From: an uncultured SAR86 cluster bacterium
GTDB taxonomy: Bacteria > Pseudomonadota > Gammaproteobacteria > Magnimaribacterales > AG-339-G14
Assembly (NCBI GenBank): GCA_902562135.1
Contig: CACESE010000011.1
Coordinates: 1-36,739, forward strand
Direction: 5' to 3'
DNA length: 36,739 bases
Notes under the pieces: model-generated
What the model saw: the letters and a program-made list of their open reading frames with translations, nothing else
The model's database searches: none
Told to the model about the DNA's origin: nothing
Position numbers and translations under genes: made by a program
Part shown: piece by piece, positions 1 through 36,739 of the stretch
Numbering within the stretch: position 1 is the stretch's first letter
How the letters are laid out: the number at the start of each line of letters is the position of its first letter

Positions 1-14
1 AAAAAGATATTTCA

Positions 15-782
15 TTAGAAATTATCTTTCCATTCTCTAACAGCTTTGAGGGTATCAACTTCTTTAGTAAGTATCGAAGAAGAAAAATTACTAGCATTAG
101 AAATTATATTTTCATCATTAAGTCTTAAAAAAGGATTTATTTTTAATTCTTTTCCTATTGATGAAGGCAAAGTTATTTCGTCGTTTTTTCTTTTGCTTTG
201 AACCTCTGAATGATAGTTTTTAAGAAATTCATTCTTATTGTTTACGACCACTGCAAAATTTAAGTTACTTTCAGTATATTCATGAGTGCAATACACAAGA
301 GTATCTGGAGAAAGGTTTTTTAATTTGGCAAGTGATTCATACATTTGTAATGGAGTTCCTTCAAAAAGTCTGCCACAACCTCCTGAAAAAAGCGTATCTC
401 CACAAAATAATAATTTTTGACTATCTTCTGAATAATAAGCTATGTGGTCAAGTGTGTGACCAGGAACCTCGAAGATTTTAAAGGTTTGCTCGAAGATTCG
501 AATCGAGTCATTTTCTTTTAATTCGTTTGAGATGCCTTCAATCTTACTTCCAGAAGGACCAAACACTGGGATATTAAATTTATCTACTAAAGTTTTTATT
601 CCTCCAGTATGATCAAAATGATGATGCGTAATTAATATGCCTTTTAAATTGAGATCATTTTCTTCAAGAAAAGATATCACGGGATTCGGATCTCCCGGAT
701 CAACTACATAAACTGATTTTTTACTGACCAAAGCCCAGATATAATTGTCAGTAAATGCTTTTAATGGAATAACCTCAATCAC
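15..782 (-). CDS. gloB: Hydroxyacylglutathione hydrolase (glyoxalase II)
   Basis: Hydrolyses S-D-lactoylglutathione to D-lactate and glutathione, the second step of methylglyoxal detoxification in the cytoplasm. The 255-residue product matches the usual gamma-proteobacterial length of about 251. It has the metallo-beta-lactamase metal motif THHHFDH near residues 52-58, the family block GDTLFSGGCGRLFEG in the middle, a later metal-ligand His in YCTHEYT, and the C-terminal glyoxalase II domain. Translation appears to start at a GTG (reverse complement of 780-782); no clear Shine-Dalgarno sequence precedes it. It is divergent from rnhA, with about 36 bp between the outermost starts. The gloB/rnhA/dnaQ neighbourhood is common in proteobacteria, which supports the call. 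The stop lies 15 bases inside the left edge, so the gene is complete. Confidence 0.95.
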   Translation of the reverse strand: MIEVIPLKAFTDNYIWALVSKKSVYVVDPGDPNPVISFLEENDLNLKGILITHHHFDHTGGIKTLVDKFNIPVFGPSGSKIEGISNELKENDSIRIFEQTFKIFEVPGHTLDHIAYYSEDSQKLLFCGDTLFSGGCGRLFEGTPLQMYESLAKLKNLSPDTLVYCTHEYTESNLNFAVVVNNKNEFLKNYHSEVQSKRKNDEITLPSSIGKELKINPFLRLNDENIISNASNFSSSILTKEVDTLKAVREWKDNF

Positions 783-810
783 GAGTTAATTTTATCATTA
801 GGAGTGTCAA

Positions 811-843
811 ATGTTTAAGTGCTTAAAATGGAAAAAATTATAA
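811..843 (+). other. Possible 10-codon leader ORF with the best RBS, overlapping the rnhA start
   Basis: AGGAG at 800-804 is spaced 6 nt from an ATG at 811. That ATG opens a 10-codon frame ending in TAA at 841-843. It is out of frame with rnhA and covers the rnhA start codons (GTG 819, ATG 828). It may be a translational-coupling leader, or the SD may simply serve rnhA at a long spacing. Expression is unproven. Confidence 0.3.
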
Positions 844-1265
844 TTTATACAGATGGAGCTTGTAAGGGAAACCCAGGTCCCGGTGGATGGGGGGTGCTAA
901 TATTATTAGAAAATGAGCAAATAGAACTTAGTGGCGGTTCTAAAGAAACAACTAATAACCAAATGGAATTAACTGCGGTAATCAAAGCATTAAATTTTTT
1001 TGAAAAAAAAATAAAGGTTGATTTATATACAGATTCAAAATACGTGATGGATGGAATAACCGATTATATTAAAAAATGGAAAATCAATGGATGGCAAACA
1101 GCGAATAAAAAACCGGTAAAGAATATGAATTTATGGAAAATATTAGACGAATTAAACAACCTTCACGATATAAATTGGAATTGGGTTAAAGGACATAGTG
1201 GTAATTCTGAAAATGAAAAAGCTGACGCTTTAGCAAATTTAGGTATAGAGAATTTAGATAAATGA
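828..1265 (+). CDS. rnhA: Ribonuclease HI
   Basis: Cleaves the RNA strand of RNA-DNA hybrids (R-loops, Okazaki primers). All catalytic positions are visible: Asp in YTDGACKGNPG, Glu in NQMELTA, Asp in LYTDSKYV, then His in VKGHSGN and Asp in EKADALAN. The length of about 145-148 residues is close to E. coli RNase HI (155). I chose ATG 828 because the protein then begins like its relatives just before beta-1. A GTG at 819 would add three residues, and the frame is closed by a stop at 816-818. The stop overlaps the dnaQ start in an ATGA (1262-1265), so the two are probably translationally coupled. The rnhA-dnaQ pairing is a classic proteobacterial arrangement. Confidence 0.95.
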   Translation: MEKIIIYTDGACKGNPGPGGWGVLILLENEQIELSGGSKETTNNQMELTAVIKALNFFEKKIKVDLYTDSKYVMDGITDYIKKWKINGWQTANKKPVKNMNLWKILDELNNLHDINWNWVKGHSGNSENEKADALANLGIENLDK

Positions 1266-1936
1266 AGCAGATATTCTTAGATACTGAAACAACGGGTTTA
1301 GATTATAAATCTGGACATAAGTTAATTGAGATTGCTTGCGTGGAAATTGAAAACAGAAAATTTACGGGAAGAGAATATCAGTCATACTTAAATCCAAATA
1401 GAGCAATTGATCCCGGCGCAGTAAAAGTTCATGGACTTTCGCAAGAATTTCTTTCAGACAAACCAAATTTCATTGATGTTTATTCCGATCTGTTGGAATT
1501 CATTAAAGGGGCCGAACTTTTAATTCACAATGCAGAGTTTGATATAGGTTTTATAAATAACGAATTAGCATTGAATAATATTGCAGAAAGGGTAGAAGAT
1601 TATGCAGCTAAAATTACAGATACTTTGTTGATGGCACGTCAAATACATCCTGGGCAGAGAAATAGCCTTGAGGTTCTTACAGAAAGATACAACGTTCGGG
1701 GTTATGATCGTTCGTATCATGGAGCTCTTGTCGATTCAAAAATTTTAGGAGAAGTTTATCTCTCAATGACTGGTGGACAAACGAACTTGAAATTAGCTCC
1801 ATCTGTACAAAATTCTTTGAATCCTAAAATTAATAAAGTTGATGGAACTAAATCTCTTTTAAGGATTAAAGCAACTGATAAAGAAAATAAACTTCACGAA
1901 GAATACCTATCTTCCATTTTAAATAATGAGAACTAG
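1262..1936 (+). CDS. dnaQ: DNA polymerase III epsilon subunit (3'-5' proofreading exonuclease)
   Basis: Proofreading subunit of the replicative polymerase core, a DEDDh exonuclease. Exo I is seen as FLDTETTGL at the N-terminus, Exo II as IHNAEFDIGFINNEL near residue 90, and Exo III as HGALVDSKIL near 155, with the diagnostic His and Asp. The tail after about residue 175 is the variable linker and alpha-binding segment expected of DnaQ and not of RNase T or other DEDDh enzymes. The 224-residue length is slightly short of E. coli (243). It overlaps rnhA by 4 nt at the start and gltX by 11 nt at the end, so the three genes form a tightly packed operon. Confidence 0.94.
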   Translation: MKQIFLDTETTGLDYKSGHKLIEIACVEIENRKFTGREYQSYLNPNRAIDPGAVKVHGLSQEFLSDKPNFIDVYSDLLEFIKGAELLIHNAEFDIGFINNELALNNIAERVEDYAAKITDTLLMARQIHPGQRNSLEVLTERYNVRGYDRSYHGALVDSKILGEVYLSMTGGQTNLKLAPSVQNSLNPKINKVDGTKSLLRIKATDKENKLHEEYLSSILNNEN

Positions 1937-3293
1937 ATTTGCCCCAAGCCCAACCGGTCACTTACATATTGGAGGAGCTAGAACAGCTATTTTTGCCTGG
2001 CTTCAAGCAAAGGCTAATAATGGCAAATTTTTAATAAGGTTTGAAGATACTGACAAAGAAAGATCTGAAAAAGAGTATGTAGATTCAATAATTAATAGCC
2101 TGAAATGGCTTGGTATTGAACCAGATGAAAAGCCAATATTTCAAAGTGATCAAATTAGCAAACATAGAGAAATAGCTTTAGATTTGCTAAAACAAGGATT
2201 GGCTTATTCTTGTAATGTTTCTCCAGAAAGATTAGAAGAAGTAAGAAAAATTCAACAACAAAATAAACAACAACCAAGATATGACGGCTTCAGCAGAGAT
2301 CTAAATCTTCCTCATGAAAAGGGAAATGTCATACGTTTTAAAATGCCACTCGATGGAGTCACAACATTTGAAGATCAAGTATTAAAGACAATATCTATTA
2401 ATAATAAAGAACTAGATGATTTCATTATTCTAAGGTCTGATGGCACCCCAACTTATAATTTTTGTGCGGCCATTGACGATTTAGAAATGCAAATTACTAA
2501 CGTTATTAGAGGTGATGATCATATTACTAATACTTTAAAACAAATAAACATATTAAAAGCTCTGAATTCAGAATTGCCAGAATATGCTCATTTACCCATG
2601 GTTCTATCTTCTTCAGGAAAGAGATTGTCTAAAAGAGAAGGGGCTGTAGATATTCAAGAGTACAAAAAAATGGGTTATTTAAAAGAAGCAATGGTTAATT
2701 ATTTAATTAAATTAGGCTGGTCTTATAAAGAACAAGAATTATTTTCTGTAGATGAATTAATTAAATACTTTGATATTAAAGACGTGAATTCTTCTGCTGC
2801 AAAATTTTCTCAGGAATTATTAGATTTTTATAATAATCATTATCTCAAGAAGTTTAAGTTAGAGGGTTTATACAAGTACATTGACGAAAATTTTTTATTA
2901 TCAGAAAAATTTATAAATAATGATAAAAAAACCGAAATAATTGATTTACTGCGAGAGGGTTCTAATAATATTTCTGAGTTAGTTGATGAACTAACTTTTT
3001 TTTACGAAGATCCATATCTTACAGATGAAATTATCAACGCCATTCAAATAGACAAAAATTTGCTTGCCTTATTTAAAGAAGAATTAAAAGAAGTAAATTT
3101 CAAAGACAAACTATTAATTGGTGTGTTTATAGATAGTTTTTTATCTAAAAATAAATTGAAATTTCCTTTATTAGGAAAACCATTAAGATTAATATTAACC
3201 GGTAAAACAAATGCACCTTCAATTTCAGATCTTTTATATTTAATTGGTAAGGAAAATTGCATTAATCGTATAGATAATTATTTGAACAGTTAA
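1926..3293 (+). CDS. gltX: Glutamyl-tRNA synthetase
   Basis: Class I aminoacyl-tRNA synthetase that charges tRNA-Glu. The HIGH signature appears as PSPTGHLHIGG at residues 8-17 and the KMSKS loop as KRLSKR near residue 232. The N-terminal catalytic fold and the helical C-terminal anticodon-binding domain are both present. The product has 455 residues, within the normal range (about 470). The ATG at 1926 is inside the end of dnaQ (11-nt overlap), and MRTRFAPSPTG is the expected N-terminus, so the start is secure. Whether it is discriminating or also charges tRNA-Gln cannot be judged here. Confidence 0.96.
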   Translation: MRTRFAPSPTGHLHIGGARTAIFAWLQAKANNGKFLIRFEDTDKERSEKEYVDSIINSLKWLGIEPDEKPIFQSDQISKHREIALDLLKQGLAYSCNVSPERLEEVRKIQQQNKQQPRYDGFSRDLNLPHEKGNVIRFKMPLDGVTTFEDQVLKTISINNKELDDFIILRSDGTPTYNFCAAIDDLEMQITNVIRGDDHITNTLKQINILKALNSELPEYAHLPMVLSSSGKRLSKREGAVDIQEYKKMGYLKEAMVNYLIKLGWSYKEQELFSVDELIKYFDIKDVNSSAAKFSQELLDFYNNHYLKKFKLEGLYKYIDENFLLSEKFINNDKKTEIIDLLREGSNNISELVDELTFFYEDPYLTDEIINAIQIDKNLLALFKEELKEVNFKDKLLIGVFIDSFLSKNKLKFPLLGKPLRLILTGKTNAPSISDLLYLIGKENCINRIDNYLNS

Positions 3294-3303
3294 TGACCTA
3301 CAA

Positions 3304-3489
3304 ATGATTGATAAAAAATTATTAGATGTATTAGTTTGTCCAAAATCAAAACAAAAGTTAATTTTGGTAGGTGAGGAATTATTTAGTCTGGAAAGTAAGC
3401 TAGCTTATCCAATCAATGACGGCATTCCAATTCTATTGGTAAAAGAAGCTAGGGAATTGACTCCAGAAGAAATTAACAAAAACTCCTAA
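3304..3489 (+). CDS. Trm112/YcaR-family small protein
   Basis: A 61-residue protein of the Trm112/UPF0434 (YcaR) family, recognised from LLDVLVCPKSKQKL at the start and the conserved LAYPINDGIPILL block near residues 36-48. Eukaryotic and archaeal Trm112 activates methyltransferases; the bacterial role is not settled. Only one Cys (residue 12) remains of the zinc-binding set seen in E. coli YcaR; the CPxC partner is Ser. Many alpha-proteobacterial members look similar, so this is probably not a defect. It lies 10 nt after gltX and its TAA shares 4 nt with the stop of the convergent MBL gene. Confidence 0.85.
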   Translation: MIDKKLLDVLVCPKSKQKLILVGEELFSLESKLAYPINDGIPILLVKEARELTPEEINKNS

Positions 3490-4775
3490 TCAGTTTCAGC
3501 TAAATCACGTTTATTCTTGCCACTAGCTATACTTGCATGATTAAGAATGTTTCTTGCCATTGAAGATTCTTGTTTTGAGGAAAAGTTGTTATAAATAATT
3601 TTTCTAGCCTCGTGTACTTTTTGATTAGTTTCATCTGAATAAAATGCGGTTTCAATAAGATGTGCTGCTAGTTTGTCATTTCCATCATCACTAAGACTAA
3701 GAGCTTTTTTAATAATAACTTCTAATCCACCAGATAATTCAATCCAAATTTTAGATTCTTCCGATCTTGAGGCTGGTAACAATCGATCATATTCACCATC
3801 CCACCATCCACCGTATCGTCTCCAAACCATTCTAATTAAAAATTCAGGATCATCATAAACAGGTCTCAACCAAGGTAATTTTGTTAACTCTTCAGAAATT
3901 TTTACAGAATGAATTATTTCATTTAGTCTCTTGCCTTTATTCATCATTTCTAAAGTTTGAGTTTCTATTGAAGTCAGAAACTCAGAAGTTGTTGATAAAG
4001 CCTCTGTAATTCTTTTATTGCCGAATATAGGAAAACCATGACCTGGCAATAAAATTTCAGGTTTCAACTCAATCATATGATCTAAAGCGTCTGCCCAATC
4101 AGAAATATACCTTTGAACCTTTTGAGGATTGCCGCCATTTGGAACAGCCCATATAAATAAATCTCCAGGAGCTATTATTTTTTCTTCGGGAATATGCACC
4201 CAAGTGTGATCATCGGTTTCACCTCTTCCATGATATAAATCAAAAGTTAAGTTTCCTTGTTTGAAAGAAGTTTTAGATTTGTAAGTTTCATCTGGATATC
4301 TATATTCGGTAGGCCATTTAAATTTATCAACATCGATTGCAAACTGTCTGCGGTTGATAGCTGTATTCCAACCATTGGTTAATTTATATCTGTCAAAATG
4401 GTCTGGTGTGAGTTCATGGGCGTAAACTTTTGGAAGCGGTTGATTATTTATTTTGCATTCCTCATCAAATTTCTCAATAGCAAAAATATGATCAACATGA
4501 TGATGAGTAAAAATTGCTGCTTTTAAAAAATCTTTTGGCTTCCATTTTTTTATTTCGTTGTAACCGGTTTCAATGTCTAATTGGCTACCGGCATCAATCA
4601 TGACTAATCCATCTCCAGTATCGATTGCAAAAAAACCACCTATACCTTTCATTGCTAATAAATTTGATTTTATTTCTGTAGATCCCTCGTAAAAAGAATG
4701 CACAGGATGATGTTCAAATTTAGTGTCAAGTAAACCTTTCCAGGCTAATTCTGATAATTCATTTAAATCACTCAT
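3486..4775 (-). CDS. MBL-fold hydrolase related to alkyl/aryl sulfatases
   Basis: A 429-residue metallo-beta-lactamase-fold enzyme. The first metal motif is THHHVDH at about residues 90-96. A central GRGETDDHTWVHIPEEK block supplies acidic and His ligands, and LLPGHGFPIFG supplies a later His. The segment containing RRYGGWWDGEYDRLLPA resembles the alkyl-sulfatase dimerisation domain (PF14863). Compared with the SdsA1/BDS1 type it lacks a secretion signal and seems to end before the C-terminal SCP2-like substrate domain. It is therefore likely a cytoplasmic member that hydrolyses some sulfate ester, or another ester or thioester. Substrate is unknown. Its 3' end overlaps the Trm112-like gene by 4 nt, and it is divergent from the CoA-transferase gene with 68 bp between. 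Confidence 0.8.
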   Translation of the reverse strand: MSDLNELSELAWKGLLDTKFEHHPVHSFYEGSTEIKSNLLAMKGIGGFFAIDTGDGLVMIDAGSQLDIETGYNEIKKWKPKDFLKAAIFTHHHVDHIFAIEKFDEECKINNQPLPKVYAHELTPDHFDRYKLTNGWNTAINRRQFAIDVDKFKWPTEYRYPDETYKSKTSFKQGNLTFDLYHGRGETDDHTWVHIPEEKIIAPGDLFIWAVPNGGNPQKVQRYISDWADALDHMIELKPEILLPGHGFPIFGNKRITEALSTTSEFLTSIETQTLEMMNKGKRLNEIIHSVKISEELTKLPWLRPVYDDPEFLIRMVWRRYGGWWDGEYDRLLPASRSEESKIWIELSGGLEVIIKKALSLSDDGNDKLAAHLIETAFYSDETNQKVHEARKIIYNNFSSKQESSMARNILNHASIASGKNKRDLAETD

Positions 4776-4843
4776 AACTCCCTCATTGAATTAGTGCTAA
4801 AGACAAAGTATCTTTAATTATAAATTAGTAATGGGGAGAAAAA

Positions 4844-5980
4844 ATGAATAATAGCAAACCTTTAGAGGGTATAAAAATTGTTGAAATTTCAACAATCATT
4901 ACAGCATCTCTAGCAACGATGATGTTGTCAGACCAAGGCGCTGAAGTTATAAAAATTGAACAATCAGGTATTGGCGATCCAATGAGATATCTTGGAACCC
5001 AAAAAGGGGGGATTTCTGCTTTATTTGCTAATTGTAATAGAGGAAAAAAATCCATCGATTTAGATTTAAAAGATAGTGAATGTTTAACAGTTGCCAAGCA
5101 ATTGATATCAAAAGCTGATGTACTAATAAATAACTTTAGACCTGGAATTATGGATAAATTAGGCCTTAGCGAACAGGAATGTAAAAAAATTAATAAAAAT
5201 TTAATCTATGTTTCTATAAATGGATTTGGGAATCAAGGGCCTTTTGCATCATCTCCAGCATATGATCACGTAGTTCAAGCTATGTCAGGAGCAACTGATA
5301 TTCAGTCCGATGCCTCACAGCCACAATATATCAAAACTCTTTTTTGTGACAAGATAACTGCTTATACAGTTACTCAATCAATTAGCTCAGCATTGTTGAA
5401 GAGAGAAAGAACTGGAATTGCAGACAGAATAGATTTGTCAATGATTGATTCAGCGATTTTTTTCCTATGGCCGGATGGCATGATGAATCACACTTTATTA
5501 GATGAAGATGTTCAAACATTAGCGCCTCTAACAAAATCATATAATCTTTATAAATGTAAGGATGGCTTTATATCAATCGCGGCACTGAACGATCTTCAAT
5601 GGTTTGGTATTTTTAGAGCATTGGGTAAACCTGAGTATATAGAAAACGAAAAATTTAATACGACAGGCGCAAGAAGTACAAATTTAGAAGAGCTTATGAG
5701 TTTGCTATCAAAATTTGAAAGCCTTACTACTGATGAGGCTTTAACAAAATTAAGAAACGAAGATGTTCCATGTGCGGCCACTACAACCTTGGATGAGCTG
5801 ATGACTCATCCACAGATTTTAGCTAACGGCCTACTTAAAGAAATATCCAGTGAAAATCAAGGTCGTGTAAGAGCACTCCGTTATCCAGCAAAATTTAATA
5901 ATCAAGAAGTTATGAATGACACTCCAGCACCAGCTTTAGGAGAGCATAAAAAGGAAATAATTAATTCTTTGAAAAGTTAA
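4844..5980 (+). CDS. CoA-transferase family III (CaiB/BaiF-like)
   Basis: Moves CoA between acyl groups, or in some members racemises alpha-methylacyl-CoA. The 378-residue protein begins with the family pattern PLEGIKIVEIS and the ASLATMMLSDQGAEVIKIE block, followed by NCNRGKKSIDLDLK. The catalytic Asp that forms the acyl-anhydride is in the LFCDKITAYT segment; the GAC codon at 5348-5350 makes it residue 169, the same number as in formyl-CoA transferase. A clear GGGGAG ribosome site at 4833-4838 precedes the ATG by 5 nt. Substrate is unknown. The sulfatase-like, dioxygenase and monooxygenase neighbours suggest catabolism of an organic acid or lipid, but this is inference. The stop shares 4 nt (TTAA) with the convergent methyltransferase. 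Confidence 0.9.
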   Translation: MNNSKPLEGIKIVEISTIITASLATMMLSDQGAEVIKIEQSGIGDPMRYLGTQKGGISALFANCNRGKKSIDLDLKDSECLTVAKQLISKADVLINNFRPGIMDKLGLSEQECKKINKNLIYVSINGFGNQGPFASSPAYDHVVQAMSGATDIQSDASQPQYIKTLFCDKITAYTVTQSISSALLKRERTGIADRIDLSMIDSAIFFLWPDGMMNHTLLDEDVQTLAPLTKSYNLYKCKDGFISIAALNDLQWFGIFRALGKPEYIENEKFNTTGARSTNLEELMSLLSKFESLTTDEALTKLRNEDVPCAATTTLDELMTHPQILANGLLKEISSENQGRVRALRYPAKFNNQEVMNDTPAPALGEHKKEIINSLKS

Positions 5981-6816
5981 GACTTTTTCAACACAGCATA
6001 CATGCTGTCGCTAAGAGGCTGTTTGTCTAATAATTTCATCGAAAATTTTGAAAAACCCGAGCGAAGAGCAGTCTCCTTTAAAGTGTCGGGTGTAAAATAG
6101 TTCACATGATCAGGATGGCGAAATCCACACCATTTCTCTTTTCTAATATGTCTATTCCAACTTGCAAAGTTAGGTACTTTGATAATAACTGATCCATGGG
6201 ACTTTAATTTAATTAGAGTATTTTTCAAAAGTTGAACAGGTTCAATTTCATGTTCTAAAAAAGATGAAAGAATAACAATATCAAAGTAATCATTATCAAA
6301 TTCCAACATGCCATCCACCGCGTTGTTATGAATCCATTTACCGCGTTTTGCTTTTTCCCGAGCGATCTTGGCTAATGCTGCTGATATTTCAATACCATTA
6401 GGTATACATTTACTATGATAAGTTTTAGGCAATTCGGAAATTATTTTTTCTAAAGCTCCGCCATTAGCGCAACCTACGTCTAATAATTCAATAGAATTAC
6501 TTTCCTTTATTTTTAAAATTTCTTTCTTGGCAATCTCTTTTATTTTATTTCTTTTCAGCACTTTAAGTCTAAAATCTTTCAAGAAAGAACTTATCTTGTA
6601 ACGAATTGGCTCATCAGCTCTTCTCTTATTTACTTCAGATTCATAAGTTTTTTCCCAGGCAAAATCTTCTTTTAAAGCCTCATAGCCGGGTGGATTTTCT
6701 AAAAAAACAATACCAGTCTCAGCACATTTAAGAATTTTCCATGGATGTGGAGCTAGATTTAAATTAATAGTTTCTGAGTTTCTTTCAAGCAAAGGGCTAA
6801 CTCTTTTCAAGGTCAT
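5977..6816 (-). CDS. Class I SAM-dependent methyltransferase
   Basis: A 279-residue Rossmann-fold methyltransferase. Motif I is LLDVGCANGG near residues 112-121; further on are FDIVILSSFLEHEIEP (motif IV-like) and LKSHGSVIIKVPN (post-motif). The FRHPDHVNYFTPDTL segment near residue 235 is typical of methyltransferases acting on small molecules or sugar/lipid precursors (Methyltransf_11/23 type). The N-terminal portion has the KCAETGIVFLENPP pattern seen in some family members. Substrate cannot be assigned. It is convergent with the CoA-transferase gene (4-nt overlap) and divergent from the TauD-like gene with only 29 bp between starts. Confidence 0.85.
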   Translation of the reverse strand: MTLKRVSPLLERNSETINLNLAPHPWKILKCAETGIVFLENPPGYEALKEDFAWEKTYESEVNKRRADEPIRYKISSFLKDFRLKVLKRNKIKEIAKKEILKIKESNSIELLDVGCANGGALEKIISELPKTYHSKCIPNGIEISAALAKIAREKAKRGKWIHNNAVDGMLEFDNDYFDIVILSSFLEHEIEPVQLLKNTLIKLKSHGSVIIKVPNFASWNRHIRKEKWCGFRHPDHVNYFTPDTLKETALRSGFSKFSMKLLDKQPLSDSMYAVLKKS

Positions 6817-6845
6817 ACTAAATAAAAACTGTTATCATTTCTTAA

Positions 6846-7694
6846 ATGTTACAGCAAATTGAAACTAAATCTAATGATTCTACTTCTAAACTAGGCGTAG
6901 AAATAATTGATGTAAACCTAAAAGAAAAGTTACCGTTAGAAATTATTAAAAAAATTAGATCTGCATGGTTAGAAAAGGGAGTTGCAATCTTTCCGAATCA
7001 AAGCCTTAGTCATGATGAATTTCAAAATTTTTCTTTAGAATTTGGAAGTTTTGGTGACGATCCATTTCTTGGTGGTTTAGAAGAAAAACCAAATATAGTT
7101 GAAGTTAAAAGACTTGCATCTGAAAAATCTTCTCCTTTTGGTGGAGGATGGCATTCAGATTGGTCATTTCAAGAAAATCCTCCAGCTGCAACTTTTTTGT
7201 TGTCAAAAATTATTCCTCCAATTGGTGGAGATACTCTGTTTGCAAATACTCAAAAAGCTTATGAAGACCTAAATGACGAAATGAAAATAAAAATAGAGAA
7301 TTTAAAAGTGGTTCACAGCGCCAAATTACCTTATGCAGACGATGGGTTTTATGCAACTGAGACGGAAAAAAGATCTATGAACATCATTACTTCTAAAGAA
7401 GCAAAAAAAGAACAGATTCATTCATTAGTAAAAGTACATCCGGAAACTCAAAAGAAAGGATTATTTATTAATCCTGTTTATACATCGCATATCCAAGGCT
7501 TTAATGAAGAAGAATCATTTTTATTATTGTCTAAGCTATATGAACATATGACTCAAGAAAAATATATTTATCGTCATAAATGGAAAGAGAATATGCTTTT
7601 GATGTGGGATAACAGGACTGTAATGCATATGGCTGAAGGTGGTTACGATGGATATGACCGATTATTGCATCGTATCACCATTGCGAACTCTTAA
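6846..7694 (+). CDS. TauD/TfdA-family Fe(II)/2-oxoglutarate dioxygenase
   Basis: A non-haem iron oxygenase that couples 2-oxoglutarate decarboxylation to hydroxylation of a substrate. The metal triad is visible: His103 and Asp105 in GGWHSDWSF and the distal His261 in WDNRTVMHMA. Arg276 in LLHRITI is in the position that binds the 2-oxoglutarate carboxylate. The 282-residue length matches TauD (283). Family members use taurine, 2,4-D, alkyl sulfates, carnitine precursors and others; the substrate here is unknown. The alkyl-sulfatase-like gene two genes away makes a sulfonate or sulfate ester attractive but unproven. No Shine-Dalgarno sequence is visible before the ATG. The stop overlaps the convergent monooxygenase gene by the 4-nt TTAA. 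Confidence 0.9.
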   Translation: MLQQIETKSNDSTSKLGVEIIDVNLKEKLPLEIIKKIRSAWLEKGVAIFPNQSLSHDEFQNFSLEFGSFGDDPFLGGLEEKPNIVEVKRLASEKSSPFGGGWHSDWSFQENPPAATFLLSKIIPPIGGDTLFANTQKAYEDLNDEMKIKIENLKVVHSAKLPYADDGFYATETEKRSMNIITSKEAKKEQIHSLVKVHPETQKKGLFINPVYTSHIQGFNEEESFLLLSKLYEHMTQEKYIYRHKWKENMLLMWDNRTVMHMAEGGYDGYDRLLHRITIANS

Positions 7695-9586
7695 TTAGTT
7701 TTTAAACCTTGAAGTTTGTCATTTTTACGCCAATCTTTGAGTAGCTTGAAATACTCTAAGGCCCCACCTCCGTAGGTATTATTTGCAGGGTTTGTGTTTG
7801 GCTTACCTTCATTATTGTAATAACCAGGCGTGCAAGCCTCTTGGAAGCTTTGCATATTTCTAGCTTTTGAGATGATAGTGTTTATCCAATCACTTTCAGC
7901 TTCTTCAGAAGCTTCAACATATTTCATATTTTTTTTATCAAGTTGTTTAAGAATGTAAGCGACATGAGCGCTTTGTTCATCTAGAGAGTGAGTAAAATTT
8001 GCAGTCATGGGACCTTGTCCAGGTCCATAAAAGAATGAATTTGGAAAACCTTTTGAATGAATTCCGTGAAATGTTGCTAATCCGTCCTTCCATTTTTCAC
8101 TTAATGTGATTCCATCAATACCACTTACCTGATATCCACACCTTCTAGAATAATCTGTTCCAACTTCAAATCCAGAAGCAAATATAATGCAATCCACTTT
8201 ATATTCCTTTCCATCATGAATAATACCTTCAGCGCTTAATTCTTTAACGCCTTGACCATCTGTATCGATCAATTCAACGTTATCATTATTGAAAGCCTGC
8301 AAATATTCGTCATGAAAACAAGGTCTTTTACAAAGTTGCCTGTAATAAGGTTTTAATGACTCTGCTGTCTTTGGATCTTTAACTAATGCATCCGCTCTAG
8401 CTCTTACTTTTTCCATCTTTTGGAAGTCAACAATTTCAACTTTTTTATTAATGTCTTCTCGGGTAACGAAATTCATAAATTTGTTTCTGATATAGGTTCT
8501 CAAACCTACTTTATAAAAGTTTTTATAAAAAGGAGCGGTTAAAACCCAACTGAGTAATACTAGTTTTGAAGGGCCATTTTTAATTAATCCACCTAAGATA
8601 GTCCTAAATATTTCTGTCCAGCCATCATTAACCAAGTCTTTGTCTGTAAAGTTTCCTGTTAAAAAACCTTCAAAATTCTCTTTACGTTCTTTTTGCCACC
8701 CTGATTTTTGAGCATTAAACCAATCGATATCAGTATTGGAATTGTTTCGTTCATCTATTGAAGAGGGAGTTCTTTGAAAAACATATAATTTTTTAGCTCC
8801 AGCTGCCAAATGAGGAACGCACTGCACAGCAGTTGCGCCTGTCCCAATAATCGCAACTTTCTTATCTCTTAAATTATTTAAGTTTCCGTTGGAATTACCC
8901 CCTGTGTAAGCATAATCCCAGCGACTGGTATGAAATGTGTGACCTTGATAATCATTTATACCTTTCATTGCAGGTAATTTAGGTCGATTTAGAAATCCAT
9001 TTGCGTGAATTACATATCTAGCTTTTATTGAATCCTGACGATTAGTCTTGATGAACCATAACTTTTCATCAGAGATCCATTTGACTTCATTAACTTCTGT
9101 TTGAAATAGAGCATTTTCTTTCAATGAAAATTTATCTGATAAAACTTTAAAATAATCCAATGTTTCAGCTGCATCGGTGTATTTGCGTTTAGGTATAAAA
9201 CTAGTTTCTTCTAAAAGAGGAAAATAAATGTAAGATTCGATATCGCAAGAGGCACCAGGGTATCTATTCCAATACCAAGTGCCACCAAAATCGCCACCTT
9301 TCTCAATAATTCTAAAATCATCTATGCCTTGTTCTCTGAGTCTGGCTCCGGAAAGAACGCCACCAAAGCCACCGCCAATAATTACAGTGTGAAATGTTTT
9401 TTCCAATGAATCTCTAGAAATTTCCTCATCAATATAAGGGTCTTCGACAAAATAAGAAAAATCCCCTTTAACTTCTAGATATTGATCGTTGCCGTCGACT
9501 CTAACCCTTTTATCTCTTTCAAGACGGTATTTTTGTCTTAATTCATCAGGATTGAAACCTAAAGAATCTTGTTTAACTGAATCCAT
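7691..9586 (-). CDS. Flavin-dependent monooxygenase, Baeyer-Villiger type
   Basis: A 631-residue FAD/NADPH monooxygenase expected to insert oxygen next to a ketone, giving an ester or lactone. The first dinucleotide motif is IIGGGFGG at residues 69-76, followed by GGTWYWNRYPGASCDIES at 101-118, which is characteristic of Baeyer-Villiger enzymes. The fingerprint FxGxxxHxxxW is present as YQGHTFHTSRW (213-223, Tyr for Phe). The second Rossmann motif is AIIGTGATAVQ near 245-255. The long N-terminal extension of about 60 residues is like cyclopentadecanone or steroid monooxygenases. Substrate (cyclic ketone, steroid/terpenoid or aromatic ketone) is unknown. Convergent 4-nt overlap with the TauD-like gene; 74 bp separates its start from the divergent tRNA-Ala. 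Confidence 0.9.
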   Translation of the reverse strand: MDSVKQDSLGFNPDELRQKYRLERDKRVRVDGNDQYLEVKGDFSYFVEDPYIDEEISRDSLEKTFHTVIIGGGFGGVLSGARLREQGIDDFRIIEKGGDFGGTWYWNRYPGASCDIESYIYFPLLEETSFIPKRKYTDAAETLDYFKVLSDKFSLKENALFQTEVNEVKWISDEKLWFIKTNRQDSIKARYVIHANGFLNRPKLPAMKGINDYQGHTFHTSRWDYAYTGGNSNGNLNNLRDKKVAIIGTGATAVQCVPHLAAGAKKLYVFQRTPSSIDERNNSNTDIDWFNAQKSGWQKERKENFEGFLTGNFTDKDLVNDGWTEIFRTILGGLIKNGPSKLVLLSWVLTAPFYKNFYKVGLRTYIRNKFMNFVTREDINKKVEIVDFQKMEKVRARADALVKDPKTAESLKPYYRQLCKRPCFHDEYLQAFNNDNVELIDTDGQGVKELSAEGIIHDGKEYKVDCIIFASGFEVGTDYSRRCGYQVSGIDGITLSEKWKDGLATFHGIHSKGFPNSFFYGPGQGPMTANFTHSLDEQSAHVAYILKQLDKKNMKYVEASEEAESDWINTIISKARNMQSFQEACTPGYYNNEGKPNTNPANNTYGGGALEYFKLLKDWRKNDKLQGLKTN

Positions 9587-9641
9587 TCCGAAATTGTAAA
9601 AAAAAAATAATTATTATCAATAGAAATTTTCCGAATATTAG

Positions 9642-9647
9642 TACAAT
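9642..9647 (+). promoter_or_regulatory. Candidate -10 element of the tRNA-Ala promoter
   Basis: TACAAT (five of six matches to TATAAT) lies 13 bp before the first tRNA base, which would place transcription initiation about 6-7 bp ahead of the mature 5' end. No convincing -35 hexamer sits at 16-18 bp, so the call rests on position and the single hexamer. Confidence 0.4.
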
Positions 9648-9660
9648 ATTTACTAACTTG

Positions 9661-9736
<76 letters not shown>

Positions 9737-9815
9737 ATATAGGTCAATAAAAATATAGGTTCGAGAGGGTATCTTGAATTCTGACTCTATTAAAAAATAT
9801 CAAAAAATAATTTGA

Positions 9816-9834
9816 GTCACAGATTTAGTCACAG
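9816..9834 (+). repeat. Two GTCACAG direct repeats, 12 bp apart, downstream of tRNA-Ala
   Basis: GTCACAG occurs at 9816-9822 and 9828-9834, embedded in AGTCACAGATTT/AGTCACAGTTTT, about 80 bp after the tRNA end. A separate 9-bp direct repeat AATATAGGT lies at 9736-9744 and 9752-9760. Short, evenly spaced direct repeats next to a tRNA resemble integrase arm-type sites, so this could be the scar of an old integration. No integrase and no second copy of the tRNA 3' end was found, so the reading is weak. Confidence 0.3.
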
Positions 9835-9860
9835 TTTTGACATATTTAAAAATCCTGAGA

Positions 9861-10265
9861 CTAGTATCTATCCTTTTTTCCTTGAAGAGCTTTGCCCATT
9901 AAAGATCCAATAAAACATAATGTTTCAGCCTCAGAATTTAAAGCGTAATTATTAGATATCATTGAAAACAACATTTCAGCCTCATTAATTGCTTTATTAA
10001 CTTGCTCTGCGGTTGATCTATCTACAGAAATACGTTTTTTTATTTCTTTATCAACATATTTTAAAAGGACGTTTGCGTCTGACCTCTCCATTAAGTAATT
10101 ATCAGGGCACCATTCTGATAGTACAACGAACTGTCCCAATAACTCGTTTTCAGAACTAGCTATTTCTGCTTCCGCTTGTGCCTTACTAATCATAGATGAG
10201 CTCGCTGTCATAGAAAGAAAAAATATTGGCAAGACAAAAAATTTTTTTAGTAAATTGTATTTCAT
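9861..10265 (-). CDS. Small secreted or periplasmic protein, unknown function
   Basis: A 134-residue protein not recognised as a known family. The N-terminus is a typical Sec signal peptide: basic MKYNLLKK, a hydrophobic core, then SSSMISKAQA as a plausible signal-peptidase site near residues 29-32. The mature part of about 100 residues is mainly helical, acidic and Lys-rich, with two Cys (in SEWCPDNYL and ETLCFIG) that could form a disulfide in the periplasm. It sits alone between tRNA-Ala and the divergent RidA operon, with 137 bp in front of it for a promoter. Confidence 0.7.
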   Translation of the reverse strand: MKYNLLKKFFVLPIFFLSMTASSSMISKAQAEAEIASSENELLGQFVVLSEWCPDNYLMERSDANVLLKYVDKEIKKRISVDRSTAEQVNKAINEAEMLFSMISNNYALNSEAETLCFIGSLMGKALQGKKDRY

Positions 10266-10402
10266 AAAAATTTATTCTAAATGATCTTAGCATTTATTAA
10301 GAATAAATTTATTTGAGATTGATCTATGAAATAGTTTATAAAGTGTTGGAGAGATAAGAATAATTTATCAATTTTAAAATTACAAACTACTTCATAAGTT
10401 AA

Positions 10403-10795
10403 ATGAATAAAAAACTTTTTAGAAATGGTCCTTACGCAGATTTTTTTTCTCAAGCCGTGCAAGTGGGTAATATTCTTACCTTGGCAGGTCAATTGGGAGA
10501 CGATTTACAGGGAGATGTTCCAAACGATCTGCAAAGCCAGATGGAAAATTGTTACAAAAATATTGAAAACGTTTTGAAAGAATTTAATGCAACACTAGAC
10601 AATATCATTGACGAAACATGGTTTGTTACAGACATAGAAGAATGCATGATAAACGTAAGTGATATTTTTGATTCAAGAGAGAAAATTTTTAATTGTAAAC
10701 CAGAAGTTTCTCAAACATTAATTGGAGTTTCTTCTCTAGTGGACCCTAGGTATAAAATAGAAATTAAATGTATTGCTTACTTAGAAAAAGTTTAA
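10403..10795 (+). CDS. RidA/YjgF/UK114-family protein
   Basis: RidA-family proteins are small trimeric enzymes; the best known hydrolyse reactive enamine/imine intermediates, while other subgroups have unknown substrates. The 130-residue length, the NILTLAGQLGDD strand near residues 24-35, the NIENVLKEFNATLDNIIDETWFVTDI block and the C-terminal PRYKIEIKCIAYL strand with its substrate-carboxylate Arg position all fit. The sequence LVDPRYKIEIKCIA differs from the canonical RidA tail, so it may belong to a non-RidA subfamily. First gene of an operon of five; the next gene's ATG follows its stop directly. Confidence 0.88.
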   Translation: MNKKLFRNGPYADFFSQAVQVGNILTLAGQLGDDLQGDVPNDLQSQMENCYKNIENVLKEFNATLDNIIDETWFVTDIEECMINVSDIFDSREKIFNCKPEVSQTLIGVSSLVDPRYKIEIKCIAYLEKV

Positions 10796-11209
10796 ATGAA
10801 TAGTGAATCGAAAAACTTGTCTTTAAACCAAGCTTCATATACGTGGTGGTTTGGAATTATTCTTTTTTCCTTGATCTGGCCAATGTTTGTTGGTCCTTAC
10901 ATAGCATTGACCAATCCATCTTTTTTTGGAGGGCCTGAGGTAACAAACATAACCTTAAGCAGTTCTCTGTATGCGGCAAGAAATCTAGCTGTAGGGGTTG
11001 CCTTTCTTTTAGCTATTTATTTAAGAAATGCATCGATGTTATTCATTTTAATAGTGGTTAGATTGATTACAGATTTAATTGACGCACCATTATTTTATAT
11101 TTTTAGAGAACCGAATTTAATAGGTCAAATCATTATTTTTACTTTTTTATGTTATTTGCCAGCAATTTTCGGATTACGTTATCTGTGGCAAAAAATTAAC
11201 TACAAATAA
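10796..11209 (+). CDS. Four-helix inner-membrane protein, unknown
   Basis: A 137-residue protein with about four membrane segments (near residues 16-36, 56-77, 78-95 and 108-128) and a basic C-terminus LWQKINYK. The middle segment ARNLAVGVAFLLAIYLRN followed by LIVVRLITDLIDAP resembles DUF4267/DUF4345-like small membrane proteins, but I am not confident of the family. The ATG abuts the RidA stop (TAAATG), so it is translated from the same message; the kinase-like gene follows after about 10 nt. Function unknown. Confidence 0.7.
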   Translation: MNSESKNLSLNQASYTWWFGIILFSLIWPMFVGPYIALTNPSFFGGPEVTNITLSSSLYAARNLAVGVAFLLAIYLRNASMLFILIVVRLITDLIDAPLFYIFREPNLIGQIIIFTFLCYLPAIFGLRYLWQKINYK

Positions 11210-11219
11210 ATAATTATTG

Positions 11220-12269
11220 ATGATCATTCACCCAAATGAGTTGTCTACAAAATTTCTTGAAAATTTATTTGAAACCCATCAATCAAATTTAATAGATTTC
11301 AAATTTGAGTCTGTAGGATCAGGACAAGTAGGAGATTGCTATAGAATTTTTTTAAATTGGAAAATTAAAGATAGTTTGCCTGAAACCTTTATTGCAAAGT
11401 GTCCAGCAAATGACCAAGCAAGTAGAGATACAGCAAGAAATCTTAATTTGTATGAAATTGAGACTTCGTTTTATAAACATCTATCCAGTAGATGCTCCGC
11501 AAGAGTTCCAGATGTCTTTTATTCTGAATATGATTCGGTCTCAAAGGATGGAACAATATTTTTAGAAGATATGCATCCTGCCAAGCAAATACCTCAAATG
11601 AATGGTTGTTCAGTATTTGAAGTAAAAAAAATTCTTAAAGAAGCAGCTGCATTACATAAAAGTTTCTGGAACGATGAAAAATTATTAACCTATCCTTGGC
11701 TAACTTACAGTGTTAGTGAAGATAGAAAAAAGTTTGTAGCTGATTTGCTACCTGTCGTTTACCCAGAATGGAAGCGAAGATATAAGGGAAGGATAAATGA
11801 AGAAATTTTTGATATGGGTGATGAATTAATTGCTAATTATGAAAAGTATTCTGAGGTCAATGCAGGTCCAATGACTTTAGTCCAAGGTGACTTAAGATTA
11901 GATAATATTTTATTTGATGATGAAAACAATGCTGCTATTTTATTAGATTGGCAAACGGCTTCGATCGGATTACCTTTAAATGACATTGCATATTGTATTT
12001 CAACAAGTTTTGCTGATCCTCAAGAAAGAGCAACATTTGAGGAAAGCTTAGTTAAGGAATATTATGATCAACTTGGAGTAAATAACATTTACACCTATGA
12101 AGACGCCTGGAATGATTATCGTCGAGGGTCTTTTGTTGGATTTATAATGGCTGTTATGTCGTCAATGATAGTAGAAAGAACTGAACGCGGCGACGAAATG
12201 TTTGCAGTAATGGCTGAAAGATCTGGCTGGCAGGCTTTGCATTTAGAGGCCTTAATTTTTTTAAAATGA
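11220..12269 (+). CDS. APH/CHK-type phosphotransferase (ecdysteroid-kinase-like)
   Basis: A 349-residue protein of the aminoglycoside/choline-kinase-like fold, closest by eye to the CHK/EcKinase-like bacterial group. An ATP-anchoring Lys is likely in FIAKCP (about 60). The catalytic loop reads VQGDLRLDN at about 221-229, keeping the catalytic Asp and the metal-binding Asn, and the metal-binding Asp is in ILLDWQTASIG (about 243). The usual His of the HGD motif is Gln. The natural substrate is unknown; relatives phosphorylate small hydroxylated molecules. I prefer the ATG at 11220 over the TTG at 11217. It lies in the RidA operon, with the peptidase E gene 1 nt downstream. Confidence 0.85.
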   Translation: MIIHPNELSTKFLENLFETHQSNLIDFKFESVGSGQVGDCYRIFLNWKIKDSLPETFIAKCPANDQASRDTARNLNLYEIETSFYKHLSSRCSARVPDVFYSEYDSVSKDGTIFLEDMHPAKQIPQMNGCSVFEVKKILKEAAALHKSFWNDEKLLTYPWLTYSVSEDRKKFVADLLPVVYPEWKRRYKGRINEEIFDMGDELIANYEKYSEVNAGPMTLVQGDLRLDNILFDDENNAAILLDWQTASIGLPLNDIAYCISTSFADPQERATFEESLVKEYYDQLGVNNIYTYEDAWNDYRRGSFVGFIMAVMSSMIVERTERGDEMFAVMAERSGWQALHLEALIFLK

Positions 12270-12270
12270 T

Positions 12271-12972
12271 ATGGCTATAGAAAGAAACATTATCGCAATC
12301 GGAGGAGGGGGTTTTGGAAGAAATCCTGGAGAAGGGATAATAGAAGAATATATTTTAAAGCAAACTAGAAAGAAAAAGCCCAATATCTGCTTTATACCAA
12401 CTGCTACCGGAGATCACGACTCATATAAAGTTAATTATTATGAGACTTTTTCAAATTTGAGTTGCAATCCAACCCATTTAGATCTATTCAAACGAACGCC
12501 AGACCTAGAAAAAATAATTGCTCAGCAAGATGTAATCTTTGTTGGCGGAGGAAATACGAAAAGCATGTTGGCAGTTTGGAAAGATTGGAGACTAGATAAA
12601 ATTCTAAAGAAGGCTTATCAATCTGGCGTTATCATGAGCGGGGTTAGCGCAGGAGCTATTTGTTGGTTTCAAAACGGAATAACTGACTCATGGAGTTCCA
12701 GTTTAAAGGTTATGTCATGTTTAAAATTCGTCAAAGGAACGTGTTGTCCTCACTATGATGAAGAACCAGAAAGAAAACCTACAGTAAAAAAATTATTAGT
12801 TGCGAAGAAATATAAAAATATTTACGCAATAGATGGAGGAGCTGCCTTGCACATAAAAAATGAAAGCATTTTTAAATCTATAAGTTTCAAACTTAATAAA
12901 AATGCATACGAAGTTAGTACTGATCAAAAAAATATTATTGAAAAAAGTTTTAGAAAGGTCATACTAAATTAA
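12271..12972 (+). CDS. Peptidase E-like protein (family S51)
   Basis: A 233-residue member of the class I glutamine-amidotransferase-like S51 family, which contains Asp-dipeptidase PepE and cyanophycinase. The nucleophile Ser126 is in the elbow GVSAGAICWF, a GGGN loop (VFVGGGNTKSM) precedes it, and His161 in CCPHYDEE is the likely catalytic partner. The length matches PepE (229), which favours a small cytoplasmic dipeptidase over cyanophycinase. It likely releases Asp from Asp-X dipeptides or acts on a related blocked peptide. Fourth gene of the RidA operon, one nucleotide after the kinase-like gene. Confidence 0.85.
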   Translation: MAIERNIIAIGGGGFGRNPGEGIIEEYILKQTRKKKPNICFIPTATGDHDSYKVNYYETFSNLSCNPTHLDLFKRTPDLEKIIAQQDVIFVGGGNTKSMLAVWKDWRLDKILKKAYQSGVIMSGVSAGAICWFQNGITDSWSSSLKVMSCLKFVKGTCCPHYDEEPERKPTVKKLLVAKKYKNIYAIDGGAALHIKNESIFKSISFKLNKNAYEVSTDQKNIIEKSFRKVILN

Positions 12973-13002
12973 GCTTTACTAAAAAAACTTATTAGTAATT
13001 AA

Positions 13003-13248
13003 ATGGATTTTATTACATCAATATATTCTTCTTTTTCTACGACACTTTTTTTTGGATATGTAATTGGTAGCTTATTTATTATTACGCCATTGTATTTATA
13101 TACAAGGTTTTACGAATGGGTTTCAAACAAGACTTCTTATTTTAATAAACGCGGCAACTTATTTGAAAAAATAGGTTGGATAATTTTTTTAATCTATTTT
13201 GTATGCTTTTTTCTTTACTCGATATATTTCGTATTTATCGTACGTTAA
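13003..13248 (+). CDS. Small two-helix membrane protein, unknown
   Basis: An 81-residue protein with two long hydrophobic segments (about 12-35 and 61-80) separated by a charged loop containing YEWVSNKTSYFNKRG. No family was recognised. It follows the peptidase E gene by 30 nt; a weak 7-bp AT-rich inverted repeat (12976-12982/12992-12998) occupies that gap. Codon use and packing match real genes here, and its stop lies only 3 nt from the stop of the convergent permease gene. Probably the last gene of the RidA operon. Confidence 0.6.
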   Translation: MDFITSIYSSFSTTLFFGYVIGSLFIITPLYLYTRFYEWVSNKTSYFNKRGNLFEKIGWIIFLIYFVCFFLYSIYFVFIVR

Positions 13249-13251
13249 GTC

Positions 13252-14550
13252 TTAAAGAAAAATGAATTTTGAAATAAAAATCAGGGTAAGAAACCAAGCG
13301 CCATAAGAAATTTTATTTATTTCACCAGAGCCAATTTTTAAGACGATATAAGATAAAAATCCTAAGGCAATTCCATCTGCAATAGAAAAAGTTAAAGGAA
13401 TCATAACGATAATTATTAAAGCTGGTAGTAAATCAATCATATTAGACCAATTTAATTTTTCCATTCCACTTAGCATTAAGATTGATACATAAATTAACGC
13501 ACCCGAAGTTGCTGCCGCAGGGACTATGAGAGCTAATGGCGACAGAAATGTAGTAAAGATAAAAAATAGACCTATGAATATTGCAGTTAAACCAGTTCTT
13601 CCGCCAGCTTCTACACCAGCTGAGCTTTCAACGTAACTCGTCACCGGCGAACATCCAAAAAAAGTTCCAATAAAACTTACACTGCTGTCAGCTTTTAATG
13701 CTTTGTCAAGATTTTCAGCATTTCCTTCGGCATCAACTAAGTTAGCTCTATTGGCAACACCTAATAAAGTGCCGGTGGTATCAAATAGATTTACGAACAA
13801 AAACGACATGACGACTGTAATCATTGAAAGATTCAAAGCTCCAACAATATCCAGTTTTAAAAAAACAGGTGCAATTGAAGGTGGATAAGATAATAAACCA
13901 TTGAATTGAACCAAACCCAGTCCCAATGATATTAAAGTTGTTAATAGGACACCGATCAATATTGCGCCAGGGATTTTCCTTACAGCTAAAACAGAAATTA
14001 TTAAAAAACCAAATGTCGCTATAAGTGTTTCTTGATTTGAAAGATCTCCAAGCTTTAAAAAGGTTGCATCATTACTAACAATTATCCCTCCACTTTTAAG
14101 ACCAATGAAGCCAATAAATAATCCAACGCCAGCACCCATTGCTATTCTCAAATTTAAAGGGATGCTTTCGATCATCCAACTTCTTAGACGAGTTACGCTC
14201 ATTAAGAAAAATAAAATTCCTGCTATAAAGACTGAGCCAAGCGCAATTTCCCAGGAATATCCCATTTCTCCTACAACGGTGAAGGTAAAAAAAGCATTTA
14301 AACCCATGCCGGGAGCTAACCCAACTGGCCAATTTGCAAATAACCCCATTAGAAAACATGCCAGCGCCGCAGCCAAACAAGTTCCAACAAAGACCGCGCC
14401 TTGATCCATGCCTGCAAGTGACATTATTTGAGGATTAACAAATACAATGTAAGCCATTGTTACAAAAGTAGTAAAACCTGCTAGAAGTTCCTTTTGTATG
14501 GTTGTGTTGAAATCTTTAAGCTTAAAAAAGTTTTCAATCGTCTGTTTCAT
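13252..14550 (-). CDS. NCS2/AzgA-family purine permease
   Basis: A polytopic transporter for adenine, guanine, hypoxanthine or xanthine. From ATG 14550 it has 432 residues; an upstream TTG (14574) would add MNYFLFFF-like residues that relatives lack. The N-terminal KELLAGFTTFVTMAYIVFVNPQI, the LAPGMGLNAFFTFTVVGEMGYSWEIALGSVFIAG block, and the conserved DTTGTLLG and SYVESSAGVEAGGRTG motifs are those of the AzgA group. About 12-14 membrane helices are visible. A purine-type phosphoribosyltransferase lies 2.6 kb away on the other strand, so purine salvage is a shared theme. Divergent from the TonB receptor gene; its 3' end is 3 nt from the convergent small membrane-protein gene. Confidence 0.9.
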   Translation of the reverse strand: MKQTIENFFKLKDFNTTIQKELLAGFTTFVTMAYIVFVNPQIMSLAGMDQGAVFVGTCLAAALACFLMGLFANWPVGLAPGMGLNAFFTFTVVGEMGYSWEIALGSVFIAGILFFLMSVTRLRSWMIESIPLNLRIAMGAGVGLFIGFIGLKSGGIIVSNDATFLKLGDLSNQETLIATFGFLIISVLAVRKIPGAILIGVLLTTLISLGLGLVQFNGLLSYPPSIAPVFLKLDIVGALNLSMITVVMSFLFVNLFDTTGTLLGVANRANLVDAEGNAENLDKALKADSSVSFIGTFFGCSPVTSYVESSAGVEAGGRTGLTAIFIGLFFIFTTFLSPLALIVPAAATSGALIYVSILMLSGMEKLNWSNMIDLLPALIIIVMIPLTFSIADGIALGFLSYIVLKIGSGEINKISYGAWFLTLIFISKFIFL

Positions 14551-14688
14551 GAAAAAAAATAAAAAATAATTCAATAAAGTATACCTTTATCTTTTAGATT
14601 GAATGACAAATGTTTAGTAAATTTTGTGAATGTATTTTTTTGTATCAAATATTTATTTATTTTTGTGATAATTCAGTGCAATTAAAGC

Positions 14689-14703
14689 TATTAAGACTTA
14701 ATA
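14689..14703. promoter_or_regulatory. 15-bp palindrome upstream of the TonB receptor gene
   Basis: TATTAAGACTTAATA is a perfect inverted repeat (7-bp arms, one central base), placed 42 bp before the TonB-receptor ATG within the 194-bp divergent region shared with the purine permease. Its position fits an operator for either gene. In such AT-rich DNA a palindrome of this size can occur by chance, and the regulator is unknown. The rest of the intergenic stretch is A/T-rich with no clear Shine-Dalgarno sequence or riboswitch fold. Confidence 0.3.
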
Positions 14704-14744
14704 AATTAAATTTTTTGTTACTTTTTTTTATAAGATAATTAAAT

Positions 14745-17126
14745 ATGGACAAGAAACTTTTTATAAAACACCCCCTTACTTTAATTTTAACTATTTTTTT
14801 TAGTGCTTCTATTGCTTCTCAAGCATTTTTAGAAGAAGTTATAGTTTCAGCTGAAAAAAGATTAGAGAGCGTTCAAGACGTTTCTCAGGCCGTTACCGCC
14901 ATAACATCTTCAGAAATTGAGACAAAGAATATTAATTCTATGGTCGATTTGAGTGCAATCGTACCGGGAGTTACTGTTGCCAAGAATGAGGGTTATAAAA
15001 CCATTATTTCAATCCGTGGTATTGGTAACGAAACTAACCAAAATGCTATTGCTGCACCTTCGGTTGCCTTCCACCTAGATGGTGTATTTATAGCATCTCC
15101 ATTTTCTCTGCTTACCGATTTTGTTGATATAGATAGAATCGAAGTAATTAGAGGTCCACAAGGAACATTGTTTGGGCAAAACTCTACTGCTGGAGCAATA
15201 AATGTGGTGACAAAAGCTCCTTCGCTTGACGAAGAATCAAGCTCTTTGAGTATGTCTTTGGGTAACTACAATATGAAAAAAATATCATCAACATTTAATG
15301 TACCCATTTCAGAATCAGTTGCTACTAGTTTCTCATTTGCAGGACATAAACGCGATGGCTACTCTTTTAATACTATATTGGAACAAGAATTGGACGATGC
15401 TAACGATTTTAGCTTTAGAAACGACTGGTTTTTTCAATTAAGTGACACTTCTTCTTTAAGAATATTTGGTCAATATTATGATTTAGATAGGAACGGTTCT
15501 GCTATGAAAGGTATTGACGATACAACTGTAGATCCTAGAAAACTGGCACAAGACGCTCCTTCAGAGCAAACTTTAACATCTTCTGTGTATGCGGCGATTT
15601 ATGAAAAGGAACTTGATTTTGCTGATTTGAAAATTTTAGCAAGCACACAAAGAGATGATATCTCCGTTAGAAGAGATAATGACAGACATGATTTTGGTAT
15701 TGCTGCAACATCGATCCCAGGTGTAGCTTCTTACCCTTATGCCGAGTATAGATTTGAAACTTCTTTAGTCGAAACAACTACCTTTGAAATTAATTTGGTT
15801 TCTAATGAACCATTAATGGATGGAAAGTTAGATTGGACTTTTGGAGCTTTTTACATGGAACATGAAATTCAAAACAAAATTAGAGAATATATAAGTAGGG
15901 ATGATGATATTCCCGAGTATGTTTGTTCCGAGCCTTTTGCTAACACTTCAGTGCCTGGAACGGCAGCAACTAATAGTATCGGTGGAGATGGAACCGCAAC
16001 TTGTTTTGTAGTCGGTGGAGCTGTCGCTACATTCCTTGCTGAGCTGGGATTTGTAACCGATGCATTTCCTTCACGAGAGTCTTTATCAGTTTATGGACAG
16101 ACTACTTATAGTTTTAGTGACGACTTAAGATTAGTTTCAGGACTTAGATATACTGAGGATTCTTTTGCTACAAGAGTTGGTAATTTCTTCGCATTTGAGA
16201 CCAATGGTTTCGTAAGCACTCTAGACGAAACTGCTGAAGAGGTAACTGGAAAAATTACAATGGAATATGATATTCAAGATGACGCTATGTACTATATTTC
16301 TGCCACTAGAGGATTTAAACCAGGTGGGTCTAATTTAACTTTTGGGTTTGCTACTCAAGCTGAACTTAATGCTAACTTTAGATTTGGTTCGGTGCTAGTA
16401 TCGCCTTTGGTATTGCCTGCATTTGAACCTGAAACAGTTAATTCTTTAGAATTCGGTTTGAAAGCTGACTTCTATGATGGTAGAGCAAGGGCAAATTTAG
16501 CTATATTTGACTATTCATACGACAATCTTCAAATTCAAGCGACCGATCCAGATGTATTTAGAGGGGGAGTAGTGAATATTCCTGAGTCTGAAGTATCTGG
16601 TGTTGAGTTGGAACTAACAGGAATTTTAACCGACTCTTTAACATTAGACGCTAATCTTTCCTTCCTAGATACTGAAATAACCGGTTCTTTTAATTACTTA
16701 GATAATATTGACGCTGAACAATATACTTTTGGTCAGGAAGATCTTCGTCTTGCAGCAGCCACTGATATTAGAGGCAATGAGTTGGCCAAATCTCCAGAGT
16801 ATACTGCAGATATTAGTCTTACTCATGTAGCTGACTTTCCTTCAGGGAATACTATGACTTCAACATTGCAATACATCTATCGAGGAGAGTTTTTTCAGAG
16901 AGTTGCTAACAAGACAGCTCAAGACTTTGTTCCATCTTATGAAATTATAAATTTAACCTTCGGGATAGATTTTTCTGATTCAATGGGGCTTGATTTCGTA
17001 TTTGCAAATTTAACTGATGAAGATGGTGTTAATTCAACAATGACAGACGTGTTTGGAACTGCTGGAACTGGAGTTGAATTAATTCCTCCAAGACAATTCT
17101 TCACAAGATTTAGCGTAGATTTTTAA
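14745..17126 (+). CDS. TonB-dependent outer-membrane receptor
   Basis: Imports a scarce nutrient across the outer membrane using ExbB/ExbD/TonB energy. The 793-residue protein starts with a signal peptide (core LTLILTIFFSASIASQA). It is followed at once by the TonB-box-like EEVIVSAEKR and the plug domain (about 45-160), with SIRGIG, VAFHLDGVFI, IDRIEVIRGPQGTLFGQNSTAGAINV in order. The remainder is a beta-barrel, ending in FFTRFSVDF with the terminal Phe required for barrel assembly. Two Cys flank a Gly/Thr-rich extracellular loop near 393-425. The family form is that widespread in marine gamma-proteobacteria and sphingomonads; the substrate (siderophore, vitamin, glycan or lipid) is unknown. 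Single-gene unit with a hairpin downstream. Confidence 0.95.
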   Translation: MDKKLFIKHPLTLILTIFFSASIASQAFLEEVIVSAEKRLESVQDVSQAVTAITSSEIETKNINSMVDLSAIVPGVTVAKNEGYKTIISIRGIGNETNQNAIAAPSVAFHLDGVFIASPFSLLTDFVDIDRIEVIRGPQGTLFGQNSTAGAINVVTKAPSLDEESSSLSMSLGNYNMKKISSTFNVPISESVATSFSFAGHKRDGYSFNTILEQELDDANDFSFRNDWFFQLSDTSSLRIFGQYYDLDRNGSAMKGIDDTTVDPRKLAQDAPSEQTLTSSVYAAIYEKELDFADLKILASTQRDDISVRRDNDRHDFGIAATSIPGVASYPYAEYRFETSLVETTTFEINLVSNEPLMDGKLDWTFGAFYMEHEIQNKIREYISRDDDIPEYVCSEPFANTSVPGTAATNSIGGDGTATCFVVGGAVATFLAELGFVTDAFPSRESLSVYGQTTYSFSDDLRLVSGLRYTEDSFATRVGNFFAFETNGFVSTLDETAEEVTGKITMEYDIQDDAMYYISATRGFKPGGSNLTFGFATQAELNANFRFGSVLVSPLVLPAFEPETVNSLEFGLKADFYDGRARANLAIFDYSYDNLQIQATDPDVFRGGVVNIPESEVSGVELELTGILTDSLTLDANLSFLDTEITGSFNYLDNIDAEQYTFGQEDLRLAAATDIRGNELAKSPEYTADISLTHVADFPSGNTMTSTLQYIYRGEFFQRVANKTAQDFVPSYEIINLTFGIDFSDSMGLDFVFANLTDEDGVNSTMTDVFGTAGTGVELIPPRQFFTRFSVDF

Positions 17127-17150
17127 TACGAGCGCTTATTGAAGTTAATG

Positions 17151-17174
17151 CTTCTTGAATTAATACTCAAGAAG
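17151..17174 (+). terminator. 8-bp perfect hairpin after the TonB receptor gene
   Basis: CTTCTTGA (17151-17158) pairs perfectly with TCAAGAAG (17167-17174) across an 8-nt loop. It is in the 65-bp gap between the receptor stop and the phosphoribosyltransferase GTG. No U-tract follows, so it would be a weak intrinsic terminator. It could equally act as an attenuating or stabilising structure in the 5' leader of the next operon. GAAG at 17141-17144 can also pair with the left arm, forming a competing smaller hairpin. Confidence 0.4.
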
Positions 17175-17191
17175 GTGTAAATAAATAGTTT

Positions 17192-17758
17192 GTGGATAAA
17201 TTATTTATTAGTGCCGACGAACTCTTAAAAGACTCATTCAAGCTTGCTTGGATGATCTTTGAGAGCGGCTTCAGACCTAATTACATAGTTGGTGTTTGGA
17301 GAGGCGGAGCTCCCGTAGGCATAGCTATTCAAGAATTCTTAAAAGTCCTAGGAGTTAAATCCGATCATATTGCAATACGAACAGCATATTACGAAGGAAT
17401 CGATCAAAGAAACGATAAAGTTGAAGTTTATGGTCTAAATTACGTAATCAAAAAAATTGAATCTGAAGATAAACTTTTGATAGTAGATGATGTTCACGAT
17501 ACAGGAAACTCAATTAAACAAGTTATTAACGACTTAAAAGAAGCTTGTAAAAAAAATACTCCTGAAATAAAAGTGGCAACTCCTTACTATAAGCCAAATA
17601 AAAATGAAACAGGATTAAAGCCAGATTTTTTTATACATGAAACAAATCAATGGTTAATATTTCCTCATGAGTTAGATGGGCTTACTATCGAAGAACTTGA
17701 GGAAAATAAACCTGAATTAAAAGACTTGATTTCAAAAGTAAGAAAAGTCCTTAAATGA
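17192..17758 (+). CDS. Phosphoribosyltransferase (xanthine/hypoxanthine-like, COG2236 type)
   Basis: A 188-residue type I PRT. The PRPP-binding signature is LLIVDDVHDTG near residues 94-104, and the loop VGVWRGGAPVG near 33-43 binds pyrophosphate. The C-terminal WLIFPHELDG segment is typical of the COG2236 group of purine or predicted PRTs. It probably converts xanthine, hypoxanthine or guanine plus PRPP to the nucleotide, which fits with the purine permease at 13-14.5 kb. Translation starts with GTG; AAGGTG (17172-17177) is rather far upstream and lies partly in the hairpin arm. Its TGA overlaps the P450 start in ATGA (17755-17758). Confidence 0.85.
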   Translation: MDKLFISADELLKDSFKLAWMIFESGFRPNYIVGVWRGGAPVGIAIQEFLKVLGVKSDHIAIRTAYYEGIDQRNDKVEVYGLNYVIKKIESEDKLLIVDDVHDTGNSIKQVINDLKEACKKNTPEIKVATPYYKPNKNETGLKPDFFIHETNQWLIFPHELDGLTIEELEENKPELKDLISKVRKVLK

Positions 17759-19056
17759 AAGAGTTTATAAATTCGATAAGAATCTTTCTTATTTATAGAA
17801 CTTATAAATTTATGGTGATTTTTGAGCGATTTTCTAACAAAGGCTTTGCTCTAGATATTTTTTCTAAAAAATTTCAAAAAGACCCTTATCAAACATACTC
17901 TAAAATGAGATCGATAAATCCAATTTATCACTCTAAGCCGACATTCCTTAGATGGGTAACGAAAATGCAATTAGTTCAACAGATTTTAAGAGATGAAAGA
18001 TTTAGTGTTGATGACAGAAAATACCCAATTGCCAAACTCAGACGAAAAGAATTAAAAAGAGACGGCAGGGATATCATGTTGGATCAGTTTGAAAATCCAA
18101 GCATTTTAAAACTAGACCCTCCTGATCATTCAAGAATTAGAAAATTAGTTTCTTATGGTTTCTCTAATAGATATATCAAGTCACTTGAAAACCATATTAT
18201 TGAAACCATAGATCAATGTTTGGACCATACTCATAATCTTGATAGTTTTGATTTGATGGAGGTATTAGCAAAACCTCTTCCCGCAATAGTTATTGCAAAG
18301 ATGATGGGATTGCCTGACAAAGACTTAAATCAATTTCAAATGTGGTCTGAAAACTTACTTCAAGAAGTGGGCGGAATTGGTTCTTCAGTTAAAAAAAGAA
18401 AATTGGCAAGAGATGCTTACGAAGACTTAATAAGGTATTTTGAAAAGATTATTTTGTCTAGAAAAGATAATCCAGGAGAAGATTTTATTGGTAAGTTAAT
18501 AAAAGCAGAAGAAGAAGGGGATAAGCTTAATGTGAAAGAAATGTATGGAACGTGCCTTCTTTTATTAATTGCTGGTCATGAAACAACGACACGATTAATT
18601 GGTAATGGTCTTTATTCCTTGTTAAATCATCCTGATCAATACGAAATGATTAAAAAAGACTATTCATTAATTCCAAACGCAATCGAAGAAATGCTTAGAT
18701 TTGAACCGCCAGTTCATGCAACAGTTAGATTTGCATACGCAGATATGGAATATGAAGGCAATTCATATAAAAAAGGAACACCCTTCGCTATAAGTATTGC
18801 AGGAGCAAATAGAGATCCTGAAGCAAATGAAAATCCTAATGAATTTAATATTTTGAGAAATAAAATTAATCATGTTTCCTTTGGTTATGGTCCTCATATG
18901 TGTATTGGAGCCAGTTTAGCTAGAATAGAGTCTAGATTAGTTTTTGAAAAAATTTTTGAAAGATTTCCTAACTTGAGATTAGGGGATGAGTTACCAAAAT
19001 GGCAGAAAAATTTCATTTTTCGTGGGTTTGAAAATTTAATTATTAAGGCCAGATAA
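17755..19056 (+). CDS. Cytochrome P450
   Basis: A 433-residue bacterial class I-type P450. The I-helix oxygen-activation motif is AGHETT (273-278), the K-helix ExxR is Glu312-Arg315, and the haem loop FGYGPHMCIG carries the thiolate ligand Cys383. DPPDHSRIRKLV near 121-132 is the family's C-helix haem-propionate region. It needs a ferredoxin and reductase, neither of which is in this window. Substrate is unknown; hydroxylation of a fatty acid, terpenoid or steroid is typical. The N-terminus (about 10-23) is mildly hydrophobic but not a clear anchor. It is coupled to the phosphoribosyltransferase by a 4-nt overlap and followed by small membrane-protein genes. Confidence 0.95.
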   Translation: MKEFINSIRIFLIYRTYKFMVIFERFSNKGFALDIFSKKFQKDPYQTYSKMRSINPIYHSKPTFLRWVTKMQLVQQILRDERFSVDDRKYPIAKLRRKELKRDGRDIMLDQFENPSILKLDPPDHSRIRKLVSYGFSNRYIKSLENHIIETIDQCLDHTHNLDSFDLMEVLAKPLPAIVIAKMMGLPDKDLNQFQMWSENLLQEVGGIGSSVKKRKLARDAYEDLIRYFEKIILSRKDNPGEDFIGKLIKAEEEGDKLNVKEMYGTCLLLLIAGHETTTRLIGNGLYSLLNHPDQYEMIKKDYSLIPNAIEEMLRFEPPVHATVRFAYADMEYEGNSYKKGTPFAISIAGANRDPEANENPNEFNILRNKINHVSFGYGPHMCIGASLARIESRLVFEKIFERFPNLRLGDELPKWQKNFIFRGFENLIIKAR

Positions 19057-19066
19057 TTTATTAAAA

Positions 19067-19381
19067 ATGCTAAAACTTTTATTAGGAATTTTGGGAGGAT
19101 TATTTATTACTTCAACAGTTTTAGTGAGTATATTTGTGCCAATTAGCTTCCTAAAACCTGAGCCTTCTTTTTTTGATTTTGTATTGTCTCTTGTTTTCAT
19201 TTATTTAACCTATTATTTAGCAAAAGAATTAAAATCTGTAGATAGAACCAAACCTTTGCCTGGTATGATTTTTCATTACGATTCTCAAAAACACTATTTT
19301 TCAAAGAGATGGTTTGCTTCATGTGGCGTACTTTTTTTTAGCTTATCTGCACTATTTAATTTGCAAGGTTTCTTTATATGA
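19067..19381 (+). CDS. Small membrane protein, unknown
   Basis: A 104-residue protein with three hydrophobic segments (about 4-27, 35-52 and 84-103) and a polar loop with KELKSVDRTKPLPGM followed by HYDSQKHYFSKRW. No family was recognised. It begins 10 nt after the P450 gene and overlaps the next gene by 4 nt (ATGA, 19378-19381), so it is translated within the same operon. It could be an assembly or partner protein, but nothing in the sequence shows this. Confidence 0.65.
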   Translation: MLKLLLGILGGLFITSTVLVSIFVPISFLKPEPSFFDFVLSLVFIYLTYYLAKELKSVDRTKPLPGMIFHYDSQKHYFSKRWFASCGVLFFSLSALFNLQGFFI

Positions 19382-19560
19382 TTAATGATCTAATAGTATT
19401 TTTTTCCTTTTGGATCATGTGGGCTTTAATAAGTTATTTTATAGTTCAGATTTATTCGGAATCTCGCATCAAAGAAGAGAATAGAAACAAATTTTTTGAA
19501 ATTATTGCATCTGCAGGGTTTGGACTTTTAGTTAATTTAATTCTATTTATTGTGTATTAA
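19378..19560 (+). CDS. 60-residue two-helix membrane protein, unknown
   Basis: Two membrane segments (about 4-24 and 40-59) flank a charged linker, SESRIKEENRNK. Unrecognised. The ATGA overlap with the previous gene and a 9-nt gap to the next fit active, coupled translation. Its layout (helix, polar linker of about 15 residues, helix) is repeated by the 57-residue protein at 22129-22302. Confidence 0.6.
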   Translation: MINDLIVFFSFWIMWALISYFIVQIYSESRIKEENRNKFFEIIASAGFGLLVNLILFIVY

Positions 19561-19569
19561 AGTAGACTT

Positions 19570-19689
19570 ATGAAATATCTTTTATTTTTTCTTTTAATTT
19601 TATTTGTATCTTCTATAGGTATTTATTTCTACGTACAACATGAAGTTTTAGAGGCAGTAGGGCTTGAGTTTGGTGGACATGATCATTAA
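19570..19689 (+). CDS. 39-residue single-helix protein with His/Asp tail
   Basis: A short frame from ATG 19570 to TAA 19689. It begins MKYLLFFLLILFVSSIGIYF, a single strongly hydrophobic segment after one Lys, and ends in the polar tail EFGGHDH. It fills the gap between the 60-residue membrane protein (9 nt before) and hflX (5 nt after) almost exactly, which supports it being a real gene. The His-Asp-His end might bind a metal, or be coincidence. It could be a one-helix inner-membrane microprotein of the kind that associates with larger membrane complexes. Confidence 0.55.
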   Translation: MKYLLFFLLILFVSSIGIYFYVQHEVLEAVGLEFGGHDH

Positions 19690-19694
19690 TCATT

Positions 19695-20984
19695 ATGAAT
19701 AATAAACACGATAACAGAGTAGTTATTGTCAATTCTTCTTTTGGAAATTTGATTGATATATCAATGGATGAGATATTTCAAGAATTCAGAGAATTAGTTT
19801 TATCTAGTGATGCAGAAATTTTATTTGAATTCAATTTCAATCAAAAAGTTGTTAATGCTAAACATTTTATTGGCAGAGGAAAATTAGAAGAAATAAAAAG
19901 AATTATAGATCTGAATAAAATAGAGTTAATTATATTCAATCATAATCTTTCTCCATCTCAGGAAAGAAATATTGAATCTTTTTTAAAGACCAGAGTACTG
20001 GATAGAACAGGATTAATTTTAGACATCTTCGCAAAAAGAGCCTTCAGTCATATTGGTAAACTACAAGTTGAATTAGCTCAACTTACGCATTTGTCAACAA
20101 GACTGGTTAGGGGCTGGAGTCATCTAGAACGCCAAAAAGGAGGTATTGGGTTACGAGGCCCAGGAGAAACACAATTAGAAACGGATCGAAGATTAATTTC
20201 TCAAAGGATAAAAAATATAAAAAAAAGATTAGAAAAGAGTCATCAACAAAAAAATCTTAATAGGTATGCAAGAAAAAAAGGCAGAAATCATATTGTAGGA
20301 ATAGTTGGTTATACTAATGCAGGAAAAACTACTCTTTTTAATGGTTTAACTGGATCGAGAGAATTTCAAGCTGACAAGTTATTTGCAACTTTAGATACCG
20401 TCACAAGAAAAAATCTTGTTCCGGGCTCTGAATCAATAATATATACCGATACGGTAGGATTCATATCTAATCTGCCAACTTCATTAATTGAATCCTTTAA
20501 AGCTACTCTTGACGATTTAAAATCAGCTGATTTACTCCTGCATGTAGTAGACGTGAGTGATAGAAACTTCAAAAATAAAATTTATGAAGTAAATAAAATT
20601 TTAACTGAAATTAATGCAGAGAAGATACCTCAGATTCTTGTAAAAAATAAAATTGATATTAATGATTTTGATCAGAATGAAGTCATAAATCTTGTAAATT
20701 CAGTTTCAGTCTCAGCTAAGGAAGGTATTGGAATAGAAATGCTCAGAGATTTGGTATCCAATCATGCAAACAGAGGATTGTTTAAAGGTAAATTATTAAT
20801 AAATTTTAATAACTCCAAAGTTAGATCTGAATGTTACAGGAAAGCAAAGATTATAAATGACGAAGAAACTAACGACGGTTGGGTTTTGACTTTAACAATT
20901 GGAAATTACGATCTTAAAAATATATTAAGTCATCAAGGTGTCGAAATAATTGATTCTTATAGTTACTTCGAAAAAGAAATTTAA
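19695..20984 (+). CDS. hflX: HflX ribosome-associated GTPase
   Basis: A GTPase that binds the 50S subunit and splits or rescues stalled ribosomes under stress. The 429-residue protein has the N-terminal HflX domain with the RGWSHLERQKGGIGLRGPGE glycine-rich linker (about 135-155). The G domain follows, with G1 GYTNAGKTTLF near 203-213, G3 DTVGFI near 252 and G4 NKID near 317. The length equals E. coli HflX (426). It usually sits beside hfq and hflKC in gamma-proteobacteria; here it follows a P450 and tiny membrane-protein genes, an unusual context. Confidence 0.96.
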   Translation: MNNKHDNRVVIVNSSFGNLIDISMDEIFQEFRELVLSSDAEILFEFNFNQKVVNAKHFIGRGKLEEIKRIIDLNKIELIIFNHNLSPSQERNIESFLKTRVLDRTGLILDIFAKRAFSHIGKLQVELAQLTHLSTRLVRGWSHLERQKGGIGLRGPGETQLETDRRLISQRIKNIKKRLEKSHQQKNLNRYARKKGRNHIVGIVGYTNAGKTTLFNGLTGSREFQADKLFATLDTVTRKNLVPGSESIIYTDTVGFISNLPTSLIESFKATLDDLKSADLLLHVVDVSDRNFKNKIYEVNKILTEINAEKIPQILVKNKIDINDFDQNEVINLVNSVSVSAKEGIGIEMLRDLVSNHANRGLFKGKLLINFNNSKVRSECYRKAKIINDEETNDGWVLTLTIGNYDLKNILSHQGVEIIDSYSYFEKEI

Positions 20985-20996
20985 TTTATAAAAATT

Positions 20997-21025
20997 TTGA
21001 TAGACTGCTTTAGGTAGAATAGAAT
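20997..21025 (+). promoter_or_regulatory. Sigma-70-like promoter for the PhyH-like gene, near-leaderless
   Basis: TTGATA (20997-21002) and TAGAAT (21020-21025) are separated by 17 bp, each five of six matches to consensus. Initiation about 7 bp downstream (near 21032) would leave only about 6 nt before the ATG at 21038 and no room for a Shine-Dalgarno site, so the transcript would be almost leaderless. Confidence 0.55.
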
Positions 21026-21037
21026 TGAAAACCTAAG

Positions 21038-21931
21038 ATGGCAACTTTAAAGCATTTAAATCCTGATTGTTCGACAGACGAAATACTTGATGTCTTAGAC
21101 GAAGATGCAGGTCTAATTATTGACAATCTGATAGACAAGGATCAGATAAATAAGATTAATGCCGACCTAAATCCTTATTTAAAAGTTGATGTCTTTGGCA
21201 GAGACGAATTTACAGGATTTAAAACAAAAAGAGTTGGGGCTCTAATAGCTAGATCAGAAGCTTGTCGAGAACTAGCTCTTCATAAAAAAATTAATGAAGT
21301 TTCAAAAAAATATCTAGAACCTCACGGAGATGGATATCAATTACATTTTACTTCTGCGGTTTGTATTGGGCCAGGAGAGTCAAAACAAATTTTACATAGA
21401 GATAGAGGCATATGGGGCGGATATTTGCCAAGAAAGGTAGAACCTTTGATGAGTACAATTTGGGCTATAACAGAATTTACAAAAGCTAATGGCGCTACTC
21501 AAGTAGTTCCTGGTTCTCATAAGTGGGACAAAGATAGAGTTCCAACAGAAAAGGAAATTGCATATGCCGAAATGAAGCCAGGATCCGTACTTCTTTATAC
21601 AGGTACAGTTCTTCATGGAGGAGGTCAAAATGAAACAATAGATGAGTCGAGAACAGGTGTGTTTTTGCATTATGCTTTAAATTGGTTGCGACAAGAAGAA
21701 AATCAATATTTATCTTGCCCGCCAGATGTAGCTAAAGATTTGTCTCCTGAAATAAGATCTCTTATAGGTTATTCAAAAGGAGGTTATGTTTTAGGCTTTT
21801 ATTCAGACCCTCACGATAAAACAGCTACCTATGAATCGGTATCTCCTGAGAATATGTTTAAAGATCATCTCATTGATGATTTCAGTTCTTTACCAGACCC
21901 AACAGAATTAGTTTCAAAATCAACAAAATAA
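21038..21931 (+). CDS. Phytanoyl-CoA dioxygenase (PhyH) family oxygenase
   Basis: A 297-residue Fe(II)/2-oxoglutarate dioxygenase. The metal triad is His120 and Asp122 in ILHRDRGIW and distal His193 in VLHGGGQN; Arg205 in DESRTGVF is the likely 2-oxoglutarate anchor. The family is broad: besides phytanoyl-CoA, members hydroxylate ectoine, halogenated compounds and natural products. The ANGATQVVPGSHKW stretch before the distal His is the family's hallmark. It opens an operon with two tiny membrane proteins, a Sir2 protein and an oxidoreductase; a good promoter lies directly upstream. Confidence 0.9.
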   Translation: MATLKHLNPDCSTDEILDVLDEDAGLIIDNLIDKDQINKINADLNPYLKVDVFGRDEFTGFKTKRVGALIARSEACRELALHKKINEVSKKYLEPHGDGYQLHFTSAVCIGPGESKQILHRDRGIWGGYLPRKVEPLMSTIWAITEFTKANGATQVVPGSHKWDKDRVPTEKEIAYAEMKPGSVLLYTGTVLHGGGQNETIDESRTGVFLHYALNWLRQEENQYLSCPPDVAKDLSPEIRSLIGYSKGGYVLGFYSDPHDKTATYESVSPENMFKDHLIDDFSSLPDPTELVSKSTK

Positions 21932-21934
21932 CTA

Positions 21935-22129
21935 ATGTTGATTGAACTTTTTGTAACAGCTTCTATTTCACTATTATTAGCACTTATTTCATTTTTGTTT
22001 CATGGCAGCATGACTTCTTACAATTTAGCGATAAGAACGCTTTCTTTTTTAGTAGTAGTTTCAACTTTATGGTGGACCTTTGGAATTTCAATTGTGTTTG
22101 AGGGAAATTCTGTATTATTGAGGTATTAA
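21935..22129 (+). CDS. 64-residue two-helix membrane protein, unknown
   Basis: Hydrophobic segments at about 4-24 and 33-53, a short polar turn HGSMTSYNLAIR, and a C-terminal tail ending LLRY. Unrecognised. It starts 3 nt after the PhyH stop and its own TAA shares one base with the ATG of the next small gene (TAATG at 22127-22131), a common signature of coupled translation. Confidence 0.6.
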   Translation: MLIELFVTASISLLLALISFLFHGSMTSYNLAIRTLSFLVVVSTLWWTFGISIVFEGNSVLLRY

Positions 22130-22302
22130 TGTATTTTATTAACTGGATTGTTTTATCAGTTATTTATTATTTTTTATTAAGAATTTTTCTTAATTCAAAC
22201 TATTATTCCGGAAGCAGGAGTAATATTCAGGAAGTTTTACTTGCTATTGTATTAGGCTCAATAACTTCAACCTTCATAATTTATGGATTCAATGTTTTAT
22301 GA
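22129..22302 (+). CDS. 57-residue two-helix membrane protein, unknown
   Basis: A complete frame from ATG 22129 to TGA 22302. It starts MYFINWIVLSVIYYF, has a polar linker with NSNYYSGSRSNIQ, and a second hydrophobic stretch ending STFIIYGFNVL. It overlaps the upstream gene by one base and the Sir2 gene by the 4-nt ATGA (22299-22302), exactly bridging the 173-bp interval. This packing is strong support despite the short length. No family recognised. Same layout as the 60-residue protein at 19378. Confidence 0.6.
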   Translation: MYFINWIVLSVIYYFLLRIFLNSNYYSGSRSNIQEVLLAIVLGSITSTFIIYGFNVL

Positions 22303-23030
22303 ATGTTCTTAAAAATTTTATCTCTGAGTCTAAATATCCTGTTTTTTTTACCGGTGCAGGAATCAGCACCGATTCAGGAATACCTGATTTTAGAGGGCCT
22401 AAAGGATTTTGGAAAAATAATACGCCAATCTACTATCAAGATTTTATTTCTTCCGAAGAGTCAAGGATCAAATATTGGGAACAAAGCATAAACTTTAAAA
22501 GAAATTTTGGATCTTTTTTACCCAATGAAGGACATAAAGCGGTAAGCAAGATTATCTTCCAAAAAAAACAAGGACACTGCATTACTCAAAATGTTGATAA
22601 TCTGCATCAAGAAGGTGGTTTATCTGATAATGATGTAACTGAAATTCACGGAAATGCTACTTTCGCAACCTGCTTAAAATGTAAAACAAAGATAGATCTA
22701 GAATTGATTCATGATGAATTCAAGAAAACTCATATTCCTCCCGTTTGTTCTAATTGCAATGGTTTTATTAAAACAGCTACGATTTCATTTGGACAACCTA
22801 TGCCTCAAGAAGAAATGCAAAGAGCTCAATTAGAATCTTTGAAAGCCGATCTATTCATTGTTGTTGGCTCATCTTTAGTTGTATATCCAGCAGCTTCATT
22901 ACCTTTGGTAGCCAAAGAAAATGGAGCAAAGCTAATAATTATCAACAATGAAAAGACAGATTTTGATAATTTAGCGGACCTTGTCATTAATGACAGTATT
23001 ACCAAAACCTTTGAAGAATTATTTAATTAA
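22299..23030 (+). CDS. cobB: Sir2-family NAD-dependent protein deacylase
   Basis: Removes acetyl or other acyl groups from lysine, using NAD and giving nicotinamide and O-acyl-ADP-ribose. The 243-residue protein has the NAD-binding GAGISTDSGIPDFRG (19-33), ITQNVDNLH (95-103) and catalytic His117 in EIHGNA. A zinc ribbon is formed by Cys125, Cys128, Cys150 and Cys153, and a late NAD loop is VVGSSLVVYPAA. By length and core motifs it is a single-domain bacterial sirtuin. It overlaps the preceding small gene by 4 nt and the next gene's ATG follows its stop directly. Confidence 0.93.
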   Translation: MNVLKNFISESKYPVFFTGAGISTDSGIPDFRGPKGFWKNNTPIYYQDFISSEESRIKYWEQSINFKRNFGSFLPNEGHKAVSKIIFQKKQGHCITQNVDNLHQEGGLSDNDVTEIHGNATFATCLKCKTKIDLELIHDEFKKTHIPPVCSNCNGFIKTATISFGQPMPQEEMQRAQLESLKADLFIVVGSSLVVYPAASLPLVAKENGAKLIIINNEKTDFDNLADLVINDSITKTFEELFN

Positions 23031-23684
23031 ATGAACATATTGTTTGGTAGCTCTGGTTTGGTTGGTTCATTTATCGCTAAGCAATTAAAAGAGACCGAAC
23101 ATAAATTTTTAGCTGTAAATAGGAAAAAATTATCTTTTTTATCAGATGAAGAGCAACAAATTGTTCTTAATTTTAACGAGACGAATTTTTCAGATATGAA
23201 TAAAGGGTTTATATCTTTAGGGTTTCCACTTGAATGGTATGACTTAATTTTTATGAGGTCTAAGATCAAGAAGATTTTTCAAGAAGTTGATTACGACTTA
23301 ATAATGGATATAGCTCAAAGATTAAAAAATAGTGGATGCGAAACTCTTTCCGTCGTATCAGCTGTTGGCGCTAATAAATCCTCTCTAAATTTCTATCTCT
23401 CTATTAAAGGACAATTAGAGGAAGATTTAATAAATTTAGGATTTTCAAAGCTTATACTTGCTAGACCAGGTCATCTTTTGGGAAAGAGGTCTAAAAAGAA
23501 AGATATCGGTACAAGAATTATTGAATTTATCGGATTGTTATCTCATCCCTTTATGATTGGAAAACTTAAAAAATATAGAAACATTAAAGCTGAAAAGATT
23601 GCCTATTTGTTAATTGAAGCAAGCTCAGATAAGTACGAAGATGGAACTTACGTAATTGAATTTGATGAGATAAAAAAAATCTAG
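23031..23684 (+). CDS. NAD(P)-binding Rossmann oxidoreductase, TIP30/HTATIP2-like
   Basis: A 217-residue atypical short-chain dehydrogenase-like protein. The nucleotide-binding loop is FGSSGLVGSFIA (5-16). VVSAVGANKSSLNFYLSIKGQLEEDL carries a YxxxK pair in the expected active-site position, followed by LILARPGHLLGKRS, which is typical of the HTATIP2/YwnB-like group. Reaction unknown. Last gene of the PhyH-Sir2 operon; its TAG shares 4 nt (CTAG) with the stop of the convergent GST gene. Confidence 0.82.
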   Translation: MNILFGSSGLVGSFIAKQLKETEHKFLAVNRKKLSFLSDEEQQIVLNFNETNFSDMNKGFISLGFPLEWYDLIFMRSKIKKIFQEVDYDLIMDIAQRLKNSGCETLSVVSAVGANKSSLNFYLSIKGQLEEDLINLGFSKLILARPGHLLGKRSKKKDIGTRIIEFIGLLSHPFMIGKLKKYRNIKAEKIAYLLIEASSDKYEDGTYVIEFDEIKKI

Positions 23685-24481
23685 AAAGCAGCAAAAAGTT
23701 TATCTAAAGAATCTTTTTGATCTACAGCAAATTTTTTTAAGGCCTCGATCAATGGAACAGGAATGTATGCATTAATTTGTTGATCATAGAAAGGTAAAGC
23801 CTTTATTTTTTTAAACCATTTATTTAGTAACGGATGCGAAGAGGAGTCACAATAATTATTTAAAGTTAATTGCTCCCATCTTAATACGTAGGGAAAAATC
23901 GACGCGTCAGCTAAACCAAATTTTGAACCACTAAACCATTCTCTATCTTTGAGTCCAAGCTCTAGCTTATCCATCAATATTTTCGATTGTTTTAATCCCT
24001 CAATTACACACTTTGCTTCTAAACCATTTTCAATTAAATCTCGTCTATTTTCTCTCTTCTCTAAATCAGGAATTTCATCAATTTCTTTATCTAGTTCATC
24101 TTTTGGCTTAAGAATTAATATATTTCTCACACCTATTCCATAAGTTATTGAACCTCCATGAATATGATAAGCATCTATAGTTTTCATCCATAATCTCATT
24201 TGATGTATTTCTTCAGGAATGTTTGATCTTGCAGATTTTTCAGGAAACTTATCTTCTAAAAATTCTAAGATTAAAGATGACTCTACTAATATTTTCTCAT
24301 TGCATATTAATGTTGGAACCACATGATTGGGATTAAGTTTGATATATTCTGCATCATGTTGTTCGCCAGCTTGTAAATCAATTATCTTCGATTCATAAGT
24401 TAAATTTTTTAATCCGAGTATCAGTCTTACTTTTTGAGAACATGTAGACGGGCCATTATGAAAAAGAGTTAAATTAGACAT
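23681..24481 (-). CDS. Glutathione S-transferase family protein
   Basis: A 266-residue GST-fold protein, somewhat long for the family. The N-terminal thioredoxin-like domain shows NGPSTCSQKVRLIL (active-site Ser/Cys), the cis-Pro strand HVVPTLI, and the glutathione-binding VESSLILEFLED near residues 61-72. The helical C-terminal domain contains FSGSKFGLADASIFPYVLRW with the N-capping Asp. An insertion between the domains (about 120-165) accounts for the extra length. Likely glutathione conjugation or reductive dehalogenation of an electrophile; substrate unknown. It sits near MAPEG and glutaredoxin genes. Confidence 0.88.
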   Translation of the reverse strand: MSNLTLFHNGPSTCSQKVRLILGLKNLTYESKIIDLQAGEQHDAEYIKLNPNHVVPTLICNEKILVESSLILEFLEDKFPEKSARSNIPEEIHQMRLWMKTIDAYHIHGGSITYGIGVRNILILKPKDELDKEIDEIPDLEKRENRRDLIENGLEAKCVIEGLKQSKILMDKLELGLKDREWFSGSKFGLADASIFPYVLRWEQLTLNNYCDSSSHPLLNKWFKKIKALPFYDQQINAYIPVPLIEALKKFAVDQKDSLDKLFAAF

Positions 24482-24527
24482 GGATACATTTTAATCCCTA
24501 TAAATTAAGAAATCTAATTTGTAAAAA

Positions 24528-24968
24528 TTAACTAAAATCTTTTAACATTTTCCTTAATTCAAGCTGATGTTGTTCTTCTTGACCAATTAAATTTCTGGTG
24601 TACTCCTCGAGATAAATTGAAGAATCTTCAACAATTGGCAAAAGTTTTTTATAGAGTCCTAAGGCATAAACTTCATGCTCTAAACTCTCTTCAAGAATTC
24701 CTTTTATTGAATGATCATTTGTTTCTACAATTGAAGCTATCTTTTGACTAGGGTGACCATCTAAACCGGTTAAAAATTCTCCAGCTGTTTGAGCATGCTG
24801 TAAAGATTCCGCGGCTTGTTCTTGTAAAAATTGAACAATAGGAATTCTGTGCGGTCCTACAACCATTAACGAAGAATGAGTGTATCTAACTACACCAGCC
24901 AATTCAAATTCCATGATTTCATTTAAAATATCACAAACTTTTTCCTTATTTAGTTCTTTTAATTCCAT
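24528..24968 (-). CDS. Bacterioferritin/ferritin-like di-iron protein
   Basis: A 146-residue four-helix ferritin-like protein, likely for iron storage or oxidant protection. Metal-ligand candidates are Glu22 in EFELAGV, Glu54/His58 in AAESLQHAQ, Glu97-Glu99 in ESLEHEVYA, and Glu131/His134 in GQEEQHQLEL. The first E-x-x-H is stretched: Ser occupies the position three before His58, where E. coli bacterioferritin has Glu. It may thus be a ferritin-like subfamily and not true Bfr. The translation start has a strong site: GGAGG (reverse of 24975-24979) six nt upstream. A TATAAT -10 lies at 24990-24995 and a Fur box at 25035-25053, so iron control is very likely. Confidence 0.8.
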   Translation of the reverse strand: MELKELNKEKVCDILNEIMEFELAGVVRYTHSSLMVVGPHRIPIVQFLQEQAAESLQHAQTAGEFLTGLDGHPSQKIASIVETNDHSIKGILEESLEHEVYALGLYKKLLPIVEDSSIYLEEYTRNLIGQEEQHQLELRKMLKDFS

Positions 24969-24989
24969 TTTTAACCTCCAAAGAATCTA

Positions 24990-24995
24990 ATTATA
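24990..24995 (-). promoter_or_regulatory. -10 element for the ferritin-like gene
   Basis: On the minus strand 24995-24990 reads TATAAT, a perfect consensus hexamer 22 bp before the start codon, with GGAGG in between. The -35 is not clear; TTGATC lies about 20 bp upstream. The Fur box is centred about 50 bp above this hexamer, a position more typical of activation or of serving the opposite gene than of simple repression. Confidence 0.55.
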
Positions 24996-25034
24996 TTTAA
25001 AAATTCTTTGAATTCGATCAATGAGAATTAAGAA

Positions 25035-25053
25035 AACAATGATTATCATTTAC
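25035..25053. promoter_or_regulatory. Fur box in the ferritin-like/MAPEG divergent region
   Basis: On the minus strand this 19-mer is GTAAATGATAATCATTGTT, matching 15 of 19 positions of the classical Fur box GATAATGATAATCATTATC, including the uninterrupted core ATGATAATCATT. Adjacent sequence to the left (AATGAGAATT at about 25020-25029) resembles a further Fur half-unit, suggesting an extended site. It lies between the divergent ferritin-like and MAPEG genes and overlaps the -35 of the rightward promoter. Confidence 0.8.
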
Positions 25054-25077
25054 AAAAAAAGAGTAAATTGAAATAAT
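25049..25077 (+). promoter_or_regulatory. Candidate promoter for the MAPEG gene overlapping the Fur box
   Basis: TTTACA (25049-25054) and AATAAT (25072-25077) are spaced 17 bp and each differs from consensus at one position. Bound Fur would cover the -35. The transcript would start near 25084, giving a leader of about 23 nt that contains GGGGAGAG (25096-25103) just before the ATG at 25107. Confidence 0.45.
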
Positions 25078-25106
25078 TAATCAATCAAATAAAAAGGGGA
25101 GAGTTT

Positions 25107-25535
25107 ATGAGCACTGAGATATTTGTACCGGTTTTTTACATGTTTATACTTACTTCGGCGGTATTCTTATTTAATACTACCGTTCGTTTTAAAGATGTTT
25201 TAATTGATAAAGGCCATAGGGCTTCTGAATTATTTAAGATACCTGTTGCATCTTCTGCAAGCGATCTTATAAGACAAGGCGATAGAAATTTAATTAATCT
25301 TTTCGAATTTCCAATTTTTTTCTACGCAATTTGTATTGTTTTATATGTTACTGGGAAAGTCGATGATTATTTTATTTTACTAGGCTATTGGTTTGTAGGC
25401 TTTAGAGTTCTTCATAGCATTTACCATATTTTTATTAATGGTTTTATAGGAGCGATGCCAATAAGAGCATTATTTTTCTTACCAAGTTGGTTAATAGTGG
25501 CTTGGATGTGGATAAGATTTATACAGATGATCTGA
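25107..25535 (+). CDS. MAPEG-family membrane protein
   Basis: A 142-residue protein with four membrane helices. It matches the MAPEG family (membrane-associated proteins in eicosanoid and glutathione metabolism). The sequence NLFEFPIFFYAICIVLY near residues 64-80, with its preceding QGDRN, is the family's core, and HSIYHIFINGF lies in the third-helix region. Bacterial members are often glutathione transferases or of unknown role. A strong GGGGAG ribosome site and a promoter overlapping a Fur box precede it. Its 3' end overlaps the convergent membrane-protein gene by 17 nt. Confidence 0.85.
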   Translation: MSTEIFVPVFYMFILTSAVFLFNTTVRFKDVLIDKGHRASELFKIPVASSASDLIRQGDRNLINLFEFPIFFYAICIVLYVTGKVDDYFILLGYWFVGFRVLHSIYHIFINGFIGAMPIRALFFLPSWLIVAWMWIRFIQMI

Positions 25536-26208
25536 CACCTTTAAAAACAAATAAAAGAGGAAAGGCTAGTAATACTATTTGAAAGTAGGATAGGATGCTA
25601 TTCAATCCAACATTCAAGAAAAATGGTATTCTAGTTGCCCCTTCGTTTATTAACATTACAGACAATAAAGAGATAACCAAAAAATAAGGTATTAACAGGA
25701 TAAACCAGTAAAGCAGTAACAAATAAACGAATTGAATTTGTTGAGTTCCTGTTGTTTGCCAAGATTTATCCAGCGCTTCAACAATTTTACAGTTTTCAAT
25801 TATTAAGAAAAATGGTGCCAAAATTAATCTTGATGCCAAATAAACTCCTGGAATAATAAATAAAAATAAGCCTACTAGAGTTATTAAGCTTAGCGCTAAA
25901 GACAAAATAAACAGTTTAAAGAAAATTTGTAACGAAACTAAATAATATCCAATTGTTTCTTTCAATGAATCTGATATTAAGTCATTGACTAAAAGAACAG
26001 ATAAAACTGCTATGAATGGGTTTAAAAACATATTTGTGAAAATAAAGAAAAGGGCTCCCCAAGTAAAAAATCTTTCATCATTAAGAAAAGTTTCACCCGC
26101 CGAAGTAGAGATTCCGATAAGCAAAAATACAGGAAAAGTTTTTATCGTATAAGAATAAAAAAAATTTTTATAAAATTTAAAACCCTCAGATATGAAAGAA
26201 AATGGCAT
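25519..26208 (-). CDS. YciC-like integral membrane protein
   Basis: A 229-residue protein with about five or six membrane helices. The segment FLFIIPGVYLASRLILAPFFLIIENCKIVEALDKSWQTT (with its PGVYLASR and ALxKSWxxT elements) is characteristic of the YciC/UPF0259 and related glycerophosphodiesterase-membrane-domain group. Function in the family is not established. It is divergent from the glutaredoxin gene with only 29 bp between starts, so the promoters must extend into coding sequence. Overlaps the MAPEG 3' end by 17 nt. Confidence 0.75.
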   Translation of the reverse strand: MPFSFISEGFKFYKNFFYSYTIKTFPVFLLIGISTSAGETFLNDERFFTWGALFFIFTNMFLNPFIAVLSVLLVNDLISDSLKETIGYYLVSLQIFFKLFILSLALSLITLVGLFLFIIPGVYLASRLILAPFFLIIENCKIVEALDKSWQTTGTQQIQFVYLLLLYWFILLIPYFLVISLLSVMLINEGATRIPFFLNVGLNSILSYFQIVLLAFPLLFVFKGVRSSV

Positions 26209-26237
26209 AATATATTTTATAACTTAACTGAATAATT

Positions 26238-26462
26238 ATGATAGAAATTTGGTCAAAACCTCAATGTCCTTTTTGCGACAAAGCAGAAAATTTGTGCATC
26301 CAAAAAAACTTTGAATTTAAAAAGTTCATGCTAGATGAAGACTTTTCTAGAGAAGAATTTATGAATAAATTTCCTACCGCGCGAACTTTTCCACAAATTC
26401 TTATAAATGGAAGGTTAGTCGGTGGATACACAGAATTTGCCGCTGAAGTTGGCATTGAATAG
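26238..26462 (+). CDS. Glutaredoxin
   Basis: A 74-residue dithiol glutaredoxin of the GrxC type. The active site is CPFC (residues 10-13); TFPQILING provides the cis-Pro, and GGYTEF gives the glutathione-carboxylate-binding Gly-Gly. It reduces protein disulfides and glutathione mixed disulfides in the cytoplasm. The length is slightly short of E. coli Grx3 (83), consistent with a minimal domain. TATAAC at 26218-26223 could be its -10. The stop lies 3 nt from the stop of the convergent peptidase gene. Confidence 0.92.
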   Translation: MIEIWSKPQCPFCDKAENLCIQKNFEFKKFMLDEDFSREEFMNKFPTARTFPQILINGRLVGGYTEFAAEVGIE

Positions 26463-26465
26463 ATT

Positions 26466-28493
26466 CTAATCAATCAATTTTAAAAAAAAAGCATTATCTT
26501 GGGCTGACTCTTCTAACGCATTGAGCCTACCACTTTTTCCTGAATGACCACCAATAAGATTCATTTTTAGAAGAATTGGATTCTTCGAAGTGCTATTTTC
26601 TCTTAACTTAGGAACATATTTGGCAGGTTCAAAGTATTGAACTTGAGAATCGAATAGGCTACTTGTTACAAAAACTGTAGGATAATTTTTCTTCTCAATA
26701 TTATCGTAAGGGGAATAGGATTTAATGTATTCATACTCTTCCTTATTTTTTGGATTTCCCCATTCCTTATATTCAAATGTAGTCAAAGGAATGCTTTCGT
26801 CTGACATAGTTGTTAAAACATCTACGAATGGAACTGCAGAGATAATTCCTTTGTAGAGCTCTGGTTCGTAATTAATGATTGCTCCCATCAACAAACCACC
26901 AGCACTTCCGCCAAAAGCAAAAACGCTAGCTGGATTTCCAATATCTTTTGATATCAAGGATTTTGTTGAATCAATGAAATCGTAAAAAGTATTCTTTTTA
27001 TTCAACATTTTTCCATCTTCGTACCATTGCCTACCCATTTCGGAGCCACCTCGAATATGAGAGATACAAAATATAAATCCTTTATTGAGAAGAGGAATTA
27101 TTGTTCTTCTAAAACTTGCATCGATTATGCTTCCGTAGGATCCATAGCCATACATTAATAACGGCGCTTTCTTTAAATCTATATCTTTTTTGTAAACTAA
27201 AGAGTTTGGCACCAATTTACCATCTCGTGATTTAGTTTTTATCCGTTTAGTTTCGTATAAATCTTCATTAAAATTATTAATTTGAGACTTCCAAATTTCT
27301 TTTCGTTCATTTGTTTTAAAATTCAATGAATAAACTGAGCTTGGTTTTCTTAAGCTTGTATATCCAAACAAAAATTCGTTTGATTCATACTCTGGATTAG
27401 AAGAAATATAGCAACTGTAAGAGGGATCAGGAAAATCTATATAGTCTTTAGATAAGTTTTCTCTGTTCAACTTTAAAATTTTTGGAAGCCCATCTTCTCT
27501 AATACCTATGAATAAAAAGTCTTGAAAACAAATAAAATCTTCTAAAAGACGTTTTTCGTCATGCTCTAACAAGACTTCCCAATTAGAAAAGTTTTCAAAG
27601 TCTGATTTTTTAAATTTTAAAAGGCAAAAATTTATGCATTCATCCATATTAGACAGAGCAAAAAAACCTTCAGGAGTGTCTTCTACATAATAGAGGTGTT
27701 TATCAGATCGCCGAAGGACACATTCAGGGTTCTCCAATAAATTTTCAATATCTATCAGCCATAATTCATTAGATTCTGTTTTGCCTGAGTTTATGTAAAT
27801 GTATTTATTGGTTCTTGATTTTGAAATAGATAAATTAAACTCATCATCTTTTTCCTCATAAACTAAGAAATCGTTGCTTTGAGCATCTCCAAGTTTATGT
27901 CTATAAACTTTATTTGAAATTAATGTTTTAGGATCTTTGTAAGTATAAAAAATATATTCGTTATTTCCCCAAGTGATATTCCCTGAAGTGTTTTCAAGTA
28001 CGTCATTTATGTATTTATTCTCCTCAAGATTTTTAAATTTAATTGTAAATTCTCTTCTCCCATTTATATCCTCTCCAAAAGCAATAATTTTGTTATCTGG
28101 AGAAGGCGAGATTCCTGAAATTTGGTAAAAATCTAAATCCTCAGCCAATTTATTTACATTCAAAATTTCTTCTATATTTTGATTTTTTTCTCTGTAATAA
28201 ACAGGGTGTTGATCATTTGATTTTATTTTCGAAAAATAATAGAAATCATTCTTTTTAATTTTCAAAGAAGTTTCTTCTTCCGGAATAAAACTTAACAATT
28301 CTTCAAAAATTTCTTTTCTGTAGTCTTTACCCTCTGAAAACCAAGTTTCAGCATAGGTATTCTCATCTTCCAAGTAAGATATAATTTCCTTGTTTTGACG
28401 GGTTTCGTCTCGAAGCCAATAATAGTCATCAAATCTTTTATCACCATGGGCCTCTAGGATTTTAGGAATTTTCTTTGGTTTTGGAGGTAACAT
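26466..28493 (-). CDS. ptrB: Oligopeptidase B (prolyl oligopeptidase family S9A)
   Basis: A serine peptidase cutting after basic residues in short peptides. The 675-residue protein has an N-terminal seven-bladed propeller that excludes large substrates, then an alpha/beta-hydrolase domain. The nucleophile elbow is FGGSAGG (Ser about 525), the Asp is in SLFDSQVQYFEP (about 614) and the His in GGHSGKSGR (about 651), close to E. coli Ser532/Asp617/His652. The GYGSYGS and HIRGGSEMGRQWYEDGK blocks support OpB over prolyl endopeptidase. No signal peptide, so cytoplasmic. Divergent from the outer-membrane barrel gene with 90 bp between. Confidence 0.93.
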   Translation of the reverse strand: MLPPKPKKIPKILEAHGDKRFDDYYWLRDETRQNKEIISYLEDENTYAETWFSEGKDYRKEIFEELLSFIPEEETSLKIKKNDFYYFSKIKSNDQHPVYYREKNQNIEEILNVNKLAEDLDFYQISGISPSPDNKIIAFGEDINGRREFTIKFKNLEENKYINDVLENTSGNITWGNNEYIFYTYKDPKTLISNKVYRHKLGDAQSNDFLVYEEKDDEFNLSISKSRTNKYIYINSGKTESNELWLIDIENLLENPECVLRRSDKHLYYVEDTPEGFFALSNMDECINFCLLKFKKSDFENFSNWEVLLEHDEKRLLEDFICFQDFLFIGIREDGLPKILKLNRENLSKDYIDFPDPSYSCYISSNPEYESNEFLFGYTSLRKPSSVYSLNFKTNERKEIWKSQINNFNEDLYETKRIKTKSRDGKLVPNSLVYKKDIDLKKAPLLMYGYGSYGSIIDASFRRTIIPLLNKGFIFCISHIRGGSEMGRQWYEDGKMLNKKNTFYDFIDSTKSLISKDIGNPASVFAFGGSAGGLLMGAIINYEPELYKGIISAVPFVDVLTTMSDESIPLTTFEYKEWGNPKNKEEYEYIKSYSPYDNIEKKNYPTVFVTSSLFDSQVQYFEPAKYVPKLRENSTSKNPILLKMNLIGGHSGKSGRLNALEESAQDNAFFLKLID

Positions 28494-28515
28494 ATTTTTA
28501 ATCTTAACTTAAATA

Positions 28516-28543
28516 TTGCAAAAACATTTTAATCAAATATATT
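28516..28543 (+). promoter_or_regulatory. Candidate promoter for the CBM9/DUF5916 gene
   Basis: TTGCAA (28516-28521) and TATATT (28538-28543), spaced 16 bp, in the 90-bp divergent gap between ptrB and the barrel gene. Transcription would start near 28550, leaving a leader of about 34 nt without an obvious Shine-Dalgarno site. Confidence 0.4.
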
Positions 28544-28583
28544 ATCAAGCAAATATATCTAAGCACCTTCTATATAACTATAA

Positions 28584-30899
28584 ATGTTAAAAAAATTTGT
28601 TTATTTTTTCTTTACAATTTTTCATATTGTTAATCTTCACAGCATAACCATAGATGGTGAATTGTCTGAACCTGAATGGCAAAGTGCTAATTCTTTTACA
28701 GATTTTCTAACTATTTTTCCAGATACTTTAGATACTCCCAAATATAAAACAGAGGCTAAATATTTTGCTGACGAAAAGGGTATATATTTTGCTTTTATAA
28801 ATTATCAACCTAAAGAAAAGCAAATTTTTCAGAAACATCCTAGAGATTCTTTTTATGCAAATGCTGATAGAAATTACGTGATTATAGATTTTAATAATAA
28901 TGCAAATATAGGATACGAATTTACAGTAACTCTTGGTAATTCTATAAGAGATGCAATCTTTGTAGATGAAAATGATTTTTCCGATGAGTGGGATGCAATT
29001 TGGTATGCAAAAACTAAAAGTTACGAAGATTATTGGATATCAGAATTTTTGATTCCATGGGACGTTGCTCCAATGGTAAATGTAGAAGGTCCATATCGTG
29101 AGATAAGTGTCTCTTTAGCAAGATGGACCTTCAGTGAAAATGAAGTTTATAACTCTCCTGGATTAAGCTTCTACAAATCACCTTTTTTATCAAAATTTAA
29201 AAAGTTACAGGTTAGAAATCTTAATACTCAAAAAACTCGAATAGATTTTTTTCCCTACGCAAGCTTTACCAACAATTTTATCCAAGATAATAGACAGATA
29301 AATATTGGAGGAGAAATATTTTGGGATATTAATCAGAACTCAAAGTTAGATTTCACTCTTAATCCAGATTTTGGACAAGTTGAAAGTGATGACGTCATTG
29401 TAAACTTTTCTGCAATCGAGACTTACTATCCAGATAAGAGACCTTTTTTTACTGAAAACCAAACACTTTTTGACGTAACTGGATGGAACCTTAGATTTAT
29501 CAATACTAGAAGAATAGGTGCAATTCCAGATAAATGTTCTGATACTGACAGAAGTCATTTAGGAGAATGTAAAGACAGTTTAATTGATACTACCGATATC
29601 AACTTTGCACTTCGCTATACTCAAAGAGATGAGTCAAATGAATATGGGGTTTTTAGTGCATTTGAAGACGATTCCCTATTCTCTGAAGGTAGAGATTTCC
29701 TAGCGTTTAGATTTAGATCAACTAGAGATTATTTAAATACTAAAATTGGTTATTTATTTACTTCAGTTGATAGACCTTCTATTGAAAGAACTGCAGAAAC
29801 ACACACTATTGATTATGATTTAAAACCCTCAAATTCATCTCGAGTTTATGGTTGGGTTAGTCAGGTTAATACTGAGGAATTAGGTAACAAAAAAACAGGT
29901 TATGGTTTTAGGTCCTTAGTTACAAATCGTTTTTCAGATAAATTATTTGGATTGCTTGTCTTCAATTACCTTGATGAAAACTTCAATATAAATGATATGG
30001 GCTACGTCGAACAATATGGAAATAGTTTCATTGGAACTTATCTTCAATATAGCAACCCAAATAATGATGAAACTTCTAATATTTCTCAACAGAATTATGC
30101 CTTGAGAATGGGCTATAACAGGTCTTATCAGGGATTTGGTGGCGGCATAGGCGCCACTCTAGAATATGAATTAAGTTTTAAAAATAGTTCAAGACTTGAA
30201 ATAGAATGCAATTGCACTTTATTCAGAGGCAAGGATTATGTTGAGACTAGAAATTATGCAGGTTCGCCTTACCTAGAATCATTAGGAAATCATGACCTGA
30301 TTCTAGAATATTCAACTCCAAGAACAAATATGTTTCAACATAGATTTAAATTAGGTTATGAAACAAGCGGTTATGAAACTTCAGATAATAATAGCGATCT
30401 TAGATCTGAAGGACATACAATCGGTTATGGAATTTTGATGAAGCTGTCTGAAAATTTAAAAATATTTCTTAGACCGATAGAATATCAAACACAGTCAAAT
30501 TGGAGTGTCTGGAACACTGAAAATCTTTTTGGTTATTACGACAAAGAAATGATTAGTTCAGGTATTAACTTAGATTGGTTTATAGGAGACAGACAGGAAG
30601 TAAGGTTAAAAGGAAAAATTTATGGAATTAAGGCTAATGACGCAAGATCTTACAGAGCTAACTCCTCAGGTTATTTAAATATTTCCAACGATATCTTAAA
30701 TTCATTTGAATTATCAGAAACTGCTTTTCAAGTAAGATATAAATATCAATTTGCTCCTCTCTCAGATTTATATGTCGTTTATACAAGGGGTGGTAAATAT
30801 TCTTTTAATAGAGAAAATTCGTTCGAAAAAATTTATTCTGGCGCTTGGTCTAATCAAAACCTCGATAAATTTATTATTAAGTTAAGATACAAGCTTTAA
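28584..30899 (+). CDS. CBM9-like domain plus DUF5916-type outer-membrane barrel
   Basis: A 771-residue surface protein. A signal peptide (KKFVYFFFTIFHIVNLHS) is followed by a carbohydrate-binding family-9-like domain (about 20-200) beginning ITIDGELSEPEWQSA, with the family's DISVSLARW-like strand seen as EISVSLARWTF. From about 230 onward come alternating aromatic/polar strands starting LDFTLNPDFGQVESDD and NFSAIETYYPDKRPFFTENQ, which mark DUF5916 proteins. It ends in an amphipathic strand, IIKLRYKL. Two Cys pairs (CSDTDRSHLGEC and CNC) may stabilise loops. Function is unknown; family context in marine bacteria suggests a polymer-binding or uptake role. Confidence 0.85.
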   Translation: MLKKFVYFFFTIFHIVNLHSITIDGELSEPEWQSANSFTDFLTIFPDTLDTPKYKTEAKYFADEKGIYFAFINYQPKEKQIFQKHPRDSFYANADRNYVIIDFNNNANIGYEFTVTLGNSIRDAIFVDENDFSDEWDAIWYAKTKSYEDYWISEFLIPWDVAPMVNVEGPYREISVSLARWTFSENEVYNSPGLSFYKSPFLSKFKKLQVRNLNTQKTRIDFFPYASFTNNFIQDNRQINIGGEIFWDINQNSKLDFTLNPDFGQVESDDVIVNFSAIETYYPDKRPFFTENQTLFDVTGWNLRFINTRRIGAIPDKCSDTDRSHLGECKDSLIDTTDINFALRYTQRDESNEYGVFSAFEDDSLFSEGRDFLAFRFRSTRDYLNTKIGYLFTSVDRPSIERTAETHTIDYDLKPSNSSRVYGWVSQVNTEELGNKKTGYGFRSLVTNRFSDKLFGLLVFNYLDENFNINDMGYVEQYGNSFIGTYLQYSNPNNDETSNISQQNYALRMGYNRSYQGFGGGIGATLEYELSFKNSSRLEIECNCTLFRGKDYVETRNYAGSPYLESLGNHDLILEYSTPRTNMFQHRFKLGYETSGYETSDNNSDLRSEGHTIGYGILMKLSENLKIFLRPIEYQTQSNWSVWNTENLFGYYDKEMISSGINLDWFIGDRQEVRLKGKIYGIKANDARSYRANSSGYLNISNDILNSFELSETAFQVRYKYQFAPLSDLYVVYTRGGKYSFNRENSFEKIYSGAWSNQNLDKFIIKLRYKL

Positions 30900-30934
30900 T
30901 TAACATATAATTAATTCAAAGAATTTATTAAAAA

Positions 30935-31399
30935 ATGGGTTTTATCGTTGAATACATAAATACTTTATTGGGTGGATTGGCTGCATTAGTTGGAATCATT
31001 TCAATTTATTATTTAATAAGAGAAATGCAGGAACAAAATAGAGTCGCTAGAGCAAATGCACGACAAAATGTTTCTGATAGCCATCAAGAGATTGCTTTAA
31101 AAGGAATGACTCCTCGAATGGTAAAAATAAAACTTAAATTAAGAAATAACGAAGACCTTACTCCTGAGGAAGACGCTGCTTATTTGACTTATTTTAGCAT
31201 TATGCTCAGATCCAGAGAGAATCAGCACTATCAATATACAATTGGAATGATTGATGCTGCCGAATGGGAAAATTATTTAAAATCCTTTAAAACTCTTTTT
31301 AAGTCTGAATATCATTTAAAGCTTTGGAGTTTCATGAAAGAAACTTTTAATGATGAATTTGTAAAAATAGTTGATGGAATTGTCGATGAAAATAATTGA
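30935..31399 (+). CDS. Membrane-anchored protein of unknown function, first gene of the signalling operon
   Basis: A 154-residue protein with one N-terminal membrane helix (about 9-29, LLGGLAALVGIISIYYLI). A basic amphipathic stretch follows (REMQEQNRVARANARQNV), then a helical cytoplasmic domain with SDSHQEIALKGM, DLTPEEDAAYLTYFSIMLRSRENQHYQYTIGMID and W-rich helices. Such proteins are common hypotheticals in marine proteobacteria; I know of no function. Its end overlaps the EAL gene by 14 nt (26 nt with the alternative start), tying it to the cyclic-di-GMP operon; it may localise the system or sense membrane state. Confidence 0.72.
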   Translation: MGFIVEYINTLLGGLAALVGIISIYYLIREMQEQNRVARANARQNVSDSHQEIALKGMTPRMVKIKLKLRNNEDLTPEEDAAYLTYFSIMLRSRENQHYQYTIGMIDAAEWENYLKSFKTLFKSEYHLKLWSFMKETFNDEFVKIVDGIVDENN

Positions 31400-32483
31400 A
31401 GCTGAACAGGCGCAATACTTAATAAAATCCTTACAGCACCATCCAAGTCCTTACATTATTTATGATAAAGATTCAGGGGTAGAGTGGCTAAATAATTCTG
31501 CTCAATATATTTTTAATCTTAACGATAATGAATCTATTTCAATTGAACCTATTACAGACGTTAAGAAAAATAATAATAAATCTGAGATCGCAAGATCTTT
31601 TGATACAGATATTCAAATCAAATTAAGAGATATTGAATTTTTTCTGAGAACACGTATTCATGAAATACCTTTCGAAGAAAAGTCATCTTTTTTTCTAATA
31701 GAAGCTTTAGCAAATTCAGAAGCCGCCCTAGATGCATTGAAGGAAACTATTAGTTGTTTAGAAAATGACAGAATTAGCATGGCTTTTCAAAAACAAGTTG
31801 ATATCGAAACTGGAGATATATTAGGAGTTGAATCTTTATTAAGACTTCTCGATGAAGAGGGTAATATAATTTCCAATGATAAATTAATTCCTTTAGTTGA
31901 AGGAGAGCATCTTTTTTCATTAGTTGTGCTTGCTTCACTAAAAAAATTAAAAGAATTCTTTAATTTCTTAAACAAAGAAAATTTAGGAAACTTTACAACT
32001 TACTTAAATGTCTCTGCTTACACCGTTATGCAAGAGAATTTTACTAAAATAATTTTAGATTTTGTAAACGAAAATAATTTGAAAGAAAATCAATTAGGCC
32101 TTGAAATAACAGAAACTGCTGAATTAGAAGATAGAAAAAAAGCTTCTGAAGCTTTTGAATCCCTTAAAAAAAGTGGAGTTCCTTTAGCATTAGATGATTT
32201 TGGTGCAGGTTACTCTTCCCTGAGTTATCTAAGAGATTTACCAATAAGTTTAATAAAACTTGATAAAAATTTTGCTGCAACAATTGACTTGTCAGATACC
32301 AAAGAGCTTGTTAGATTTGTAGTGAATATATCAGATAATCTTGGTTTAGATATGATTGTGGAAGGTATCGAGACTGAGGATCAGAAAAATATTTTTCTAG
32401 AATTAGGCTGTAAAAGAGGTCAAGGTTATTTCTTTCATAGACCAGAATTTCTAGAAGATTTTGCAGGAAATTTAGATGAATGA
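31386..32483 (+). CDS. PAS-like/EAL-domain cyclic-di-GMP phosphodiesterase
   Basis: Breaks down cyclic-di-GMP to pGpG. N-terminal about 15-110 is PAS-like (PSPYIIYDKDSGVEWLN opening). The EAL domain covers about 125-360 and its signature is ESL. All eight catalytic positions appear present: Glu149, Asn208 (LNVSA), Glu240 (EITETAE), Asp270-Asp271 (DDFGAGYSS), Lys291 (IKLDK), Glu326 (VEGIE) and Gln346 (GQGYFF); numbering from ATG 31386. Alternative starts are ATG 31374 and TTG 31371. It overlaps both neighbours (14 and 8 nt), so it is probably made in balance with the diguanylate-cyclase protein. Confidence 0.9.
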   Translation: MKIIEAEQAQYLIKSLQHHPSPYIIYDKDSGVEWLNNSAQYIFNLNDNESISIEPITDVKKNNNKSEIARSFDTDIQIKLRDIEFFLRTRIHEIPFEEKSSFFLIEALANSEAALDALKETISCLENDRISMAFQKQVDIETGDILGVESLLRLLDEEGNIISNDKLIPLVEGEHLFSLVVLASLKKLKEFFNFLNKENLGNFTTYLNVSAYTVMQENFTKIILDFVNENNLKENQLGLEITETAELEDRKKASEAFESLKKSGVPLALDDFGAGYSSLSYLRDLPISLIKLDKNFAATIDLSDTKELVRFVVNISDNLGLDMIVEGIETEDQKNIFLELGCKRGQGYFFHRPEFLEDFAGNLDE

Positions 32484-33933
32484 AATTTCTAAACCTTCAA
32501 AAGGTGCAGAAAAGATATTATTAGCCCAAATAAAACAGGAGTTTTCAGCTCCTGCAGAGGCAATTGAACATTATGTCGACTTAGTAGAGCAATATGCTAA
32601 TGAAAACAATTTAAATGTTTCAGATGAAATTAACCAAATTAAAGATGCTGAAAAAAAGTTATTAAGTCAATATGAAGAAGCTTTTAATGAAAATACTTCT
32701 TTAAATAAAGAAAAAAAATCATCTGAAGAATATTCCGTTCTTAGACACAACCTTAGAACACCTCTAAATGCAATTATTGGCTATAGCGAAATTTTGATGG
32801 AAGATTTTGAGGATGAATTATCTGAAGAAATAGTTGAAGATCTTAATACTATCTTGAACTTATCCAGGGATACCGAAAAGGCTATTGAAAGGTTTGTTGA
32901 TTTTATTAGAGGAGAAATTACTGAAATAAACTCTAACGATTCAGATGCTGGCCAAATTCAAAATGCAGAATCTCTTTTTAAGTCTCTCGGCGATATTGAC
33001 TATAGTTTAGAGATTGATGAATCTTTAAACGATTCCGACATATTAATTGTTGACGATAATAAAACTAATTGTGAAGTTCTATCTAGAAGACTTTCACAAA
33101 ATGGACTCAAATGTAGAGTGGCTTTTGATGGAACTTCGGCAATTGAAGAAGTAGAAAGGAAAACCCCAGATTTGATACTGTTAGATGTCATGTTGCCTGA
33201 CATAAATGGATTAGAGCTTTTAAAACGTTTTAGAAAAAAAAATAAAATTGAAAACCTACCTATTATTATGGTTTCTGCGTTCAATGATGTGGATAGCGTA
33301 GCTAAATGTATAAAACTTGGTGCATCAGATTATTTACCAAAGCCACTTAATGGAACTATCCTAATGGCTAAAGCAATTGCAAGTTTAGAAGCAAAATACT
33401 TTCGTTCAAGAGAGCAGGAACTTTTAAATGAACTTCATATAAGGGCTACAACTTGTCCATTAACAGGTATATCCAATCGAAAAGTTGTTTTTGACAAGAT
33501 AGACAAAGCTTACAAAAAGTCTCAAAAAAAAGATTCTTATACATTTAGTATTCTTTCTATGGATATTGACTTCTTTAAGTCAATAAATGATACCTATGGT
33601 CATCCTGGCGGAGATGAAGTATTAAAAAGTTTTGCTAATAAATTGAAAACTTCATGTAAACCAAATTTAGTTGGAAGAGTTGGAGGAGAAGAATTTATAG
33701 CAGTTATTGATAAAATAAAGGACGAATCTATTGAAGAATATTGCGAAAATTTAAGAAAAGAAATAGTTGATTTATCAATAAAATTTCAAGATCATAATAT
33801 AAAAGTTACTATGAGCGGAGGAGTAGCATCTTCTGATGAGATAGATAATTTAGAGGATTTGATTAACTTAGCAGATGAAAGGCTTTATGAAGCTAAGGAA
33901 GGGGGGCGTAATCAAATTATTTTCAGAAAATAG
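32476..33933 (+). CDS. Tandem HisKA-like + REC + GGEEF diguanylate cyclase
   Basis: A 485-residue signalling protein. Residues about 12-75 look like a HisKA hairpin (LLAQIKQEFSAPAEAIEHY) in which Gln21 occupies the His site. Residues about 82-150 are a second hairpin with HNLRTPLNAIIGYSEIL, His91 intact. REC follows (188-305) with phosphoacceptor Asp237 in LLDVMLPD and Lys289 in PKP. The GGDEF domain (325-485) has MDIDFFKSIND and the active loop VGGEEF (403-407); the I-site RxxD is CKPN (394-397), so product inhibition is probably lost. There is no HATPase domain, so it cannot make its own phosphate. PleD-like output is expected. Confidence 0.9.
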   Translation: MNEISKPSKGAEKILLAQIKQEFSAPAEAIEHYVDLVEQYANENNLNVSDEINQIKDAEKKLLSQYEEAFNENTSLNKEKKSSEEYSVLRHNLRTPLNAIIGYSEILMEDFEDELSEEIVEDLNTILNLSRDTEKAIERFVDFIRGEITEINSNDSDAGQIQNAESLFKSLGDIDYSLEIDESLNDSDILIVDDNKTNCEVLSRRLSQNGLKCRVAFDGTSAIEEVERKTPDLILLDVMLPDINGLELLKRFRKKNKIENLPIIMVSAFNDVDSVAKCIKLGASDYLPKPLNGTILMAKAIASLEAKYFRSREQELLNELHIRATTCPLTGISNRKVVFDKIDKAYKKSQKKDSYTFSILSMDIDFFKSINDTYGHPGGDEVLKSFANKLKTSCKPNLVGRVGGEEFIAVIDKIKDESIEEYCENLRKEIVDLSIKFQDHNIKVTMSGGVASSDEIDNLEDLINLADERLYEAKEGGRNQIIFRK

Positions 33934-33941
33934 GAGATAAA

Positions 33942-34304
33942 ATGAAAAAAATTCTTTACGTTGAAGACAATGAAATGAATAGAGATATGTTAGGTCGAAG
34001 ACTTACAAGACGTGATTATGAAGTGATCTTTGCTTTTGATGGTCAAGAGGGTCTTGATAAAATGAAATCTGAGTCTCCTGATTTAGTTTTAATGGATATG
34101 GGTCTTCCAGTTTTAGATGGTTGGGATGCAACTACTCAAGCAAAGGCTGATCCAGAGATCTCAAATATTCCAATAATTGCTTTGACAGCACACGCTATGG
34201 AAACTGATAAACAAAAAGCTCTTGATTGCGGTGCTGATGATTTTGACACTAAACCTGTAGATTTTAAAAGACTCCTAGAAAAAATTGAGTCAAATATGGC
34301 TTAA
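33942..34304 (+). CDS. Single-domain response regulator (CheY/DivK-like)
   Basis: A 120-residue receiver domain with no output domain. The acidic pocket is in LYVEDNEMNRD (Glu8, Asp9), the phosphoacceptor is Asp52 in LVLMDMGLP, Thr82 is in ALTAHA and Lys104 in DTKPVD. The DivK-like LTAHAMETDKQKALDCGADDF stretch suggests a protein that passes phosphate or binds a partner and does not bind DNA. A good AGGAGA ribosome site (33932-33937) precedes the ATG, unlike its neighbours, so it may be made at higher levels. Its stop shares TTAA with the convergent histidine kinase. Confidence 0.92.
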   Translation: MKKILYVEDNEMNRDMLGRRLTRRDYEVIFAFDGQEGLDKMKSESPDLVLMDMGLPVLDGWDATTQAKADPEISNIPIIALTAHAMETDKQKALDCGADDFDTKPVDFKRLLEKIESNMA

Positions 34305-36739
34305 CTATTTAAAACTTTTGATATCAAACTGGGTAATTGGTTAATTGAAACTTCATCTTTCTTTAGCAAACCCTCAACATTGTTTTTCAATAAATCCTCT
34401 TGCACTTCAGTCAATTCTTTTCCTGAATAAACTATTACATTGGGCTTTGTTTTAAATTCCATCGTTACAAATTTTTCAAGAAATTCGAAGCCATCCATTC
34501 TAGGCATTTCTAAATCAAGTACTATGAGAGTAGGATTTTTTTCTAAATTCTTTAATCCTTCTTTACCATCTTTTGCAGTAATTGCTTTGAAACCTGTATC
34601 TTCAAGAGCTCTTGACAATATATCTCTAGTATTTTCGTCATCATCAACAATTAAAATAGTATTATTTTTTGAATCGCTTGAAACAAATTTTTGAACTATT
34701 TTTAAAAATTTATTTCTTTCGATTGGTTTAGTTAAATAATCATCAGCACCTAAAGAAAAGGCTAAAGATTCTTGAGACATTTGAGAAACCATTATCACCG
34801 GAATATCTTTAATTTCTTTATCCGATTTACATTCTTTAAGAATAGACCATCCATCTCTTCCAGGCATTAGAACATCTAAAAGAATCAATTTAGGTTTAAC
34901 TTCTCTGATCATATTTAATCCTTGTTCACCATTAGTTGCTCCAAGAAGAGTGAGACCAGCCTTTTTAATAGTTCTTTTAACTAAATCATGCATTGCTACA
35001 TCATCATCTATTAGCACACATAAATTTTCTCCTTTCAAAGAATTAATCTCTTCATTTTCTAAATCTTCCGCATCATCACATATTCTAGGTACAAAAATTG
35101 TAAAAACAGAGCCTTTACCTTTTTCTGAGGAAACAGTCACGCCACCACCCATTAATTCAGCAAATCTTTTTGAAATAGGTAATCCTAAACCTGTTCCTCC
35201 ATGAGTTGCAGAAGTAGATCTTTCGGCTTGCTCATACTCTTCAAAGACTTTAGCAACTCCTTCAGCACTCATTCCTTCTCCATCATCTGTGACTTTAAAT
35301 TCAATCATCTCAATTCCATCTTTATCCATTGTTGTTACGTCCATTGTTACAAGGCCATTATTAGTGAACTTAAAAGCATTACTTAAAAAATTGGTGACAC
35401 ATTGCCTAAGTTTTGTTTCGTCTTGGGTCATTGAACCTATTGCTTCCTGAACATTTATCTTAAATCCATTGTCATTTTTTGTAGCTAAAGGAGCGTTAAT
35501 ATCTCTAAGAGTCTCTACGACTTTTTCTATCTCAAAACTAGTTAAATACAGCTCCATTTTTCCAGATTCAATTTTTGATAAATCTAGAATGTTATTAATT
35601 AAGGAAAGTAAATGTGTTCCAGAAGATGTGATTTTTTTAAGATCCGGCATAAGATCTTCGTATCCTAAATCCTCACATTCTTCATAGAGCATTTCCCCGT
35701 AGCCTAAAATTGCATTTAAAGGAGTTCTTAATTCATGACTCATGTTGGCAAAAAATTTACTTCTTTGTTCGTTTGCTTCTAACGCTTCATCTCTGGATTC
35801 TTCCATTTCTTTTGTTCTTGTATCGATTAGAACTTGAACTTCTTCAGCCATTCTGGTGAAAGCTACTGTCATTAATTCAATGGAAGCTTCTTCACCTTCC
35901 TCATCTGAACTTTCTTTAGCTAAAGATTGCATCTTATTGATATCGTTTAATATCAGCGTTCTTGAATCTCCTTCAAGCTCATCGGCTAAAATAGTCATTT
36001 TTTCAATAATTGCGTTATCTCTTTCTTTTCTTCTTTTAGCTTGTTCAGATCTAATGTTTTCCATTTCATTCAAATGGCCCCTATAAATTTCTAATGCTTT
36101 TGCTAGTTCGCCTACTTCATCATTTTCTGATCTAAGAAGTCCTGTTCGTTGTGGCATTGTTTTTGAAAGATCTCCGCTAGTTAGAGCTTGAAGAACTTCG
36201 ATTGCTTTATTTACAGAGCCAAATATATTAGCTGAAATAATTGAAGTAATAGCTATTACAAGAACCATTACTACAATTATTAATACCAAAATGTATGAGA
36301 GGATGGTATTTTCTTGTTCGATGCTCTCTTTCTCATTTCTAAATATAAAAAATTGAGCTTTATCTGATGATAGATAAGAACTTAATGGCAGAAGGGTAAT
36401 AGAAGAACCCAAGGAAGCATCTCTCGCAGAAGTTCTATTGCCTTGATCTCTAAGGTTTAGATTTGCTTTATCTACGTGTGCTTTTAAATTAGTAATACCA
36501 TAATTAGTTGTTTCATACGATCCTAAGTCAGATTCAAAACTGGCATAGTCATCACCCAAAGATATAACTCCTTCCTGAGTTTGAACAGCCGTAACTAATT
36601 CAAATTCATCACCAAAGGTTTCCATTGATTTTCTAATATCAATACCAAGAACAATTATTGCTTCAGCGTCTCTAGAGAAAGCTTTGACCGGAAAGGCCAT
36701 GATTTGATTTAAAGTACTTATTTCAGACCCTGAGATATC
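34301..36739 (-). CDS. Membrane hybrid histidine kinase with two receiver domains, 5' end outside the window
   Basis: At least 812 residues; the frame runs open to the right edge, and the Met at 36700 reads as internal. Numbering from that Met: an extracytoplasmic Cache-like sensor part (1-130), a membrane helix (about 135-157), HAMP (about 158-212), and a long coiled coil with an acidic patch (SSDEEGEE). HisKA follows with His322 in SHELRTP, then HATPase (about 425-540: N box NFLSNAFKF, DDGEGM, GGTGLGL). REC1 has Asp609 (LLDVLMP) and REC2 has Asp729 (VLDLEMP). It is a likely phosphodonor for the neighbouring HisKA/REC/GGEEF protein and response regulator. The sensed signal is unknown. Confidence 0.93.
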   Translation of the reverse strand, partial: DISGSEISTLNQIMAFPVKAFSRDAEAIIVLGIDIRKSMETFGDEFELVTAVQTQEGVISLGDDYASFESDLGSYETTNYGITNLKAHVDKANLNLRDQGNRTSARDASLGSSITLLPLSSYLSSDKAQFFIFRNEKESIEQENTILSYILVLIIVVMVLVIAITSIISANIFGSVNKAIEVLQALTSGDLSKTMPQRTGLLRSENDEVGELAKALEIYRGHLNEMENIRSEQAKRRKERDNAIIEKMTILADELEGDSRTLILNDINKMQSLAKESSDEEGEEASIELMTVAFTRMAEEVQVLIDTRTKEMEESRDEALEANEQRSKFFANMSHELRTPLNAILGYGEMLYEECEDLGYEDLMPDLKKITSSGTHLLSLINNILDLSKIESGKMELYLTSFEIEKVVETLRDINAPLATKNDNGFKINVQEAIGSMTQDETKLRQCVTNFLSNAFKFTNNGLVTMDVTTMDKDGIEMIEFKVTDDGEGMSAEGVAKVFEEYEQAERSTSATHGGTGLGLPISKRFAELMGGGVTVSSEKGKGSVFTIFVPRICDDAEDLENEEINSLKGENLCVLIDDDVAMHDLVKRTIKKAGLTLLGATNGEQGLNMIREVKPKLILLDVLMPGRDGWSILKECKSDKEIKDIPVIMVSQMSQESLAFSLGADDYLTKPIERNKFLKIVQKFVSSDSKNNTILIVDDDENTRDILSRALEDTGFKAITAKDGKEGLKNLEKNPTLIVLDLEMPRMDGFEFLEKFVTMEFKTKPNVIVYSGKELTEVQEDLLKNNVEGLLKKDEVSINQLPSLISKVLNS

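Follow-up and report, generated by a model that had tools for sequence, protein, structure and literature searches.

A conserved SAR86 gene block encoding a candidate Spo0-like phosphorelay with a diguanylate cyclase output

The window analysed here, a stretch of 36,739 nucleotides from an uncultured SAR86 cluster bacterium, ends in five adjacent genes, confirmed by an ORF check of the window. The first (30935..31399, + strand) encodes a small protein of 154 residues with a hydrophobic N-terminus, as judged by eye; it has no Pfam match, and of the 397 other genomes sampled five contain weak relatives. On the same strand follow an EAL phosphodiesterase (31386..32483; 365 residues from its ATG; Pfam EAL, E=5.2e-51), a diguanylate cyclase (32476..33933) and a lone receiver of 120 residues (33942..34304; Response_reg, E=4.7e-26). 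A membrane hybrid kinase (34301..36739, − strand) is convergent with these genes and is cut by the window end, with 812 of its 996 residues inside the window. Its Pfam matches are HisKA, HATPase_c and two stretches of Response_reg, with a weak match to HAMP, and the HisKA histidine, HATPase_c domain and receiver aspartates are those of a classical hybrid histidine kinase. The domain calls, gene overlaps and convergent kinase of the first-pass annotation are thus borne out by the Pfam matches and ORF coordinates, the first protein being without a family. The small protein and EAL genes overlap by 14 bases (counted from the ATG at 31386), the EAL and cyclase genes by 8, and the receiver and kinase genes by 4. 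This tight packing recurs, with median gaps of −7.5, −8, +11 and −4 bases over 62 stretches (longest-ORF starts), and the genes that share a strand are probably co-transcribed. The block is larger than was first noted: a sixth gene, encoding a TonB_C protein that is probably exported, lies just outside the window beside the kinase, and is directly upstream of the kinase gene in all 37 stretches compared.

The first-pass annotation had staked its reading on conservation of this neighbourhood among relatives, and the block proved to be conserved. The arrangement and strands of the five genes are the same across four families of the window's order. A search found 47 loci, of which 13 (L056-L068) were left out, being not titled SAR86 and having best segments no more than 39% identical; the remaining 34 comprise 30 with SAR86 in the title and four (L025, L028, L029 and L055) with only Gammaproteobacteria. 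The order and orientation of the EAL, cyclase, receiver and kinase genes are kept in 34/34 of these loci, and the small protein in 33/34. All five genes are also present in 32 of 37 further stretches, hand-chosen from 36 of the 68 match-bearing genomes, the other five being cut by contig ends; these stretches overlap with the 34 named loci and the two sets are therefore not to be added. In other families, whose proteins are 46-60% identical, the gene order persists, which argues that the arrangement is not due to chance. Flanking genes differ between families while the block is constant (37 of 71 stretches compared, from 33 genomes), and in one lineage the whole block appears to have been acquired by transfer.

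The block is also the only cyclic-di-GMP (c-di-GMP) system detected in these genomes. Among 151 genomes of the order, GGDEF gave one match in 66 and EAL one match in 68, never more than one of either, and the two genomes in which the counts disagree are both explained by contig cuts. Hence the cyclase and phosphodiesterase are present or absent together. PilZ was rejected as an effector (0/151 genomes), as was MshEN, which was matched in 7/151 genomes at E 0.001 (five over the cut-off), only two of which (G107 and G129) also have GGDEF. No c-di-GMP riboswitch was found nearby, since Rfam matched only three tRNAs in the window and four loci. Many bacteria studied for c-di-GMP possess numerous cyclases, making the wiring hard to read. 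Here an ocean bacterium has one cyclase and one phosphodiesterase in a single locus, with no PilZ detected, so that the whole circuit is testable and an unknown effector is indicated.

Both enzymes have the residues expected for activity. For residue comparisons identical and short sequences were dropped, leaving 59/70 cyclase, 59/70 EAL, 56/70 kinase, 53/69 receiver and 56/68 small protein sequences; one receiver row has a broken or misplaced frame and fails in nearly every column. In the EAL protein, Glu149, Asn208, Glu240, Asp270, Asp271, Lys291, Glu326 and Gln346 are invariant in 59/59 distinct sequences, and these we take to be the catalytic Glu/Asn/Glu/Asp-Asp/Lys/Glu/Gln set, which is complete. 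By eye its N-terminal region is PAS-like, and Pfam detects no receiver domain in it. The cyclase matches HisKA (E=2.6e-10), Response_reg (5e-29) and GGDEF (PF00990, 1e-37) without HATPase_c. In its GGEEF motif (residues 403-407; 33682..33696, + strand) both glycines, the second glutamate and the phenylalanine are present in 59/59 sequences and the first glutamate in 58/59, the other having one unreadable letter; motif, profile and structure relatives all identify a GGDEF fold with the GG[DE]EF active site. The RxxD allosteric inhibitory site is common among GGDEF cyclases, although not universal, and it is lacking in this one, where position 394 is Arg in 1/59 and position 397 is Asp in 1/59. 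The protein falls below the curated cut-off of the PleD family (NCBIfam PRK09581; 217 versus 474 bits). In the full-length cyclase model pLDDT is low over much of the receiver region, and only residues 289-485 are well covered.

The N-terminus of the cyclase consists of two homologous DHp hairpins. The second, HisKA hairpin (residues 83-145; 32722..32910, + strand), which has no ATPase domain, carries the invariant His91 (codon 32746-32748), and the first, a pseudo-DHp hairpin (residues 9-74; 32500..32697, + strand), has an invariant Gln21 at the place of the phospho-histidine. Alignment of the two with hhalign gave a score of 52.3 with Gln21 opposite His91, whereas none of 50 column-permuted controls exceeded 16.3. 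Since column permutation destroys helix periodicity, a control with 41 natural segments taken from the proteins of the block was added. Against these the first hairpin scored 51.5 with the kinase's own DHp, 31.7 and 22.9 with two overlapping kinase windows, and 21.5 with the best other segment. Its match to the ChpT profile is weak and non-significant (E 0.3). A single-chain model of residues 1-150 has four helices (pLDDT 92.4, pTM 0.85), and the two hairpins are predicted to pack together into a single four-helix bundle. Foldseek found no PDB match to this bundle model at E 0.001 or better, and a second structure search (VIA) returned generic four-helix bundles, the best being a designed protein with a Z of 14.0, about typical for helical models, with no DHp, Spo0B or ChpT structure among the matches shown. 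As a DHp bundle usually arises from two chains, this result excludes nothing.

The residues that a relay would use are all invariant in the sequences compared: His91, within an R-H-x-L-R-T-P box that is itself invariant over 59 SAR86 sequences, Asp237 of the cyclase (59/59; 33184..33186, + strand), the predicted phospho-acceptor of its receiver, Asp52 of the lone receiver (53/53), and His335, Asp622 and Asp742 of the kinase. The cyclase has no Hpt match (PF01627) at E values up to 0.1, and this one Pfam profile gave 0/61 genomes with a classical Hpt at E 0.001. The anatomy is of the Spo0 type, in that a lone receiver, an ATPase-free DHp unit and an output receiver form a conserved set with a kinase. 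The separate dimeric phosphotransferase of that type is replaced by two hairpins in one chain, fused to REC-GGEEF.

The locus had been put forward as undescribed, a claim that needs qualifying, as its core is not unique to SAR86. The trio of double-receiver hybrid kinase, lone receiver and DHp-DHp-REC-output protein occurs in Sinorhizobium and in six of 12 stretches of other genomes, with outputs of the adenylate cyclase type or PP2C where readable. The 12 stretches were picked from 80 genomes with a match, and some of the further matches begin no later than model position 35. The trio is absent from four of the 12 (L145, L146, L147 and L149), and the unit is looser outside SAR86: the lone receiver lies beyond the kinase in G509, G167 showed no kinase next to the other two members, and G175 showed neither receiver nor kinase. 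The lone receiver (50-64% identical in seven non-SAR86 modules) and the kinase DHp are the best conserved parts of the core, and the His91-equivalent histidine is kept in 7/7 of the other module proteins aligned. In the Sinorhizobium meliloti cluster (CP050512.1, HB773_18690 to HB773_18680) a homologous kinase, lone receiver and HisKA-REC-cyclase are 42% (kinase core, over 511 residues), 58% and 34% (DHp-to-REC, over 309 residues) identical to those of SAR86, respectively. However, its output is a class III cyclase rather than GGEEF, and a Tll0287-like protein neighbours its kinase. Among 13 features of that stretch no product is named EAL, phosphodiesterase or TonB, and two hypothetical proteins just follow the trio. 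We found no account of the SAR86 locus or the tandem-DHp trio in the open-access literature searched, including the parts consulted of PMC11481889, PMC9981736, PMC7020829 and PMC5898713; such a search, being confined to open access, is weak evidence of absence.

We propose, with moderate confidence, that the block is a Spo0-like relay cassette of kinase, lone receiver, His91 and Asp237, in which a phosphotransferase fused to a response regulator drives c-di-GMP synthesis. The TonB_C protein beside the membrane kinase may supply or modulate a periplasmic input. The kinase would autophosphorylate on His335 (window numbering) and pass the phosphate to a receiver, either at Asp52 of the lone receiver or within the kinase; as the kinase itself holds two receivers, the lone one might serve as a side branch or a sink. 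The phosphate would then move to His91 of the ATPase-less DHp built into the cyclase, the two hairpins acting as a phosphotransferase of the Spo0B/ChpT kind that is contained in one chain and has one active histidine, and from there to Asp237 of the same chain, switching GGEEF synthesis of c-di-GMP. The EAL enzyme, encoded in the same gene row, would set the rate of breakdown and would not itself be a phosphorylation target. The phosphorelay idea of the first-pass annotation is therefore strengthened, by the invariant histidines and aspartates, the missing Hpt and the recurrence of the trio in other classes with other outputs, whereas its extension to both the synthesis and breakdown arms is unsupported, there being no receiver in the EAL protein.

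DHp homology alone could also fit a dimeriser or a phosphatase. In an ordinary scheme like that of PleD and DgcR, the best profile and structure relatives of the cyclase, the kinase would phosphorylate Asp237 directly, with the DHp as dimerisation scaffold and the lone receiver as sink or feedback element; REC-GGDEF is a standard architecture, and only the lone receiver gene separates the kinase gene from that of the cyclase. We consider this rather unlikely, as a scaffold would need less than an invariant His91 and surrounding box, with the histidine kept in the other modules, and in 7/7 comparisons between modules conservation is higher for the lone receiver than for the receiver of the cyclase. 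The tandem DHp might instead be a phosphatase or docking domain that strips phosphate from the lone receiver or Asp237 and so sets signal decay. Kinase DHp domains often possess phosphatase activity and Thr95, at His+4, is invariant (59/59), but in HisKA boxes that have kinase or phosphatase activity the histidine is usually followed by an acidic residue, and here that position is Asn in 51/59 sequences and Asp in 8/59, leaving this role improbable. That the five genes are merely linked, without forming one functional circuit, might be expected in genomes so small and dense. Neutral linkage was nevertheless rejected as highly improbable given the conservation of the block against changing flanks, the joint presence or absence of GGDEF and EAL across the order, and the apparent transfer of the whole block.

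Beyond the Spo0-like cassette that we favour, we suggest more tentatively, at somewhat less than an even chance, that the double-receiver kinase, conserved lone receiver and tandem-DHp-REC terminal protein constitute a portable relay core with interchangeable inputs (TonB_C, Tll0287-like and solute-binding proteins) and outputs (adenylate-type cyclase, PP2C and diguanylate cyclase). In SAR86 this core would be the entire c-di-GMP system, moving between lineages as a cassette and acting through an unknown receptor. If so, the tandem-DHp design is a compact fusion of a phosphotransferase with its own response regulator, and one relay core links adenylate-type cyclase, PP2C and c-di-GMP signalling via different outputs.

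The SAR86 cyclase has in common with PleD and DgcR a REC-GGDEF core (REC-REC-GGDEF in PleD), but differs in lacking the RxxD inhibitory site, and those cyclases are not known to have DHp domains. In the Spo0 relay of Bacillus subtilis, phosphate passes through Kin, Spo0F, Spo0B and Spo0A, the last having a DNA-binding output. The SAR86 block has the same four roles by anatomy, including a DHp-fold phosphotransferase without ATPase activity. However, its counterparts of Spo0B and Spo0A are joined in a single chain, its bundle is built from two hairpins with one histidine, and its output is a cyclase rather than a DNA-binding domain. Spo0F and Spo0B are treated in the parts consulted of PMC5898713 and PMC9981736. 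The former describes SdrG-PhyT-PhyR of Sphingomonas melonis, in which a single-domain receiver, a DHp phosphotransferase with a degenerate ATPase and a terminal receiver act in that order, and names Spo0B and ChpT as parallels. This resembles the SAR86 order of lone receiver, ATPase-degenerate DHp and terminal receiver, but the Sphingomonas system is of the HWE/HisKA_2 type with an HRxxN motif, and has separate proteins, scattered kinases and a general stress response output (PMC5898713). The HmrABCX system of Caulobacter, as treated in the portion consulted of PMC11481889, is likewise a putative hybrid-kinase phosphorelay acting on c-di-GMP, but uses separate HPt proteins. CckA-ChpT-CtrA/CpdR of Caulobacter also combines a hybrid kinase with a DHp-type phosphotransferase, although ChpT, in the text consulted of PMC9981736, is a free-standing protein that carries a degenerate CA domain and no fused second-messenger cyclase.

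The block at 30935-36739 of the window, for which the first-pass annotation had proposed a five-gene cyclic-di-GMP phosphorelay island, is confirmed as real; it is conserved, and it tells more than was first stated. All five ORFs are present in the window as described and encode a small protein, an EAL phosphodiesterase, a cyclase, a lone receiver and a convergent hybrid kinase; the kinase ORF, present as claimed, is truncated by the window end and comprises 996 residues in the nearest relative. The window derives from a draft genome (0.99 Mb, 76% complete). Of the 34 loci kept from named relatives, 30 carry the title SAR86 cluster bacterium, and one relative is 99-100% identical across the five block genes. 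The EAL, cyclase, lone receiver and kinase genes, at least in part, have the same order and orientation in all 34 named loci; 33 of these also have the small protein, the exception being a contig that begins within the EAL gene. A further 37 stretches, representing 36 genomes and four families and overlapping the named set, contain all five genes in 32 cases and are interrupted by contig ends in the remaining five. The expected conservation of the neighbourhood is borne out, the block order being retained across four families of the order, in the most distant at protein identities down to ∼46%. The genes flanking the block differ from family to family.

Two of the 32 five-gene stretches are incompletely intact. 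In L086 (genome G107) the receiver and kinase frames are broken, and there are also stops in the gene for a protein that we take, from its domains, to be HflX-like, which suggests assembly errors. In L091, from the single-contig genome G004 of the window's genus, the EAL protein (7691-8302) is only 203 amino acids long and the cyclase is open; the breakdown arm may have been lost in G004, unless this is an assembly error. A gene for a DUF5916 protein (28584-30899 in the window) lies upstream of the block in five of the 37 stretches, all from the window's genus. For the small first protein, a sample of 397 other genomes yielded weak relatives in five, and no match to the other block genes was found beside them within 3.4-kb stretches (L152-L157). 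Elsewhere the window contains an alkyl-sulfatase-like protein (3486-4775), a tRNA gene (9661-9733), a TonB-dependent receptor (14745-17126) and a cytochrome P450 (17755-19056), the three proteins being assigned by Pfam; they are among the genes outside the block that, in a Pfam scan of 10 proteins, resemble ordinary metabolism.

Directly upstream of the kinase, on the same strand, is a gene for a small TonB_C-domain protein (37 of 37 stretches, 33 genomes; the domain was assigned in the four stretches scanned with Pfam), which by eye looks exported from its sequence. The next gene, divergent and encoding a CBS-pair protein (L022:13292-13690 and equivalents), is present in 26 of the 37 stretches. 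Both genes escaped the first reading because the window stops within the kinase. In G020, a genome of genus g3, the block shares 96% identity across five proteins with those of G003 and G004 (genus g1) and clusters with these two in the tree, while the HflX-like protein is only 60% identical to that of the window, as in the block-free g3 genomes G008 and G014; identity of this protein within g1 is 74-84%. With one comparison gene, this discordance points to transfer of the cassette into the G020 lineage. The stretch common to G020 and g1 extends from the small protein through the CBS gene, which apparently moved together with the block, and the genes outside it differ on both sides.

The block enzymes are the only cyclic-di-GMP system detected in these bacteria. 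GGDEF and EAL matches occur in 66 and 68 of 151 genomes of the order, respectively, never more than one of each per genome. All GGDEF-positive genomes are also EAL-positive, and the two EAL-only genomes, G016 (L090) and G115 (L092), are contig cuts. Restricting the count to genomes with a completeness of 90% or more gives 19 of 40 (GGDEF) and 20 of 40 (EAL), so absence elsewhere is partly, not wholly, due to incompleteness. PilZ was detected in none of the 151 genomes (5 of 14 control genomes were positive in the same search) and MshEN in seven.

His91, Asp237, Lys289 and Gln21 of the cyclase are invariant in 59 distinct sequences, with the GGEEF motif preserved and no RxxD inhibitory site; the position following His91 holds Asn in 51 sequences and Asp in eight. 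Also invariant are the EAL catalytic set (59 sequences), kinase His335, Asn450, Asp622 and Asp742 (56 sequences) and Asp52 of the lone receiver (53 sequences). Profile alignment of cyclase residues 8-78 with residues 79-148 gave a probability of 97% (E 8.7e-11, score 52.3) and placed Gln21 opposite His91, the best score among 50 column-permuted profiles being 16.3. When the first hairpin was compared with 41 natural segments of block proteins, the DHp of the kinase gave a score of 51.5, kinase windows overlapping that DHp gave 31.7 and 22.9, and no other segment exceeded 21.5. Residues 1-150 are predicted to form four helices (pLDDT 92.4, pTM 0.85). By profile, the second hairpin is similar to DHp domains of structurally characterised kinases (E 6.7e-5); the match of the first to the ChpT profile is weak and non-significant (E 0.3). 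From these alignments and the predicted model, we read the tandem DHp as a probable single-chain counterpart, with a single active His, of the dimeric bundle of Spo0B and ChpT; structure searches with the model neither support nor exclude such a bundle.

The trio of hybrid kinase, lone receiver and DHp-DHp-REC-output protein also occurs with outputs of other types. Sinorhizobium meliloti (CP050512.1; L108:4055-9524) has a homologous cluster consisting of a Tll0287-like (annotated DUF3365) protein, then kinase, lone receiver and DHp-DHp-REC-adenylate/guanylate cyclase. A phylum-wide search of 398 genomes gave matches in 80, many of them ordinary kinases, and 12 stretches were hand-picked from it. 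The trio is present in six (G481, G337, G412, G233, G289 and G509) and part of it in two (G167, receiver and cyclase; G175, cyclase only); it was not found in the other four. The output is Guanylate_cyc by Pfam in G481, G337, G233 and G167 and by alignment in G289 and G175, SpoIIE/PP2C by Pfam in G509, and unreadable in G412. The kinase neighbour is Tll0287-like in G481 and G412, a solute-binding protein in G337, an opposite-strand gene of no Pfam family in G233 and a DUF3047 protein in G509. The G509 trio (L144, 8044-14003), with its phosphatase output, is rearranged and belongs to a 1.2-Mb genome of another class. Gln and His are retained in all seven non-SAR86 module proteins aligned (G289 and G175 being outside the alignment). 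Identity to the window proteins is 50-64% for the lone receiver (seven modules) and 60-70% for the kinase DHp (six modules), with the remaining domains lower. Within the 398-genome sample, with up to eight candidates per genome scored, no other genome of the same class had a match at E 1e-10 that began ahead of model position 31.

The Pfam Hpt domain was detected in none of 61 genomes (8 of 14 controls were positive). Genomes with the block have 2 to 5 HisKA matches and other genomes 0 to 3; among the matches listed, frames of ∼1000 residues are confined to genomes with the block. The four matches in one-contig G004 are the block kinase, the DHp of the cyclase and two shorter frames, of 450 and 378 amino acids. 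The anatomy of the relay is complete, with a kinase His, a receiver Asp, cyclase His91 and cyclase Asp237 all present. We propose that phosphate would pass from the kinase His to the receiver Asp, then to cyclase His91 and Asp237; the lone receiver may occupy this place in the chain, the TonB_C protein may provide the input, and the relay may drive cyclic-di-GMP synthesis. The first-pass annotation had also placed the breakdown arm under relay control, which is not supported, because the EAL enzyme has no receiver; this enzyme most plausibly acts as a drain that is either constant or governed by a separate sensor.

A precedent is described in Sphingomonas, in which a lone receiver, an ATPase-degenerate DHp protein and a terminal receiver act in series and Spo0B and ChpT are named as parallels (PMC5898713), and hybrid-kinase relays with pseudo-kinase phosphotransferases are also described (PMC9981736). 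In the SAR86 locus a probable multi-step phosphorelay takes a new form, with phosphotransferase, receiver and cyclase fused in one chain. Spo0B and ChpT form a dimeric bundle, whereas the SAR86 cyclase carries two hairpins in one chain with one predicted active His.
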